A stretch of 64,000 nucleotides of DNA from Chloroherpeton thalassium ATCC 35110 (GTDB lineage: Bacteria; Bacteroidota; Chlorobiia; Chlorobiales; Chloroherpetonaceae). The notes beneath the pieces were generated by a model. The model was not told the DNA's origin and did not search any database. It saw only the letters and a list, made by a program, of their open reading frames with translations. Shown here piece after piece: positions 1 through 64,000 of this stretch; positions within the stretch are counted from its first letter, which is position 1, and each line of letters starts with the position of its first letter. The translations under genes were made by a program, and so were the position numbers. Location of the stretch: contig NC_011026.1 in assembly GCF_000020525.1 (NCBI RefSeq), positions 3,020,001 to 3,084,000 on the forward strand. The letters are read 5' to 3'.

Positions 1-74
1 AGCCCTAAATGTAATCTTATACACGCTTTAGCCGCACCTCCTTTACTTAACGTATTGATATGTAAAATGTTCAT
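1..74 (-). CDS. Glycosyltransferase (GT4-like), N-terminal fragment cut by window edge
   Basis: Only the first 24 codons are inside the window. They read MNILHINTLSKGGAAK and continue open to base 1. The pattern hydrophobic-strand, Asn-Thr, then Gly-Gly-Ala-Ala followed by an Arg-Leu-His helix is the usual N-terminus of GT-B fold (family 4) glycosyltransferases of polysaccharide loci. It lies just downstream of the glycosyltransferase/FkbM fusion gene on the same strand, so it probably continues the same operon. The family call rests on the short N-terminal motif and on context. Confidence 0.6.
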   Translation of the reverse strand, partial: MNILHINTLSKGGAAKACIRLHLG

Positions 75-85
75 GATAGCGTAAA

Positions 86-1795
86 TCAATAAGTGCGAAA
101 AGCATAAATATTTAATTGCATATCCATACCATTGTAAGTGTTTATTTGAGTAAATGGATTCTGCGAAACTAATCCTGGTGTATTAATATTATATCTAAAT
201 CCGGAATTTTTTAGTATAAAAATAATTTCTGCAAGATTTTGCTCTTTACCAATAAAAGAGTGATATTCTATAAATATATTTTTTACATTTTTCAGTAAAT
301 CCTCACATTCTTTTAGAACAACATATTCCGCACCTTCAATATCAATTTTTAAAAGATCAACTTCTTGATTTAAATAAGGACGTAGACTTATAACAGGAAT
401 TTCTATTATATCACCTTTATCCTCTTCTATAGCTATTCTACCAGCATCAGCACCTTCCGAATAAAATTTCAATATAGTTTCTTGATCCCATAATCCTTTT
501 TTAACTAAATGGACATCTTGCAAACCAAAAGCTTCAATATTATAATTGAGGATTTCAAAAACTTTCTCATCAGGTTCAAAAGCGATAATTTTTGCATTAG
601 GGTAAATACTTTTAAAAAAAATAACGCCTAAGCCAATATTTGCTCCAGCATCTATAATATATGGCGTATCACTTTCAGCATTAAAATTATAAATTCCTGT
701 CTCAAAAACTTCTTTATATATAAAACAAAACGACGCACTATCCACGTAGGTTAATTTTTTGCCTAATATGTCTGTAGAACCTACTAGAAACCTTGGAATA
801 CATCTAACTTCATTTAATTTTTTTTCTTTGGATAGAAAATCTCTTCCTGAACGCGTCAAATGCTTTTTAAATTTATCAATAATAAATACTGGTATATGTT
901 TTTTTAAATTTTTTTTTATAAAATTAAATGTATTTTGATGAGTTTTCTTTTTATAAAAGCTTCTTATTGCTTTTCTTGCTTTTTTAGATTCTTGAATATC
1001 TATTTTATAGACTTTAATATTGTTTGCCAACTTAGACCAATAATAAAACGAGTCGTTACCACAATGTTGGCCTGAATTATCATGCCCAATATTATTTGTT
1101 AATGATGGATATGGATGTAAAGCATAACCACCATTTAAAAAGAAAGAAGCATACCATTTGATAGCCCATGTTTTTATATTTCCTTCTATATTATCAATTA
1201 ATTGTCGTTCAAAATCATAACCGCCTTCAATATTAAACTTATAAAGCAAGTCATGCTCTATAAGTTTATTATATAAATAAACAGCATCGTCATTAAAATT
1301 TTTCCATGCTCTTTTCCAAGTTCCCCAACCCCAACAAGACGCCGTATTATAAAAAAACGTATCAGGTAATTTTTTTTTTACTGGAAACATATAACCTGAT
1401 ATGTGCATAACTTTTTCTTCATTTTCATATAAAACTAATGCGTCATTCATATATTTCAAGAAACCAATAGAAGTAACAATATCATCTTCAAGAACAATAA
1501 CTTTTCCATATCTATTTACAATATCTGTTACACCTTGAATAATAGAATTTGCAAGACCTTTATTTACATCGGATTGAATAATTTCAACATCTCTACATCT
1601 CCAGTCTTGACGTATAATCTTTCTTACTTCTTCAATTTTTTGAAGTTCCTCAGAATTCGCATTTACCTTAGCCCCGTCAGCATATATATATAGAACAGAT
1701 TCTTCACACAGCTCATTGTTGGTTAAAGCAATTAATGTCTGCTCAGTATGCCAAGGCCGGTTATATACAAATAATACGATTGGAGCTAAATTCAT
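86..1795 (-). CDS. Bifunctional glycosyltransferase / FkbM-type methyltransferase fusion
   Basis: The 569-residue protein has two parts. Residues 1 to about 270 begin with a sugar-transferase N-terminus (APIVLFVYNRP) and carry an acidic VLEDD motif at 101-105 of the kind that binds metal and nucleotide-sugar. Residues about 340-569 are an FkbM-type SAM methyltransferase, with the SAM-binding DAGANIG loop at 382-388 and an LKIDIEGAEY motif later. The two domains are joined by a Lys-rich linker (about 265-330). The ATG overlaps the stop of the upstream methyltransferase gene by 4 bases (ATGA), so the genes are likely translationally coupled. It probably adds a sugar and O-methylates it during surface-polysaccharide synthesis; the substrates are unknown. 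Confidence 0.8.
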   Translation of the reverse strand: MNLAPIVLFVYNRPWHTEQTLIALTNNELCEESVLYIYADGAKVNANSEELQKIEEVRKIIRQDWRCRDVEIIQSDVNKGLANSIIQGVTDIVNRYGKVIVLEDDIVTSIGFLKYMNDALVLYENEEKVMHISGYMFPVKKKLPDTFFYNTASCWGWGTWKRAWKNFNDDAVYLYNKLIEHDLLYKFNIEGGYDFERQLIDNIEGNIKTWAIKWYASFFLNGGYALHPYPSLTNNIGHDNSGQHCGNDSFYYWSKLANNIKVYKIDIQESKKARKAIRSFYKKKTHQNTFNFIKKNLKKHIPVFIIDKFKKHLTRSGRDFLSKEKKLNEVRCIPRFLVGSTDILGKKLTYVDSASFCFIYKEVFETGIYNFNAESDTPYIIDAGANIGLGVIFFKSIYPNAKIIAFEPDEKVFEILNYNIEAFGLQDVHLVKKGLWDQETILKFYSEGADAGRIAIEEDKGDIIEIPVISLRPYLNQEVDLLKIDIEGAEYVVLKECEDLLKNVKNIFIEYHSFIGKEQNLAEIIFILKNSGFRYNINTPGLVSQNPFTQINTYNGMDMQLNIYAFRTY

Positions 1796-2454
1796 TTTGT
1801 AGCTTCTGCATAAATTGATTGATGCTGTCTACTTTCCATATCAATTTTTGCATCGAAATCTCTTAGCCTGACATTTTTAAATCCGACTCTTTTTAAGATT
1901 TCTGGCAAATTTTCTTCATCAAACATGTACTTATGCTGACCATCCATATAAGCAATATAATTCAAATAATCGATTTTTGAGCTATAAACAAATGCTGGTT
2001 TATAACGACAAAAACGTTCTGCATCGAATTTTTCTGGTTCACAATATGATTCTATATATAATCTTGCATTTGGAACACAAACGCTAAATACGCCATCATA
2101 TACTAAAATACGATAGCACTCTTTTAATAGTTTTTCTAATTCTCTTATCGTAAAATGCTCTAAAAGATGAGAAGAATAAATTTTATGTATAGTATTATCA
2201 GGAAAAGGAATAGGTTCTAAAAGATTCAAATATAAATCAGCCCCATCCCACATATCAGCTGTAATCCAACCGTTAGATCCTTTTTTGGGGCCCGAACCTA
2301 TTTCTAAATTTAGAAATTCTTTTTGCTGAATAAGTTTCTGAATCTTATCCAATGAAGATTGGATTTTCAAATTCTCCGTTTTTTTTACCTTGTAATTTTT
2401 AATTCCATTCATCAAATCTTTTGGCAAAAAAAAATTTGCTATCTTTCTAAGCAT
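1792..2454 (-). CDS. SAM-dependent methyltransferase (class I)
   Basis: A 220-residue protein with a glycine-rich SAM loop EIGSGP at 51-56, preceded by a hydrophobic strand, and a downstream post-motif region SSHLLEHF typical of Methyltransf_11-like proteins that act in glycan loci. The N-terminal 45 residues are basic. It overlaps the upstream FkbM gene by 8 bases and the downstream fusion gene by 4 bases, so it sits in one tight operon. A sugar or lipid-linked glycan acceptor is likely from context, but the sequence does not identify it. Confidence 0.75.
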   Translation of the reverse strand: MLRKIANFFLPKDLMNGIKNYKVKKTENLKIQSSLDKIQKLIQQKEFLNLEIGSGPKKGSNGWITADMWDGADLYLNLLEPIPFPDNTIHKIYSSHLLEHFTIRELEKLLKECYRILVYDGVFSVCVPNARLYIESYCEPEKFDAERFCRYKPAFVYSSKIDYLNYIAYMDGQHKYMFDEENLPEILKRVGFKNVRLRDFDAKIDMESRQHQSIYAEATK

Positions 2455-3286
2455 TTACACACAAAAATGATTTATTAACAGCAATTATGTTCTGATAACG
2501 AAAAATCTCATTTAATGAATTATATTTTGATAATGAAATCAAATTTTCCGTATCAAGTCTATAAATATCATAATTTCCTAAAATATCATAAAAATCTTTT
2601 AAAAAAACCTTTGAAAAAACATTACATTCACCAAACTCAAATTGAATAATTTTTACCGATCCTTTTTTCAGGATGTCTGAAGCCCCTTTTAATACATTCA
2701 GTTCATTTCCTTCAGTATCAATTTTTAAAAAGTCGATTTCACTAATATTATTTGATCTGCAAAAATCATCTAACTTCTCCAAATGAATAGGAATTTCCAA
2801 AAATTTTTTCGCATTATAAAAATGTTCATACACTCCTTTATATATAGTTGCATGAGAAGAACCTGTTTTATCTAAATCAGAATAAATCATAATATTTTTT
2901 TCGCATTCTCCAAAGCCAATATTCACACATCTTATGCCATTATCAACTAAATTCACTAATTTTTTATATGATTCCTGATTAGGCTCAAAAGCCCAAATTT
3001 CAGCGTTTGGAAATATTTTTTTTAGTTCTAATGAGTACATTCCAACGTTAGCCCCAACATCAAAAAAAACAGGCTTTTCTGAAACAATATTTTTTTTTAA
3101 AATTTTTTCAATAAGAAACTTTTCCCCACTAATGCCAAAATTTTGATACTTTAAAATCCCTATATTGTTATAGGCTAGTAATAGTAAATCAATATCTGAC
3201 ACTTTCGCAAAAAAAACAATAGTTTTTTTTATTCTTTCCTTGCCAATTACTTTTACAAAAAGCCTTTTAATCAAACGCTTCCACAT
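2447..3286 (-). CDS. FkbM family methyltransferase
   Basis: A 279-residue protein with the FkbM hallmarks: SAM loop DVGANVG at 76-82, an AFEPN motif at about 99-103 and LKIDTEGNE at 187-195. It is a second, free-standing FkbM domain in this operon; the first is fused to a glycosyltransferase two genes downstream. The start ATG lies 16 bases inside the end of the ABC transporter gene, so translation is probably coupled to it. FkbM-type enzymes usually O-methylate sugars or polyketides; here a polysaccharide substrate is inferred from neighbours. Confidence 0.82.
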   Translation of the reverse strand: MWKRLIKRLFVKVIGKERIKKTIVFFAKVSDIDLLLLAYNNIGILKYQNFGISGEKFLIEKILKKNIVSEKPVFFDVGANVGMYSLELKKIFPNAEIWAFEPNQESYKKLVNLVDNGIRCVNIGFGECEKNIMIYSDLDKTGSSHATIYKGVYEHFYNAKKFLEIPIHLEKLDDFCRSNNISEIDFLKIDTEGNELNVLKGASDILKKGSVKIIQFEFGECNVFSKVFLKDFYDILGNYDIYRLDTENLISLSKYNSLNEIFRYQNIIAVNKSFLCVNA

Positions 3287-4512
3287 TTCAAAAACTCTTT
3301 TTTAATATTAAAAGCAGGCAAAACACAGCCTTTAATATTTTTTGTTGCATTATATCCATAAGGATTACCATCTTCTACTTCAAATGAACATACATCAGGC
3401 AACCAATCCTGAATTATATCTTCAGCCCTTAAAAACAAGGTAATATAATATTTACTTGGCTTTAAAAAATTTTGAATATCAAAAACATATTCATGAACAT
3501 CAGAATCATGTTCAATGTAAACATTAATAAACCGATTACTACAATGAATCAAGTAACTTCCATTTTTATCTTTTATCGCAACCCCAAAATCTAAATCTTT
3601 AATACTTTGTTCATCACATTTTCTTTTTAATTTTATTTTAAATTTTATATTTTGACCAAACTCTATAGGGTAATGAATAAATGAAATTTGTTTAAAAATA
3701 AGGCTTTGGGTTCCATTTAATCTTTTTACTTGTTCGAGATCTATAATTTTACCAGATAATTTTGTTTCATTCATATAAAATGATACGGCTCCTTCTGTAC
3801 TTCCTTCAAAAGACTTTTGTCCATGAACTAAAACAATTCCTCTATTACAAAGTTGCTTCACGGCAGGCATACTATGAGAAACAAATAGTACAGTTCTACC
3901 ACATTTGCTAACTTCTGTCATTTTTTCAATACACCTTTGCTGAAAAACAGAATCACCGACCGCCAAAACCTCGTCAATAATTAATATTTCAGGCTCCAAA
4001 TGCGCTGCGACAGCAAAAGCAAGACGCACATACATTCCACTGGAATAGTGTTTTACCGGTGTATCTATAAACTTTTCAACGCCGGAAAAATCAACAATTT
4101 CGTCAAATTTTTTTCTAATTTCCGCCTGTTTCATCCCTAAAATCGAGCCGTTCATGAAAATATTTTCACGTCCGGTTAATTCAGGATGAAAACCCGTTCC
4201 AACTTCTAATAATGAAGCAACACGCCCATTAATTTCTATTCTCCCAGAAGTTGGCTCCGTAATGCGAGATAGAATTTTAAGCAAGGTACTTTTACCAGCT
4301 CCATTCCTACCTATTATACCGACAACCTCACCATGTTTAACATCAAATGAAACATCTTTTAACGCCCAAAATTCATCAGCATGGTTGTTTTGCTCTTTGT
4401 TAAACAACCTTTTCACCCCATAAACTAGCGAATCTCTTAAATTCCCACTATCTTTTACGCCAATATGATAAAGTTTGGAAATATTTTCAACTTTTATTGC
4501 AATGTTGGACAT
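3271..4512 (-). CDS. wzt: Polysaccharide ABC exporter ATP-binding protein (Wzt-like)
   Basis: The 413-residue protein has a complete ABC ATPase domain: Walker A GRNGAGKST at 68-76, signature SSGM at 157-160 and Walker B ILIIDE at 176-181. It is followed by an extra C-terminal domain of about 170 residues (from about 240). That layout matches Wzt/TagH-type ATPases, whose C-terminal domain recognises the modified end of the glycan before export. The many methyltransferases downstream fit terminal methyl capping as the export signal. Its partner permease gene lies upstream but is separated from it by about 730 bases of decayed toxin-antitoxin sequence. Confidence 0.88.
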   Translation of the reverse strand: MSNIAIKVENISKLYHIGVKDSGNLRDSLVYGVKRLFNKEQNNHADEFWALKDVSFDVKHGEVVGIIGRNGAGKSTLLKILSRITEPTSGRIEINGRVASLLEVGTGFHPELTGRENIFMNGSILGMKQAEIRKKFDEIVDFSGVEKFIDTPVKHYSSGMYVRLAFAVAAHLEPEILIIDEVLAVGDSVFQQRCIEKMTEVSKCGRTVLFVSHSMPAVKQLCNRGIVLVHGQKSFEGSTEGAVSFYMNETKLSGKIIDLEQVKRLNGTQSLIFKQISFIHYPIEFGQNIKFKIKLKRKCDEQSIKDLDFGVAIKDKNGSYLIHCSNRFINVYIEHDSDVHEYVFDIQNFLKPSKYYITLFLRAEDIIQDWLPDVCSFEVEDGNPYGYNATKNIKGCVLPAFNIKKEFLKCGSV

Positions 4513-4533
4513 ACGAATTTACTTCTCAAAAAT

Positions 4534-4956
4534 TCAATTCTGAATCATAAACTTACTTTTCGAAAAATGATAAACTTTTTCAAGATTATTTAAAAGCACA
4601 TTATCAAATGAATTACAAATCTCATTTAACCCCTCTATAATATTATTCAGATTGGCATCATATTCATGCGCTATACTATTGCGTATTTTTCTCAAACAAA
4701 GCCAATCCTCTGTTTTTAAAAGTTTCATTAAAACAGGAAACAATTTTTGCCCTATTGTATCTTGAATTTTTGCAAACCGAAATAAAAATTGCTCTATATA
4801 GCTAACGTCATCATCTTTTAAATTAACATATACGTCTTCAGTAAGAGAAAAAAAACGGATGTTTTTTTGATAAGCATATTATGCACGCTTTATATTATGA
4901 GCCAAGCATTCATCTATAATAAGCCATAACTTTAGTTTAACCTCTAATGTATTCAC
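4534..4956 (-). pseudogene. Decayed HEPN-domain toxin (HepT-like)
   Basis: Reading the minus strand from a GTG near 4956 gives a HepT-like protein interrupted by an in-frame TAA at 4879-4881; below it the frame stays open to the stop at 4534. The surviving part contains the HEPN RNase motif RNSIAHEYD (Arg-x4-His), a FRFAKIQDTIGQKLFP segment and a C-terminal helix. The stretch between the LLK and TEDW segments looks shortened compared with the family, so an internal deletion is likely. Only 69 codons follow the first usable (TTG) start, so no functional toxin is expected. It follows a decayed antitoxin-like nucleotidyltransferase gene. Confidence 0.72.
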
Positions 4957-5240
4957 AACTCTATTCCATTTTTTTTAGCAGTTTCTTCAATAGTGTTTTT
5001 TTTCAGAATTCATCACAACATCTATTTTTTGATCACCTAACAGGATATTTTAATCAACTAAAAAGCGCATTTTTTCCGATATACATCTTCTTTTGACTCA
5101 GGTTCTATATATAAATCAATATTGCCACCTTTTTTATTGTTATCAGCCCTACTGCTAAAACAAAATATTTTTGTGCTATTTCAAAAATGCTTTTTAGCAA
5201 TTTATTTAATTATTTTTTGATATTCATTTGAAAGTTTCAT
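4957..5240 (-). pseudogene. Decayed minimal nucleotidyltransferase antitoxin (MntA-like)
   Basis: From an ATG at 5240 the minus strand reads MKLSNEYQKIIK, then a stop, and with frame changes continues through a segment like FSSRADNNKKGGNIDLYIE. This matches the GSR-x-DxD core of MNT-type nucleotidyltransferases, but the first Gly is Ser and the first Asp of the pair is Asn. Several in-frame stops and at least one frameshift follow. The ATG lies 4 bases after the wzm stop codon and the gene runs into the HEPN pseudogene, the standard order of MNT/HEPN modules. It is non-functional as read. Confidence 0.65.
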
Positions 5241-5244
5241 AAAA

Positions 5245-6072
5245 TCATACAATATCGGCCATTACTTTTTCGACGCTTTTAAAATAATAAAGTCCCGAAA
5301 CAAATAAAAAAAATACGATTAAGAAGGATAGATATGACCATGTGTTCAATGCATCTCCACCTATTAGTGACCAACGAAAACCCTCGACTACGCCAGCCAT
5401 AGGATTCAAGTAATAGAAAGATAAAGCCCAATTCGGGAGTTTCCCCGTCAGTAAGTTTGCAGGATAAGCTATCGGTGTGGCATACAGGCCAAACTGAACA
5501 AGAAACGGAAGAATATGCTGAAAATCACGATATCGAATGGTTAAAGCACTCATCCAAATTCCAACAGCTAAACCGGAGATAACGGTTATAATGAAAAATA
5601 CCGGCAACCAAACAATATTCAAGCTTGGAGGATATTGGTATATTAACATTAATATCACTAAAAAAATCAGTGCGACAAAAAAGTCGACAAATCCAACAAG
5701 AGCTTTTGAAATAGGAATAATCAACCTTGGAAAATATATCTTTTTTACCATATGCTGAGAGGAGATCAATGAATTTCCCGCCTGACTCAACACAAACGAA
5801 AAATAACCCCACGCGCTCATTCCTGCTAATGCAAATATAGGATATGGAACTGTTCCTGTATCAACTCTTGCTGCTTTAGAAAATACAATTGTAAAAATAA
5901 CTAATGTAGAAACTGGCTGGATAGCAGCCCATAGCAAACCTAAAAAAGTCTGTGCATATCGCACTTTCAAATCGCGATAAGCTAGCATGAACAGCAGCTC
6001 TTTATAATCCAGAATTTCTTTTATATTTAAAAATAACGCACGCTTATTGCTATCAATAACTATTTGGTTCAT
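5245..6072 (-). CDS. wzm: Polysaccharide ABC exporter permease (Wzm-like)
   Basis: A 275-residue ABC-2 type permease. The cytoplasmic N-terminal helix carries the family motif RDLKVRYAQTFLGLLW and is followed by about six hydrophobic segments, with the conserved region LNPMAGVVEGFRW near the C-terminus. Such permeases dimerise and pair with a Wzt-like ATPase to move lipid-linked polysaccharide across the inner membrane. The matching ATPase is downstream on the same strand, beyond a toxin-antitoxin relic. Base composition rises here relative to the very AT-rich genes below it. Confidence 0.9.
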   Translation of the reverse strand: MNQIVIDSNKRALFLNIKEILDYKELLFMLAYRDLKVRYAQTFLGLLWAAIQPVSTLVIFTIVFSKAARVDTGTVPYPIFALAGMSAWGYFSFVLSQAGNSLISSQHMVKKIYFPRLIIPISKALVGFVDFFVALIFLVILMLIYQYPPSLNIVWLPVFFIITVISGLAVGIWMSALTIRYRDFQHILPFLVQFGLYATPIAYPANLLTGKLPNWALSFYYLNPMAGVVEGFRWSLIGGDALNTWSYLSFLIVFFLFVSGLYYFKSVEKVMADIV

Positions 6073-6093
6073 CTACTTTCATTATTTTATAGC

Positions 6094-7563
6094 TTACTCT
6101 GCACCCGCAGAATCAATTTCAGATATTTGATAAGGTACAAATACAATATTACCCGAATTATAAGATGCTGCTATTCTAACATTATATTTTAACAATTCAT
6201 CATTTATTATTGTTGAGTCTGTATCATACCAATAATTATTTATAGCATTCACATTTCCCCCATCCGCATGATAAAAAGCATATAAACCATCAGTATCTGG
6301 AGGCTTAATATTATTATAAGAAATACTGCCATAAGAACCTAAAAACTTACAAGCACCTGAAGGGCTACCATCTTGAACTTCTCCAGCTTTTATCCATATT
6401 GAATAGTTTTCGATAGATTTTATAGTATTGTAACTAATATTACCCCAGCTTTCATAAGTGCAAAAAACACCAACTGCTGCGCCATTAACTGTATTATTAT
6501 AAATATTTATATTTGCTTGGGAGACATCAATAGCATTTTCGCCTGTTTGATTTATGTAGTTGTTCTTTACGACTATTGGCCCAGTCCATGAACTTTCGTA
6601 ACCAGTCCCTTCAACAACTACAGCGTTTTCATCAGTTTCACTAAAAATACAATTTTTTAATTCTCCACCTCTTCTTAATAGAGCTCCCTGCATATTACCA
6701 ACAAACAGACAGTTCGTCACATAACAAGAATCGGTATTGGTGTATGTAAACGCATACTTATTGTTTAAAAAAACAGCCTTATTTATATCAATTTTTTCAC
6801 AGTTTCCTACACTAAGACCGCAAAGTTCAATTTTTGTATTCGTCATATTTACGGCATCTGCATAAAGGGTCACTTGCCCCCATGTATCATTTGAATTCTC
6901 TGAAGTGACAACCACTGGATTATCATCTAACCCATTAAAAGAAATGGTATTTCCAGTCGCATAAATATCCAATTTCGCATCTTCGTCCAATCTAATGATT
7001 GTACCTGCCTCAAATGAAACACTCCCGTCTTGAGACAACAAGCTAGTATTACTACCTGTAAAACGATATGAATGCCCTGTTTTAAAAGTGCTTATAGTCG
7101 CTCTTGTTTTAAAAACTTCTTCCTCGTACATTTCAATTTCACCAATATCCTCAGCTTTCACGCCATAAACATACTTCAATCCATATTTATCACTCGACAA
7201 AGCCAGATTGAACAGTTCATTATCACTGCTAAATTCTATGCTAAACTCTCCATTTGAATTAGTCTGTGCAGAACCAATATTGCTATCATGATGACTAAAT
7301 AAATGCCGCCATGAATTTTCAAAACCGGTTCCTGGCGCTTCATTTCTTATTTTTTGAATGGATTGATTATTTGAAACGGAATAAACTTGAATTAAAACAG
7401 TCTCTTCAGGAACAGAAGTCGCACCAGATTCATCGTCTTCTATCAGGACTTTACCGGTTATTTTCTTTTTTTCTTCGTCATTATCACCACAACCAAAAAA
7501 TGAGATCGATATAAACACCAACATCAAATATTTTAACCCGATAGAATATTTACACATCCTCAT
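6094..7563 (-). CDS. Lipoprotein with right-handed parallel beta-helix
   Basis: A 489-residue secreted protein. The N-terminus is a signal peptide ending in a lipobox-like SFFGCG, so lipid anchoring at Cys (about residue 25) is likely. Residues about 36-160 resemble a carboxypeptidase-regulatory-like beta domain (GKVLIEDD..., then a repeat-like GEFSIEFSS). Residues about 170-460 show repeated short strands of the type NNYINQTGENAIDVSQ and YNNTVNGAAVGV, the signature of right-handed parallel beta-helix proteins, which often bind or cleave polysaccharide. It lies between wzm and the tyrosine-kinase gene, so a role in handling the exported polymer is plausible. An alternative ATG is two codons downstream. 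Confidence 0.7.
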   Translation of the reverse strand: MRMCKYSIGLKYLMLVFISISFFGCGDNDEEKKKITGKVLIEDDESGATSVPEETVLIQVYSVSNNQSIQKIRNEAPGTGFENSWRHLFSHHDSNIGSAQTNSNGEFSIEFSSDNELFNLALSSDKYGLKYVYGVKAEDIGEIEMYEEEVFKTRATISTFKTGHSYRFTGSNTSLLSQDGSVSFEAGTIIRLDEDAKLDIYATGNTISFNGLDDNPVVVTSENSNDTWGQVTLYADAVNMTNTKIELCGLSVGNCEKIDINKAVFLNNKYAFTYTNTDSCYVTNCLFVGNMQGALLRRGGELKNCIFSETDENAVVVEGTGYESSWTGPIVVKNNYINQTGENAIDVSQANINIYNNTVNGAAVGVFCTYESWGNISYNTIKSIENYSIWIKAGEVQDGSPSGACKFLGSYGSISYNNIKPPDTDGLYAFYHADGGNVNAINNYWYDTDSTIINDELLKYNVRIAASYNSGNIVFVPYQISEIDSAGAE

Positions 7564-7575
7564 TTCATTTCAATT

Positions 7576-9972
7576 TTATACTTTATCAACCAGTCTTTCA
7601 ATAATCTTAGTCAAGAAACCTTGCTTCACATTTTTATTTTTTCCTTTTGGCTCATAATAATAATTATAATACCTATAATATTTATAATATGAACCATATG
7701 AATTATTAAAATCAAAGCTATTTAATACAAATCCTATTATTTTAGCATTTACTTTGCGAATGGCATCAATCGATCGTTTTGCTAATTCTATTTGTGTTTG
7801 ACCAGAAAGTAATACAAGAATCATACCATCTGCCACCTTAGCAAGCACTTGCGGATCTGTTACAGCTATAATAGGCGGGCTATCCAATAATACAATATCA
7901 TAACGCTCCCTAAACAACTGCAGCATATCTTTCATACGCTGAGTACCGATTAACTCAGAAGGGTTTGGCGGAATGGTCCCTGATGTAATAATATCCAAGT
8001 TTTGAATTGGAGAATTTCTTACAATATCATCAATTTGAGCTCTTCCAACCAAGTAGTTTGTAATACCAGGTTCCTTATTATAACCAAAAATAGAATGAAT
8101 AATAGGTCGTCTTAAATCAGTATCAATTAAGAGAACTTTTTGTCCACCCTGAGCAATGGTAATTGCCAAATTTGATATAGTAGTAGACTTTCCTTCTTTC
8201 GGTGACGAACTTGTTATAATATAAATAAGTCCCTGCTTTTTACTTCCATTAAAATCATGAACACCAGAGAAAAGAATATTTGTCCGTAAAGTTCTATAGG
8301 CTTCAGACACTGAGCTTTTCGGATCAAAATGCGTCACCAAATGAGAGGCTATCTTTTTATACTCAGCATCAGGTCCTTCAATTACTTTGACACTTGCCCC
8401 TGACTTATCCCGAACATCATCATCAAACGATTCCATCATCGGAATAGTAGCGAGAAGCGGACCCAAACGCTCTGCCTGTTCAGGAGTGTATACTGTTTTA
8501 TCTAAAAATTGAATTAGCATTACAATACCAACGCCAAAAGTCAGTCCGATAACAACCCCAACTAAAATATTTGCTTTTCGATTAGGTGCGATTGGCGCAC
8601 CCGGCGTGATCGCCCAATCGATCACTTCAACCATCTTAGGAACTTGCTCTTCGGCAATTAACGCCTCTTGGTATTTTTTTTCAAGAAGAAGGTAAAGCTC
8701 TTGCGCACTTTTTGTTTTACGTTCGAGACGCCCAAACTCAACATTAACACCTGGCGACTTTAAAAATGCCTTATCATATTCTTCAGCAAGCTTCTTATAT
8801 GCCTCAAATTTTGATTTTTGCTCTATTAACTCGAGCTCCGTATTCAGCTTGTTTTTGAACAATTCTTGATAAGCTTCTGAAGCATTCACATTTGATAGCC
8901 CTTGCTTAACCTGACGCTCAAAAGATTGTTGAAGGCGTTTTTTATACGATTCGATTTTGTCATTATACTCCTGCAGTCGTTCTTGGACATTCACATTGTA
9001 TCGACTTGCAGGGTCTGTTAAAATCTTATCCCGTTCAACTTCCAGCTTAGCAATTTCTTCTTGAAATAGCTTTGTATATGGGTCAATGGTCGCTTGAACC
9101 GCCGAATTCGAAAGCTTTGGGGTCATTGCTCGAATTTCTTGCTCATAAGCTTTCAGAGACGACTGCAACATTTTAACCATGACCTCAGCTTCTTCCGCTG
9201 ACGACATCGCCAAAGAATAACGTTGGATCATACGCCGCCCTTCTTCATCCAACGATATCACCCGATTATCTTCCATGAAACGCCTTAAACGCTCTTCACT
9301 TTCATATAACAGTCTTCTTTTTTGAGCCAGCTGATCCTCCAAAAATTGCCGAACCGAACGAGCCGTGTTTCTTGTATATTTCATGCTGCGCTCTTCATAG
9401 CTTTCTGCAATTGCTTTCGAGACAACGGCTGCTTCTTCTGGATCGTGAGAGCGAAACTTAATTAATAACAAATCGGCTTTATCTACTTGCTCAACGCTTA
9501 CAGCACCCATAATCCTGGCTGCAATCACATCAACTCTTGCGATTTTAGCGCTACCTGCACCTTTAATAATATCAAGCGTGTCTGTTTTTCTAATGGGATC
9601 TCGATAAATAATTTGCAACAACTTGTACGCGACTTGTTCAGCTAACGTGCGGCTCTTTAAAATCTCAATTTCATTAGCAAGATTTCTTCTATCCGTTACT
9701 GAAAAATTAACAATAACTGAAGATTGCCTCGTATTATCACGAACTAAAACACTTGTAATACCTTCATAAATATCTTTTTGCCTAAAACTATATATAACAG
9801 AAATCAAAACGGTCGCAACAAACGTGATTAAAATAACCCACTTACCTCGACTTAATGCTCGTAAATAATTAAAAATGAGGACGCTAATATCTTCTTCTTC
9901 CACCTGAAACGGCATCGTTTTAGATTTTGAATAATAACTTCCATCCTTCATATTTCCATTAAAAGATGACAT
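7576..9972 (-). CDS. wzc: Polysaccharide co-polymerase and BY-type tyrosine kinase (Wzc-like)
   Basis: A 798-residue inner-membrane protein. It has an N-terminal Wzz-type domain with a membrane segment near residues 40-60, a long coiled-coil periplasmic region (about 180-430), a second membrane segment near 475-495, and a cytoplasmic BY-kinase domain with Walker A SSPKEGKST (about 590) and the A' region LLIDTDLRRP. The C-terminus has a dense tyrosine cluster (YYKYYRYYNYYY, about 760-775), the autophosphorylation site of this family. It sets chain length and controls assembly of exported polysaccharide. It is upstream of the beta-helix lipoprotein and ABC exporter genes. Confidence 0.92.
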   Translation of the reverse strand: MSSFNGNMKDGSYYSKSKTMPFQVEEEDISVLIFNYLRALSRGKWVILITFVATVLISVIYSFRQKDIYEGITSVLVRDNTRQSSVIVNFSVTDRRNLANEIEILKSRTLAEQVAYKLLQIIYRDPIRKTDTLDIIKGAGSAKIARVDVIAARIMGAVSVEQVDKADLLLIKFRSHDPEEAAVVSKAIAESYEERSMKYTRNTARSVRQFLEDQLAQKRRLLYESEERLRRFMEDNRVISLDEEGRRMIQRYSLAMSSAEEAEVMVKMLQSSLKAYEQEIRAMTPKLSNSAVQATIDPYTKLFQEEIAKLEVERDKILTDPASRYNVNVQERLQEYNDKIESYKKRLQQSFERQVKQGLSNVNASEAYQELFKNKLNTELELIEQKSKFEAYKKLAEEYDKAFLKSPGVNVEFGRLERKTKSAQELYLLLEKKYQEALIAEEQVPKMVEVIDWAITPGAPIAPNRKANILVGVVIGLTFGVGIVMLIQFLDKTVYTPEQAERLGPLLATIPMMESFDDDVRDKSGASVKVIEGPDAEYKKIASHLVTHFDPKSSVSEAYRTLRTNILFSGVHDFNGSKKQGLIYIITSSSPKEGKSTTISNLAITIAQGGQKVLLIDTDLRRPIIHSIFGYNKEPGITNYLVGRAQIDDIVRNSPIQNLDIITSGTIPPNPSELIGTQRMKDMLQLFRERYDIVLLDSPPIIAVTDPQVLAKVADGMILVLLSGQTQIELAKRSIDAIRKVNAKIIGFVLNSFDFNNSYGSYYKYYRYYNYYYEPKGKNKNVKQGFLTKIIERLVDKV

Positions 9973-10052
9973 TTATAATACTTCTAAAGATTTAACCGCT
10001 TCTTTATTGATGCGAAATTTCAAAACAGCCTTTCTACAAAACATGTATTCCT

Positions 10053-11129
10053 TTAAAGAATTATATTATTTACTGTTGTTTGATTAGTATTTTTAATTGC
10101 TTTTTTCTCACTCAGTGAAAAATAACTTTGCCATATGATACTTAAGATTCCGAACACCCCTGAAGTGAATAGTGAAATTGCAAACGTTAACAATGCAAAT
10201 GCTGATGCTTCTGGTAAAAGCACGCCAAATAAGTCACTTAAAATTGTTTGGCAAATATACTGATAAGTTCCCGCGCCAGCAGGGGTTACAAATTGCCCAA
10301 AAGCAGAAATACTCATGGTCGCCATCGCCTCCATAAACCCTAATCCATAGTGCTTATCAAAACCCATGGCAAACATGGGCAATAATGTACCCAACAAATA
10401 AATAAACCATATTACAAACGACGAAATAATTATTTCAAAATACTTTGCCGGCTGTTTTAGCGCACCAGAACCCTCTATGAAAGATTTTACTATTTCAGAA
10501 GCTTTTGATGCTGCTTTTGTTGAAATTTTAGAAACACGCTTTTCGATCATGGTTGCTATTTGCTGAGGGTAAAGTGACAATGCTGCAAAAAATATTAGAA
10601 GCAGGATTGTCATCAATAGCATTAAATAAGACATCATTTCCAAAGGCATTCGAATGCCCAAAAAATCAATATCGCCAAAAACGGCGTTTATCTTATGACG
10701 AAATGCGAAACTTGATATCGCAAGCAACATGGCAAACACCAGCGTATCCAAAATACGTTCTATAACTACAGAGGCTAATACTTTTTTAACATCAATTTTT
10801 TCGTACTTCGACAAGTTTACCGCTTTGGAAATCTCTCCTACGCGTGGGAGAATCATATTGACTGCATAACCAATCATCGTCGAATTATAGAGATGCAGCA
10901 AGCTCATTTTTTCTTTCACCGTCGAAAGCAAAAGTCCCCAGCGCCACGCACGAAGGATATTACTGACGACAATGGCAATCACCACCGCAATAATCAGGGT
11001 TAAATCAACCCCTGAAATGGTTTTTAAAAGTCGCTTAAAATCTTCGACCGTAAAATCTTTGAAAGCAAGCCAGAAAAACAAAACGGCCAAAGAGAAGGAC
11101 AGCAAATATTTTACCGCTTTTTTTATCAC
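10053..11129 (-). CDS. Flippase-like integral membrane protein (LPG synthase TM / UPF0104 family)
   Basis: A 358-residue protein with about eight hydrophobic segments and the family features LRAWRWGLLL in the first third, LPRVGEISKA and VVIERILDTL in the middle, and FGQFVTPAGAGTYQ late in the protein. These match the lysylphosphatidylglycerol-synthetase transmembrane domain family, which in polysaccharide loci usually occurs without the synthase domain. The function of such stand-alone proteins is not settled; lipid or lipid-linked sugar translocation is a common suggestion. It starts at GTG, 5 bases after the stop of the upstream glycosyltransferase gene. Confidence 0.75.
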   Translation of the reverse strand: MIKKAVKYLLSFSLAVLFFWLAFKDFTVEDFKRLLKTISGVDLTLIIAVVIAIVVSNILRAWRWGLLLSTVKEKMSLLHLYNSTMIGYAVNMILPRVGEISKAVNLSKYEKIDVKKVLASVVIERILDTLVFAMLLAISSFAFRHKINAVFGDIDFLGIRMPLEMMSYLMLLMTILLLIFFAALSLYPQQIATMIEKRVSKISTKAASKASEIVKSFIEGSGALKQPAKYFEIIISSFVIWFIYLLGTLLPMFAMGFDKHYGLGFMEAMATMSISAFGQFVTPAGAGTYQYICQTILSDLFGVLLPEASAFALLTFAISLFTSGVFGILSIIWQSYFSLSEKKAIKNTNQTTVNNIIL

Positions 11130-11134
11130 TGCGT

Positions 11135-12163
11135 TTAGCCAAATATTACTTTTTTAATAACAGTGAAAGTCTCAACCTTATTGAAAATTTCACCATCGGA
11201 TTTGACTCGTAGTTTTTGAGTCATCACCCTTTTTCTCCAAACATTTCCTAAATTTTGAATATTCCAAAGCAAGGCACGAAGCACTGTCCAAGAATACTCG
11301 CTGCCGTATTTTTTATAATAAAACAGCGTGGAAACCAGTTCAAGGAACATTCGCATAGGCAAGATCCATAATAATCGACCAAAAGCTCGGTTTTTAATAA
11401 TCATCATTAAATTATTTCGATGATTCAAATAAACCTTTTTAGGAGAGCCTTCCTTGAGCGTAGCACCACCATAATGATAAACAATAGCTTTCGGTTCAGA
11501 ATACACTTCATAGCCATGAAGCAACAAGCGCCAGCACAAATCGATCTCTTCCATGTGTGCGAAAAAATCATCATCAAAAAGGCCGACTTGCTCTAAAGCG
11601 GCTCTTCGTGCAAACATAGCCGTGCCGGAAGCCCAAAAAATCGGATATGGTACATCATACTGCCCCATATCTTTTTCCAAAGTGCCAAAAACTCTACCCA
11701 TTGCGTAAGGATATCCTAACCCATCAATCAAGCCACCTGCCGCACCGGCATAATCAAAAACTCGTTCGCCTTTATTGCGCGCTTGGATGGATAAAATTTT
11801 TGGCTGAAGTGCAGCTATTTTTTCATGCTGTTCCGCATGACCGACCAGCTGTTCTATCCAATCCGGCTCATGCTCTGTGTCATTATTTAAAAAAACAACA
11901 TATTTTCCATCCGTCAACTTAAAGCCATAATTACAACCTCCAGCATAACCCAAATTTTCTGCTGAGGTAAGAATATTTGCCCACGGATATTTTTCCTTGG
12001 CGCACGTCATGCTCCCATCAGTTGTACCATTGTCTACAAGTGAAACGTGGACATTCGGGTAAGTTTGCATTTCCAAAGATGCCAAGCAGCCATCTAAAAT
12101 CTGCCAACCGTTATAATGAGGTATAATGATATCAACCTTTGGCTTCTGGATGGATTTTATCAC
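11135..12163 (-). CDS. Family 2 glycosyltransferase (rhamnosyltransferase-like)
   Basis: A 342-residue GT-A fold enzyme. It begins KVDIIIPHYNGWQILDGCL and has VDNGTTDGS, the nucleotide-sugar DxD-type segment VVFLNNDTEHE at about residue 90-100 and a second acidic motif EEIDLCWRL near 205-215. This arrangement is typical of WbbL-like GT2 enzymes that transfer a sugar to a lipid-linked glycan. It starts at GTG and is followed at 5 bases by the flippase-like gene, so the two are likely co-transcribed. The donor sugar cannot be told from sequence alone. Confidence 0.88.
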   Translation of the reverse strand: MIKSIQKPKVDIIIPHYNGWQILDGCLASLEMQTYPNVHVSLVDNGTTDGSMTCAKEKYPWANILTSAENLGYAGGCNYGFKLTDGKYVVFLNNDTEHEPDWIEQLVGHAEQHEKIAALQPKILSIQARNKGERVFDYAGAAGGLIDGLGYPYAMGRVFGTLEKDMGQYDVPYPIFWASGTAMFARRAALEQVGLFDDDFFAHMEEIDLCWRLLLHGYEVYSEPKAIVYHYGGATLKEGSPKKVYLNHRNNLMMIIKNRAFGRLLWILPMRMFLELVSTLFYYKKYGSEYSWTVLRALLWNIQNLGNVWRKRVMTQKLRVKSDGEIFNKVETFTVIKKVIFG

Positions 12164-12216
12164 AAATACTCCAAATTACCTTGAGCTATGCACTGAGCGG
12201 TGAATATATAAAAACT

Positions 12217-13044
12217 TTAATTTTTGGCTAATGCCCCCGAACAAACGTCTTTCCAAAACGCGTCACATGAAACGGCAACGGCTTGCGGCGTTTTCGCATC
12301 TGCAATGGCTTTTAACAGCGCCGAGCCAATCACCACTCCATCTGATTGTGGCAAGATGTTTTTAACATGTTCGGCGGAACTAATGCCAAATCCAACAATA
12401 AATTTCTTGCTTGTATTATTCCTAACTCTTTTAAAATAATCGCTTAACGCGCTTGAACTACTTCCTAACTGCAATTTGCCAGTGCCCGTAGTTGCATTGA
12501 CGGAAACACAATAGGAAAAATGCGTTGAAAGCTGATCGATTTCTTGAATGCGCGCTGTGCTTGTCACAGGAGAAATTAAAAACGTCAGTGCCAGCTGATT
12601 TTGCTTACATTTTTCCAAAAATTCATGCGATTCTTCAGGTGGCAAATCAGGAACAATGAATCCGTCCACGCCAGCCGCGACTGCATCCGCCAAAAATTTA
12701 TCAATGCCATAAGCAAACAGTGGATTGTAATATCCCATCAAAAATACAGGGATTTTTAAACCCGCACGCCGCGCTTCTATCACAAAAGTTAGGACTTGCT
12801 TTAAATTCACACCGTTTTCCAAAGCAATTTGCGCCGCTTTTTGTATGACCGGCCCATCGGCCAGCGGATCGCTATGCGGAACACCCAACTCGATCATGTT
12901 TGCGCCCGCATTTTGTAAAGCCAACATGGCCGGAACGGTAGCGCCCCGAACGGGAAACTCAGGCATCAAATAGGAAATGAGAAGCTTTTGGTTAGACTTT
13001 ATCAGGAAAGAAATTCTGCTTTTTTCGCCAGTTGTGGTACTCAT
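12217..13044 (-). CDS. trpA: Tryptophan synthase alpha subunit
   Basis: The 275-residue TIM-barrel protein cleaves indole-3-glycerol phosphate to indole and glyceraldehyde 3-phosphate, and passes indole to TrpB. The catalytic pair is present as Glu52 and Asp63 in MIELGVPHSDPLADGP, and the phosphate-binding region VGFGISS and GVVIGSAL are near the C-terminus. Length is normal for TrpA. No other trp gene is in the window, so the gene is separate from the rest of the pathway here. It is 53 bases upstream of the glycosyltransferase gene and could be transcribed with it. Confidence 0.96.
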   Translation of the reverse strand: MSTTTGEKSRISFLIKSNQKLLISYLMPEFPVRGATVPAMLALQNAGANMIELGVPHSDPLADGPVIQKAAQIALENGVNLKQVLTFVIEARRAGLKIPVFLMGYYNPLFAYGIDKFLADAVAAGVDGFIVPDLPPEESHEFLEKCKQNQLALTFLISPVTSTARIQEIDQLSTHFSYCVSVNATTGTGKLQLGSSSSALSDYFKRVRNNTSKKFIVGFGISSAEHVKNILPQSDGVVIGSALLKAIADAKTPQAVAVSCDAFWKDVCSGALAKN

Positions 13045-13094
13045 TCAAAAATCAAGTTATGTTTTTGCCGGGGCAAAGATACAAAATCTTCGGG

Positions 13095-13949
13095 TTATTC
13101 AAGAAGCGATATTTTTCCAACCGCTATGGAAAGAATCCCGGTAAGCATGGCAATTTTCAGGATCGTGTTCATTTTGTAGAAATTCTGCTTTGTCTGCTCG
13201 CGCCACGAACGAACAACCACATACAAAACAATCGTGTTTGTAAATAACATAATAGAAATCACATACAGCAAGCCATATTCTCCTGTAAGATATGGCCAAA
13301 TGGAAAGTCCTATCAGCACAACATAAACTGTCGAGACTAAACTCAGCGTTTTTTTTGTTCCCAACTGAATCGCTAAAGTTCGCGCACCTGCTGATTTATC
13401 GCCCTCGACATCTTCAAGATCCTTAAGAACTTCTCTGCCAAAATTAAATAGAAAACTAAAAATAATGGGAAACACGATGCCCTCCAACTTGCCGTATGCC
13501 ATGGCGCCATATACAAAAGCAAGGCTAATGATCGTGCAAACCACAAGATTACCAATTAATACCTGGCGCTTGAAAAACAAACTATAAACGAACAGAATTA
13601 AAATCGATGCGCCCGCAATTGCAACCGCTTCTTTTGAAATCAACCACGCCAGCAGAAACCCGACCAAGTTTAGCCAAACCCAAAACCACTTTGCCGCATT
13701 TATGGACAGCGCACCCGTAATCAGAGGACGATTGGGCTTGTTGATTTTGTCAATTTCAACATCCTGAATATCATTGATGACATTGCCCGCACCGCCAATC
13801 AACGTACCAGAAATAGCTGCCAGATAAACTTTTATATGAAAAAACGCATCAAATCCCCCTACCATAATTCCCCCCAACGAAATCGCCATAAAAAACAGCA
13901 CGATATTCGATGGCCTAACAATTTCTATAAATGGCTTTATTCGGTTCAT
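13095..13949 (-). CDS. UbiA-family prenyltransferase (DGGGP synthase-like)
   Basis: I chose the ATG at 13949 (284 residues, MNRIKPFIEIVRP) over a TTG 15 codons upstream because family members start here. It is an intramembrane enzyme with about eight hydrophobic segments and both aspartate-rich motifs: NDIQDVEID (about 59-67) and DLEDVEGDK (about 177-185). These bind Mg-diphosphate of the prenyl donor. The second motif and overall look resemble geranylgeranylglycerol-phosphate geranylgeranyltransferases known from Bacteroidetes and archaea; chlorophyll synthase or MenA are alternatives. Given the phylum, a role in pigment or quinone synthesis should not be excluded. It lies 50 bases upstream of trpA. 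Confidence 0.75.
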   Translation of the reverse strand: MNRIKPFIEIVRPSNIVLFFMAISLGGIMVGGFDAFFHIKVYLAAISGTLIGGAGNVINDIQDVEIDKINKPNRPLITGALSINAAKWFWVWLNLVGFLLAWLISKEAVAIAGASILILFVYSLFFKRQVLIGNLVVCTIISLAFVYGAMAYGKLEGIVFPIIFSFLFNFGREVLKDLEDVEGDKSAGARTLAIQLGTKKTLSLVSTVYVVLIGLSIWPYLTGEYGLLYVISIMLFTNTIVLYVVVRSWREQTKQNFYKMNTILKIAMLTGILSIAVGKISLLE

Positions 13950-14035
13950 GGAAGGGCATTGAAATTGAAGAGAGATTTTGTGATGCAATATCAAATTAAA
14001 ATGCGATAACTTAGCCAGAGAGAAGCTTGCGGAAT

Positions 14036-14920
14036 TCAGCTATTCACCAAAAACCGCAGTAGCTCGCTAACCACCTGATCAGCCGCTTCTTGTTTGACAC
14101 GTGTACTGCCAACGGCGCGATGACCACCGCCACCATATTTTTTCAGCAGTTCACCAACATTGATGTTCGCCGTTTTGTTGAAAATATTATACCCGACGCC
14201 GATTGCAACCATTCCTGGGCGCTCTTGATCGTTGACGATTTTTAAAGAGAGATTCGTAGCAGACTGAAATGCATAAATAAAATATCGATTTCCGTTCGGA
14301 ACTTTATCATAATGGCGCAAATCTGTAATGAGCACGTTTTTTTCAACCCGAGAATTTTCCTTCACCAGAACTTTATACACTTCATTTTCCACTTTGAACT
14401 GTTCGCATCGGGCAAATACTTCAGGCTCATTCATCACGTCACTAATTGACTGGCTACTGAGTAACTCAACTAACTTCAGCCAGTAGGATTTATCTTCATG
14501 CACCTTGCCATCAATAGTCATGGAAAGCAGCAAATAATCTGTGGGCTCCATAACTTCTGCGTAAGTCAGTTCCGCCGCATCAATTTTATCAGCCGCCGCC
14601 ACTAACTGGGCATAATTATTTAGCTGGGGAAAATTTGGAAGGTAATGGTCAAACACGACCCGAGCTGCGCTTGGAGCAGGCTTAAACGCCCCTGAGAACG
14701 CCTTTGGCCGAACGTTTGCGATATGATGATCAAACCACATGGCGCAGCGCGTATCATAAGGTAGATTTATCAAAATATCATTTTCAAAAACATCCACCTC
14801 GCCATCTTGAACAAATTTCGGCTCTGAAAAACGAACTGCGTCAATATCTTCAACCTGTTTGATAAGAACCGTGCCGACAATCCCATCTAAATCGGCACGA
14901 GTCAGAACGCTCATTTTCAT
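14036..14920 (-). CDS. DHH-family phosphoesterase
   Basis: A 294-residue protein with the N-terminal LTRADLDGIVG aspartate motif, the metal-binding DHH at 64-66 (WFDHHIANV) and the C-terminal DHHA1-type glycine-rich motif YGGGGHRAVGS (about 264-274). This is the layout of NrnA-like/exopolyphosphatase-related phosphodiesterases that cleave short oligonucleotides, pAp or cyclic-dinucleotide products. The ATG is only 3 bases after the stop of the HD-GYP response regulator gene, so the two are almost certainly in one transcript. The specific substrate is not shown by the sequence. Confidence 0.85.
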   Translation of the reverse strand: MKMSVLTRADLDGIVGTVLIKQVEDIDAVRFSEPKFVQDGEVDVFENDILINLPYDTRCAMWFDHHIANVRPKAFSGAFKPAPSAARVVFDHYLPNFPQLNNYAQLVAAADKIDAAELTYAEVMEPTDYLLLSMTIDGKVHEDKSYWLKLVELLSSQSISDVMNEPEVFARCEQFKVENEVYKVLVKENSRVEKNVLITDLRHYDKVPNGNRYFIYAFQSATNLSLKIVNDQERPGMVAIGVGYNIFNKTANINVGELLKKYGGGGHRAVGSTRVKQEAADQVVSELLRFLVNS

Positions 14921-14923
14921 AAG

Positions 14924-15940
14924 TTAGGCGTGCTCGTACTTAATTGAGTTAATTTCAGAAAGCGTTTTTTCAAATTCATTGGCAATTAACATTTCTTGAA
15001 AGACTTTCATCAGGTTCGGGTCCCATTTATTTTCCTGCGTTTCCTTGCTCATAATTTCTATCGATTCTTGTAAGGAAAAAGCTTTTTTGTATGGCCGAAC
15101 GGTGATAAGCGCATCATACAAATCAACAATGGCAATCAACCTTGCGGGCAGAGGAATGGCTGTTCCAGAAAGCTTATCAGGATAGCCTGAACCATCCCAC
15201 CGCTCCTGATGCCAGCGAATAATCGGGAGCACTGGTGTTAAGGACTTCATCGGTTTGCAAATATTTTCGCCAACTTCCGGGTGCGTTTTCATAATCTCAT
15301 ATTCTGCCTCCGTCAGTTTGCCAGGCTTGAGCAAAATAGCGTCAGGAACGCTAATTTTACCAATGTCATGAATGACGCCGCCCTTTCGCACCGCATCAAT
15401 CATGAGGTCATCCATGCCAATTTTCTTTGCAAGCTTAGCACCATATTCAGAAAGGCGCTGACAATGGCCGTTCGTATAAGGATCTCGGCCTTCAATAGCC
15501 AATGCAAGAGAAAAAATCACCGTTTCTGCATCTTCAAGCTGATCGATATAGGACTTGGTTTTCAACAATGCCCGAACTTTTGTAATCAGCTCAATTCGAT
15601 TAAATGGTTTGCCTAAAAAATCATCTACACCGATTTCCAACGCACGAACTTTATGCTCAAAATCAAATAAACCGGTTAGCATAATCGTTGGGATTAGGCG
15701 CGTATCAGCCGATTCCTTCAGCTTCGACACCATATCACAACCATTTAGCTTCGGCATCAACATATCCGTGATAATTAAATCCGGCTTTTTTTTCTCAACC
15801 GCCTCAAGTGCTTCAACACCATTGCTGGCCATTAAGACTGCATACCCTTCACTTTTGAGGGTTTCTTCAAGCAACCTGAGAATAATCTCTTGGTCATCGA
15901 CTATAAGAATTTCAGCCGCTTTTTTTTCACTACTATTCAT
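14924..15940 (-). CDS. Response regulator with HD-GYP phosphodiesterase domain (RpfG-like)
   Basis: A 338-residue two-domain protein. The receiver domain (about 10-128) has the acidic pair DD at 15-16, phospho-acceptor Asp59 in LIITDMLMP and the conserved Lys111 in GKPF. The HD-GYP domain (about 140-325) has HD at 191-192 (GGVIHDIGKI), a HEVGE-like THPEVGE and WDGSGYP at 248-254. HD-GYP proteins hydrolyse cyclic di-GMP to pGpG or GMP, so phosphorylation probably tunes c-di-GMP turnover. No sensor kinase is adjacent. It lies directly before the DHH phosphoesterase gene. Confidence 0.92.
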   Translation of the reverse strand: MNSSEKKAAEILIVDDQEIILRLLEETLKSEGYAVLMASNGVEALEAVEKKKPDLIITDMLMPKLNGCDMVSKLKESADTRLIPTIMLTGLFDFEHKVRALEIGVDDFLGKPFNRIELITKVRALLKTKSYIDQLEDAETVIFSLALAIEGRDPYTNGHCQRLSEYGAKLAKKIGMDDLMIDAVRKGGVIHDIGKISVPDAILLKPGKLTEAEYEIMKTHPEVGENICKPMKSLTPVLPIIRWHQERWDGSGYPDKLSGTAIPLPARLIAIVDLYDALITVRPYKKAFSLQESIEIMSKETQENKWDPNLMKVFQEMLIANEFEKTLSEINSIKYEHA

Positions 15941-16002
15941 ATAGCTACTCTCTCATTTGTTATTCCGAGGAGGGATTAACTCGCTTAAATGAACCTTGAT
16001 TG

Positions 16003-17031
16003 TCATTTTTTTTCTTTAGATGAACTGCTGTGCCCAGGGAAAAAGTTTGCATGTGGCTCCACGATCGTCTTCGCATTATTAATTGCTATCGCCGCTTCTG
16101 CAAACCCTGTCGCAATCAACTTTAATTTTGCTGGGTGCCAAACAATATCACCGGCTGCATAAATGCCGGTCACATTGGTGGCCATATTCACATCCACTTT
16201 AACTGCATTATTCAATATTTCAACGCCCCAATTTTTAATTGGGCCAAGATTCGTCGAAAAGCCAAGATTGCATAAAATCGCATCGACCTCCAACGTGGTT
16301 TCTTCGTTGGTTTTATTATTAAATATAACGACTTTGTGAAGTTCTTTTCCCTGAGGAGAATCTTTCCCGACAATGCTTTTTAGCTCATAAAACGTTTTGA
16401 TGTTCGCGGGTGACTTTCGCACTTTTTCCACACTATCTTCGTGTGCTGTAAATTTGTCTCGTCGATGAATTAGAGTAACTTCCGCATTCGCCATTAAGGC
16501 CATCGCCCAATCCAAAGCAGAATCTCCCCCGCCGATAATCAACACCTTTTTTCCGAAAAAGACGGTTGGGTCTTGAACAAAATAAAACAACCCATTTCCT
16601 TCCCACTTAACCGCTTCTTCCATCGGCAATTTTCGGGGAGCAAATGCCCCAACCCCAGCAGCGATTAGCACGGTCTTGCTTAAAAATTGCCGCCCGTCCT
16701 CACTAAATAATTCAAACAGCGCCCCGTTGCGATGAATTTCTGTGATTTGGGTGCTCGTTAAAATCTCTGGATGATACTGACTGGCTTGAATCGCTAAATT
16801 GGCGATCAACGCTTCTGCAACAATTTTCGGGTATCCTGCCACATCATAAATGGCTTTTTTTGGATATAGCGCGGTTAGCTGGCCGCCTATTTGTGGAAGG
16901 CTATCGACGACTCTGGCCTTCATGGTTCGCAATCCAGCATAAAAAGCAGCATACAGGCCAATCGGACCCGCTCCGATAATCGTAATGTCGGCGACTTCGT
17001 TATTTTCCTGTCTCAGTAAATCTTTCACCAA
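16003..17031 (-). CDS. Ferredoxin-NADP+ reductase (thioredoxin reductase-like type)
   Basis: A 342-residue flavoprotein with an FAD-binding IIGAGPIGLYAAF near the N-terminus, an NADPH-binding IIGGGDSALDWAMAL around 165-180, and the C-terminal GIYAAGDIVWHP FAD motif. It has no CxxC redox pair, which separates it from thioredoxin reductase and matches the TrxR-like ferredoxin-NADP reductases known from Chlorobi and Bacillus. It would reduce NADP+ with photosynthetically reduced ferredoxin. The start is uncertain: only TTG (17031) and GTG (17028) are in frame, and a strong AGGAGG lies about 30 bases upstream at 17062-17068. Confidence 0.92.
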   Translation of the reverse strand: MVKDLLRQENNEVADITIIGAGPIGLYAAFYAGLRTMKARVVDSLPQIGGQLTALYPKKAIYDVAGYPKIVAEALIANLAIQASQYHPEILTSTQITEIHRNGALFELFSEDGRQFLSKTVLIAAGVGAFAPRKLPMEEAVKWEGNGLFYFVQDPTVFFGKKVLIIGGGDSALDWAMALMANAEVTLIHRRDKFTAHEDSVEKVRKSPANIKTFYELKSIVGKDSPQGKELHKVVIFNNKTNEETTLEVDAILCNLGFSTNLGPIKNWGVEILNNAVKVDVNMATNVTGIYAAGDIVWHPAKLKLIATGFAEAAIAINNAKTIVEPHANFFPGHSSSSKEKK

Positions 17032-17061
17032 CTTCTCATTACTGATTAAATTATTAATTAT

Positions 17062-17068
17062 TCCTCCT
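17062..17068 (-). promoter_or_regulatory. Strong ribosome-binding site far from the apparent FNR start
   Basis: On the minus strand the sequence GAGGAGG lies just after an in-frame TGA (17068-17070) and about 30 bases before the first normal in-frame start (TTG at 17031). The frame stays open from it, passing ATA, ATT and AAT codons. An ATT start at 17058 would be well spaced. Either a non-standard start is used, or this site serves a tiny ORF (ATG at 17039, four codons) before the reductase. Confidence 0.4.
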
Positions 17069-17139
17069 CAACAAGGAGTTTCTTCAAAGATAGGTGATAC
17101 GCAGGGCTAACGAAAATAATGTAATTAAATTTAAAGCAA

Positions 17140-17167
17140 AAAGGCATTCCCCAAGAGGAATGCCTTT
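17140..17167 (-). terminator. Rho-independent terminator after the OmpA-family lipoprotein gene
   Basis: A perfect 11-bp stem (AAAGGCATTCC with GGAATGCCTTT) with a 6-base loop is followed on the minus strand by a T-rich stretch (TTTTTGCTTT). It is 25 bases past the lipoprotein stop codon and before the ferredoxin-NADP reductase gene, so the two genes are separate transcription units. Confidence 0.85.
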
Positions 17168-17191
17168 AACTTTTTCAAAAAACTAACCGTG

Positions 17192-18274
17192 TTAGTCCTT
17201 GTGCGACATGTAGCGCGGGTTTCTTGGCGCTGTTTTATAACCACTACCGCCGGCGCTGCTATATCTTGCATCGTTATCCACACGACGACCTTTTTTCAAC
17301 GGAACAAATGTCACATTTCTATCCGGTTGATATTGGCTATCGTTTGTTGGATATGGCTCTGGAACGCGTGGCTTATAGTTTGCTTTCGCCTTTCCGAAAG
17401 AAACCACTTTAAAACGGCGATATTCATCGCTCAAATTAAAGCGCTCAACCAACTGCAACCAAGCATTATTTGCCCTTTTAGCACCCAATTCATAGTTGTA
17501 GCTATTGTCGCCACGAACATCGCAATGACCTTCAATAACAATATTGATATCTGGATCGTCAAGCAATGTTTTCAGCGAGTCCTGGTTTTTCTGGAACTGC
17601 GCTTGCGCCGAAGCGTCAATGTTAGCTCTGTCATAAGCAAAAAGGATATTGCTGAGCTCAGGAACTTCCACAATCAAAGTGGATGCTTTCTTAGAAGTTC
17701 CGCCTTTGCCTTCTGCAGTAATGACATACTGCATGGACTCTTGAGGCTTTACCTCCGTTTTGCCCACACTATCAACTTGGCCAATTCCTGAAATAGTGAT
17801 TTTTCCAGGCAAAGCGCCTTTTACTGTCCAGGAAATCGTGGCCTTGTCTGACTTCGTGCTTACAATCTTTTCCGGGCTAACACTAAACGTAATCTGAGGC
17901 GGGGCTGGAACGGAAACCAAAACCTGTACGGTATCTTTTACAGATTTTTCACCAGCCGTTGCAATTGCAATGTACTGATAGGTTAATTTTTTCGGTCCAG
18001 GTAAGGCAGGACGCGGAGAAACAAATGTGCTGTCTTCTGATTTCTTTTCGACTCGCCTTGTTGAGAATAAATTTGAAATTTGGATTTCTTCGATATTCTC
18101 GGCTTTCCAACCGATAACGGCAGAATCGCCGATGGTCATTTCAACACGCTTTTTGCGCGGAAAAAGCTCTTCGCCCTCTTGACGGACAAACATGCTGATG
18201 GTAGGATCAGATGCACACCCAGAACCTACAATTAACACCAGCAACAACAACGGAAGAACATATTTCTGTGCCAT
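17192..18274 (-). CDS. OmpA-family lipoprotein (Pal-like peptidoglycan-binding domain)
   Basis: A 360-residue outer-membrane lipoprotein. The signal peptide ends in VGSGC with the lipidated Cys at about residue 20. The middle (about 30-200) has two Ig-like beta repeats, seen as PAPPQITFSVSP and related segments. The C-terminal OmpA/Pal domain (about 210-330) has ILFAYDRANID, EGHCDVRGD and a GAKRANNA helix, which bind peptidoglycan diaminopimelate. The C-terminal tail is basic. It probably anchors the outer membrane to the cell wall. It is transcribed alone, with its own terminator. Confidence 0.88.
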   Translation of the reverse strand: MAQKYVLPLLLLVLIVGSGCASDPTISMFVRQEGEELFPRKKRVEMTIGDSAVIGWKAENIEEIQISNLFSTRRVEKKSEDSTFVSPRPALPGPKKLTYQYIAIATAGEKSVKDTVQVLVSVPAPPQITFSVSPEKIVSTKSDKATISWTVKGALPGKITISGIGQVDSVGKTEVKPQESMQYVITAEGKGGTSKKASTLIVEVPELSNILFAYDRANIDASAQAQFQKNQDSLKTLLDDPDINIVIEGHCDVRGDNSYNYELGAKRANNAWLQLVERFNLSDEYRRFKVVSFGKAKANYKPRVPEPYPTNDSQYQPDRNVTFVPLKKGRRVDNDARYSSAGGSGYKTAPRNPRYMSHKD

Positions 18275-18705
18275 GTTAATTAGCTATTTTTGATTTTTGA
18301 AGTGAATAAAAACTCATGGAAAATTTTTGGAAGCTTCTATCATAATATAATATAACTATTCCTAAACTTAATCTCCCTATTTAAAACCCGCCTAATCAAT
18401 TGTTTAGAGCTTCTGTTTAGCGACCTCTTCGCGCATAACAACTAAACGCATTCATTTCTAACAGAAAAGCGGCAAAATACCATGCCGCCTAACTCTTTTC
18501 TAACGAAAAACCGAATTGCCTTATCCACTTAAAACATGAAATCATTTTATGCAAATTTTTCTGTTCCATTACGTTGAGCAACAATTATGATCTCTGCTAA
18601 AAATTCTTCGATAAGTAACTTGTACGATAAGAAATCATTTTTTTTACAGGCTTTAATGCTGCATCAGTGAACGGTTTAAACAATAAAAAACAAATCACAA
18701 ATCAA
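18275..18705. other. Intergenic region between divergent genes (431 bp)
   Basis: AT-rich spacer between the OmpA-family lipoprotein gene (minus) and the 2',3'-cyclic phosphodiesterase gene (plus), so it must hold both promoters. I could not assign -35/-10 boxes with confidence. One short inverted repeat (GCGGCA with TGCCGC, about 18470-18489) is present; on the minus strand it is followed by CTTTTC and looks weakly terminator-like, although no minus-strand gene precedes it. No tRNA-like or coding sequence seen. Confidence 0.5.
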
Positions 18706-19263
18706 ATGACCGCAAACACATTCGTGGCCGCGCCTATCGAAAATACCAAGGGTTGGCTCAGCCAATATTTAATAAAGCTACCGGACGCGCTTCGCGTTTT
18801 TGATGCGCGGGACTTGCATCTGACCGTCGCTTTTTTGGGGAAAATTTCCGCCGAAGCTCAACATGCGGTTATCCGAATATTGGAGCAACTTTCGCATCCG
18901 GCTTTTGAGATTTCCTTTGACCGGCTCGTGGCGCTGCCAAACGCAAAAAGAATGAGCGCGATTTCATTGCGCGTAAAAGACGGCGCTTCGGAGGCCGCCC
19001 GATTCATTGAAACATGGCGCGAGCCGATTTTCCAATCCGTCGCGCTGCCGCCGGAAACCCGTCCGCCACTGCCACACATCACCATCGCCCGACCCAAGCG
19101 CAATGCGACGGCGCGGGAAAAGAACACCATTTTAAACTGGTGCAATGCCGAAACGCCGCCAAGCGTCACGATTCCAATCAACCGCGTGGCGCTTTATACT
19201 TGGAGCGACAATCGCAAAGAACGGCAATTCAAAATCCTTTACGAAAAGTCGCTCCAAGTTTGA
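18706..19263 (+). CDS. thpR: RNA 2',3'-cyclic phosphodiesterase (ThpR/LigT-like 2H protein)
   Basis: I chose the ATG at 18706 (185 residues, MTANTFVAAP) over a GTG 13 codons upstream, because family members begin with this strand. Both catalytic HxT motifs of the 2H phosphoesterase fold are present: DLHLTVAFLG (His38/Thr40) and LPHITIARP (His124/Thr126). The enzyme opens 2',3'-cyclic phosphate ends of RNA, for example on tRNA halves. The gene is convergent with the acyl-CoA carboxylase gene, with 55 bases between the stops and no clear terminator. Confidence 0.88.
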   Translation: MTANTFVAAPIENTKGWLSQYLIKLPDALRVFDARDLHLTVAFLGKISAEAQHAVIRILEQLSHPAFEISFDRLVALPNAKRMSAISLRVKDGASEAARFIETWREPIFQSVALPPETRPPLPHITIARPKRNATAREKNTILNWCNAETPPSVTIPINRVALYTWSDNRKERQFKILYEKSLQV

Positions 19264-19318
19264 AATCAAAAAACTCGAACGCCAAAAACTTGAAGCGGAG
19301 CAACTTGAGCGGCGAAAA

Positions 19319-20875
19319 TTAAAGTGGAATATTTCCGTGCTTTTTGCGTGGATTTTCATCCACTTTGTGCTTAAGCATTTGAAACGCGCGGATGAGCCGC
19401 TCGCGGGTTTCGCGCGGGAAAATCACCTCGTCGATGTAGCCGCGCTCAGCCGCCAAATACGGATTGGCGAAAGTGTCCTCAAATTCGCGCGTTTTGTCCC
19501 GGAGTGCTTGTTGCGGGTCGTCCGCCGAGGTTATTTCTCTTTTGAAAATAATTTCCGCCGCGCCTTGGCTGCCCATCACGGCAATTTCCGCGCTCGGCCA
19601 AGCGAAGTTCATATCGCCGCGAATGTGTTTGGAATTCATCACGTCGTAAGCCCCGCCGTAGGCTTTGCGCGTAATAACGGTCACTTTCGGCACGGTCGCT
19701 TCGGCGAAGGCGTAAAGCAATTTTGCGCCGTGAATAATAATCCCGTTCCATTCTTGATCCGTGCCAGGCAAAAATCCGGGAACATCCACCAAGACGAGCA
19801 GCGGAATATTGAAGCAATCGCAAAAACGCACGAACCGCGCCGCCTTGCGCGACGATTCGATGCTCAACACGCCGGCCAAAACGCCTGGCTCGTTGGCCAC
19901 AATACCGACCGATTGCCCACCGACCCGCGCAAATCCAACACGGATGCTCGGCGCATAATCCTCATGCACTTCCAAAAATTCGCCGCCGTCGGTAATCAGT
20001 CCGATAATATCTTTCATGCTGTACGGCGTGTTCGGGCTGTTCGGGATAATTTTGTCAAGCAGGGCTTCGGCGTTTTCCGGCGCAGGTTTCGGTTCTATGT
20101 CGGCGGGTTTTTCTTCGCAATTTTGCGGAATGTAGCCGAGCAGCTTTTTGATGTCTTCGAAAAGCGCCACTTCATTTTCGCAGGCAAAATGCGCAACACC
20201 GCTCTTCGAGGCGTGTGCGTCCGCCCCGCCCAACTCTTCTTGCGTCACATCCTCATGCGTCACCGTTTTGACGACATTCGGCCCCGTGACAAACATATAG
20301 CTGGAATGTTTTACCATGAAAATAAAATCCGTGATGGCCGGCGAGTAGACCGCCCCACCCGCGCAAGGACCCAAAACGGCGGAAATTTGCGGCACAACAC
20401 CGGACGCCAGCGTATTGCGCAAGAAAATATCCGCATAGCCGCCGAGCGAATCCACGCCTTCTTGAATGCGTGCGCCGCCGCTGTCGTTCAAGCCAATGAC
20501 GGGCATGCCGTTTTTCATTGCCAAATCCATGATCTTGCAGATTTTTTCCGCGTTGGATTTCGAGAGACTGCCACCAAGCACGGTAAAATCCTGACTGAAC
20601 ACATAAATCGGCCTTCCGTTAATTGTTCCGAATCCGGTGACGACGCCGTCGCCGAGATAACGCTGCGAGCTTAGCCCGAAGCTTGCGGTGTTGTGGCGAA
20701 CAAATGCGCCGATTTCCTGAAACGACCCTTTGTCTAATAAGAGGTCTATTCGCTCACGCGCGGTTAGTTTTCCCTTTTTATGCTGGGCTTCAATGCGATT
20801 TTCGCCGCCAAGTTTTGCGGTTTCTCGGCGAAGCGCTTCTAATTTCTCAAACTTTTGCTCAAGAGATTCCGACAT
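19319..20875 (-). CDS. Acyl-CoA carboxylase carboxyltransferase (beta) subunit
   Basis: A 518-residue crotonase-fold carboxyltransferase with the N-terminal half [22 protein letters not shown] and [11 protein letters not shown], the oxyanion-hole region [12 protein letters not shown] and the C-terminal half [24 protein letters not shown] and [10 protein letters not shown]. This is the propionyl-CoA carboxylase beta / methylmalonyl-CoA decarboxylase alpha family. It moves CO2 between carboxybiotin and an acyl-CoA. No biotin carrier or biotin carboxylase is nearby. In green sulfur bacteria a role in propionyl-CoA or branched-chain/odd-chain metabolism is likely, but substrate is inferred from family only. 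Confidence 0.88.
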
Positions 20876-21458
20876 CTTTTATTGAATTATAGTTTTTGCG
20901 TAAAAGCAAACGAATAACTCGCAGCATCTTCCGCAACGAGCATTGCTGCTATCAAATAAAACGGCTGAATGCCTTTGTTTGTCAGCCTGTGGGACGACCA
21001 CTCGTTCAGTGCTGTGTGAATTTTCGCAAAAGAAACACACTCAAAATTAGCCTTCTTTGAACACTTGCGGTTTATAATCAGACATTCTAGTGATTATTAG
21101 GCATGTGGGATAATACAGGATTTTGAAAAAGTAAAAAAACGGAAAACCTGTCCGCTTTAGGCGGGAAATGAAAATAACCCAATGCTTTAGTGTGATAAAA
21201 TCGCAACACGTTTTCACATACTATCGCTAATCGGCGACGAGAAAAACGTGCCCGATTAAGGATTTTTCAGGTTCTTTGTTATCAATCGTATTTTCGCTAA
21301 CTTCATGCCCCAAATCCAGGCCTGATAGCCTGAAAGGGCATATATCATGAAGACACCCTGTGCTCTTCAGCACTGAAATAGAAAGACTTTTACGCAAGAG
21401 CTTTTCATATAGAGAGTATTGCCTCTCTTCAATCAAATTAGAAAGATAGACACCAACA
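20876..21458 (+). promoter_or_regulatory. Intergenic region (583 bp) including structured secA leader
   Basis: The spacer separates the divergent carboxylase and secA genes. Its secA-proximal part (21301-21376) can fold: CTTCATG (21301-21307) pairs with CATGAAG (21346-21352), TGCCC (21306-21310) with GGGCA (21336-21340), and CAGGC (21317-21321) with GCCTG (21328-21332). A second hairpin follows, GTGCT-CTTC-AGCAC at 21360-21373. Two tiny ORFs are present: ATG 21305 (MPQIQA) and ATG 21347 (MKTPCALQH), the second after a GAAAGGG. A separate small inverted repeat (CCGC/GCGG, about 21152-21164) is also seen. Regulation of secA is inferred only. Confidence 0.4.
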
Positions 21459-24400
21459 ATGCTAAAGTTTATTGAAAAAATATTCGGTTCGAAGCACGAT
21501 AGAGACATCAAGCGCTTGTGGCCAATTGTAGATGAGATTAATGAGCATTTTGAATCCTATAAAAGTTTGTCGGACGAGGCGTTGCGAGGAAAAACCCAAG
21601 AACTTAAAGAGCAAATTAAGGAACACATAAGCGACATTGAGCAGTCAATTATAACCGAAAAGAAACAGTTAGAAAACTTAGAGCTCACCATAGAAGAAGC
21701 CGAGAGCATCCAAGAAAAAATTGAGGGGATTGAAAAAGAACTGCACGATGCCACTGAAGAAGCGCTAAACGAAGTTTTACCAGAAGCCTTTGCAATCGTC
21801 AAAGAAACTGCGCGGCGTTTGGTCGGAAAAGAATATCCGGTGATGGGCAGCACCAACATCTGGAACATGGTTCCTTACGATGTGCAGCTCATCGGCGGAA
21901 TTGTGCTGCATCAAGGCAAAATTTCAGAAATGGCGACCGGCGAAGGTAAAACGCTGGTTGCAGTGTTGCCGACATTCCTCAATGCCTTGACCGGAAAAGG
22001 CGTGCATATCGTCACAGTCAATGATTATTTGGCGCAGCGCGATAAAGAATGGATGACGCCCATTTTTGAATTTCATGGGTTGACTGTTGGCGCGATCCTT
22101 GGCAACATGCCGCCGTATCAGCGAAAAGAACAATACGCTTGCGATATTACCTACGGCACAAACAACGAATTTGGCTTCGATTACCTGCGCGACAACATGG
22201 CTGGCGACCCTGAAGATGTTGTACAACGAGAATTTAATTATGCGATTATCGACGAGGTTGATAGCGTTTTGATCGACGAAGCGCGCACGCCGCTTATTAT
22301 TTCAGGTCCCGTGCCAAACGCGGATGTCAATAAGTACAATGAAATCAAACCGCGTGTAGAACGCTTGGTTCGTGCTCAGCAAAACCTCGTTGCCAAAATT
22401 CTGACCGAAACCGAAAAAGCCATTAAAACCCCAAACAAAGCTGATAAAGATGCGGAGTTCAATATCGGGTTGGGCTTGCTTCGCGCCAAACGCGGTCAAC
22501 CCAAAAACAACAAGTTTATTAAGCTGATTGGCGAGCCAAACGCCGCCAGATTCATGCAAACTGTTGAGAATGAGTTTCTCAAAGATAACGCTCGCCGAAT
22601 GCACGAGGTCGATGAAGAGCTTTACTTCTCCATTGATGAAAAAAATCACACCATTGAGCTGACGGAAAAAGGTCGGGAGTTTATGACCGACACACACGAA
22701 GACCCAGACTTTTTCGTTTTGCCTGATGTTGGAACAGAAATTTCGAAAATAGATTCGGACGCGACTCTCTCTGAACAAGATAAGGTTCAGAAAAAAGACG
22801 AGCTTTACCGGCTGTTCTCGGTTCGTTCAGAGCGGATTCACAATGTGTCGCAGCTTTTAAGAGCGTTTTCGCTTTACACGCGCGACGACGAATATGTGGT
22901 TCAAGACGGCAAAGTGCTAATTGTTGATGAATTCACAGGCCGTATTTTGCCCGGTCGCCGTTATAGCGACGGATTGCACCAAGCGCTCGAAGCCAAAGAA
23001 GGCGTCAAAATCGAGGGGGAAACCCAAACGATGGCCACCATTACGCTGCAAAATTTCTTCCGTCTCTATAAAAAACTTGCAGGCATGACGGGCACGGCTG
23101 AAACCGAAGCGTCGGAATTTTTCGAAATTTATAAGCTCGATGTGGTGGTCATCCCAACGAACAAACCTATTGTTCGAAAAGATCAAGAGGATTTGATTTT
23201 CAAAACGAAGCGCGAAAAATACAACGCGGTTATTAATAAAATTCAGGAGCTTCAAGAAAAAGGCCAACCGGTGTTAGTTGGTACAACGAGCGTGGATGTT
23301 TCCGAAACGCTTTCTCGTATGCTGAAAATGAAACACATCGAACATAACGTTTTGAACGCAAAGCAGCACGCGCGCGAAGCGGATGTTGTTGCGAACGCTG
23401 GCCATAAACGCGCCGTTACGATTGCCACAAACATGGCGGGTCGTGGTACAGACATCAAACTGGGCGAAGGCATTACAGAGGTTGGCGGGTTGTTTATTTT
23501 GGGAACAGAACGCCACGAGTCGCGCCGAATCGACCGCCAGCTTCGCGGTCGCGCCGGACGACAAGGTGATCCTGGAACTTCAGTTTTCTATGTTTCTTTA
23601 GAAGATGATCTGATGCGCCTTTTTGGCTCAGACCGCGTGATTTCTGTCATGGATAAGCTTGGCCACCAGGAAGGCGATGTGATTGAGCACTCAATGGTGA
23701 CAAAATCAATCGAGCGAGCCCAGCGCCGTGTGGAAGAACAAAACTTCGCGATTCGCAAACGCTTGTTGGAATACGATAATGTGATGAACCAACAGCGCGA
23801 GGTTATTTACACGCGCCGCCGAAAAGCGCTGGAGAAAAGACGCCTTCGCATTGAAATTTTTGATTTGCTGAGAGATTACGCGGACAAACACGCAGAGAAA
23901 TTCTATCAAGCCTTAGACAAAGATGGTTTGGAAGAACAAGTTTTGCGAGAACTTTCTGTTGATATTAAGCTTACCGTCGATGCGTTCGAAAAATTGGGCG
24001 AAGATGGCATTGCAGACAAAATCTACAATACGGCTGTTGATTTTTACAAGCGAAAAGAAGAGCTGCTTGGCAATGACATCATGGCGCAAATTGAGAAATA
24101 TTCTGTTTTGGGCGTTATTGACCAAAAATGGCGGGAGCATTTGCGCGACATCGACGACTTAAAAGAAGGTATTAACCTGCGCGCTTACGGACAGAAAGAT
24201 CCGCTACTCGAGTACAAACAAGAAGCCTTCAAGCTGTTTGTCGATTTGCTTGAAGAAATTTCGACTGAAACCTTAAGTTTCGCATTTAAACTTTTCCCTC
24301 AACAAGCCGCTGAAAGAGCCACCTTCATTCCTGAACGCAGCCGCGTCAGACAGGAGCGTTTAGTTGCACAACACGAAGTGGCTCAAAGTGCCTATGCCAC

Positions 24401-24590
24401 AGCCGCCCCTGCCGCCGAAACGACAACCACAGCCAAAGCCGCTGATGCGGCGCGACAGCAACCACCTGCCGCCGAAAATGAGGAACAAAAACGGCAACCC
24501 GTCCACGTTGAAAAAACACCCGGACGAAACGATCCGTGTCCTTGCGGAAGTGGCAAAAAATATAAACACTGTCACGGTCGAAATGCTTAA
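21459..24590 (+). CDS. secA: Preprotein translocase ATPase SecA
   Basis: The 1043-residue motor drives preproteins through SecYEG using ATP. Visible features are Walker A ATGEGKT, the DEVD box in [15 protein letters not shown], the helicase motif region [23 protein letters not shown] (motif VI) and the C-terminal zinc motif [16 protein letters not shown] for SecB/ribosome binding. The N-terminus carries a long charged insertion (about 45-95), and the PPXD region also has extra length, both typical of Bacteroidetes/Chlorobi SecA. A low-complexity Ala/Thr/Glu linker (about 985-1015) precedes the zinc motif. The next gene, porU, needs Sec export. Confidence 0.98.
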
Positions 24591-24716
24591 GTGCAATAAA
24601 TTAGGATTAGTTATATAGACGACAAGTGAATATTATTAGGGATAAGTAGAATTCTTAACTATCGGCAAAATGCCTCAGGGGATTTTTATATCCAGTAAAA
24701 ATTAAAGTGTTGGTGA

Positions 24717-27700
24717 ATGAAGTTCTTCAAGATTTTTTCAATTGCGCTGTTACTTAATATCGGGTTGGGAGCATCGAAACTATTCGGACAAAGCAGCCTG
24801 CTTCAAGGGTCATTATTCAAGTCGAGTACTGCTTCACAAAGTGCGTCGGCCAGTTCAGAAGAAGACTCATCTACAAGTAGTGGAACAAATCTTGAAACTT
24901 TAACCAGCGTGACGCAAGAATCGAAAAGCGCCGTCTTGCTGGAATTTAATTTTGCAGCGCCGGAAGTTGAAACAAGTGAAACCTCCTCTACCAATAAGGT
25001 TTCCTTCTCACAAAGCGAAAATCAAGTCACAAGCTCTCAGTCGGCAATTCCATCTTTCAGCTATGCCATAGAAGGAAAAATACTGAACGCTCAAATTACA
25101 AGCAGAACCTATGGCAAATCGATTAAAAATGCGTCTTTTTCAACGACTTCATCAGAAACCACAACAGATCGTCCTTTAGGACTTGAGACAGAAAACAGCG
25201 AAAGTAACGAATCCAGCTCATCCTACACGACATCCTCAAGCACAAGTTCTACAAAAAGCGATATCGAATGGCATTATTCCGGAAAAATGCGCGGCACAGA
25301 TATTTCCCACCTGACCATTTCTCCTTACAAATACAACAGCAAAACCCAATCACTTAGCTACACAAGCGCGATTACCGTGCAGCTAACGCTGGACAAATCG
25401 TCGGAGACCGATTTTCAAGTTGGGATTGATACCAAAAAACTTTTGCAGCGCACGCCGAGTTCGCGTCGCCATTTTTCGAAGTCAGAATCTGTTTTAGGAA
25501 AAAACACAGCGTCTAAAAGCACGGCCAAAACAACAACCGCAACCAGCAAAAGCACATTCAATTCTGTTTTTTCAACTGAAATACAGAGCAGCGTTGATAT
25601 TTTGCCCGTCACCCCCAAATATCGCCTTATCATTGATGAAGATGGCGTTTATCAGATTGATTACTACGACCTGATTGATGAAGGCTTTCCTTCTGATTTC
25701 TTTACCGCCGATCCACGCACCATTCGCATTTTCAATAAAGGTGACGAGATTCCGATTTATGTGAAAGGTGAAGAAGATGGGGAATTTGACCGAAGTGATT
25801 ATATCGAATTTATTGGCGAAGCTAATCGCATTGGCCTTTCCGACTCCGACAGGCCAGACATGTATTATGATCCTTATACTGATGAAAATGTCTATTTCCT
25901 CTACTGGGAATCGACGCAAACGAGCTCAAACTCAGGCCTTAGACTGGTAGATGTTCCAGCACAAATTCAAGCGACCATTCCGCTTAAAAGTGCATTCAAC
26001 CTCACCGGCAGCTCGTTCCGCTCATCTGTTCATTTCGAAGAAAATAATGTTACAACCGAACGCATGAGCGGCTTCTACAGCATTTTCAATCAAGAGGAAT
26101 ACGAAACAACGAGAAATCACTCCGACGCTCGCGATTTGGATTTTTGGACATCTATCTATCACGGGCGCGCAAGCACATTTGACATTATCATTCCGTATCC
26201 CGATCAAAGCGTTAGTTCGGATACAGCAGGCTTAAGGGTTCGTGCGGCGTTTCACGGACTCAGCATGGTAGCGCTCAGCGGAGAACCGCAAAATACTGCC
26301 GTCATTTCGCTTGGCACTTCATCTTCAACATTTGAAGTCACAGAAACAAGTTGGGGAACAAATGTCTATTCAAACAGCAATTACAGCCGTCAGGAAAAAA
26401 ATGTTGTTGATGTCAAATTAGATATTTCAAAACAGCGGTTGCTTGACGCCGATAGCGCAGACGTTGTACAAATCAGCAATACCGACGACATTTCCACAGG
26501 CAGCAGCTCGCGCGTTTTTTATTTCAATTGGTTGGACATTACCTATCGCAGGCTGTATCGCGCATACAACGACATGCTCGAATTTACAACGCCGCCGACC
26601 AGGCGTCCTGGAACTTATCATTTTCAAATCACAGATTTCACGACATCCGATATTGATATTTATAAAGTCGGCGTCGGCAAGCTGACTAACTTTATTGTAG
26701 AAAGCTACGTTTCAAGCGAAGAGGACGAAACCTCCGCTGACGGAGAAAAGTATTACCGCGCCATTTTTCAGGACGCTGTTGTCAATCCTGAAGATGTGAC
26801 ATACATCGCCGTTAGTTCCGACCAAAAGAAAGACCCTTCGCGCTATGAAGAGGTGGAACCATCAAACTTGTTCAACCAAAGCAACAAATTAACGGATCAA
26901 AGCAACTCTTACGATTATATCATTATTACGTCTGACGAGTTTATCAACAGCAGCAACTTTGAAAAAACCAGCAACCCTGTTCGCCAATATAAAGAGTATC
27001 GCGAATCATACTTGAAAGCGATTGGGGAAACCGGCAATGTGTTGGTTGTTACAACGCAAGCCGTTTATGACGAGTTCAACTACGGCATCAAGAGCCCACA
27101 CGCGATTCGCGACTTCCTTGACTATGCGTATCACGAATGGGCTGTTGCACCCACTTATGTTTTACTTTTAGGCGACGCGTCTTACAGCACTTCCAACGAC
27201 TATGTTCCGACTATGCACGTGCAAACGCTGCGTTTCGGGGCGACTGCCGCAGATGTTTGGTATGCGATGGTTGACGGACTTGATGAATCTGGCCAGCTCG
27301 ACCTTTTACCAGACATGCAAATTTCCCGCGTGCCGGCGCGCTCACTTTCAGATATTAGCGCCTATTTAGAAAAACTCGAGAACTACGAACTCTACATTAC
27401 CAATTCATCTGAAGCCACCATTGGCACATGGCGAAACACCGTTGTGATGATTGCTGGAGAAACGGGTTCGGAAAGCATTGGTAGTTCATCTGTTCGCAAA
27501 GACGCCTTTGTCACTCAAATTGACAATTTGTTAGCCGATTATGTCAACCGAGGATACTTTGTAAAACGAATTCATACCAATTTGGGCAGAAATGCCTCAT
27601 CCGATATCACCTTCACTGATATTTACAGAGGAACTCGCTCCGACTTGCGAACCTATTTAAACGACGGGTGCCTGATTTTAAACTTCTTAGGCCACGGCGG

Positions 27701-30386
27701 TGGCGGCGTTTGGTCAGATAGCCAAGTGCTAACGCTTGATGGCGTAAGCGACTTGAGCAACTACAATACCCTGCCTTTTGTCACCAGCATGACATGTTTC
27801 ACAGGCGCATTTGATGAACCGCAATTTAATGCGCTTGGGGGCACACTCACCGAAGAACTCATCCTGGCCGAACAAAAAGGCGCGATCGGAGTGATTTCAT
27901 CTTCTGGGCTTGGCTGGCTCATCAACGACGAATTGATGGCGAACGCGCTGTATGAATTCCTCTTGAACGATAAATATCAAGGGCTCTCTATTACAGACAT
28001 GATGTTTCGCGCCAAAGTCTCTTATTACTTAGATAATATTTACACCTGGTTGCAAGCCCCAACCATGCTCTACCAATATGGCGTTTTTGGAGACCCGGCA
28101 CTTCGCCTCTCATCGCCCATCGTAGAAAACAGCAGCAGCAACTATAACATCAATTGGTCTCTGGAAACTCACTTAGTAGAAATTGGCGATACGCTCAAAG
28201 TAACAGGAACAGTTGATGGCATTACTACCGGTATCGGCTATGGATACTTAGCTGATAGCGACAATCTGGATGTTTCGGAAGACGCGGCCACTTTGTTTTT
28301 CATCGATGATGGAAAAATCAACGCTGTTTCCAACGGGCAACTATCGGACACGCTTTACATTTCAATTGAAGAACCGGTTCAAATTACCAGCACCAACGTG
28401 TCGAATTTTAGCGGCGGATTGTTTAAAGTTTATTTGCAAGGTTCAGACGAGGACGAAGGGAAAGATTTGAACGGTTATGTCTCATTCAGTTCAACAGGAA
28501 CTTATATTCATTACGTTGAACCCAACCAAGACATTAGCACAGCTGAAAATACTGATGTAAAATTCACGGCAAAGGTCGAATCTAAAAGTACGATTTCGAG
28601 CATTGGTGTTCTTGTTACCCTTTCTGAATTGGACGAAAACTTTGAGTATGAAACCATCAGCGGTTGGCAAAATAAATTTTTGACAGCGACATTCACGTCC
28701 GACAATGTGTACACGACAACAAACGCCATTCCGGGCGATTTATTACAAAAAGGCGTGAAAGTTACTTATTCGCTTTTTGTTAAAACAGCAACAACTTCTT
28801 ATAGCACCTCGTCGGTAAGCGCCATTGTTGGCGAACTGCCGGATGTGGCTGCTTACAGTGAAGCGAAAGAAGGGCTGCTCCAATTTTTCGACAATACCAG
28901 CATTGATTTTTACACGGAAAATAATCAAGTTGTTTTAGGCGCAACCGTTTATAACTGGAGCGGCGTTGATGCAAACAACGTGATTGTGAAATTTTACAAC
29001 GATGCCATTACTAATGGCGCACCCAACCAAAATACCACCCCGACTTTAAGTTCTTCCGCACAACCGATTGGCATCGATACGGTGGACATTTCAGCCGAAA
29101 GCAGTACACTCGCCACCATTCCGATTCCCGATAGCTTTGTGCTGTCCGAAACCTATAATATTGGGATTCGCGTTTATGTTGATACATCAAGCTCGTATGA
29201 GGACGATTACACCAACAACTTATCGAATAGCAATGAAGTTACTTACGACTTGGTGTACGTATCTCAAAGCGCTGGCGACTCTCTGAAAATAGACACTGAT
29301 GTTACTTTAGTTTATGAGGCGGCGGCCTTTTCAAAAAGCGGATTTCTCCAAATAACCAAGGTTCAAAATCCAACGGTCACCTCGCAGCCCGATAATGAAT
29401 TTGTTCGCTTGGCCAGCCAAAGTGGAACCGACGAAGACAATACTTACGCTTACACCATTGCAACATCGGACAGCAACTTAACCATCTCGAAATCCATTGA
29501 GTTGATTCTTAAGTTTGACATGACCGACGATGTTATCGATAACTCCTCGAGCAATGCCGCTCTTGTGTATGGCTATTTTTACAGTGAAAATTATGACCGC
29601 TGGCTAAAAGCGAGTTCGCAAAGCAAGACCGATGAAAGCACCGTGAATATGGAAATCTCGGAATTTGGAGAATATGCCCTGATGTATTCTTCCGACGTTT
29701 CAAGCCCGGTTGTCTCTTTAGGCGTTGAAGGGCAATACAACGGTTCAAAAGTTTTTGCGCCCAAACAAGCCAGAATCATCGCAACGGTGCAAGATCAGAA
29801 TGGCGTTTATCTTGATCCCGATTTTATCACGATTATTCTTGATGATGACAGCTCAGATGCCCTTACGTCAAAACTAACTCTCCCACAATCTTCTTCCAAC
29901 GCAAACAGCGTGGCCGTTTATTTTGACGAGGAATTTGAAGTTGGCACTCACGAGATTACGTTCATTTTTCATGACGCAAACCTGAATGAAACACGCAGTG
30001 AAACAATGGAAGTGATTGTTGAGGATGATTTCGGGTTGGTCGTATATGGCAGCTTTCCAAATCCATTCGCAAACGATGGCACAGATATTGCCTATAGAAT
30101 TACAGGCACGGAAGGCGCAACTTCATTTGAAATCAAAATCTATACCGTCGCCGGAAAATTGATTAACACCTATTCCCGACAAAATAGAAACACCTTAAGC
30201 TTTAATGACGACCGAATCAAAATTACAGGTGATGATCCTGGAACTGTTGGACTTCATGTGATCAATTGGAATGGGACAGATGGTGATGGTGCAGAAGTGG
30301 CTAATGGTGTGTACTTTTGCAAAATCAAGGCGAGCTTCAATGGAAATGCCAAAGAAGACATTATTAAGATTGTCCGCCTTCGCTAA
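24717..30386 (+). CDS. porU: Type IX secretion system sortase PorU (C25 peptidase)
   Basis: The 1889-residue exported protein has a signal peptide (about 1-24), a Ser/Thr-rich N-terminal region (about 30-290) and a gingipain-type C25 peptidase domain. The likely catalytic pair is His993 (NFLGHGGGGVWSD) and Cys1027 (SMTCFTGAFDEP), spaced as in gingipains. The C-terminal part has Ig-like repeats and ends in a FlgD/T9SS C-terminal-like domain from about 1780 (SFPNPFAN, then GLHVINWNGTD and ANGVYFCKI). PorU removes sorting domains from T9SS cargo and attaches it at the cell surface. It is larger than typical PorU (about 1150-1300 residues). porV follows 18 bases on. Confidence 0.9.
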   Translation: MKFFKIFSIALLLNIGLGASKLFGQSSLLQGSLFKSSTASQSASASSEEDSSTSSGTNLETLTSVTQESKSAVLLEFNFAAPEVETSETSSTNKVSFSQSENQVTSSQSAIPSFSYAIEGKILNAQITSRTYGKSIKNASFSTTSSETTTDRPLGLETENSESNESSSSYTTSSSTSSTKSDIEWHYSGKMRGTDISHLTISPYKYNSKTQSLSYTSAITVQLTLDKSSETDFQVGIDTKKLLQRTPSSRRHFSKSESVLGKNTASKSTAKTTTATSKSTFNSVFSTEIQSSVDILPVTPKYRLIIDEDGVYQIDYYDLIDEGFPSDFFTADPRTIRIFNKGDEIPIYVKGEEDGEFDRSDYIEFIGEANRIGLSDSDRPDMYYDPYTDENVYFLYWESTQTSSNSGLRLVDVPAQIQATIPLKSAFNLTGSSFRSSVHFEENNVTTERMSGFYSIFNQEEYETTRNHSDARDLDFWTSIYHGRASTFDIIIPYPDQSVSSDTAGLRVRAAFHGLSMVALSGEPQNTAVISLGTSSSTFEVTETSWGTNVYSNSNYSRQEKNVVDVKLDISKQRLLDADSADVVQISNTDDISTGSSSRVFYFNWLDITYRRLYRAYNDMLEFTTPPTRRPGTYHFQITDFTTSDIDIYKVGVGKLTNFIVESYVSSEEDETSADGEKYYRAIFQDAVVNPEDVTYIAVSSDQKKDPSRYEEVEPSNLFNQSNKLTDQSNSYDYIIITSDEFINSSNFEKTSNPVRQYKEYRESYLKAIGETGNVLVVTTQAVYDEFNYGIKSPHAIRDFLDYAYHEWAVAPTYVLLLGDASYSTSNDYVPTMHVQTLRFGATAADVWYAMVDGLDESGQLDLLPDMQISRVPARSLSDISAYLEKLENYELYITNSSEATIGTWRNTVVMIAGETGSESIGSSSVRKDAFVTQIDNLLADYVNRGYFVKRIHTNLGRNASSDITFTDIYRGTRSDLRTYLNDGCLILNFLGHGGGGVWSDSQVLTLDGVSDLSNYNTLPFVTSMTCFTGAFDEPQFNALGGTLTEELILAEQKGAIGVISSSGLGWLINDELMANALYEFLLNDKYQGLSITDMMFRAKVSYYLDNIYTWLQAPTMLYQYGVFGDPALRLSSPIVENSSSNYNINWSLETHLVEIGDTLKVTGTVDGITTGIGYGYLADSDNLDVSEDAATLFFIDDGKINAVSNGQLSDTLYISIEEPVQITSTNVSNFSGGLFKVYLQGSDEDEGKDLNGYVSFSSTGTYIHYVEPNQDISTAENTDVKFTAKVESKSTISSIGVLVTLSELDENFEYETISGWQNKFLTATFTSDNVYTTTNAIPGDLLQKGVKVTYSLFVKTATTSYSTSSVSAIVGELPDVAAYSEAKEGLLQFFDNTSIDFYTENNQVVLGATVYNWSGVDANNVIVKFYNDAITNGAPNQNTTPTLSSSAQPIGIDTVDISAESSTLATIPIPDSFVLSETYNIGIRVYVDTSSSYEDDYTNNLSNSNEVTYDLVYVSQSAGDSLKIDTDVTLVYEAAAFSKSGFLQITKVQNPTVTSQPDNEFVRLASQSGTDEDNTYAYTIATSDSNLTISKSIELILKFDMTDDVIDNSSSNAALVYGYFYSENYDRWLKASSQSKTDESTVNMEISEFGEYALMYSSDVSSPVVSLGVEGQYNGSKVFAPKQARIIATVQDQNGVYLDPDFITIILDDDSSDALTSKLTLPQSSSNANSVAVYFDEEFEVGTHEITFIFHDANLNETRSETMEVIVEDDFGLVVYGSFPNPFANDGTDIAYRITGTEGATSFEIKIYTVAGKLINTYSRQNRNTLSFNDDRIKITGDDPGTVGLHVINWNGTDGDGAEVANGVYFCKIKASFNGNAKEDIIKIVRLR

Positions 30387-30404
30387 TTTTAGTTAGATTT
30401 TTAG

Positions 30405-31484
30405 ATGATACGAAAGGTTTTGAATCACACTATAAAAACTTGGCTGAGTGGCTTAGTCGCTCTTTTTGCACTTTGTCCTTCAGCAAATGCGGCCTCAGAA
30501 AACTACACGGCGGCATTTCTTGACATCCCACTTGGGGTTCGCGCTTTAGGGTTGGGCGGCCAATACTCCCCTATCGACAATTATGACGGAACAGCTTTTT
30601 ATTGGAATCCGGCTGGCGTTGGGCTCGCAAAAGGGAAATTACTCTCAACGCTATATTCTAACCAGTTTGGCTCATTTAATGATCCGCTCACGAAGTATTT
30701 CTATATCGGCTACACGCAGGACATTGGCGATGGCGTTGGGTTTTCAATCAATTGGATCAGAAATAGCATTTCTGATATTCCTTATGCCCCTGATGAATTG
30801 GACTTAACAGATATTGATGATTTGCTTAGCCGTTTAGAAAGCGGCGATTTTTTGGATGGAACATTCAACAATGCTGACGATGCTATTTTTGTTTCTATCG
30901 GAAAAAACATTGCAACTTCAGTGGATTTCGGTTGGCAATATTTTAACCTGCCAATCTCTTTACCCGTTGGTATCACTTTTAAATACATCCATCAAGGATT
31001 TTCAGGAAATAGTGCGGTTGAATATTCAGGAACTGGCGTTGGCATTGATGTAGGCGGACTGCTTAAATTTAATTTAGGAGATTTCGTATCCAACAAATCT
31101 TATGGCGATGTTGCGCTGGGACTTACCTTGAGAGATATTTTCAATACACCAATATCATGGAATACCGAGCTCAAAACAAAATCGTCGATAAAGCGCTCGT
31201 ATTTGCTTTCATTTTCATATAAGCAACCGCTTCCTTTTATTTCAAGCTCTTTAATGTTCGTTTATTCATATTCCAGTAAATACGATGGGCTCTCATCAAT
31301 TGGCCTTGAGTATAAATATCGAGAATTATTAGCATTGAGAGTCGGTTCGTACGACAGCGAAGCTTCTTTAGGAGCTGGAATATTTTTCAATAGTTCTGTC
31401 TTTATAGATTACGCTTACAATTTCAATGACCTTGGAGGAATTCACCGAGTAGGCGTCTCGCTCCTTTTATCAAGAATTTTGTAG
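30405..31484 (+). CDS. porV: Type IX secretion outer-membrane protein PorV
   Basis: A 359-residue outer-membrane beta-barrel with a signal peptide (about 1-29) and the N-terminal PorV/PorQ motif FLDIPLGVRALGLGG followed by YDGTAFYWNPAGVG. Alternating hydrophobic strands run to the C-terminus. PorV shuttles T9SS cargo to the PorU attachment complex, and porU immediately precedes it with an 18-base gap, as in many T9SS genomes. It could also be PorQ, a paralogue; the position next to porU favours PorV. Confidence 0.88.
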   Translation: MIRKVLNHTIKTWLSGLVALFALCPSANAASENYTAAFLDIPLGVRALGLGGQYSPIDNYDGTAFYWNPAGVGLAKGKLLSTLYSNQFGSFNDPLTKYFYIGYTQDIGDGVGFSINWIRNSISDIPYAPDELDLTDIDDLLSRLESGDFLDGTFNNADDAIFVSIGKNIATSVDFGWQYFNLPISLPVGITFKYIHQGFSGNSAVEYSGTGVGIDVGGLLKFNLGDFVSNKSYGDVALGLTLRDIFNTPISWNTELKTKSSIKRSYLLSFSYKQPLPFISSSLMFVYSYSSKYDGLSSIGLEYKYRELLALRVGSYDSEASLGAGIFFNSSVFIDYAYNFNDLGGIHRVGVSLLLSRIL

Positions 31485-31495
31485 TCCGCTTGGCC

Positions 31496-32398
31496 ATGAT
31501 TAATAACATAACGCGAAATATCTTAGAGCGCATTCGGCTTGCTATTTTACCAGCCGCATTTCTTGTTTTTGCGGTTAGCTGCACAGATGATGAATTGACT
31601 TCAACTCCGAGTTCGCCTCAGTTTGTCGAAAAAAGTTCAGATACCGCTACATACGATCAAGGCATTAGACCTATTTATATTTCTGACCCGGAAGACGACG
31701 CAGGCGTTTACTTACAATGGCACAACAACACCGAAAAGGACTTAGAAGGATATAAACTTTACCGGACAACAGAAACAACACCCTCAAATGGAGAGGATGT
31801 CCCTATTAATTTTCAGCTTTTAAAAACGATCCCATTAGGATCTCAAGACACGAAACAATTGCCGGATACCGCATATGAAGACTACTCCGTTGATCTAAAC
31901 ACGACCTACTACTACCGGCTGACGGCGTACTCGTCATCCGATGGAGAAAGTTTGCCGTCATCTGAAAAGCCAAGTTATTACTTAACTGCCGGAGTGACGC
32001 TGTTAGAACCAAGCGGCAGCTTTTCTATGCCAGAAGACAGTTCAATTACGTTTTCATGGCAGTCGTCTGTTTCATTTTCTGGGGGAACATATTTGTTGAA
32101 AGTTTATTCGATAGACGACTACACGGGAGAGGAAACCATTGTGTCGCAAACAAGCCTCGTTGACGGCTTCGCTGCTCTTGAGAACATAGAAGTCACCGTA
32201 AGCTATAAAACACTTGGAGAGTTTGGTGGGTACAGTTTTAGCGGTAGCAATGAAAGAACTGTTATTTATAACGAACTTGAAAGCAGTGGTACCAGTAGCT
32301 ACGGCCAGCGTTACTATTGGCGTGTGTATTTTTTGAGTAGCGGCATAGACAATTTAGTGGGATCAATTACTGAAGGCTCATTTGAAATCACCAATTAG
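31496..32398 (+). CDS. Lipoprotein with fibronectin type III-like domain
   Basis: I use the ATG at 31496 (300 residues); a TTG two codons earlier is possible. The signal peptide ends in a lipobox-like FAVSCTDD, so lipidation at about Cys29 is likely. Residues about 60-155 look like an FN3 domain (VYLQWHNNTEKDLEGYKLYRTTE ending in YYYRLTAYSS). The rest is a second beta domain (FSWQSSVSFSGGTYLLKVYS) with a Tyr/Trp-rich end. It starts 12 bases after porV and is probably co-transcribed. Function unknown; a surface or attachment-complex accessory role is inferred from position. Confidence 0.72.
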   Translation: MINNITRNILERIRLAILPAAFLVFAVSCTDDELTSTPSSPQFVEKSSDTATYDQGIRPIYISDPEDDAGVYLQWHNNTEKDLEGYKLYRTTETTPSNGEDVPINFQLLKTIPLGSQDTKQLPDTAYEDYSVDLNTTYYYRLTAYSSSDGESLPSSEKPSYYLTAGVTLLEPSGSFSMPEDSSITFSWQSSVSFSGGTYLLKVYSIDDYTGEETIVSQTSLVDGFAALENIEVTVSYKTLGEFGGYSFSGSNERTVIYNELESSGTSSYGQRYYWRVYFLSSGIDNLVGSITEGSFEITN

Positions 32399-32419
32399 CA
32401 GAATAACTAAAAAACATTC

Positions 32420-32959
32420 ATGAAAAAAGTTTGTACAACTATCTTCGTTTTGTTAATTTTGGCGTTAGATAGTAACTTGGCGTTATCGCAGGTATTTGGA
32501 GGAACGAGAAGCGGGACACCCTCAACAAACTCATCTAATATTGAGGCAGCAAGTCCATCAGCTTATTACTATGGACGCGGTGAAGGGGTGTTAATAGATG
32601 TTAATCTTTGGGGTCAAGTTGGGAAACCAGGAAAGTACTTCGTACCTTACACGACGGATTTGATTTCTTTGATCTCAATTGCAGGAGGCCCTACCAATCA
32701 AGCAAAGCTTGATGAAGTCAGGATTGTTAGATATGCACAACGCGATACCACGGTAGTTGAAAAAATCGCGAGAGTAAATATCATACGGTTTATTGAATAT
32801 GGAGAGCAAAGTCATATTCCCCCGTTGGTTAGAGGTGATACAGTTATTGTTCCAGGTGATGCTTTAAGTGTTTTTCAAACGTTCGTCAGTATTGCTTCAA
32901 GTATCAGTGTTGTTATAAATACATTCTTATTGATAGCGGTAATTAACGATCGTATTTAA
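32420..32959 (+). CDS. Orphan SLBB-domain exported protein
   Basis: A 179-residue protein with a signal peptide (about 1-23) and one SLBB (ubiquitin-like) domain at about 57-135, seen as DVNLWGQVGKPGKYFVPYTTDLISLISIAGGP and PPLVRGDTVIVPGD. It ends with a hydrophobic segment (about 150-175). SLBB domains are usual in Wza-type export proteins, where they follow a Poly_export domain; that domain is absent here. The gene lies 21 bases after the FN3 lipoprotein gene rather than in the polysaccharide locus. A role as a periplasmic/outer-membrane adaptor is inferred. Confidence 0.75.
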   Translation: MKKVCTTIFVLLILALDSNLALSQVFGGTRSGTPSTNSSNIEAASPSAYYYGRGEGVLIDVNLWGQVGKPGKYFVPYTTDLISLISIAGGPTNQAKLDEVRIVRYAQRDTTVVEKIARVNIIRFIEYGEQSHIPPLVRGDTVIVPGDALSVFQTFVSIASSISVVINTFLLIAVINDRI

Positions 32960-33027
32960 AAAAAATTATTGCTAAGTTTTATAGCAAGCATTATAAATAA
33001 TTTTAATTACCCATTTTTGGAGGTGAT

Positions 33028-34209
33028 ATGGGAAATAGGTTATTAATACTTATTGCCGTTGTTTTTATATTTGTACTTAATTGTAATACAGCTCAGTCCC
33101 AATACGTATATACAGCCAGTTCACGTTTTGTAAGATTACAAGAAGCATTAACTCCTCAATCAGGCCATCTTACATTTTATAACCATTTAGATCTCAGCAC
33201 TTCATCAGAAGGTTATGTAGGTGTGCAAGATTTTATCGCTCAATGGATTGTTAGAAATTCCATGGTTATGGATTATTCCGTGACAGATAATTTCTTGCTT
33301 GCTGTGAATGCAAATGTATACCAAGATATACATCTTTTAAGCGAGGAAGCCAGCACTCCGCTAGATCATTTAATATTATCTGCAAAACTTGGCTCATATA
33401 GTTTTGCGAATGATTTCTTTTACATTGGATTTCTCACTTCTGTTTTTATCCCTGTTTCCGATTACAATAATATTTACGGTGTTCCCTACACTGGCGGGGG
33501 CACAGAGGTTGGCTTTAACATTTTATTATCATATTACGCTGATAATCTATTTCCTCGCGAGTCGCTATGCTTTACAATTAATTTAGGGTACTATAATTAC
33601 TTTGATAAAGACAACAGCATATCTCATAAAGAAACAAATCCATATTATGTTTCTCAAAATTCCTCATCAATTAATTATGGATTAGGCGTTAAATATCCGA
33701 CAGAGACACTAGACTTATTTTTAGAAGTTTGGGGAAACACATTTATGCAGCAGCCTCCTGCTATTGCGTACTCAAGAGAAGATATGGCTTATGCAACATT
33801 AGGGTTTAAGGTAAAACCAATCTCATTTGCAAGTTTTACGTTAGCAGGGGATTTTCTCATTTCTGGAGATAAAGATGAGACGCTTTACGATGATGGGATT
33901 TATAGTGTCTACCATATATTTCAATTGCCAACAGCAAGTCCTAAAAATACTCCTGATTGGAGGTTTGTTTTTGGAATACAGCTTAACATTCTCCCGCTTA
34001 ATCAGCTTACAGCCAGTGTTGATCCACGTGCTGTAGAATTGACTTCTGAAAATCAAAATGCAGATATCATCAAAAAATTAGAAGATGTCCGTACTGATAA
34101 AACTATTACCGTAAAGAAAATTGATGAATTGACCCAAAAAAGAAAAGACATTGAAAAAAATCTACAGTTATTGCGCCAGATATTAAAGGACTCGAGTTCA
34201 GAAAAATAA
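33028..34209 (+). CDS. Outer-membrane beta-barrel-like protein, unknown function (copy 1)
   Basis: A 393-residue protein with a signal peptide cleaved after about AQS (residues 1-27), then YVYTASSRFVRLQEA. Amphipathic aromatic strands through about 330 suggest an outer-membrane beta-barrel. The C-terminal 60 residues are charged and predicted helical (KKIDELTQKRKDIEKNL). A strong GGAGGTGAT ribosome-binding site precedes the ATG. It is a paralogue of the next gene; I recognise no named family. Its place after porUV and the SLBB gene suggests a surface role, but no function can be given. Confidence 0.7.
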   Translation: MGNRLLILIAVVFIFVLNCNTAQSQYVYTASSRFVRLQEALTPQSGHLTFYNHLDLSTSSEGYVGVQDFIAQWIVRNSMVMDYSVTDNFLLAVNANVYQDIHLLSEEASTPLDHLILSAKLGSYSFANDFFYIGFLTSVFIPVSDYNNIYGVPYTGGGTEVGFNILLSYYADNLFPRESLCFTINLGYYNYFDKDNSISHKETNPYYVSQNSSSINYGLGVKYPTETLDLFLEVWGNTFMQQPPAIAYSREDMAYATLGFKVKPISFASFTLAGDFLISGDKDETLYDDGIYSVYHIFQLPTASPKNTPDWRFVFGIQLNILPLNQLTASVDPRAVELTSENQNADIIKKLEDVRTDKTITVKKIDELTQKRKDIEKNLQLLRQILKDSSSEK

Positions 34210-34299
34210 CTATTCTTGTCTTGCTTAACGGCTCTACTTGCTGTTTGATGTTTAAAAAAGCTGTTTTATTTTTTATTTATAAAAATTAAGTGTATTGCT

Positions 34300-35457
34300 A
34301 TGTTTCGATATAAAAAATTAGCTATTCTATTTTTACTGCTGTATACTTCTTTTTACAATAGTGCTTTTGGGCAGTACATTTACACAGCAAATTCTAGATT
34401 GATTCATGTCCAAGAAGCCACTATACCTTCTGATGTGAAATTCTCATTGTATACTCATATCGAGGGGTATGCCTGGTTAAGCCAACTTACTTCTGAGACA
34501 AGGTTTTTTATCCTTAAATCAATGGTAACTGCAGATTATGCTCTCACTAAAAATCTACTATTTTCTTTAAGTCCAACAATATATCAAGATTTAAATGGGA
34601 TAGACGGCGAAAGCGCTGATTTTCCACTTCATCATCTTATACTATCTTTTAAATATGGAGGAATAGAGTTACTTTCATCAAATCTTAAAGTAGGTGTTTT
34701 AACATCGGTTCTTGTTCCATTGACTGATAAGAATAATATCTATGGTGAGTTGTATACTGGTGGAGGAATTGAGTTAGGCGGTAATTTACTTCTTTCTTAT
34801 TATACAGATAAATATTTTCCTGATGAATCATTTAGCATTCATGCAAATATTGGGTATTATAATTTCCAGGATCAAGATCAAGATCTTTCGCACAACTCAA
34901 CACCTATCATTCTCGCGGGAAACGTATCTGCCGTTAATTATTCATTAGGTATTAAGCTGCCTGCTAGTTTTATGGATATGGATAATGAGTTGTTTCTCGA
35001 ATATTGGGGACAAAAATTTATAACTCGTCCCCCTGTAATGGTTTATAGCAGAGAAGACATTTCATTTGTGACTTTTGGCGTAAAATTCACCCCAAAATCA
35101 TTCCTTAGCTTTCAGCTTGCAGGAGATTTATTAGTTACAGGCGATGACGACGAAACAACTTATGGGAAATATGGAATTAGATATTATCCATCCGCAAGCT
35201 ATCCTGATTATAAGTTGTCTTTTGGAGTTAAATTCAACATTATTCCTATGGATAAGCTTACAACCGTTGCAAAACCAGTTGATCTTCCAGCAAGAAGCAG
35301 CGAAAGTGTCAATTTTGAAATGCTTTATCAAGATAATGCTCAAAATGAAAAAGTAGAGCAAATAAAAGCCATTAGAATGGATATAGAAAAGAATTTACGT
35401 CAGATACGTGAAGCACTTAAGGGTGATTACGACTCAGGAAATCAAGAAGAAGAATAA
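34300..35457 (+). CDS. Outer-membrane beta-barrel-like protein, unknown function (copy 2)
   Basis: A 385-residue paralogue of the preceding gene. The shared blocks are YIYTANSRLIHVQEA near the start, NNIYGELYTGGGIE in the middle, YSREDISFVTFGVKF and a KNLRQIREALK helical C-terminus. The order and spacing of blocks match copy 1, so the pair came from a tandem duplication that has diverged strongly. It has a signal peptide (about 1-25). A strong terminator follows, closing the transcription unit that probably begins with porU. Confidence 0.7.
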   Translation: MFRYKKLAILFLLLYTSFYNSAFGQYIYTANSRLIHVQEATIPSDVKFSLYTHIEGYAWLSQLTSETRFFILKSMVTADYALTKNLLFSLSPTIYQDLNGIDGESADFPLHHLILSFKYGGIELLSSNLKVGVLTSVLVPLTDKNNIYGELYTGGGIELGGNLLLSYYTDKYFPDESFSIHANIGYYNFQDQDQDLSHNSTPIILAGNVSAVNYSLGIKLPASFMDMDNELFLEYWGQKFITRPPVMVYSREDISFVTFGVKFTPKSFLSFQLAGDLLVTGDDDETTYGKYGIRYYPSASYPDYKLSFGVKFNIIPMDKLTTVAKPVDLPARSSESVNFEMLYQDNAQNEKVEQIKAIRMDIEKNLRQIREALKGDYDSGNQEEE

Positions 35458-35472
35458 CCTTTTTTCTTAAGA

Positions 35473-35514
35473 AGAAACAATACTCTTCTCAAAGAATGAG
35501 TATTGTTTCTTTAT
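35473..35514 (+). terminator. Rho-independent terminator after the paralogous barrel genes
   Basis: A perfect 13-bp stem (AGAAACAATACTC with GAGTATTGTTTCT, 35473-35485 and 35498-35510) with a 12-base loop is followed by TTATTAT. It separates the porU-to-barrel unit from purL. Confidence 0.88.
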
Positions 35515-35578
35515 TATCGCGTATTAATTTTTTCCCCTCTTTTTTACACTTCATTTACATTTTTTAAGCATACCTATA

Positions 35579-37861
35579 ATGAGTACTTCAGAACCACTTG
35601 TGAACCTTGATGTAGCAAGAGAACATGGCTTGCTTGATGAGGAATTCGAAAAAATTTTGAAAATCTTAAACCGAAATCCGACTTACACCGAAATTGGCGT
35701 ATTTTCAGTGATGTGGTCAGAGCATTGCAGCTACAAAAACTCAATTCATGTTTTGAAGACACTCCCACGAGAAGGAGAAAATTTATTGGCCAAAGCAGGT
35801 GACGAAAATGCCGGGTTGGTTGATATTGGCAATGGTTTAGCAGTTGCATTCAAAATAGAATCACACAATCACCCATCAGCTGTTGAGCCCTACCAAGGGG
35901 CCGCGACTGGCGTTGGCGGGATTCATAGAGATATCTTTACAATGGGTGCTCGCCCAATTGCATCACTCAATTCCCTCCGCTTTGGAAATATTCAAGATAG
36001 CAAAGTGCAATATCTTTTTGACGGCGTTGTTCGCGGGATTGGAGATTATGGGAATTCTTTCGGTGTTCCGACTGTCGCAGGCGAAGTTTATTTCGAGAAC
36101 TGCTACGCGGGAAATCCTTTAGTAAATGCGATGTCCGTCGGAATTGTTGAGGAAGGAAATTTTGTTAGCGCGATTGCGCAAGGGATTGAAAACCCTGTTC
36201 TCATTGTAGGCTCTTCAACTGGACGCGATGGGATTCATGGCGCAACTTTTGCCTCAGAGGAACTTACTGAAGAGTCAGAACAAAAAAGGCCGAGCGTACA
36301 AGTTGGCGATCCGTTCGCCGAGAAATTGCTCCTTGAAGCAACATTAGAAGCTATCAAAACAGGACTGATTGTTGGGCTCCAAGACATGGGCGCTGCTGGC
36401 ATCACCAGTTCCACTTCAGAAATGTCTGCTCGCGGCATTGAGCGAAATGGCCAAGGCGGAATTGAAATCAACTTGGATTTAGTACCGACTCGTGAGGACG
36501 CAATGTCTGCATATGAGATTATGCTTTCCGAGTCTCAAGAACGCATGCTTGTTGTCGTCAAAAAAGGTTACGAGCAAGAAATTATTGACATTTATAAAAA
36601 GTGGAATCTAAATGCCGTTGTAATTGGAAAAGTCACCAACGATAACCTCTTGCGCGTGTGGCATAACGGCCAAAAAGTTGTTGAAATTCCAGCCATTGAA
36701 CTGGTCTTGGGAGGCGGCGCACCTGTTTATCAACGCGAAACCCGCGAGCAAAAGCCAAATACAAAATACCCGAGTTTGAAACCGGATTCTTCTATTAACT
36801 TCAAAGAAGAAACATTCAATCTTATTTCTCACCCAAATATTGCCAGCAAGCACTGGGTTTTTGAGCAATACGATTCTATGGTTAGAACAAACACAGCACA
36901 GCCTGTCGGTGCTACTGATGCGGCAGTCATTCGCTTGAAAAATACAAATACCGCGCTGGCAATGAAAACCGACTGCAATTCACGATATGTTTATCTAAAT
37001 CCGAAGAAAGGCGGTATGATTGCAGTGGCTGAATGTGCTCGGAATTTAGTCTGTACTGGAGCGAAACCTTTAGCTGTAACAAACTGCTTGAACTTCGGAA
37101 ATCCATACAAACCCGAAATTTATTACCAGTTTAAAGAATCTGTCGCTGGTATGGGCGATGCTTGCCGCACGTTTGATACACCTGTTACAGGCGGAAATGT
37201 CAGTTTTTATAACGAGTCAGACGTAAATGGCAACAAAGTTGCAGTTTATCCAACACCGGTTATTGGAATGATTGGGCTGATCGATGATAATGATCATATT
37301 TTAAGCGCAAATTTTCAACACGAAAATGATCTCGTTGTTCTTCTTGGCAGCGCTCATGCTGATGATTTGAATGGTTCGGAGTTTCTCAAAGTACATTATG
37401 GGGAACTTGGAGTCGATGCGCCTGAGTTTGATTTAGCATTTGAGAAAAAGCTTCAAGCGCTGATGCTTCAACTTACCTCAAACAAATTGCTTTCTTCGGC
37501 ACATGATGTCTCTGACGGTGGACTTATTACTTGTTTGATAGAATCGGCCATTCTTAGTCATGAAACTGCGCTCGGAGCAAAAATCCATTTTCAATTTGTG
37601 CCAAACGACGATCCGGCAAAAATCCAGAAACTTCTTTTCTCCGAAGCCCAAGGAAGAATTGTTGTTTCATTAAACCAAAAGCACTTAAATGCGCTTAACG
37701 CTGCAGCGCAAGAACTTGAAATTCCATTAACAGTGTTAGGGCACGTCTCAAACGATGAGAAATTATCTCTTCAATACAACGAGGAAGTGCTTTTTGACCT
37801 CAATCTAAAGGAAGTCTCGGATCGCTATTATTCAGCTTTGGAAAATTTTCTTGCAAAATAA
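35579..37861 (+). CDS. purL: Phosphoribosylformylglycinamidine synthase II
   Basis: The 760-residue ATP-dependent enzyme converts FGAR to FGAM in purine synthesis, with PurQ and PurS. It has the small-type PurL layout: N-terminal [18 protein letters not shown], the [21 protein letters not shown] motif near residue 95-115, [16 protein letters not shown] around 260 and the second AIR-synthase half with [12 protein letters not shown] and [10 protein letters not shown]. Length fits the small form, so separate purQ and purS genes are expected elsewhere. Neighbours are not purine genes. Confidence 0.97.
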
Positions 37862-37990
37862 GGCACGGATTCTAAAAAATCTTTTCAAAAAGAAGCCTGT
37901 CAACTTGAATCTTCTTGTAATAATTCCGGTATACTTTCGTTAAAATAAACAGAAAACGAAATTATTATCAATAAGAAAGGTCGGTGTTAC

Positions 37991-38416
37991 ATGAACACGC
38001 ATCAAAAAGCAGCTATGGAGTTTATAGACGATGTTTATAATCTTGCTTATTGGATGACGGGCAACGAAGCGAGCACAGGGATGCTGGTGAGCCAAGTTTA
38101 TTTAAACACGCCAGGTCAAACTTCAGCAGAAGATTTGTTTAAGCTTTTTAGAAAACACTATCTCAATGCATTTGGACAAAGTACCGCATTCAACGCGTCT
38201 GATGTGATGTTCATTGAAGATGGTGATGTAGCCAAAGCCGTCCTTAACTTGCCATCGGATTTCAAGCTGGTTGTTTTATTGAGCGATGTCTTAGAACTGA
38301 CTCATACCGAAATTTCACATATCATAGAAAAGCCCATTGATACTGTACGTTCTTGGATTCATTGGGGACGAAAGCTTCTCGGAAAAGAAATCGCAGAACG
38401 CGCTTCTGCAAACTGA
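37991..38416 (+). CDS. Very short sigma-70/ECF-like protein
   Basis: A 141-residue protein. Residues about 80-135 (LPSDFKLVVLLSDVLELTHTEISHIIEKPIDTVRSWIHWGRKLL) look like sigma region 4 with a helix-turn-helix (sigma factors use LGxSxxEIAxxLxxSxGTVKSRL). The N-terminal part (FIDDVYNLAYWMTGNEASTGMLV) resembles a weak region 2.1/2.2, but regions 2.3-2.4, which open and read the -10, appear missing or short. Canonical ECF factors are 160-200 residues. An AAGAAAGG ribosome-binding site precedes ATG. No anti-sigma gene is adjacent. It may be a degenerate sigma factor or a DNA-binding regulator. Confidence 0.6.
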   Translation: MNTHQKAAMEFIDDVYNLAYWMTGNEASTGMLVSQVYLNTPGQTSAEDLFKLFRKHYLNAFGQSTAFNASDVMFIEDGDVAKAVLNLPSDFKLVVLLSDVLELTHTEISHIIEKPIDTVRSWIHWGRKLLGKEIAERASAN

Positions 38417-38443
38417 TTTTTACACGATTTACTTCACCACAGA

Positions 38444-38466
38444 GCCGCCTTCATGGCGGTTTTTGT
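38444..38466 (+). terminator. Rho-independent terminator after the sigma-like gene
   Basis: A 5-bp GC stem (CCGCC at 38445-38449 with GGCGG at 38455-38459) around a TTCAT loop is followed by TTTTTTGTGTTT. It lies 28 bases after the stop codon. Confidence 0.8.
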
Positions 38467-38527
38467 GTTTACATAGCGGTAACTTATATTTCGTAGAAAT
38501 CCAATTTAAAAGCTAATAAAAATTATT

Positions 38528-39517
38528 ATGATTGTTATTACCGGAGGCGCTGGATTTATTGGAAGTGCGATGCTCTGGCATCTTAACCAGCAAGGAATCT
38601 CAGACGCGTTTGTCGTCGATGAGCTATCAAAAACTGAAAAATGGCAAAATCTGGCTGGGCTACAATTTTCTGAATACTTTCATAAAAACGAGTTTTTGGA
38701 CTATTTGCTGAACGAGAAAAATTCCGACATCGATGCGATCATCCACATGGGCGCAATTAGCGCAACAACAGAGACGGATGCTGACTTATTAATGAAAAAT
38801 AACTTTGAGTACACCAAAAGCTTAGCGCTTTTCTCTGTGCAACACAATATTCGGTTTATTTATGCCTCCAGTGCCGCTACCTATGGCAATGGCGATATGG
38901 GATACTCCGACGAATTAGCGGACACATTTAAGCTTCGCCCGCTAAACATGTATGGCTATTCAAAGCACCTGTTTGACCTTTGGGCTATCAAAAATGAGAT
39001 TATCAATAAAATCGTGGGATTAAAGTTTTTCAACGTGTTCGGCCCAAATGAATACCATAAAGATGACATGACGAGCGTGGTGTTCAAAGCGTATCATCAA
39101 ATTTTGGAAACCGGCAAAGTTCGTTTGTTCAAATCTCACCGACCTGATTTTACCGACGGCGGGCAGTCGCGCGATTTTGTTTATGTGAAAGACTGCTTGA
39201 AAGTGATGCAGTGGCTGATGGAAAATCCTCAGGTCAATGGCGTTTATAATATCGGAACGGGAAAAGCCCGCAGCTTTTACGATTTAACGGCGGCCACCTT
39301 TGCAGCAATGGATAAACCTATCAACATTGAATATTTCCCGATGCCGGAGCATTTGCAAGGCAAATATCAATATTTTACCCAAGCCGATATGAGCAAACTG
39401 CAACAGGCCGGCTGCCCCGTCACGTTCGGCTCGCTTGAAGAAAATGTGAAAGACTACGTACAAAACCATCTCATGCAGCCAATTCCCTACTTACAATCAA
39501 ATATATCGCAGGGTTAG
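38528..39517 (+). CDS. hldD: ADP-L-glycero-D-manno-heptose 6-epimerase
   Basis: A 329-residue short-chain dehydrogenase/epimerase. The NADP-binding TGGAGFIGS is at 5-13, the catalytic Tyr142/Lys146 in MYGYSK, and the C-terminal substrate region SHRPDFTDGGQSRDFVYVKD is typical of HldD. It epimerises ADP-D-glycero-heptose for the lipopolysaccharide inner core. UDP-glucose 4-epimerase-like enzymes are the main alternative, but the pattern of the C-terminal half favours HldD. It stands apart from the polysaccharide locus in the first 12 kb. Confidence 0.88.
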   Translation: MIVITGGAGFIGSAMLWHLNQQGISDAFVVDELSKTEKWQNLAGLQFSEYFHKNEFLDYLLNEKNSDIDAIIHMGAISATTETDADLLMKNNFEYTKSLALFSVQHNIRFIYASSAATYGNGDMGYSDELADTFKLRPLNMYGYSKHLFDLWAIKNEIINKIVGLKFFNVFGPNEYHKDDMTSVVFKAYHQILETGKVRLFKSHRPDFTDGGQSRDFVYVKDCLKVMQWLMENPQVNGVYNIGTGKARSFYDLTAATFAAMDKPINIEYFPMPEHLQGKYQYFTQADMSKLQQAGCPVTFGSLEENVKDYVQNHLMQPIPYLQSNISQG

Positions 39518-39570
39518 CCCTGCAAAACCCATTTATCAAACGCTAATACTAAATTAAACGTCCGATTATA

Positions 39571-40578
39571 TTGGAAGCAGAAAGAAAAATCACGCTAAAA
39601 GGGATTGAGCCCATGCTCATTTTTGGAGTTCAAGATAGCCATCTCCGCAAAATTGAATCGTTCTTTACCCATACAAACATTATCGCTCGCGGCAATAACC
39701 TAACGCTGAAAGGCGAAGAGGACGATGTCAAGCAAATTGAAAAAATCTTCGCTGAACTGATGTTTTTGGTAAATCAAAATGGCGATCTGCATGAAAAAGA
39801 TGTTGATACAGTTTTAAAACTGATGCTTTCTAAGCCGCTCCACCAAGAAAGCGAGCCATCGCTTCCGCTCGTCGATAGTGAGGATATTATCGTTGCCACA
39901 AAAAATGATGCTGTTCGAGCAAGAACACCAGGCCAGAGAAAAATGGTTTGTGAATCGAAGCAAAACGATATTGTTTTTGCCATTGGCCCGGCAGGAACTG
40001 GAAAAACTTACACCGCTGTTGCAATTGCTGTTGCAGCAATGAAACACAAGGAAGTGAACAAAATTGTACTTGCCAGGCCAGCGGTTGAAGCTGGCGAAAG
40101 CTTGGGATTTCTTCCTGGCGATTTAGCGCAAAAAATTGATCCCTATCTTCGCCCGCTTTATGACGCCTTGCAAGACATGCTTACATCCGAAAAGCTGAAG
40201 CTTTATATTGAAAAGAAGATTATTGAAATTGTTCCGCTTGCCTACATGCGTGGCCGCACGCTAAATAATGCGTTTATTATTCTTGACGAAGCGCAAAATG
40301 CGACGAGCATGCAGATGAAAATGTGCTTAACCAGGCTTGGAATGAATTCTAAAGCGATTATCACTGGCGATGTGACGCAAATTGATTTGCCGAACAAACG
40401 AGATTCTGGCTTGAGCGAAGTGCAGAATTTACTTCAAGACATTAAAGGCATTAGCTTTGTTTATCTGAACAAATCAGATGTGGTTCGGCACAAGCTGGTT
40501 CGCGACATCATAGAAGCTTATGACCGTTTTCACGGTCAAAAAGCAAAGTTGGAGAAAAAAGATAACAATGAGCATTAA
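39571..40578 (+). CDS. PhoH-like ATPase
   Basis: A 335-residue protein of the PhoH/YbeZ family, cytoplasmic ATPases linked to RNA handling and ribosome assembly with YbeY. The N-terminus (ERKITLKGIEPMLIFG) is a KH-like region; Walker A GPAGTGKT is at 139-146 and the Walker B-type FIILDEAQNAT near 235-245. The start is a TTG at 39571: the first ATG (39613) would remove the conserved ERKITLKG segment, so TTG is likely correct. No ybeY gene is next to it. Confidence 0.9.
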   Translation: MEAERKITLKGIEPMLIFGVQDSHLRKIESFFTHTNIIARGNNLTLKGEEDDVKQIEKIFAELMFLVNQNGDLHEKDVDTVLKLMLSKPLHQESEPSLPLVDSEDIIVATKNDAVRARTPGQRKMVCESKQNDIVFAIGPAGTGKTYTAVAIAVAAMKHKEVNKIVLARPAVEAGESLGFLPGDLAQKIDPYLRPLYDALQDMLTSEKLKLYIEKKIIEIVPLAYMRGRTLNNAFIILDEAQNATSMQMKMCLTRLGMNSKAIITGDVTQIDLPNKRDSGLSEVQNLLQDIKGISFVYLNKSDVVRHKLVRDIIEAYDRFHGQKAKLEKKDNNEH

Positions 40579-40699
40579 ACATTTGCACAACAATCAGTCA
40601 TAGCGTTTTTCAGCAGCTTTTCACCGATTCGTTTTGTGGGTTGATAAGAAAAAAAGGCGGTGCGGTTCAAATCAACATCAATAAATCCATGGGAGTATT

Positions 40700-40999
40700 A
40701 TGGCTTTAATGATCACTGAGGAATGCATGAATTGCGCGCTCTGTAAACCGGAATGCCCAAATGTAGCAATTTACGAACCGGATGCGCCATGGAAACTCTT
40801 CGGCGAAACCTACGCCGCACTGAGCAACAATGTTTATTACATTGTGCCAGATAAATGCACCGAGTGCGTGGGCTTTCATGAAGAACCGCAATGCGCTGCC
40901 GTTTGCCCTGTTGATTGCTGCGTAGCAGATCCTAATTTTCCTGAAACGGAAGAAGAGCTGCGCTCTAAAAAAGAAGCGTTAGTGGCGGACAATAGCTAA
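40700..40999 (+). CDS. 2[4Fe-4S] ferredoxin (copy 1)
   Basis: A 99-residue Chlorobium-type ferredoxin. The first cluster motif is CMNCALCKPECP and the second is CTECVGFHEEPQCAAVCP, with the eight-residue insertion between the second and third Cys that marks this family. A C-terminal helix (EEELRSKKEAL) follows. It accepts electrons from photosystem I-type reaction centres and feeds the reductive TCA cycle and ferredoxin-NADP reductase. A GGGAG site precedes ATG by about 5 bases. The second ferredoxin gene follows after 304 bases. Confidence 0.95.
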   Translation: MALMITEECMNCALCKPECPNVAIYEPDAPWKLFGETYAALSNNVYYIVPDKCTECVGFHEEPQCAAVCPVDCCVADPNFPETEEELRSKKEALVADNS

Positions 41000-41303
41000 T
41001 CACCAAATTTTGCATTGTGAGGCGAAAAGGAGCATATATCGCTTTATATTTTTTTACACTGAAATTGCGTAGTAAATCACTTTAAAATATCTAAAACTCA
41101 ATAATTTTAACCCCCTCATTTATTTGATCTTACGCAAGAAAGAAAACCAGCTGGAGAGAGGCCTTGATTGTTTTGGTAATTAAAAATTTTTTTTAACTTA
41201 GCGAACTAAGAGTTTGTTCTTTCTCTCCAAGCAGAGAAGCGCAAATATCTTATTTTTGTAGTATTTCAAACACATACCATTAACTCAGGAAGGAAGAACA
41301 ATT
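41000..41303 (+). promoter_or_regulatory. Intergenic leader between two ferredoxin genes
   Basis: AT-rich 304-bp spacer that must hold a promoter for the second ferredoxin gene. GGAGAGA (41153-41159) can pair with TCTCTCC (41222-41228), enclosing a small hairpin CTTAG-CGAA-CTAAG (41197-41210), so a structured 5' leader is possible. A strong AGGAAGGA lies about 8 bases before the ATG of the second ferredoxin. No clear -35/-10 pair was assigned. Confidence 0.4.
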
Positions 41304-41600
41304 ATGGCGTTAATGATCACTGAGGAATGCATCAATTGCTCAGCTTGCATTCCAGAATGCCCGAACACCGCAATTTACGAACCAGGTGATCCTTGGGAAC
41401 TCTTCGGTGAAAGTTATGAGTCACTTAACGACGAAATCACTTATATCGTACCAGACAAATGCACAGAATGCGTTGGCCATCATGAAGAGCCACAATGCGT
41501 TCCAGTTTGCCCGTCAGACTGCATTGTCCCAGATCCAAACTTTAACGAATCTAAAGAAGACTTGCTTGCTAAAAAAGAAGCTCTCGAGTCAAACGGTTAA
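41304..41600 (+). CDS. 2[4Fe-4S] ferredoxin (copy 2)
   Basis: A 98-residue paralogue of the preceding ferredoxin, with cluster motifs CINCSACIPECP and CTECVGHHEEPQCVPVCP. Differences concentrate in the loop around residues 25-50 and the second cluster region, where copy 1 has AAVCPVDCC and this copy PVCPSDCI. The C-terminus is again a charged helix. Its own leader, strong ribosome-binding site and terminator suggest separate, probably high-level expression. Both copies likely carry low-potential electrons for CO2 fixation, possibly with different partners. Confidence 0.95.
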   Translation: MALMITEECINCSACIPECPNTAIYEPGDPWELFGESYESLNDEITYIVPDKCTECVGHHEEPQCVPVCPSDCIVPDPNFNESKEDLLAKKEALESNG

Positions 41601-41624
41601 TTTGTTTTTTTCAATAGATTCTAC

Positions 41625-41653
41625 AGCGGCTTGCTTGCAGGCCGCTTTTTTAG
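41625..41653 (+). terminator. Rho-independent terminator after ferredoxin 2
   Basis: AGCGGC (41625-41630) pairs with GCCGCT (41641-41646), with an inner TGC/GCA extension, and is followed by TTTTTAG. It overlaps the end of the convergent Rieske gene. Confidence 0.8.
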
Positions 41654-42030
41654 TTTTTGGGCGACACGTATATCATCTCATTTTCTACATGCACCACTAA
41701 TTTCGAAAGAGGCGCAATCGGACATGGCCCACTCACACAAATGCCTGTTTCTGGTTGAAATAACGCCCAATGTTTCCTACAAATCAGATAACTACCATCC
41801 GCGTTGAAAATACCTTTATCCACCGTATCCAGCGGAATGCCCGCGTGGGGACAAACATTCAAATACGCATGAAAATCCCCGTGATAGTTTATCAAAACAC
41901 CGTGCTGACGAAAGCCATCAAGTTCTAATTCAAAGTTCTTATATTTGCCGGGAGGAACATCGGCAATAGACGCAACGGCAACCACCGATGTGGTGTCACC
42001 GGAATGAGTTTGTACTTCCATAATGTTCAT
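41650..42030 (-). CDS. Small Rieske [2Fe-2S] protein
   Basis: A 126-residue soluble Rieske protein. The cluster ligands are Cys60/His62 (NVCPHAG) and Cys84/His87 (LICRKHWALF). It has no membrane anchor or oxygenase domain, so it resembles NirD/BphF-like Rieske ferredoxins rather than the cytochrome bc Rieske subunit. It is convergent with the ferredoxin gene. Which electron partners it uses is not shown; no reductase or oxygenase gene is adjacent. Confidence 0.85.
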   Translation of the reverse strand: MNIMEVQTHSGDTTSVVAVASIADVPPGKYKNFELELDGFRQHGVLINYHGDFHAYLNVCPHAGIPLDTVDKGIFNADGSYLICRKHWALFQPETGICVSGPCPIAPLSKLVVHVENEMIYVSPKN

Positions 42031-42136
42031 TAACTGCTTCTAAAATTCAGGATTGGTTTTCTTATCTGCTTGTTAGTTAATAGTCAGGATTTTTATAAAT
42101 TGTTCCTTGTTTTTCAACGTCTAAAAATTTTAGGTT

Positions 42137-42367
42137 ATGAGTGAACAACAAAAGACTTCTTATCAAGATGAATTTTCGGAGGAAACCGCACAAAATCCTC
42201 AGAAGATGGATTTGCTTGAACAAGTTACCGCAACACCACTCTACGGCGCAGTAGAACAACTCGCAAAAGAGGCCTCTGAATATATCCGCAAAAACCCGCT
42301 TAAAGCTTCATTAATTTCACTGGGAGCAGGACTTGTCGTTGGGCTGCTTCTTAATCGCAAAAAATGA
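42137..42367 (+). CDS. Small membrane protein (YqjD/DUF883-like)
   Basis: A 76-residue protein. The polar N-terminus is followed by one C-terminal membrane segment (SLISLGAGLVVGLLL) after the short motif YIRKNPLKA and ends in RKK. This matches the ElaB/YqjD/DUF883 style of tail-anchored proteins, which in enterics are linked to stationary-phase stress and ribosome association. Its stop overlaps the ATG of the next gene by 4 bases, the same pairing as yqjD-yqjE. Confidence 0.72.
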   Translation: MSEQQKTSYQDEFSEETAQNPQKMDLLEQVTATPLYGAVEQLAKEASEYIRKNPLKASLISLGAGLVVGLLLNRKK

Positions 42368-42822
42368 GTATGCCACAGCCCAAAAAGCAACCATCGCAAT
42401 CCTCAAACGCGACAGAGCGAACACACACTCAATCATCCAAAAAACATGTGAGCGACCTCATTGAGGACACGATCTCTGGAACTTATTCAGATTTAATCGA
42501 CATACTCTCGGCGAAAATTGAAATCGCCAAACTCGAGGTTTCCGAGCAGCTCGCCGATATTATTGCAAACGTGGTGATTCTCATCATTCTCTTGAGTGGC
42601 GCGCTTTACCTATCCGTATCCATTGCGATTTTCATAGGAGATCTCACTGGTTATCCTTGGCTCGGCTATTTGATTATTAGCGGAAGTATTTTCACTTTGG
42701 TATTTATCCTCACAAAATTGAAACCGGACTGGCTGAAATCTAAAATTCAAACATTTATTTTAAGCAGCCAAACCAAATATTCGCGCAGCTTACTTGAGAA
42801 ACACGATTCCGAGAAAGCCTGA
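42364..42822 (+). CDS. Phage-holin-superfamily membrane protein (YqjE-like)
   Basis: A 152-residue protein with a polar N-terminal 40 residues, a helix with KIEIAKLEVSEQL, and two membrane segments (VVILIILLSGALYLSVSIAIF and YLIISGSIFTLVFIL). It matches the phage holin family 6/Actino-holin-X (YqjE) layout; these chromosomal genes are not prophage parts. It is translationally coupled to the YqjD-like gene by an ATGA overlap. Function is not established. Confidence 0.72.
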   Translation: MSMPQPKKQPSQSSNATERTHTQSSKKHVSDLIEDTISGTYSDLIDILSAKIEIAKLEVSEQLADIIANVVILIILLSGALYLSVSIAIFIGDLTGYPWLGYLIISGSIFTLVFILTKLKPDWLKSKIQTFILSSQTKYSRSLLEKHDSEKA

Positions 42823-42935
42823 TTCAAAATTGTTAGAGCGTCATCTCCGCTCAGCCCAACATGGATAAATCTTTTTTAACGTCCAAATAGTTCTAAGTTT
42901 AGCTATCCTCGCGATTTTTCTTTTTGACTTTTAAC

Positions 42936-44825
42936 ATGCACTATCCGTTACCTGCCGAATTTTACCGCACCCTTTCTTCGCCAAACGCGCTTTTGTTGGA
43001 AACTGCCAAGTTTGATAAGGAAAATTTTCAAAGCTATCTGTTCGTAAATCCTTCGCGCATTTTAACGCTCACGGCCACATCCGACATTCGAGACTTTTTC
43101 GCGCAAATTGACGACGCGCTGAACGCCCGATTTTTTGCCGCCGGATATTTTTCTTATGAGGCCGGCTATTTATTTGAGCCGGAAATTTTTTCTCGGGAAT
43201 TGTCGTCCGTGCCGAACCGGGCGCTGGCTTGGATTGGGATTTACGAACGGCCTTATGTGTTCAATCATCGAACCGGAAAACTTTCGGGAAAATGTGAAAT
43301 TCCTAACATAAAAGAGCATTCCAATCAAGATTTTACCTATCAAATTAGCGAGCCTGCATTTGATATAAACGAGCCGATTTACGCGGAAAAAATTGACGAG
43401 ATAAAGTGCTTTATCGCGTCGGGCGATGTGTATCAGATTAATTTTACGGGAAAATTCGGGTTTGATTTTTCGGGCGACGCCGTTTCGTTTTACCGAAAAT
43501 TGAAGGAATCGCAGCCCGTCGCGTATGGTGCGTATTTGAACACGGGCGCGGAGAAGACGCTTTCTTTTTCTCCGGAACTTTTTTTCAGAATTCGGGATGG
43601 AAAAATTTCGGTTCGACCGATGAAAGGCACGGTCGGGCGCGGGCGCACACGCGAAGAGGACGCGGCGCAACGCGCGTGGCTGGGCGAAGACGTGAAAAAT
43701 CGTGCGGAAAATTTGATGATTACGGATTTGCTGCGAAACGATTTGGGGCGAATTTGCAAAAAAGGCTCGGTTTGCGTTTCCGAGCTTTTTCAGGTTGAAA
43801 CATTTCGGTCGTTGCACCAAATGACTTCCGCCGTGCAGGCCGAACTGCCGGAAACGCTCTCCATTTATGACCTTTTCAAAGCGATTTTCCCGTGCGGTTC
43901 GGTGACGGGTGCGCCAAAAATTCGTGCGATGCAGCTCATCCACGCGCTGGAAAACGCGCCGCGAGGCATTTATACGGGCGCAATCGGATTTTTTTCGCCC
44001 ACGCGCGAGGCGGTTTTCAATGTGGCGATTCGCACGCTCACGCTCAATGGCGAGCGCGGCAAAATGGGCAGCGGCAGCGGCATCGTTTGGGACTCGGACG
44101 CCCGCGCCGAATACGCCGAATGCCGTCTGAAATCCGAATTTTTGAACGCCAAAGTCGGGCGGTTTGCGCTCATCGAATCCATGCTTTGGGAAAACGGCGT
44201 GTGTGCGTTGCTGGATGATCACTTCGCGCGGCTGGCCGACTCGGCGGTCTATTTCGGCATCGAATGCGATTCGGCGCAACTTCGCAGGCAATTGGAAAAC
44301 GAAGCAAAATCGCACGACGAAAATCGCTCGTATAAAGTGCGCCTAACGCTTGATATTTACGGTAAGGTAAAAATCGAACGCGCCGAAATTGCGTCAGGCA
44401 CAAGCGGCGAATTAAAAGTTTGCCTATCAAAATCGCGAACAAACTCAGCCGACCGACTTCTTTTTCATAAAACTACCGAGCGAGGCTTGTATGACCGTCT
44501 GTTTGCGAAGGCGACGGCCAAAGGCTTTGCCGACGTTTTGTTTTTCAACGAAAAAGACGAACTTACCGAAGGGGCTATTAGCAATGTGTTTTTGAAAAAA
44601 AACGGTCGTTTTTTCACGCCGCCGATTGATTGCGGACTGCTCGCGGGCGTTTATCGCACCCGTTTTCTTCGGCAACATCCCGACACCGTAGAAAAGCCCC
44701 TAACGCTGAATGATTTGGAAAAATGCGACGAGATTTATCTCTCAAACGCCGTTAGGGGATTGAGAAAGGTCAAGTTGGAAAAAATTTATTTGGAAGATGA
44801 GGAACTTACGCATCCCGAAGCCTAA
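42936..44825 (+). CDS. pabB: Fused aminodeoxychorismate synthase I and aminodeoxychorismate lyase (PabB-PabC)
   Basis: I use the ATG at 42936 (629 residues); a TTG four codons earlier is possible. The N-terminal about 435 residues are a chorismate-binding enzyme with RPMKGTVGRGR, the LMITDLLRNDLGRI motif and GSVTGAPKIRAM. The C-terminal about 190 residues are a class IV aminotransferase-fold PabC domain (ESMLWENGVCALLDDHFARL, then FNEKDELTEGAISNVF). Together they make 4-aminobenzoate for folate from chorismate and glutamine, with a PabA amidotransferase elsewhere. The gene overlaps the next by 29 bases. It is markedly GC-richer than the window's left part. Confidence 0.92.
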   Translation: MHYPLPAEFYRTLSSPNALLLETAKFDKENFQSYLFVNPSRILTLTATSDIRDFFAQIDDALNARFFAAGYFSYEAGYLFEPEIFSRELSSVPNRALAWIGIYERPYVFNHRTGKLSGKCEIPNIKEHSNQDFTYQISEPAFDINEPIYAEKIDEIKCFIASGDVYQINFTGKFGFDFSGDAVSFYRKLKESQPVAYGAYLNTGAEKTLSFSPELFFRIRDGKISVRPMKGTVGRGRTREEDAAQRAWLGEDVKNRAENLMITDLLRNDLGRICKKGSVCVSELFQVETFRSLHQMTSAVQAELPETLSIYDLFKAIFPCGSVTGAPKIRAMQLIHALENAPRGIYTGAIGFFSPTREAVFNVAIRTLTLNGERGKMGSGSGIVWDSDARAEYAECRLKSEFLNAKVGRFALIESMLWENGVCALLDDHFARLADSAVYFGIECDSAQLRRQLENEAKSHDENRSYKVRLTLDIYGKVKIERAEIASGTSGELKVCLSKSRTNSADRLLFHKTTERGLYDRLFAKATAKGFADVLFFNEKDELTEGAISNVFLKKNGRFFTPPIDCGLLAGVYRTRFLRQHPDTVEKPLTLNDLEKCDEIYLSNAVRGLRKVKLEKIYLEDEELTHPEA

Positions 44826-45813
44826 CGGCGCGGTTACGGGAATCGGAAGCCTGCCGCTCGGCAATGCGAACGACGCGGTTGAAACGGTCACTCGCTATGC
44901 GCCCGAATTTCCGTTCTGGCCGCAATTGCCCAAACGAGCGCAGGCCGAACTGATGCTCGAACACGCGCTTTTTCCGTTTATGGAATTTTTTCAGCCGTGC
45001 CAAGCCAAACGGTTCGGCTACGAATTGACGGAAGATAAACCGGAGGCGTTTTCGGCTGCGTTGAAAAAACATGACGGCGCGTTAAGCGAGGAAAATGCCG
45101 CCGGATTTTTCGCTTTTGAAAACGCTTTTGCAAAAGGAGCATTCGCGCAAGCAAAAGCCGTGAAAGGTCAGCTTGTCGGCCCCGTCACGCTGGCATCGCT
45201 CCTTTTTCAAAAGGAAAAATCATTTCTTTCCGACGACCGACTTTTTGCGCAAGTTTTGGACATGCAGCGCAAGGCGGCTTTATGGCAAATTGAACGGCTC
45301 GGCAAACTCGGCCTGCCCGTCATCGTTTTTTTTGACGAACCCGCGCTGATGTTGCTTTCTACGCCAGCGTATTCAAGCGCCGGGTCGGGCGTTCTTGAAG
45401 GCTTTGCAAAGATGATTTTCGAATTGAAAAATACGAGCGCAACGATAGGCGTACATTCCTGCGCAAGCGTCCCTTACAACTTGATGCAAAACACCGCCGC
45501 CGACATTCTCTCGTTCGACGCCGACCTTGACCTTGAAACATTTGCCGGCGACTCGGACTTTAACGGCTTTGTCGCGGGCAACGGCCTTGCCGCTTACGGC
45601 CTTGTGCCGAACGACTCGGAAAAACTGCAAACCCTCTCCGCCGCCGCGATTTTTGAGCGTTGGCAAAAAGCGTTCGGTCAAACGGGTTTCAAGCAAATCG
45701 TTGAAAACGGATTTGTAACGGCCTCGTGCGGCATGGGGTTGCTCGGCGAAAACGAGATGATAAAATCGTTTGAATTGCAATCGGAGGTTTCAAAACTTGT
45801 GAAGAAAATATAA
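44797..45813 (+). CDS. Core-MetE-like methyltransferase (UROD/MetE fold)
   Basis: A 338-residue protein resembling the C-terminal catalytic half of cobalamin-independent methionine synthase. The zinc ligands are present as His220 and Cys222 (GVHSCASVP) and Cys311 (ASCGMGLL); FFDEPAL is at about 178-184. It lacks the N-terminal folate-binding half of MetE (full MetE is about 750 residues). Short core-MetE enzymes may use methylcobamide or other donors. Its ATG lies inside pabBC, so the two are probably co-translated, which suggests a folate/one-carbon link. Substrate is inferred. Confidence 0.75.
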   Translation: MRNLRIPKPNGAVTGIGSLPLGNANDAVETVTRYAPEFPFWPQLPKRAQAELMLEHALFPFMEFFQPCQAKRFGYELTEDKPEAFSAALKKHDGALSEENAAGFFAFENAFAKGAFAQAKAVKGQLVGPVTLASLLFQKEKSFLSDDRLFAQVLDMQRKAALWQIERLGKLGLPVIVFFDEPALMLLSTPAYSSAGSGVLEGFAKMIFELKNTSATIGVHSCASVPYNLMQNTAADILSFDADLDLETFAGDSDFNGFVAGNGLAAYGLVPNDSEKLQTLSAAAIFERWQKAFGQTGFKQIVENGFVTASCGMGLLGENEMIKSFELQSEVSKLVKKI

Positions 45814-45968
45814 TTTTGCAACAAAATGAATTCAATCAGGTATCACAACCATTATTTGGTAAGATATATTGATTATCATTTTTATTATCTCGGTCATGAT
45901 GGCCGAATTTTTAGACGACAGCGAAACCGCATTCCCTTACAAAAAATTCAACAAAAAAACTTACAACT

Positions 45969-46469
45969 ATGGCAACTATCACATTCAAAGGCAACGCTAT
46001 TCACACACTTGGCGACCTTCCCGCCGTCGGTTCACAAGCACCGGATTTTGAACTCATCAAATCAGATCTTTCCAAAGCAAGCTTGAAAGATTTTGCCGGT
46101 TCAAAAGTGGTTTTGAACATCTTCCCAAGCCTTGATACTGGCGTTTGCGCCGCTTCGGTCAGACGATTCAACTTGGAGGCCGCAAACCTTCCGGGAACAA
46201 AAGTGCTTTGCATTTCGCGCGACTTGCCGTTTGCGCAGTCCCGTTTTTGCGGCGCGGAAGGCATTGAAAATGTCGTCACGCTTTCCGACTTCGCTACCGG
46301 CGATTTCGGCAAGGCTTATAACCTCACCATGACCGACGGGCCGCTTGCACACTTGCACTCACGCGCCGTCGTCATCGTGGACGAAGACGGCAAAGTGGTC
46401 TACACCGAACAAGTGCCGGAAATCGTGACCGAGCCGAATTACGAAGCTGCTTTAACCGCTTTGAAATAA
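45969..46469 (+). CDS. tpx: Thiol peroxidase (2-Cys atypical peroxiredoxin)
   Basis: A 166-residue thioredoxin-fold peroxidase that reduces hydroperoxides using thioredoxin. The peroxidatic Cys60 is in PSLDTGVCAASV and the resolving Cys94 in SRFCGAEG; the spacing matches E. coli Tpx. The N-terminal ITFKGN and C-terminal VTEPNYEAAL are conserved. Peroxide defence suits an anaerobe exposed to traces of oxygen. It is probably monocistronic, with a stem-loop after it. Confidence 0.95.
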   Translation: MATITFKGNAIHTLGDLPAVGSQAPDFELIKSDLSKASLKDFAGSKVVLNIFPSLDTGVCAASVRRFNLEAANLPGTKVLCISRDLPFAQSRFCGAEGIENVVTLSDFATGDFGKAYNLTMTDGPLAHLHSRAVVIVDEDGKVVYTEQVPEIVTEPNYEAALTALK

Positions 46470-46485
46470 GTTGTTTTTATCGTAG

Positions 46486-46505
46486 GGGCGAAAAATTTTT
46501 CGCCC
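46486..46505. repeat. Perfect 20-base palindrome in a GTAGGGGCGA repeat
   Basis: GGGCGAAAAATTTTTCGCCC is fully self-complementary and is preceded by GTAG. A second unit beginning with the same GTAGGGGCGAA follows about 40 bases on, so the two look like members of one REP-like dispersed family. Confidence 0.6.
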
Positions 46506-46528
46506 GTACAGGAAGTTCAATGTTGTAG

Positions 46529-46556
46529 GGGCGAACCGATGTGTTCGCCCTTTTGC
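46529..46556 (+). terminator. Stem-loop after tpx, from a REP-like repeat unit
   Basis: GGGCGAAC (46529-46536) pairs perfectly with GTTCGCCC (46543-46550) across a 6-base loop and is followed by TTTTGCATTTTTGC, so it can act as a terminator for tpx. It starts with the same GTAGGGGCGAA as the palindrome upstream. Confidence 0.6.
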
Positions 46557-46673
46557 ATTTTTGCGGTGAAGTCGGCGCCGCTCAATCACCGAGAAAAGGA
46601 TGTCGTTGTTCCTTCCGGCGGAGTCGAAGGGAATGGCATGACAAGCTTCCGCTGATCATTTTGCACAAAAAGC

Positions 46674-46715
46674 AAAAGCGCCTTCTCCGATTGGAAAAGG
46701 CGCTTTTTTATTTTA
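46674..46715. terminator. Bidirectional terminator between tpx and aclA
   Basis: AAAAGCGCCTT (46674-46684) pairs with AAGGCGCTTTT (46697-46707); an inner TCC/GGA step extends it. A T-run follows on the plus strand, and the minus strand reads CGCTTTTGCTTTTTG, so it can end the aclBA message as well. Confidence 0.82.
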
Positions 46716-46738
46716 AGCGAAACGATAAACTCGTTTTT

Positions 46739-48592
46739 TTATTTGCCTTCTGTTTCAGGAAGAATCATATCAGGCACTTCTCTTGGCTCACGAACCGCAT
46801 AGTTAATGAGGTAATCATAAACGCGAATGAGACGAGCATTTTGTTCCTGCTGGTCGATCCAATGGCCGATCATACCGATGGTTCTTGCGAGAACGAAGAA
46901 GCCGTTCAAGGTATGTGATGGATAGCCGAGATCAACCAAAATACAACCCATTGCCCCGTCAACGTTGAGAATGAGATTGTCTTTTTTGCCTGTAGTCACT
47001 TTTTCAACTTCAAGCGCGAAGTTCAAAACTGGCGTGTGAAGTTTGGTTTGATTTTTCACATAATCAACCAAGTATTTCACGCGGCGATCCGGATTTTTAA
47101 GGCTCTTGACACGGTGGCCAATCCCCGGAACCGGGCCAACATTTTTCTTCATCCATGCAAGGAAGCCCGGAATATCGTTCGGATATTCATCGGCGCCCAT
47201 TTTGAAGTATTTACCCGCGTTTGTAACCGCGCCGCCGAAACGAGGACCGATCATGGTCATACCGGCAGAAACAGCTTGCGGCAAGTCAATACCTGCGCAA
47301 GAAGCGATAATCGCACCGAACGCACCAGAAACTGCCGGACCGTGGTCTGCAGAAATCATGATAATGCGCTTGATAATTTCAGCTTCTTCTTGACTTGGAA
47401 GTCTCTTACCCCAAAGAAGTCCGATAGTATGCTCAATGCCATAACCCTTTTGGCAAAGCTCGGAAGCTGCGTAGCCCATGTAGCGAGGCTCTTCGCCGCG
47501 GTCATCCGCAATGGTGGTACGAATGAGCGGTTCGACAACCACTTCACCGGCCTTCATGACTTCCTGAACCTTCTTCGGCAATTCCGGTAGAACGCTTTCA
47601 TCCAAATCGGCTTCCGCCTTAATTGAGCCTTCAGCTTTTAATTCCTCATAAACTTGTTTGATGCATTTGCTCAACCCGCCGAACGTATCGGGCACAAGTG
47701 CGCCGGCATCTTTCATCGCCTGCATTTTAGAGCGCGCAGAACCAGCACGGCCTTTGCCTTCTTTTGCTCCAGCATGGCCGAATTTCATGCCTTGCGGCAA
47801 CACTTCTTGGCAAGTACCACCGACAACCCCGATCAAGCGAATGCGGCGTTTTTTCGCAGCGAACCACTCTGCCGCTTCCTCTTCTAAGCTTCCACCGACC
47901 TCACCGACGATAACGACAGCTTTGGTATCGAGATCTTGCTCAAACATTTCAAGGTAGGTGACAAAGTCAGTTCCCGGATAAGCGTCTCCACCGATGCTGA
48001 CTGTTGTTGAAATACCGTCGCCGTTTTGAGCGCAAAGCCACATGGTTTCGTTTGAAAGACCACCAGACTTGGTGATAACGCCGAATGAACCTGGGCGATA
48101 GAGTAAGCACTTTTTCAAGTTGTTAAACTCACCACCGATCACGCCCAAGCGGCAACCACCAGCAGTCAAAATACCGATCGATGATGGGCCGTTGAAAATT
48201 TTGCTATTTTGTTTGGCAATCTTGGCCAGGCGTCTGGCATCTTTTTCCGGCACGCCTTCCGTAATCATGGAAACGAGCTTAATATTCTTAGCCTCAAGTG
48301 CTTCTTTTGCTGCACCAAAAGCTCTTTCAGCACCGATATAAATTAACGCCGTATCGATATTCGGATGCTCGCTTAAGGCCTCGGAAAGCTGCGAGTAGAC
48401 CGGAATGTTTTCAATTTTAGCGCCGTGGAAAATTTCTTTTTGTTGACCTTGCTCAGGTGGATAAACAAAAGCCTGTACGGTTAAACTTTTTTGTACCAGA
48501 AAATCGAATTCCGCCATTCTTTTAGCTGCATTCAAGCCAGCCCGCCCACCAATAATGACAACACGAGTATCTTTTGAGACTAGTATGCTCAC
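46739..48592 (-). CDS. aclA: ATP-citrate lyase alpha (large) subunit
   Basis: The 617-residue subunit has an N-terminal CoA-binding/succinyl-CoA ligase-like part, the phosphohistidine segment GMKFGHAGAKEG with His273, and a citrate-synthase-like C-terminal domain (GIGHRVKSLKNPDRR). With AclB it cleaves citrate with ATP and CoA into acetyl-CoA and oxaloacetate, the step that lets the reductive TCA cycle fix CO2. It starts at GTG (MSILVSKDTR). The two-subunit form is the one known from green sulfur bacteria. aclB is immediately upstream, giving the order aclB-aclA. Confidence 0.97.
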   Translation of the reverse strand: MSILVSKDTRVVIIGGRAGLNAAKRMAEFDFLVQKSLTVQAFVYPPEQGQQKEIFHGAKIENIPVYSQLSEALSEHPNIDTALIYIGAERAFGAAKEALEAKNIKLVSMITEGVPEKDARRLAKIAKQNSKIFNGPSSIGILTAGGCRLGVIGGEFNNLKKCLLYRPGSFGVITKSGGLSNETMWLCAQNGDGISTTVSIGGDAYPGTDFVTYLEMFEQDLDTKAVVIVGEVGGSLEEEAAEWFAAKKRRIRLIGVVGGTCQEVLPQGMKFGHAGAKEGKGRAGSARSKMQAMKDAGALVPDTFGGLSKCIKQVYEELKAEGSIKAEADLDESVLPELPKKVQEVMKAGEVVVEPLIRTTIADDRGEEPRYMGYAASELCQKGYGIEHTIGLLWGKRLPSQEEAEIIKRIIMISADHGPAVSGAFGAIIASCAGIDLPQAVSAGMTMIGPRFGGAVTNAGKYFKMGADEYPNDIPGFLAWMKKNVGPVPGIGHRVKSLKNPDRRVKYLVDYVKNQTKLHTPVLNFALEVEKVTTGKKDNLILNVDGAMGCILVDLGYPSHTLNGFFVLARTIGMIGHWIDQQEQNARLIRVYDYLINYAVREPREVPDMILPETEGK

Positions 48593-48661
48593 TTTTGATA
48601 AAAATTTTTAGTTGTTGATGTTAAATCCCACATAAATCACATAAGCAATGGCGCGTTGTTT

Positions 48662-49858
48662 TTACGAGCTCAATGCCATGTCAACGATATCTGTCATCGG
48701 CATAGTACGGTCATAGACATTGATGTCAAATCCTTCTTCACGCAAAGCACGCATCATTTCCAAACCTGCGGCTTCATTTGGTCCGCCGCGGCGCACCCAA
48801 ATCTTGACATCTTTCAATAGACCACGGTCTTTACTATCTCTAAAGCCATTAATGATACCGTTAAATGTGGCTTTAACATCGGTGAAGTTTGCAATCGCGC
48901 CGCCGACAATAATATGTTTAATATTTGGCAACGCACAGATGGTTTCCGTAAGCGCTTCAACAGCCCAATCTGGTGGATCACCCGAATATTCAGCGTAGTT
49001 GGCAATAGTGCCCCCTCTTGCAACCACAGCATCTGAATAAAATACGGAAGCGCCTCCACCTGCCGTGAGCAGGGCTATTTCACCGCCTGGAACTTCAACA
49101 AACTTCACTGAACCTTTAATGCGGGAGTCAATATCCATAATTTGCAACTCAGCATCGGTGTAGGGACGGCCAATTTCAGAGGTTGGCTTGAAATCCCAAT
49201 CGGGATGACGGAACCGGGCGTCCCAATCAACGTTCATTACTGCATCCAATGCAGCAAAACGCATGTCGCTTTTGCGAATGACCAATGGGTTAATCTCAAT
49301 GTTTTGCGCATCTTCGTTTTCATGGCAAAGCACCAAACGGCTGGCGATTTTAGCCACACGCTCAGCAATTTCACCTTCAAACCCTGCATCATGCGCAAGC
49401 TGAATCAATTGTTCTTTGGTTGGCTGTTCGTCAACATCGAATGTGATTCGTTGTACCTTATCCCAGTTTTCCTCTACATCAATGCCGCCGTATTTGCTCA
49501 AAAGCAAATCCGTTCCTTGACGATGAGAATTAATTGATAGGTAATACTCTTCATCATGCTCAAGCTGTTCGGCGATAATGACCTGCTTAATGACTGTTGT
49601 GCCAACTTTTTTGCCGATCATCTCACGAACTGCTGCATCAGCCTCCTCAAGGTTCAGCCCGACTTTTACCAAACCGAGCTTAAAACGACCTCCGATAGCT
49701 TCATGCGCCTTCACCACAAGTTTGGACTCTTTCATCCATTTGTTTGCTTCGGCAAGGAGCTTGAGCCTATCGGGGTTCATAATTACCACGTAGGATGGCA
49801 CTGGAATTCCCCATTTCTGGAAAAATTTCATTGCCGTTCCTTCAAGAATTTTTGCCAT
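48662..49858 (-). CDS. aclB: ATP-citrate lyase beta (small) subunit
   Basis: The 398-residue subunit resembles succinyl-CoA synthetase beta, with an ATP-grasp N-terminal half (VVKAHEAIGGRFKLGLVK) and a C-terminal CoA-ligase-type half with LTAGGGASVFYSDAVV and an AEYSGDPPD loop. It grips ATP and phosphorylates the large subunit during citrate cleavage. It precedes aclA by 69 bases on the same strand and is the first gene of that unit. Length matches the Chlorobium AclB (about 397 residues). Confidence 0.96.
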   Translation of the reverse strand: MAKILEGTAMKFFQKWGIPVPSYVVIMNPDRLKLLAEANKWMKESKLVVKAHEAIGGRFKLGLVKVGLNLEEADAAVREMIGKKVGTTVIKQVIIAEQLEHDEEYYLSINSHRQGTDLLLSKYGGIDVEENWDKVQRITFDVDEQPTKEQLIQLAHDAGFEGEIAERVAKIASRLVLCHENEDAQNIEINPLVIRKSDMRFAALDAVMNVDWDARFRHPDWDFKPTSEIGRPYTDAELQIMDIDSRIKGSVKFVEVPGGEIALLTAGGGASVFYSDAVVARGGTIANYAEYSGDPPDWAVEALTETICALPNIKHIIVGGAIANFTDVKATFNGIINGFRDSKDRGLLKDVKIWVRRGGPNEAAGLEMMRALREEGFDINVYDRTMPMTDIVDMALSS

Positions 49859-50018
49859 AGTTATTGGTTAATTTGATGTTTTTTATGTTTTATCGGAAAT
49901 GCAAGTAAAAACTTCGCAAAAGGTGTATAAATAAAGAAAGTGAAACAATTAATCAAAACATCTTTGTTTAAATTCTTTGCTGGCTATCGATATTTTTAAT
50001 AAACCAACCTTACCTCTT

Positions 50019-50735
50019 ATGAAAATGTTGCTTCGCCTTCCTGTCATCACGCCGCTACTGCTGCTCTTGTTATGCTCACCGCTTGCGTATGCAGAATCTA
50101 ACATATCACACAAAGTTTCACAATACTATTTTGTGAAAGAAAACAATTATTCTGACGCCTCAGAAGACATCTATAGCCCCAAATATATTCCAATGAATGG
50201 CATTTCGGGAAGTGTTGGACTCACAAATACTGGATTTACAGCTTCATTTAATTTTATCCGGTTGATTTCTCCCGACTTAATTGGTTTTGCCAGTTTGTGT
50301 GTTAGTGCCGCCGGAGATGAAGACGAGCAAGAAACTTACGATTATTATACAGGAGAAAAAATCGCGCTAAATAGAGAAAAATCTATGCTTTTGCTTCCCA
50401 TCACCATTGGCGTTCAACAACGGCTTTTCAGACATGACATCGAAAGCACGTTGCGCCCATTTGTTGAAATTGGCGCAGGCCCAACTTTTGGGCTCATTTC
50501 CGATTATGATGATAACTTCTTTGAAACGTTTACAGGCGCGGCTAACTGGGGAGTTAATGGCTTTGTTGGGGTTGGCGCCTATTTTGGTTCAAATCCTACT
50601 TCGCTTCAAGGCATTACGTTCAGATATCAATTCAACTATTTTGCTAAAAGTGTCGAGATTATAGAGGATACACCCAGAAGATTCTTTGGAAACATTTCAC
50701 TGAATATCGTTTTCGGCATGTTTTTCTTTGAGTAA
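50019..50735 (+). CDS. Outer-membrane beta-barrel-like protein, unknown
   Basis: I use the ATG at 50019 (238 residues) because it begins a clean signal peptide (KMLLRLPVITPLLLLLLCSPLAYAES); a TTG 14 codons earlier is less likely. After cleavage the protein alternates aromatic and polar residues (GISGSVGLTNTGFTASFNF, FVEIGAGPTFG, GVGAYFG) and ends in a beta-signal-like NIVFGMFFFE, as outer-membrane barrels do. No named family is recognised. It is divergent from aclB and convergent with nuoN, so it is probably monocistronic. Confidence 0.65.
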   Translation: MKMLLRLPVITPLLLLLLCSPLAYAESNISHKVSQYYFVKENNYSDASEDIYSPKYIPMNGISGSVGLTNTGFTASFNFIRLISPDLIGFASLCVSAAGDEDEQETYDYYTGEKIALNREKSMLLLPITIGVQQRLFRHDIESTLRPFVEIGAGPTFGLISDYDDNFFETFTGAANWGVNGFVGVGAYFGSNPTSLQGITFRYQFNYFAKSVEIIEDTPRRFFGNISLNIVFGMFFFE

Positions 50736-50760
50736 CTTTGTATCGGTCTTCGTATCCACA

Positions 50761-50793
50761 AAAAAGCCGGCCTCAAAAGACCGGCTTTTTTAT
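50761..50793. terminator. Bidirectional terminator between the barrel gene and nuoN
   Basis: AAAAAGCCGG (50761-50770) pairs perfectly with CCGGCTTTTT (50781-50790) with a 10-base loop; T-runs follow on both strands. On the minus strand it closes the nuoA-N operon. Confidence 0.9.
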
Positions 50794-50814
50794 TTCTTAT
50801 GGAACCGAAACTTT

Positions 50815-52353
50815 TTAGTTCATCACCACCGCACCGATGATTTTAACAGATTCTTCCGCTAAAACTGACAACGGGGTGAAGTATAAACCGAACACAACCG
50901 TCAGAATCATCAAGAACGCAACCAGCGCATTTGAGAGCATGCCAACATTAAACTCAGTTTCTGATCCGTCCTCAGATTCGCGGAGATACATATTGAGCGG
51001 AATCTTAAAGTAGAAGTACAAGGACACAACGCTTGTTAAGACGCCAATCACGGCAAGCCAAACGAAAACAGGTCCTTTGGCAAGCAACGCTGAGAAAATC
51101 ATCAGCTTTCCGATAAAGCCGACAGTTGGCGGCAGCCCAGTTAAAGAAACGAGGAAAATGGTCAGCGAGGCAGCTGCAAGAGGCATCTTTTTCCCCAAAC
51201 CTTTATAATCATTTACATCGTCGCTACCTATTTCATTGGAAATTAAAATAATGACGAAGAACGCACCAATATTCATGATGGTATAAGCCGCAAGGTAAAA
51301 CAAAGTAGCCTGCGTGCCTAAATCATCCGCGACAATGACGCCCAACAAAATATAGCCAGCGTGAGCGATTGAAGAATATGCCAAAAGTCGTTTCACATTT
51401 GACTGCCAAAGCGCCACCACATTACCCAGCACCATCGAGACAACGGAAACCACCGAAAGCAAGGTTACCCAATCAAATGCAAGTAAATCTGTGGAACCTG
51501 CTCCGGTCGGAATGGTAACTCTGAAAAAGCGAATCAACATGGCAAAACCAGCAGCTTTAGAACCAACAGAAAGATATGCCGTAATTGGCGTCGGGGCACC
51601 TTCATACACATCTGGTGACCAGAAGTGGAATGGGACAACACCCGCTTTATAACCGAATCCACCCAAAATCAACAACGAACCCAACATCAATGTGATGGAA
51701 TCAACTTCGTTGTGTTTCAAGAACTCATTGATCGCAAAAATGTTCGTCTCACCGGTGAGGCCGTAAATGATTGAAAAACCATATATCATCAAGCCCGAAG
51801 AAACCGAACCATAAATAACATATTTCAGACCAGCTTCCGATGAACGCACTTGACCTTTCAGGTAACCAACCAAGATGTAGGAAATGATGCTAACCATTTC
51901 AAGCGAGAGGAACATCATCAAAAGATCGGTTGATGATGCCATCAAAAACATGCCCAAGACCATCGCCACAATCAGCGAGTAGTATTCGCCCAAACTTCTT
52001 GACTCCGGCAAATTGACTTCTACCGAATCAATAGAAATCAACACGGCAAAAACACCCGAAACGATAAACAAATACTTAAAGAATATCGCAAACGGATCGA
52101 CCGCATACATGCCCAAGAAGAACTCATCCGGTGGAATCGCATGTTGCAAATAGACAAAGTAACCGGAAATGATTAACCCGATGACGGAAACCGCCGGAAT
52201 AATCGTCCGCTTGCTTGGAATCCGAAATAGGTCAATTGTCACCACCAGTAAGAAAAGCCCTGAGAGAAAAATCTCCGGCACAAACGCTGATGCGCCGGTC
52301 TTTAACGCTCCAATTAGTTCCTGTATCTCACCTGCTGAAGGTACCTGAAACAT
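50815..52353 (-). CDS. nuoN: NADH-quinone oxidoreductase subunit N
   Basis: A 512-residue antiporter-like membrane subunit of complex I, with about 14 hydrophobic segments. It contains LGGFGYKAGVVPFHFWSPDVYEGAPTPITAY, carrying the key lysine and the proton-path motif, and YSSIAHAGYILLG. It is the last gene of an 11-gene operon and is followed by a terminator. With NuoL and NuoM it forms the proton-pumping arm. Confidence 0.96.
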   Translation of the reverse strand: MFQVPSAGEIQELIGALKTGASAFVPEIFLSGLFLLVVTIDLFRIPSKRTIIPAVSVIGLIISGYFVYLQHAIPPDEFFLGMYAVDPFAIFFKYLFIVSGVFAVLISIDSVEVNLPESRSLGEYYSLIVAMVLGMFLMASSTDLLMMFLSLEMVSIISYILVGYLKGQVRSSEAGLKYVIYGSVSSGLMIYGFSIIYGLTGETNIFAINEFLKHNEVDSITLMLGSLLILGGFGYKAGVVPFHFWSPDVYEGAPTPITAYLSVGSKAAGFAMLIRFFRVTIPTGAGSTDLLAFDWVTLLSVVSVVSMVLGNVVALWQSNVKRLLAYSSIAHAGYILLGVIVADDLGTQATLFYLAAYTIMNIGAFFVIILISNEIGSDDVNDYKGLGKKMPLAAASLTIFLVSLTGLPPTVGFIGKLMIFSALLAKGPVFVWLAVIGVLTSVVSLYFYFKIPLNMYLRESEDGSETEFNVGMLSNALVAFLMILTVVFGLYFTPLSVLAEESVKIIGAVVMN

Positions 52354-52415
52354 CCTGTAAAATTTTTTTCAGTTATAAGTATTTAACATCCGTGCACAAA
52401 CTGCCCGTCCATAAA

Positions 52416-54053
52416 TCAATTCATTGCAACACTACTAACGGTCGTGAGAACATCTACAAGCTTATTAATGCTTTCTGTCATTAAGCCCAAAACCGGCATT
52501 GGATAAATTCCAAGGAAAAGCACAATGATGCCAAGAGGAATCAACATAGATAACTCGCGAGCATCCACATCATTTTTCCCTGTCCAATCGTGGAAATGAA
52601 TTTCTTGATGACCATTTTCATCCTCATGCAATTCATACAACGCATCTGGACGACGCTTGCCTAAGAACATGCGCTGCAACGACCATAAGAGATACGCTGC
52701 ACCAAACACAATACCAAGTACGGAAACCATCGCAATTGGGCGAGTAACTTCTGAGCTGAAGCTACCAACGAAAATAAAAGCTTCTGAGATAAATCCGCTT
52801 AATCCAGGCAAGCCAAGAGAGGCAAAGAAAGCCATCGTCAAAATGCCTGAGTAAACTGGCATGTAAGAAGAAAGACCACCGAATTTTTCAATCTGACGGC
52901 TGTGAGCACGGTCGTAAATTACACCAACCAATAAGAAGAGCATCGCCGTGATCGTGCCGTGGTTAAACATCTGAAACAATGCGCCAGACATACCTTCAGT
53001 GTTGATAGCAGCCATGCCGAGCAACACATAACCCATGTGACTGATGGAAGAATAAGCAACCATCTTTTTCAAGTCAAGCTGCGCAAGCGCACACAACGCA
53101 CCATATATAATATTAATCGCACCGAACACACCAATGACATACGCCAAGTCGGTGAAGACTTCAGGGAAGAATGGGAAATTAATACGAAGCATGCCATAAG
53201 TACCGAGCTTTAGAAGCACGCCCGCAAGAATAACAGAAATCGGAGTTGGTGCTTCAACGTGAGCGTCTGGCAGCCATGTATGGAACGGAAACATCGGAAC
53301 TTTAATTGCAAACCCAACAAACAGCGCGATAAACGCCGCATAGCGCCAGAAAGTGCTTTCAGGGCCAAAAATTGAACCTGGAATGTAATTGGCTTGGTCA
53401 ACCATAGCCACCATGCTGAATGTATGATTACCAGTTGCTGGATCAATGACGCTGAAGTATAAACCAATTAAAACGAGAAGCATGAACACTGAACCGAACA
53501 AGGTATAAAGGAAAAACTTGATCGCTGCATATTCTCTATTTGGACCACCCCAAATACCGATTAAGAAGTACATCGGAAGAAGCATGATTTCCCAGAACAC
53601 ATAGAATAGGAAAAAGTCAAGTGCCACAAAGCAGCCCATCATGGCCATGCTAAGCAAATTATAAAGCAGAAAATATCCTTTAACCTGCTTTTGGATTGTC
53701 CAACTGGACACGACACCAATGATGGAAATTAATGCGGTGAGCAAAACCATCGTGATGGAAAGACCGTCAACACCGAGGAAATACTCAATATTCAATGTGC
53801 CGAACCGGCCAAAGTTTAGCGTAATCCAATCCAAACGCTCAACGAACTGAAATGTCTCGCTGACATTACCATTGCTACCGGCTACAATACCAGGCATCGT
53901 TTTATCATACCCTTGCCATAAAATAACAGACAGAACACCCTGTGCAATGGCCGCTGCTAAAGAGACAAATCGGATGATTTGTTTCTGAGAACCGGGAATT
54001 GCTAATACAATGACAAACGCAATAATCGGCAAAAAGACTATTAGTGATAGCAT
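52416..54053 (-). CDS. nuoM: NADH-quinone oxidoreductase subunit M
   Basis: A 545-residue antiporter-like subunit with about 14 membrane segments and the motifs VGFAIKVPMFPFHTWLPDAHVEAPTPISV and YSSISHMGYVLLGM. The C-terminal about 70 residues include an acidic stretch with His (HEDENGHQEIHFHDW), somewhat longer than usual. It lies between nuoL and nuoN, as in most nuo operons. Confidence 0.96.
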   Translation of the reverse strand: MLSLIVFLPIIAFVIVLAIPGSQKQIIRFVSLAAAIAQGVLSVILWQGYDKTMPGIVAGSNGNVSETFQFVERLDWITLNFGRFGTLNIEYFLGVDGLSITMVLLTALISIIGVVSSWTIQKQVKGYFLLYNLLSMAMMGCFVALDFFLFYVFWEIMLLPMYFLIGIWGGPNREYAAIKFFLYTLFGSVFMLLVLIGLYFSVIDPATGNHTFSMVAMVDQANYIPGSIFGPESTFWRYAAFIALFVGFAIKVPMFPFHTWLPDAHVEAPTPISVILAGVLLKLGTYGMLRINFPFFPEVFTDLAYVIGVFGAINIIYGALCALAQLDLKKMVAYSSISHMGYVLLGMAAINTEGMSGALFQMFNHGTITAMLFLLVGVIYDRAHSRQIEKFGGLSSYMPVYSGILTMAFFASLGLPGLSGFISEAFIFVGSFSSEVTRPIAMVSVLGIVFGAAYLLWSLQRMFLGKRRPDALYELHEDENGHQEIHFHDWTGKNDVDARELSMLIPLGIIVLFLGIYPMPVLGLMTESINKLVDVLTTVSSVAMN

Positions 54054-54115
54054 GTTTTCCTATGATATGTGTTTTTGTTTACCTAAATAAGTTCTTTACA
54101 AACAAGCCTGATAAG

Positions 54116-56434
54116 CTAATTGATATTAAAGAAGAAATAACAGAAATATCCAACAACGGCTACGAGCGCCAAAGCCACATAAGTTTGAACCCGACCCGTC
54201 TGGATTTTTCTAAGTACCAATCCAAAAAACTGGACGGTAAAACCTGTTAGATTTACCAAGCCGTCAACAACCAGCTTATCAAAATCGCCGTTTCTAAATG
54301 CCACCCATTTTGTCAGGTTGCCTACCCCATTCACCATGCCGTCCACAATGTTTTTGTCAATCCAAGCCAACGTTCTGGCAAGCATCATTGAACCGGAAAT
54401 GATGGTGGCGTTAAAGATTTCGTCCCAGTACCATTTATTATAGGAGTAAAGGTAAAGCGGTTTAATTGCCTCGGCTGTTTTATCCGGGTCGATAATGCCT
54501 TTGAAATACACAATGAAGGCCAAGCCGAAACCTAAAATGAGCATCACGCTGGAAAGGCCGATCGCGGTATAATGCGCTTCATGCGTGGCGTGATCAATCG
54601 CAGCTTGGCGCGCGTCAGCAAATACACGGCCATGCCCGTGCTGCTCGCCGTGAGCGCTGTGAGCATCTGCAGCTACGCCGTGCTCGGTAGATTCAGCGTA
54701 TACTTGAGCCGCCTCATGACTTGCATCAACCGTTGACTCTGCGTGCGTATCTTGATTTTCATTGGCAAAAGCTGACGAGATAAATAACGAAGCACCTTCT
54801 TTATGTTCGTTGACCTCGGCGTGCGGTTCAACATGTGCATCCGTTGTTTTTACAACCGTATCCGGCGTTTGAATCACATGCAAGAACCAACCATCTCCGC
54901 CGTCAAGCGGGTTGATGGAATAAACGAAAAAGACGGAAAGCGTAGCCAAAACGACAAGCGGGAAGCGCATGACCCAATCCACATCATGCACACTGTGATG
55001 ACCATGATGATCATCGTGACCGTGATGATGATCGTCATGCGAAGCAGGCTTTAAATGCGCTCTATTTTCACCGAAAAAGACGAGCCACATTTGGCGACCC
55101 ATGTAAAATGCAGTGAGCATCGCTGCGCCGAAACCAAAAACTGGAATGAGATAATAAAATCCACCTTCTACATTTGCAAAACCAAGCGAACCTGCCAAAA
55201 TTGCGTCTTTACTCATAAAGCCGCTGGTCATCGGAAGACCAGAAAGCGCAAGCATCGCAATCGTGAAAGTCGCAAATGTCCAAGGCATATTTTTTCTCAG
55301 GCCGCCCATCCAGCGCATATCTTGCTCGTGATGGGTTGCATGAATAACCGCACCTGAACCAAGGAAGAGACAAGCTTTAAAAAACGCGTGCGTTACCAAG
55401 TGGAAGAAAGCTGGTGCATAAGCGCCAATGCCCATTCCCATGACCATGTAACCAAGCTGAGAAAGTGTTGAATAAGCCAGTACGCGCTTAATATCGTGTT
55501 GTGTAATCGCGATGGTTGCGGCCATGAATGCTGTGAAAGCACCGATAAAAGCAATTACATGTAATGCATCAACCGAAAGAATTGGGAATATTCTAGCAAC
55601 AAAGTATACACCTGCGGCAACCATCGTTGCGGCGTGAATCAATGCTGAAACAGGCGTTGGACCTTCCATTGCATCTGGAAGCCAAATATGCAGCGGGAAC
55701 TGAGCAGATTTACCAACACAACCCATGAAAAGCAAAAGACCACCTGCCGTTAACCATGCTTCAGAAAGCGTGAAATTTCCATCTTGTATGTTCTGATAAA
55801 TTTCTTCGTAACCGAAAGTATGGAACTGAGAGTACAGAATCAAAATACCGAGCCACATGCCAATGTCACCAACACGGTTGGTGAGAAATGCTTTTTTCTG
55901 CGCATCCGCTGCAGAATCCTTTTCAAAGAAGAAACCGATCAGGAGGTAAGACGACAGACCGACAAGCTCCCAGAAGATGTAAATGGAAAAGAGGTTGTCG
56001 GAAAGGACGATGCCGAGCATCGAGAAGGTAAAGATACCGAGATAAGCATAGTAGCGTCCGTAATACTTATCGCCGGCCATGTAGCCCATCGAGAAGATAT
56101 GAACCAAGAAGCTGATAAGCGTGACAACTACAAGCATAATCGCTGTGAGGTTATCAATCAAAATACCCATGCTAATCGTCAGTGGGCCGACGCCAGGAAC
56201 ATTACCGAAGTCTAACCATGTAAAACTCCAACCGACCTTAAAATTGGGATCATATTCACCGAAGACAACCGAAGTGAATATGTAAAGAGATAATGCCAAG
56301 GAAATACCGACTAAGCCGACTCCAACAAAATCACCTTTTCTGGGCAGTTTCCCATTGAAGAAAATGAGAAACGTAAATGATAACAAAGGCAGCAACAGCG
56401 TTATTATCGAAAACTGTATCAGTGTATTATCCAT
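54116..56434 (-). CDS. nuoL: NADH-quinone oxidoreductase subunit L with His-rich insertions
   Basis: A 772-residue subunit, longer than usual (about 610-650). The core is present: FVGKSAQFPLHIWLPDAMEGPTPVSALIHAATMV and YSTLSQLGYMVMGMGIG. Two extra regions stand out: a His-rich loop near residue 460-475 (HDDHHHGHDDHHGHHSVHD) and a second acidic/His loop around 530-620 (ending near EQHGHGRVFADAR). The final about 150 residues hold the lateral helix region. The insertions lie in soluble loops between membrane segments; metal binding is possible but not shown. Confidence 0.95.
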   Translation of the reverse strand: MDNTLIQFSIITLLLPLLSFTFLIFFNGKLPRKGDFVGVGLVGISLALSLYIFTSVVFGEYDPNFKVGWSFTWLDFGNVPGVGPLTISMGILIDNLTAIMLVVVTLISFLVHIFSMGYMAGDKYYGRYYAYLGIFTFSMLGIVLSDNLFSIYIFWELVGLSSYLLIGFFFEKDSAADAQKKAFLTNRVGDIGMWLGILILYSQFHTFGYEEIYQNIQDGNFTLSEAWLTAGGLLLFMGCVGKSAQFPLHIWLPDAMEGPTPVSALIHAATMVAAGVYFVARIFPILSVDALHVIAFIGAFTAFMAATIAITQHDIKRVLAYSTLSQLGYMVMGMGIGAYAPAFFHLVTHAFFKACLFLGSGAVIHATHHEQDMRWMGGLRKNMPWTFATFTIAMLALSGLPMTSGFMSKDAILAGSLGFANVEGGFYYLIPVFGFGAAMLTAFYMGRQMWLVFFGENRAHLKPASHDDHHHGHDDHHGHHSVHDVDWVMRFPLVVLATLSVFFVYSINPLDGGDGWFLHVIQTPDTVVKTTDAHVEPHAEVNEHKEGASLFISSAFANENQDTHAESTVDASHEAAQVYAESTEHGVAADAHSAHGEQHGHGRVFADARQAAIDHATHEAHYTAIGLSSVMLILGFGLAFIVYFKGIIDPDKTAEAIKPLYLYSYNKWYWDEIFNATIISGSMMLARTLAWIDKNIVDGMVNGVGNLTKWVAFRNGDFDKLVVDGLVNLTGFTVQFFGLVLRKIQTGRVQTYVALALVAVVGYFCYFFFNIN

Positions 56435-56477
56435 TTTAGTTTTTTAGTTTTTTTCTTTTACACATTCACTGATAAAA

Positions 56478-56789
56478 TTACTCACGCATCGTATCAACTT
56501 CACTGAGATCGACGGTGTTAAACGTATTATAGATATTAATAACAATCGCGAGCGCGACTGCCGCTTCTGCAGCCGCCAACACAATAACAAACAGGCTAAA
56601 CATGATGCCTTCCATTGTGCCGCTATATTTTCCAAAAGCCAACAAATTGATATTTGCCGCGTTTAAAATCAATTCAACACTCATCAACACGACAACCGCG
56701 TTTTTACGAGTCATTACGCCGAAAAGCCCTAACGAGAAAAGAATGGCTGAAAGCGCGATATAATGATTTAATCCTATTTCTGGTAACAT
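56478..56789 (-). CDS. nuoK: NADH-quinone oxidoreductase subunit K
   Basis: I use the ATG at 56789 (103 residues, MLPEIGLNHYIALSAILF); an upstream start would run into nuoJ. Three membrane segments are seen, with the conserved Glu in MSVELILNAANINLLAF. Length is normal for NuoK. It starts 16 bases after the nuoJ stop. Confidence 0.95.
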   Translation of the reverse strand: MLPEIGLNHYIALSAILFSLGLFGVMTRKNAVVVLMSVELILNAANINLLAFGKYSGTMEGIMFSLFVIVLAAAEAAVALAIVINIYNTFNTVDLSEVDTMRE

Positions 56790-56805
56790 ACTTTCGTCCG
56801 TCCGT

Positions 56806-57342
56806 TTATTGATTTTCACCACTTTCCTGAGCAGGGTGATGATGCTCAGCTCTTGCAAGAAATGCTGCGCCGATTAGCGCCACAAGCAATACAATGGATG
56901 CAATTTCAAATGGAAGCACATAGTTTGACATAATCTCCACACCAATTTGCTCAACCACCGTTCCGGAAATTTCCTTCTCGCCGTGAAACCAGTTCGCTCT
57001 ATAAATCATCGTATAAAGCAATGCGCCCATCGTCGCCAACATGATTAAAAGACCGGGGATAAAGTTGAGAACATCGGTTTTCAACTGAACTTGATAAATC
57101 TTGTTCGTGAACATCACGCCGAACAGCAACAAGACCAGAATGCCACCAACATAAACCACAATCTGCGTAACGGCCACAAAATCCGCGCTTAGAAATACGT
57201 AGATTGCCGCAACGCCGAAAAATGTAAAGAGAAGTGAAAAAGCAGAATAGATAATGTTTCGAGAAAACACCACAAACATGCCTGAAACAACACTCAGTAC
57301 CGCAAAGAAATAAAATATACCTTGATAAGCCAGTTCCTGCAT
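56806..57342 (-). CDS. nuoJ: NADH-quinone oxidoreductase subunit J
   Basis: A 178-residue membrane subunit with about five hydrophobic segments, including the FVAVTQIVVYVGGILVLLLFGVMF region typical of NuoJ, which helps couple redox to proton pumping. It lies between nuoI and nuoK in normal order. Confidence 0.93.
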   Translation of the reverse strand: MQELAYQGIFYFFAVLSVVSGMFVVFSRNIIYSAFSLLFTFFGVAAIYVFLSADFVAVTQIVVYVGGILVLLLFGVMFTNKIYQVQLKTDVLNFIPGLLIMLATMGALLYTMIYRANWFHGEKEISGTVVEQIGVEIMSNYVLPFEIASIVLLVALIGAAFLARAEHHHPAQESGENQ

Positions 57343-57379
57343 TTTTTTAGTCTTTAATTTTCTTTAAGAAATCCATCGT

Positions 57380-58186
57380 TTAGCCTTCGTTTTCGGCATC
57401 GCCGCCCTGCTTCTTTTTCGCTGCTGCCATTCTTGCCGCAAGCGCCGGCGAGAGTTTTGGTTTCGGCTTTTCGCCGCCGTCCGCCGGTTGCTCGCCGCCT
57501 TCAGCAGATTTTTTTTGCGCCAGTTTTGCCGCCATCATGGGAGACATTTTTTTGCCTGCTGCGGCTGTAGGCACGTCTGTTTTCGGCTTGGCAGCGGCGG
57601 CTGGTTTGGCTGCATCACTTGCTTTTTTCTCAGCCTCAAATTGCTCTAATTTTTTCCGCTTGTCCGCTTCCATTTCCTTCGTCATATTGCCGAAATGGTA
57701 AATCAAATGCTCGCGGTCAAACTCGGTAAAGTCGTGTACCGGTGTCATGGTTAAGCATTCCGTCGGGCAAGGATAAGTACAAAGGCCACAGAACATGCAC
57801 TTGCCCATATCAATATCAAAAACCGGAATCCACAAACGTTTTTTCGTTCCATCGGAAGTTGTCCCTAAAATTTCTATATCGTCGGGCGTCGCTTTAAACG
57901 AGCCAATCGTAATACATTTTACCGGACAAGCTTTTGCGCACTGGTCGCAACCGATGCAATCATCTATTTCATTATGAAGTCGATAGCGAGCAAAACTTGG
58001 TGTAGGAACTGCTTCGCTCGGATACTGAAGCGTGACCAAACCGTCCACCTGATTGAAATAATGATCTTCAGCAATACCCGCAAAGCCTTTGCGCTTAGTC
58101 GCATTCAAAAGATGCTTCCAAGTAATACCTAAACCCGTGAGAATTGTGGTAACACCTGTTTTCAATGTATCGAAATAACCACTCAT
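57380..58186 (-). CDS. nuoI: NADH-quinone oxidoreductase subunit I with long C-terminal extension
   Basis: The 268-residue protein holds two [4Fe-4S] cluster motifs, CIGCDQCAKACP (77-88) and CMFCGLCTYPCP (130-141), which carry electrons to NuoB. Residues about 180-268 are an extra tail rich in Ala, Lys and Pro, not found in ordinary NuoI (about 160-180 residues). The tail has two copies of a K-(L/M)-S-P-x-x-A-A-(K/R) motif, at 213-226 and 240-259, matching copies at the N-terminus of NuoC. It is the only nuo subunit here with such a tail. Confidence 0.95.
   Translation of the reverse strand: MSGYFDTLKTGVTTILTGLGITWKHLLNATKRKGFAGIAEDHYFNQVDGLVTLQYPSEAVPTPSFARYRLHNEIDDCIGCDQCAKACPVKCITIGSFKATPDDIEILGTTSDGTKKRLWIPVFDIDMGKCMFCGLCTYPCPTECLTMTPVHDFTEFDREHLIYHFGNMTKEMEADKRKKLEQFEAEKKASDAAKPAAAAKPKTDVPTAAAGKKMSPMMAAKLAQKKSAEGGEQPADGGEKPKPKLSPALAARMAAAKKKQGGDAENEG
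57410..57469 (-). repeat. KLSPALAA-type motif, NuoI copy 2
   Basis: Residues 240-259 of NuoI (core KPKPKLSPALAARMAAAKKK). It is nearly identical, also in DNA, to the first copy in NuoC at 61259-61318. Confidence 0.85.
57509..57556 (-). repeat. KLSPALAA-type motif, NuoI copy 1
   Basis: Residues 211-226 of NuoI (core KKMSPMMAAKLAQKK). Closest to NuoC copy 2 (KLSPMMAARMAAKK); both share SPMMAA. Confidence 0.85.
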
Positions 58187-58238
58187 CTAAATCCCTTTGT
58201 CTGTTAAAATTAAGTTTGAGTTCAGAGATTACAATCAA

Positions 58239-59333
58239 TTACCAACGTCCGACATACAATTCCCAAAACGCCGTTACGAGAAACGCAATCAAAGCAAACG
58301 GCGTCAAAACTTTCCAGCACAAATACATCAGCTGGTCAACGCGCAAGCGCGGAAGTGTCCATCTGAGCCACATTTGCACGAACACGAAGAACAAGCTTTT
58401 TGAAATCATCCAGAAAGCGCCCCAAGCCGCACCGCTCGTCCAGTCATAGAGCGCAACCGGCCCGATATTCGGTAACGGGGACGCCCAACCACCGAGAAAC
58501 ATAACCACAAGAATGGCACTGACCATAAACATACTTGCGTATTCCGCAAGGAAGATAACGGCGAACTTCATCCCACCGTACTCGGTGAAATAACCGGCAA
58601 CCAGCTCGGATTCCGCTTCGGGAATATCAAACGGGGCGCGGTTGGTTTCCGCCAAACCGGAAATAAAGTAGATTAAAAACGCCAACCATGCGATTGGAGA
58701 TTGGAACAAAAAGTAATCTAAAAAGCCGAGGCCGTCGCCTTGAATTTGAGCTTGCACAATGGTTTGCATGTTCAAGCTTCCGGCCATCATGGCGCCGCAA
58801 AGAAGCGCGATGGCAGCTGGAATTTCGTAGCTAACAATCTGCGCCACGCTACGAATCGCGCCGTAAAGTGACCATTTATTATTAGACCCCCAACCAGCAG
58901 CAAGAATACCGACCACTTCAAGGGAAACAATGGAAATCGCGTAGAATAAACCGACATTTAAGTCCGCTCCGATGAATGCGGAGCTATAAGGGAGGACAGC
59001 ATAAGCAGCAAAAGAACCGACGAAGATGATACCCGGACCGATGACGAATAAAAACTTATCCGCCGCTTTCGGCACAATATCTTCTTTGTGAATCAGCTTC
59101 ATAATGTCGGCGATGGTCTGGAGCAAACCCCATTTACCGACCTCCATAGGTCCAAGTCTATCCTGCATAAATGCAGAAATTTTTCTTTCACCATATACAC
59201 CGAAGTAAAGCGCATATAAGGCAATGAAAATTAACGATATGGCGGGAATAATGATTAGCCCGACCAAACCTAATTCGGAAAGCGCATTACTCCAAGAATT
59301 CAAATCGGCAAAAGCCTGTATTCCAACACTCAT
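58239..59333 (-). CDS. nuoH: NADH-quinone oxidoreductase subunit H
   Basis: A 364-residue membrane subunit with about eight hydrophobic segments, including [32 protein letters not shown] and the quinone-site region [30 protein letters not shown]. It forms the quinone entry and proton path at the junction with the peripheral arm. Position between nuoD and nuoI is unusual only in that nuoE, F and G are absent. Confidence 0.97.
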
Positions 59334-59357
59334 GGGTCTTATAAAATCGGTTTTTTG

Positions 59358-60557
59358 TTATCTATCCACTTCACCAAGAACAATATCAACACTTCCAATA
59401 ATCGCCACCACATCGGCAATGTATTGGCCTTTTGCCATTTCCGGCAACAACGAAAGATTCACAAAGCAAGAAGAGCGGGCTTTGCAACGGAACGGCGTTG
59501 TGCCTTTTCCATCACTGATGATATAGAAGCCCAATTCACCGCGTGGCGCTTCGCCTCTTGCATATACCTCACCGGCTTTCGGTTTAACTCTTTTCGGAAC
59601 AGCTGCGTGCGGGTCAAAATTTGGATCTTTCGGCATCATGTCAATGCACTGCTCGATCATCTTCAAGCTTTCGTCAATTTCAATCGCTCTCACAAGATGT
59701 CGCGATAAGCAATCACCGATAACGGACGCTTTGCCGTCGGGAACAGCCACATCAAATTCCAACTCGGGATAGATTGAATACGGGTCGTCTCTTCTCAAAT
59801 CCCATTTTACCCCCGAACCACGCAACATCGGGCCAGATGCGCCGGCGTTAATCGCAACATCAGCCGGAAGCAATCCGATATCTTTGGTTCTTTGAACAAA
59901 AATTTCATTCTCCGTCAGCAACTGATAAAGTTCGCGCGCCTGAGGCTTGAAGTAGCGAACAAATTCCATTACGCGCTCTTCAAACTTCGCAGGAAAATCG
60001 TGCGAAACACCGCCAACCCATATATAATTATAGAGCATTCGTGCGCCGCAAATCCATTCAAGCAAGTTTAGTAAATGTTCACGGTCGCGGAAACAGAAGA
60101 GAAACGGGGTAAAAGCACCAAGGTCAATCGCGTAAGTACCGATGGCAACCAAGTGAGAGGCTATTCGATTCAGCTCGGCCACAATGACACGCATAAATTC
60201 AATACGGCGGGGAATTTCAATTCCCAAAAGCTTTTCAACGGCAACACAGTACGCAAAATCGTTGTTCATCGAGGCGAGATAATCCATGCGATCCACATAA
60301 GGAACGATACCCGGATAATCCACATACTCGGCATGTTTTTCAAAACATCTATGGAGGTAACCCAAATGAGCGGTCGCTTTTACAACAACTTCACCATCGG
60401 TCAGCAATTCAACACGAAGCACACCATGCGTAGATGGATGCTGCGGCCCCATGTTGACAATCATATATTCCGTATCCAAGTCCTTTTCAAGAACAATCGT
60501 CTGCGGCCCTGTTTGGGTAAACCTTACACTTGATTCGAGCTGAACATCGTCCGCCAT
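59358..60557 (-). CDS. nuoD: NADH-quinone oxidoreductase subunit D
   Basis: A 399-residue peripheral subunit that lines the quinone site. It has [35 protein letters not shown] and YDFRGSGV-like [15 protein letters not shown] motifs. It is a separate gene from nuoC here, as usual outside enterobacteria. Confidence 0.97.
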
Positions 60558-60610
60558 ACAACAAAAACTTTATAGCAAATTAAAAAAATTAAACCGTGCT
60601 ACACTTTTCA

Positions 60611-61333
60611 CTAATACGGAACCTTAATTCCGTGATAAACCTCTTGAACTTTATAATCTTTTCTCAACGGATAACCATCCCAATCGTCGGGACAAAGAAT
60701 TCTCCGCATATCGGGATGACCTTCAAAAACGATTCCATACATATCGTAAGCCTCGCGCTCATGCCAATCGGCGGTCAGCCAAATTTCAGCAACCGACGGA
60801 ATGCGAGGATCTTCTTTTGAACAAAAAACCTTTACAGTCAGCTTGTGCTTATGCGTCGCCAAAGCATCAAAATTATAAACCACACCCAAACGACCGTCGC
60901 CATAATCCACACCGGAAAGACAGGCCATATAATCAAAGCGCAGCCGCTCGTCCTCACGCATAAAAAACGCGATCGCTTGCCAAGCGTCTACATTTTCAAC
61001 CGTAAAGAACGGCATCAACGGATTGTTATCTAAATCAGAAACGGCGTCGCCAAATTTCTCTTTAATCACTCTATAAGCCATCTCGTGCGGTTCGGGGTCG
61101 CGATTTTCATCCACCGGTTCAGCTTTCGGTTTATCCGGAGCAGGAGAAGCATCTCCCGATTTTTTTGCAGCCATACGAGCCGCCATCATGGGAGAGAGTT
61201 TCGCCTTAGGCTTTTCGCCGCCCTCTTGAGATGCTGCAGCTTCCTCGCCGCCTTCTTGTTTCTTTTTCATCGCCGCCATTTTTGCAGCAAGCGCTGGCGA
61301 GAGCTTTGGTTTCGGCTTTTCTTCCTCTGACAT
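60611..61333 (-). CDS. nuoC: NADH-quinone oxidoreductase subunit C with N-terminal extension
   Basis: The 240-residue protein has an N-terminal extension of about 80 residues, then the ordinary NuoC domain (about 84-240) with the C-terminal WHEREAYDMYGIVFEGHPDMRRILCPDDWDGYPLRKD signature. The extension has two copies of a Lys/Ser-Pro/Ala/Met motif (6-25 and 41-58) like those in the NuoI tail. The extension is charged and low-complexity, probably flexible. The ordinary part is about 150-160 residues. Confidence 0.95.
   Translation of the reverse strand: MSEEEKPKPKLSPALAAKMAAMKKKQEGGEEAAASQEGGEKPKAKLSPMMAARMAAKKSGDASPAPDKPKAEPVDENRDPEPHEMAYRVIKEKFGDAVSDLDNNPLMPFFTVENVDAWQAIAFFMREDERLRFDYMACLSGVDYGDGRLGVVYNFDALATHKHKLTVKVFCSKEDPRIPSVAEIWLTADWHEREAYDMYGIVFEGHPDMRRILCPDDWDGYPLRKDYKVQEVYHGIKVPY
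61160..61213 (-). repeat. KLSPALAA-type motif, NuoC copy 2
   Basis: Residues 41-58 of NuoC (core KPKAKLSPMMAARMAAKK). It shares SPMMAA with NuoI copy 1; DNA also matches over about 15 bases (GCCGCCATCATGGGAGA). Confidence 0.85.
61259..61318 (-). repeat. KLSPALAA-type motif, NuoC copy 1
   Basis: Residues 6-25 of NuoC (core KPKPKLSPALAAKMAAMKKK). It matches NuoI copy 2 at 57410-57469 closely in both protein and DNA (for example GGCGAGAG then TTTGGTTTCGGCTTTTC). Confidence 0.85.
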
Positions 61334-61376
61334 AAATCAAGAAAAATTTTTATCAAGATTAAAACTTATAACAACA

Positions 61377-61964
61377 CTATGATGCGGCCTCTTGCAACTT
61401 CTTCGCACTGGCACTTGTCTCGACAATTACATCTTCGGCCTTGACCTTTTTCGGCTTCAAGCGTTCAATGGCCTCTCTTCTATCACCCGCAAATTTTTCT
61501 TCACGAATCAATTCTTGAACTTTCATCAAGCCGCCGATCAGCGCCTCTGGTCTCGGCGGACATCCCGGCACATAAACATCAACGGGAATAATTCTATCAA
61601 CACCTTTCACTACATGGTAGCCGTGTTCCCAATACGGGCCACCACAGTTCGAGCAACTCCCCATAGACAACACGTATCGAGGTTCGGGCATTTGCTCATA
61701 CAAACGAACAACGCGCTCGGCCATCTTGAAAGTCACCGTACCGGCCACAATCATCAAGTCAGACTGACGAGGCGAGCTTCTCGGGAAAATCCCGAAACGC
61801 TCAAGATCATAATTCGATGCGTTGGTCGCCATCATTTCAATTGCGCAACACGCCAAACCAAAGCCCATCGGCCAAAGCGACGACAATCTCGCCCAGTTCA
61901 GCACATTTTCGGCTGCCGTAATTACAACCCCGCCTTTATCAAATTTTTGATCAAGAAGCCCCAT
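61377..61964 (-). CDS. nuoB: NADH-quinone oxidoreductase subunit B
   Basis: A 195-residue subunit that holds cluster N2, the last iron-sulfur cluster before quinone. The ligands are Cys39/Cys40 (LACCAIEMM), Cys104 (GSCSNCGG) and Cys135 (VPGCPPRPE). A Lys/Ala-rich tail of about 30 residues (from about 165) is longer than usual. It follows nuoA in the operon. Confidence 0.97.
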
Positions 61965-62008
61965 ACCTAAAATCTTTGCTATTTTACAGATTTTTCAAAC
62001 TCCAAATC

Positions 62009-62467
62009 TTACGAAACACTTTCTTCTTTTACCACTTGAGAACGACCTGATGAAATATTATCAAATCGCTTTTCCGGCATTTTTGGAACATTTGGCGTCG
62101 GGCGAACCCAATCCAAATCACCTTTGACCCAAGCATAAACCAAACCAAGCGTCAATATTGTCACAAAAATCACCGCTTCAAACAAGGCGAACCCACCCAA
62201 TTGCTTAAAGACCGTTGCCCATGGAAACAAAAACAGCACTTCCACATCAAAAATGATAAAGATAAGTGCCACAACATAGAAACGAATATTAAACTGAACC
62301 CACGCACTGCCGACCGCTTCTTCGCCACACTCATAAGAAGTGAGTTTCTCATCATTCGGGCGATGCGGACGAAGCATACGAGAAGAAACGTAGCCGCCTA
62401 TCACGAAAACCACACCAAAGAGGAGGAAGAGAAAAACCTTACCAAATTCAGAAATTGTATAATCCAT
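62009..62467 (-). CDS. nuoA: NADH-quinone oxidoreductase subunit A
   Basis: A 152-residue membrane subunit with three hydrophobic segments and the motif [19 protein letters not shown]. It also has the loop [28 protein letters not shown] with the conserved Cys of NuoA. It is the first gene of the operon, which then reads nuoA-B-C-D-H-I-J-K-L-M-N. Confidence 0.96.
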
Positions 62468-62570
62468 AACAATAGAATTTTATCAATCGGCAAATATCAC
62501 TTTAGATAGACTAACGTCGTTTCTCAGAAGCCATTTATTTTTAACGACTTACAAAACAGAACTAAAATAG

Positions 62571-62591
62571 TCCGTTTTACCAAAACGGACA
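62571..62591 (-). terminator. Stem-loop before the nuoA operon
   Basis: GTCCGTTTT (62571-62579) pairs perfectly with AAAACGGAC (62583-62591) with a three-base loop; on the minus strand TATTTTAG follows. It lies about 60 bases past the small membrane protein gene and probably ends it. The U-run is weak, so confidence is moderate. Confidence 0.55.
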
Positions 62592-62648
62592 TGTCTTTAA
62601 ATATAAAAAACATATTCGATTAATCAATAACACAAATTTAACTTTTTA

Positions 62649-62969
62649 TCAATTTTCCTTTGCAAAACTTAATAGCCACTCGCTGATTCGTGACCACTGG
62701 TTTTTGAGTGCAAACATCGTCAATAAAGCGCTCACCATTGAGAATAAAACAAAAAAAACATCGCTGTATGGGATAACATCAAAAGAAGGAATCATGATTT
62801 GGTAAAGCACTGCATAAAGCATCATAAATATAGGAAGCCACGCTATGGCGAAAAACATCGTCAAGGCACGTGCCATTACCGGCTTTCTTTTTTCAATGGG
62901 AAATGCTCGTTTCAAAGTCACAACCTCAACGCCTTTTTCAATTATCTCTCTGATACTTTTCTCACTCAT
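62649..62969 (-). CDS. Small membrane protein, unknown
   Basis: A 106-residue protein with a charged N-terminal 30 residues, two hydrophobic segments (LTMFFAIAWLPIFMMLYAVLY and VFFVLFSMVSALLTMFAL) and a charged end. I recognise no family. It lies upstream of the nuoA operon on the same strand with a stem-loop between, so co-transcription is doubtful. It starts with ATG and keeps normal codon use. Confidence 0.55.
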   Translation of the reverse strand: MSEKSIREIIEKGVEVVTLKRAFPIEKRKPVMARALTMFFAIAWLPIFMMLYAVLYQIMIPSFDVIPYSDVFFVLFSMVSALLTMFALKNQWSRISEWLLSFAKEN

Positions 62970-63084
62970 TCTATTAAAAACGATTTTTCTGTTCTTCCTG
63001 TTAAAACCTAAGTTCAGACGCTCTCATGGCTAAAGTCAAATGTGCAAGTAGGGAGAGCGAAAATTTAAACAAAATTATCCTACC

Positions 63085-63405
63085 ATGAAAATAAGTTTGC
63101 TTAATAATTTGGAAATTCAAGAAAAGCTGAGCCATTTACCTCATTGGAAAGCCACTGAAAACAATACTGCCATACTTCGCGAAATTTCCTTTTTAGATAA
63201 AAAAAACGGGCAAAGCCCGTTTAGAAATGGATTAAACTTTGTAGAACAAGCGGCTGAGTTAGCCGATGAAATGAATCACCACCCTGATATTTTGCTAACC
63301 TACACTAAAGTAGAAATCAGATTAACTACGCATGAAAAAAACGGCCTAACAAACATAGATTTTAAGTTGGCAGACGCCATTGAGTTTCTTCTTTCAAACT
63401 TGTGA
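63085..63405 (+). CDS. Pterin-4a-carbinolamine dehydratase
   Basis: A 106-residue protein with the family motif EMNHHPDILLTYTKVEIRLTTHE: His65/His66 and Pro67, and His83. Length is normal for the family (about 95-110). The enzyme recycles 4a-hydroxytetrahydrobiopterin, or in bacteria without phenylalanine hydroxylase may work in molybdopterin or folate metabolism. It is divergent from the small membrane protein gene. No hydroxylase gene is nearby. Confidence 0.85.
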   Translation: MKISLLNNLEIQEKLSHLPHWKATENNTAILREISFLDKKNGQSPFRNGLNFVEQAAELADEMNHHPDILLTYTKVEIRLTTHEKNGLTNIDFKLADAIEFLLSNL

Positions 63406-63425
63406 CGACTGATTTTCAAGAAAAC

Positions 63426-64000
63426 TTAAAGCTTTTCTTTATTTCCTTTCATCATTGTCAAAAGGCTCTCAGCTAAATTAATATCCAATTTCAATAACGA
63501 CTTGTAGGTTCGCCTTGCAGATTCCGTATCTCCAGCGTTGATATATGCGACACCCAAGTTATAGTAAGCGGTTCTATTTTCTGGTTGAATTCTTACGACC
63601 TGCTCATACGCATAAAGCGCATTTTGATATTTATGCGTCTTGGTATAAATAATCCCCAAATTGTAGTAGCATTCTGCGAAATCTTTATTCATGCGAAGTG
63701 CGGAACCAAACGCCCGAATCGCTTGATCATATTCTTCTAAATTGACATGACTCACACCTATTTGATACAAAATTTCAGGATCGTTCGAATTTAACTTAAA
63801 TGCGTTTTGAAACGCCACAATGGCTTGGTTATTGTCTCCAGCACCTTGATAGCACTCACCTAAAGAGAAAAAGATAGCGGGATCGTTCGCGCCAATTTGA
63901 ACGGCTTTATTTAAAGCAGCAACCGCTTTATCATATTGTTCCAATCTTTTATACGATAAGCCTAAATTGTAATACGCATCTATGAAATTTGGATCTAAAT
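63426..64000 (-). CDS. Tetratricopeptide-repeat protein, cut by window end
   Basis: The C-terminal part of a TPR protein; the frame stays open to base 64000 (LDPNFIDAYYNLGLSYKRLEQYDKA), so the start lies outside the window. At least five 34-residue TPR units are visible, each with the pattern of Gly/Tyr and Ala (YYNLGIIYTKTHKYQNALYAYEQ). TPRs form a scaffold for protein contacts. Its partner cannot be told; the end is KGNKEKL. Confidence 0.88.
   Translation of the reverse strand, partial: LDPNFIDAYYNLGLSYKRLEQYDKAVAALNKAVQIGANDPAIFFSLGECYQGAGDNNQAIVAFQNAFKLNSNDPEILYQIGVSHVNLEEYDQAIRAFGSALRMNKDFAECYYNLGIIYTKTHKYQNALYAYEQVVRIQPENRTAYYNLGVAYINAGDTESARRTYKSLLKLDINLAESLLTMMKGNKEKL

Follow-up and report, generated by a model that had tools for sequence, protein, structure and literature searches.

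A widely conserved, T9SS-linked module of FN3, SLBB, and in some lineages barrel proteins downstream of porU and porV in Chloroherpeton thalassium

Downstream of the T9SS genes porU and porV, the genome of Chloroherpeton thalassium ATCC 35110 (a single contig of 3,293,456 bases) encodes an FN3 lipoprotein, a stand-alone SLBB protein, and two outer-membrane barrels. The view that FN3-SLBB(-barrel) is a T9SS-linked and widely conserved module is well supported. The module also appears to be undescribed: within our partial coverage of the literature, where an earlier notice elsewhere is possible, we found no paper that describes it, no paper that considers SLBB together with PorV, and no mention of an SLBB protein in the T9SS literature. 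As for its function, we tentatively suggest, with somewhat less than even confidence, that it is an attachment module that exports or presents PorU's lipid-linked glycan acceptor. These proposals rest on the conservation of gene order, on the domains of the proteins, on the fact that the module occurs together with SprA and CTD cargo, and on the relatedness between the SLBB protein and proteins of polysaccharide export.

The window (the whole stretch of DNA that we analyzed) is 64,000 nucleotides long, from position 3,020,001 to 3,084,000 of NC_011026.1, and all positions below refer to the window. The gene order is secA (21459), porU, porV, FN3 lipoprotein, SLBB, barrel 1, barrel 2, and purL (35579), with these features:

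24717 to 30386, + strand: porU, C25-family T9SS sortase of 1889 amino acids; first gene of the unit, with secA upstream
30405 to 31484, + strand: porV, outer-membrane protein of the PorV/PorQ family
31496 to 32398, + strand: FN3 lipoprotein, with a lipobox cysteine and two FN3 domains
32420 to 32959, + strand: stand-alone SLBB protein, with a signal peptide, a linker, one SLBB domain, and a C-terminal amphipathic helix, and without Poly_export
33028 to 34209, + strand: barrel 1, a predicted 12-stranded outer-membrane barrel with a coiled coil at its C-terminus
34300 to 35457, + strand: barrel 2, a paralog of barrel 1
35471 to 35512, + strand: intrinsic terminator (hairpin and U tract, -21.1 kcal/mol, z -6.9) at the end of the unit

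The unit from porU to barrel 2 is likely, by our prediction, to be one transcript. Its intergenic gaps are 18, 11, 21, 68, and 90 bp (the 11 bp gap becomes 5 bp if the FN3 lipoprotein gene begins at an alternative in-frame TTG at 31490), and the hairpin agrees with a previous sequence-only reading, which had the set end at a terminator near 35473. A pattern scan missed this hairpin, perhaps because the scan's rules are unsuited to a long A+T-rich stem. Between 26000 and 40000, promoter-like matches were not above chance (26 observed and 32 expected), so these matches speak neither for internal promoters nor against them. The 68-90 bp gaps could house promoters, and we found nothing else in favor of these genes being chance neighbors with no functional link; that idea is refuted by gene order that is conserved in several phyla, and we consider it extremely improbable. 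The window also encodes a small sigma-factor-like protein (37991-38416) that adjoins purL, in a neighborhood kept in Chlorobia genomes, and two closely similar, tandem ferredoxins of the 2[4Fe-4S] type (40700-40999 and 41304-41600).

The linkage between porUV and the module far exceeds chance. Among the other Chlorobia genomes, the order porU-porV-FN3-SLBB-barrel is intact in all 10 that have a porV ortholog, and porV orthologs in Chlorobia invariably adjoin porU. In Chlorobiaceae, porV was found in 0 of 29 genomes and the barrel was likewise absent. Across the phylum, a profile of the SLBB protein identified porU-porV-(FN3)-SLBB in four more families, and a scan of named genomes yielded 50 SLBB loci, including loci from Kryptoniota, Kapabacteria, Calditrichota, Cloacimonadota, and Gemmatimonadota. 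For 44 of these loci there were at least 2.5 kb of DNA upstream: porV (just upstream of SLBB) was present in 40, porU in 39, and the FN3 gene in 34. The sequence-only reading had proposed that this neighborhood be checked, and that a lack of porUV linkage in relatives would count against the module; the linkage is instead present in Chlorobia and in most of the 44 loci. Linkage in several phyla also gives strong support to the suggestion of an accessory module, tied to porUV, that joins an SLBB protein with surface attachment. Separately, a Latescibacterota contig (L164) has porV and then an open SLBB frame of 350 amino acids, with no FN3 gene detected.

A barrel gene was found downstream of SLBB in 22 of the 45 loci with room downstream. 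In the Kryptoniota, Kapabacteria-like, and Gemmatimonadota genomes that were tested, a search for the gene at other sites found none, and the Cloacimonadota genome that was searched for it had just one marginal match, to the coiled-coil tail. Because the barrel is missing from many carriers, we view PorU-PorV-FN3-SLBB as the core of the module and the barrel as a lineage-restricted addition.

The module occurs together with other parts of T9SS. SprA (TIGR04189, over the cut-off) was found in all 22 of the cassette genomes tested and not in a Chlorobiaceae control. Matches to the CTD of T9SS cargo (Por_Secre_tail) numbered 31 in C. thalassium and 22-150 in each further cassette genome that was tested, with 0 in the Chlorobiaceae control. 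These results bear on the suggestion, also from the sequence-only reading, that the module is an accessory for gliding or for anchoring slime. Chloroherpeton-type Chlorobia glide and Chlorobiaceae are not known to, and the module's presence in the former and absence from the latter fits such a role. However, the core is also found in Cloacimonadota, Kapabacteria, Gemmatimonadota, and Calditrichota, and it tracks the whole of T9SS (SprA and CTD cargo), so we now think that a role in gliding or slime anchoring is very unlikely. Thus, what stands of the earlier interpretation is an uncharacterized SLBB/attachment module linked to porUV, and its specificity for gliding or slime is not supported.

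Neither GldL nor GldM in canonical form was found over the cut-off in the cassette genomes tested. Many SprA-positive Bacteroidota without the cassette likewise have no match to the GldM models, so the absence of GldM does not discriminate, and we dropped the absence of GldM and GldL as a hallmark of the cassette. (Phylum-wide, 303 of 394 Bacteroidota genomes have SprA, and just 100 match the GldM model; the motor models may be narrow, or many T9SS may lack the motor.) The main rival to glycan presentation is a structural role within the T9SS translocon, in which the module would scaffold SprA/PorV or link them to peptidoglycan or to an energizing complex, replacing PorK/N/G-like parts. The constant linkage to porV, the presence of SprA, the failure to detect GldL and GldM, and the coiled coil on the barrel all fit this idea, but the GldM models fail in SprA-positive genomes without the cassette as well, and elsewhere the SLBB family accompanies Wzc/Wzz. 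A structural role is possible, if on the unlikely side.

To our knowledge, T9SS is known almost solely from Bacteroidia. It was noted earlier in other FCB phyla (PMC11285876), and an older survey reported no T9SS outside of Bacteroidetes (PMC4793230). A more far-reaching idea, which we regard as quite unlikely, is that the deep FCB T9SS lacks the canonical PorK/L/M/N motor-ring set and that, through the module, the PorU sortase is directly coupled to a glycan exporter in the outer membrane; this combined machine for secretion and glycan ligation would be older than the Porphyromonas-type attachment complex.

By its sequence, the PorU of the window is a divergent PorU-like protein that is assignable to neither NCBIfam equivalog. 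It matches Pfam's Peptidase_C25 (E = 1e-86), and its matches to T9SS_sortase (3e-70, 237 bits) and PorU2 (5e-70, 236.7 bits) are below the equivalog cut-offs of 420 bits for PorU and 450 bits for PorU2. Inspection of the translation by eye identified GHG and SMTC motifs with the candidate catalytic histidine and cysteine, and the C-terminus has a weak match to a sorting domain. Similarly, PorV is a divergent member of its family (PorVQ2, 5e-16, and PorV_fam, 3e-15, both below cut-off).

The protein families that the sequence-only reading named downstream of porV were borne out. The FN3-like lipoprotein has two FN3 domains in its AlphaFold model (pLDDT 88.7), which matches tandem-FN3 structures with Z of about 10-11, and its lipobox cysteine is invariant across 39 homologs. 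(We rejected a surface-export signal behind this cysteine: acidic residues are found in the protein from the window and its nearest relative, but they are not conserved family-wide.) The SLBB protein does stand alone. It matches Pfam's SLBB model (E = 2.6e-5, slightly below the gathering score), and Poly_export (PF02563) had no match in it or in seven homologs. A profile of the family matches the SLBB part of solved OPX/Wza proteins (PDB 9n9a residues 104-184 of 186, 5e-6) and residues 176-252 of E. coli GfcE (E = 4e-4), which places the family, as judged from sequence, with the OPX polysaccharide-export proteins. The C-terminal helix of the SLBB protein is amphipathic; in a shuffle test over 20 related sequences, p was 0.004-0.09. 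Given the lipobox, the SLBB domain with its amphipathic helix, and the barrel, the three kinds of protein fit the outer membrane or the periplasm.

In the remaining Bacteroidota families examined and in Chlorobiaceae, SLBB relatives adjoin Wzc/Wzz-type genes of polysaccharide loci. These proteins share the short architecture and the family of the SLBB protein from the window, whose partner is instead PorU-PorV. In a tree of SLBB proteins, whose deep forks are weakly supported, the Wzc/Wzz-linked copies split into two groups that lie among those of the cassette. In other Bacteroidota (L106, L107, L108, L109, and L114), a conserved block places the Wzc-linked SLBB gene next to an FtsX-like gene as well. 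Chlorobiaceae (for example L111 and L112) lack the T9SS markers that were tested, yet encode a short SLBB protein next to a gene of the Wzz type.

Perhaps SLBB and the barrel form a composite polysaccharide exporter that merely shares an operon with porUV and makes a separate exopolysaccharide. The kinship to OPX proteins and the pairing with a barrel resemble short-OPX/beta-barrel translocons (PMC9601211), and the SLBB relatives do occupy polysaccharide loci. But the cassette contains neither a polysaccharide gene nor Poly_export, the tie to porV is constant over several phyla, and the barrel is absent from many carriers, all of which make a separate exporter highly doubtful. In the translocons EpsY/EpsX and VpsN/VpsM, an SLBB protein is likewise encoded beside an outer-membrane barrel; unlike them, the module has no Poly_export, no adjoining co-polymerase gene, and 12 barrel strands instead of 18. 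A kinship to the 18-stranded EpsX/Wzp barrels was set aside, given the 12 strands of the model, and no such barrel was among the matches listed, which is not an exclusion.

The two barrels are, as the sequence-only reading held, related outer-membrane proteins with helical C-termini: they are 39% identical, and the AlphaFold model of barrel 1 (pLDDT 78.3) has 12 strands and a coiled-coil tail (helices at 340-390). The nearest folds to this model are the COG4313 channel (Z = 20.9) and FapF (Z = 20), over about 240 residues and at about 10-12% identity. The 12-stranded fold is thus shared with these channels, and the coiled coil sets the barrel apart from them; no amyloid genes were seen nearby. 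In the barrel tree, barrel 2 and the second barrel from a sister genus group together (support 100), and separate duplications account for the pairs in Chloroherpetonaceae, in another Chlorobia genome (G009), and in Calditrichaceae. Each of these pairs arose within its own lineage, so we rejected an ancient pair, with the fork of the sister genus's first barrel not placed. A second group of barrel paralogs, of about 500-600 amino acids (L064, G000:C1:1679868-1680932, and L038:15487-17304), has a long C-terminal part that is TonB-like by eye and has no Pfam match.

In our preferred reading, PorU and PorV would act at the cell surface, where they would process cargo and carry it. Together with the barrel (where present), the FN3 lipoprotein and the SLBB protein would form an outer-membrane and periplasmic complex. 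This complex would export or present a lipid-linked polysaccharide onto which PorU would join cargo. Three steps of this reading are inferred, namely the joining of the proteins into one complex, their handling of a glycan, and the use of this glycan by PorU as its acceptor; it is likewise a prediction of this proposal that the window's PorU acts as a ligase, beyond being a peptidase. The role would be like that of PorZ and A-LPS, which serve PorU in Porphyromonas, and like the GfcB-GfcC-GfcD assembly of the E. coli group 4 capsule.

PorU of P. gingivalis attaches cargo to the A-LPS that PorZ delivers (PMC8545088). The attachment complex there (PorU, PorV, PorQ, and PorZ) has in common with our module the PorU and PorV families, an outer-membrane or surface setting, and a T9SS with CTD cargo; the module adds the FN3 lipoprotein, the SLBB protein, and the 12-stranded barrel. 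In E. coli, GfcB, GfcC, and GfcD bind one another (PMC8592465). Both GfcC and Wza have an amphipathic helix at their end, and GfcD resembles FapF in its N-terminal half (PMC9603273); GfcD has been proposed as an exporter of lipid-anchored polysaccharide, which it would pass into the outer membrane (PMC11494523). GfcB-GfcC-GfcD (and YjbF-G-H) share with the module a lipoprotein, an SLBB protein without Poly_export and with a terminal amphipathic helix, and a FapF-like barrel, in identical order. In contrast to Gfc, the module has one SLBB domain instead of two, FN3 domains in its lipoprotein, and linkage to porUV, and it lacks GfcE, Etk, and Etp. Homology to GfcB, GfcC, or GfcD was not detected by hhalign (probabilities of 3%, 0.3%, and 1%, with power limited by the single E. 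coli sequence on one side), and we keep the likeness as an analogy of layout and parts.

Some observations count against glycan export. The cassette has no Poly_export domain and no co-polymerase gene. Known polysaccharide barrels have 16-18 strands, versus 12 in the barrel 1 model. Also, the barrel is missing from the tested Kryptoniota, Kapabacteria-like, and Gemmatimonadota genomes, so it is not a universal exporter. A module that is locked to porUV over several phyla suggests that the attachment step has a part yet to be accounted for, and its proteins are candidates for bringing sugar acceptors to PorU in bacteria with no known PorZ and A-LPS.
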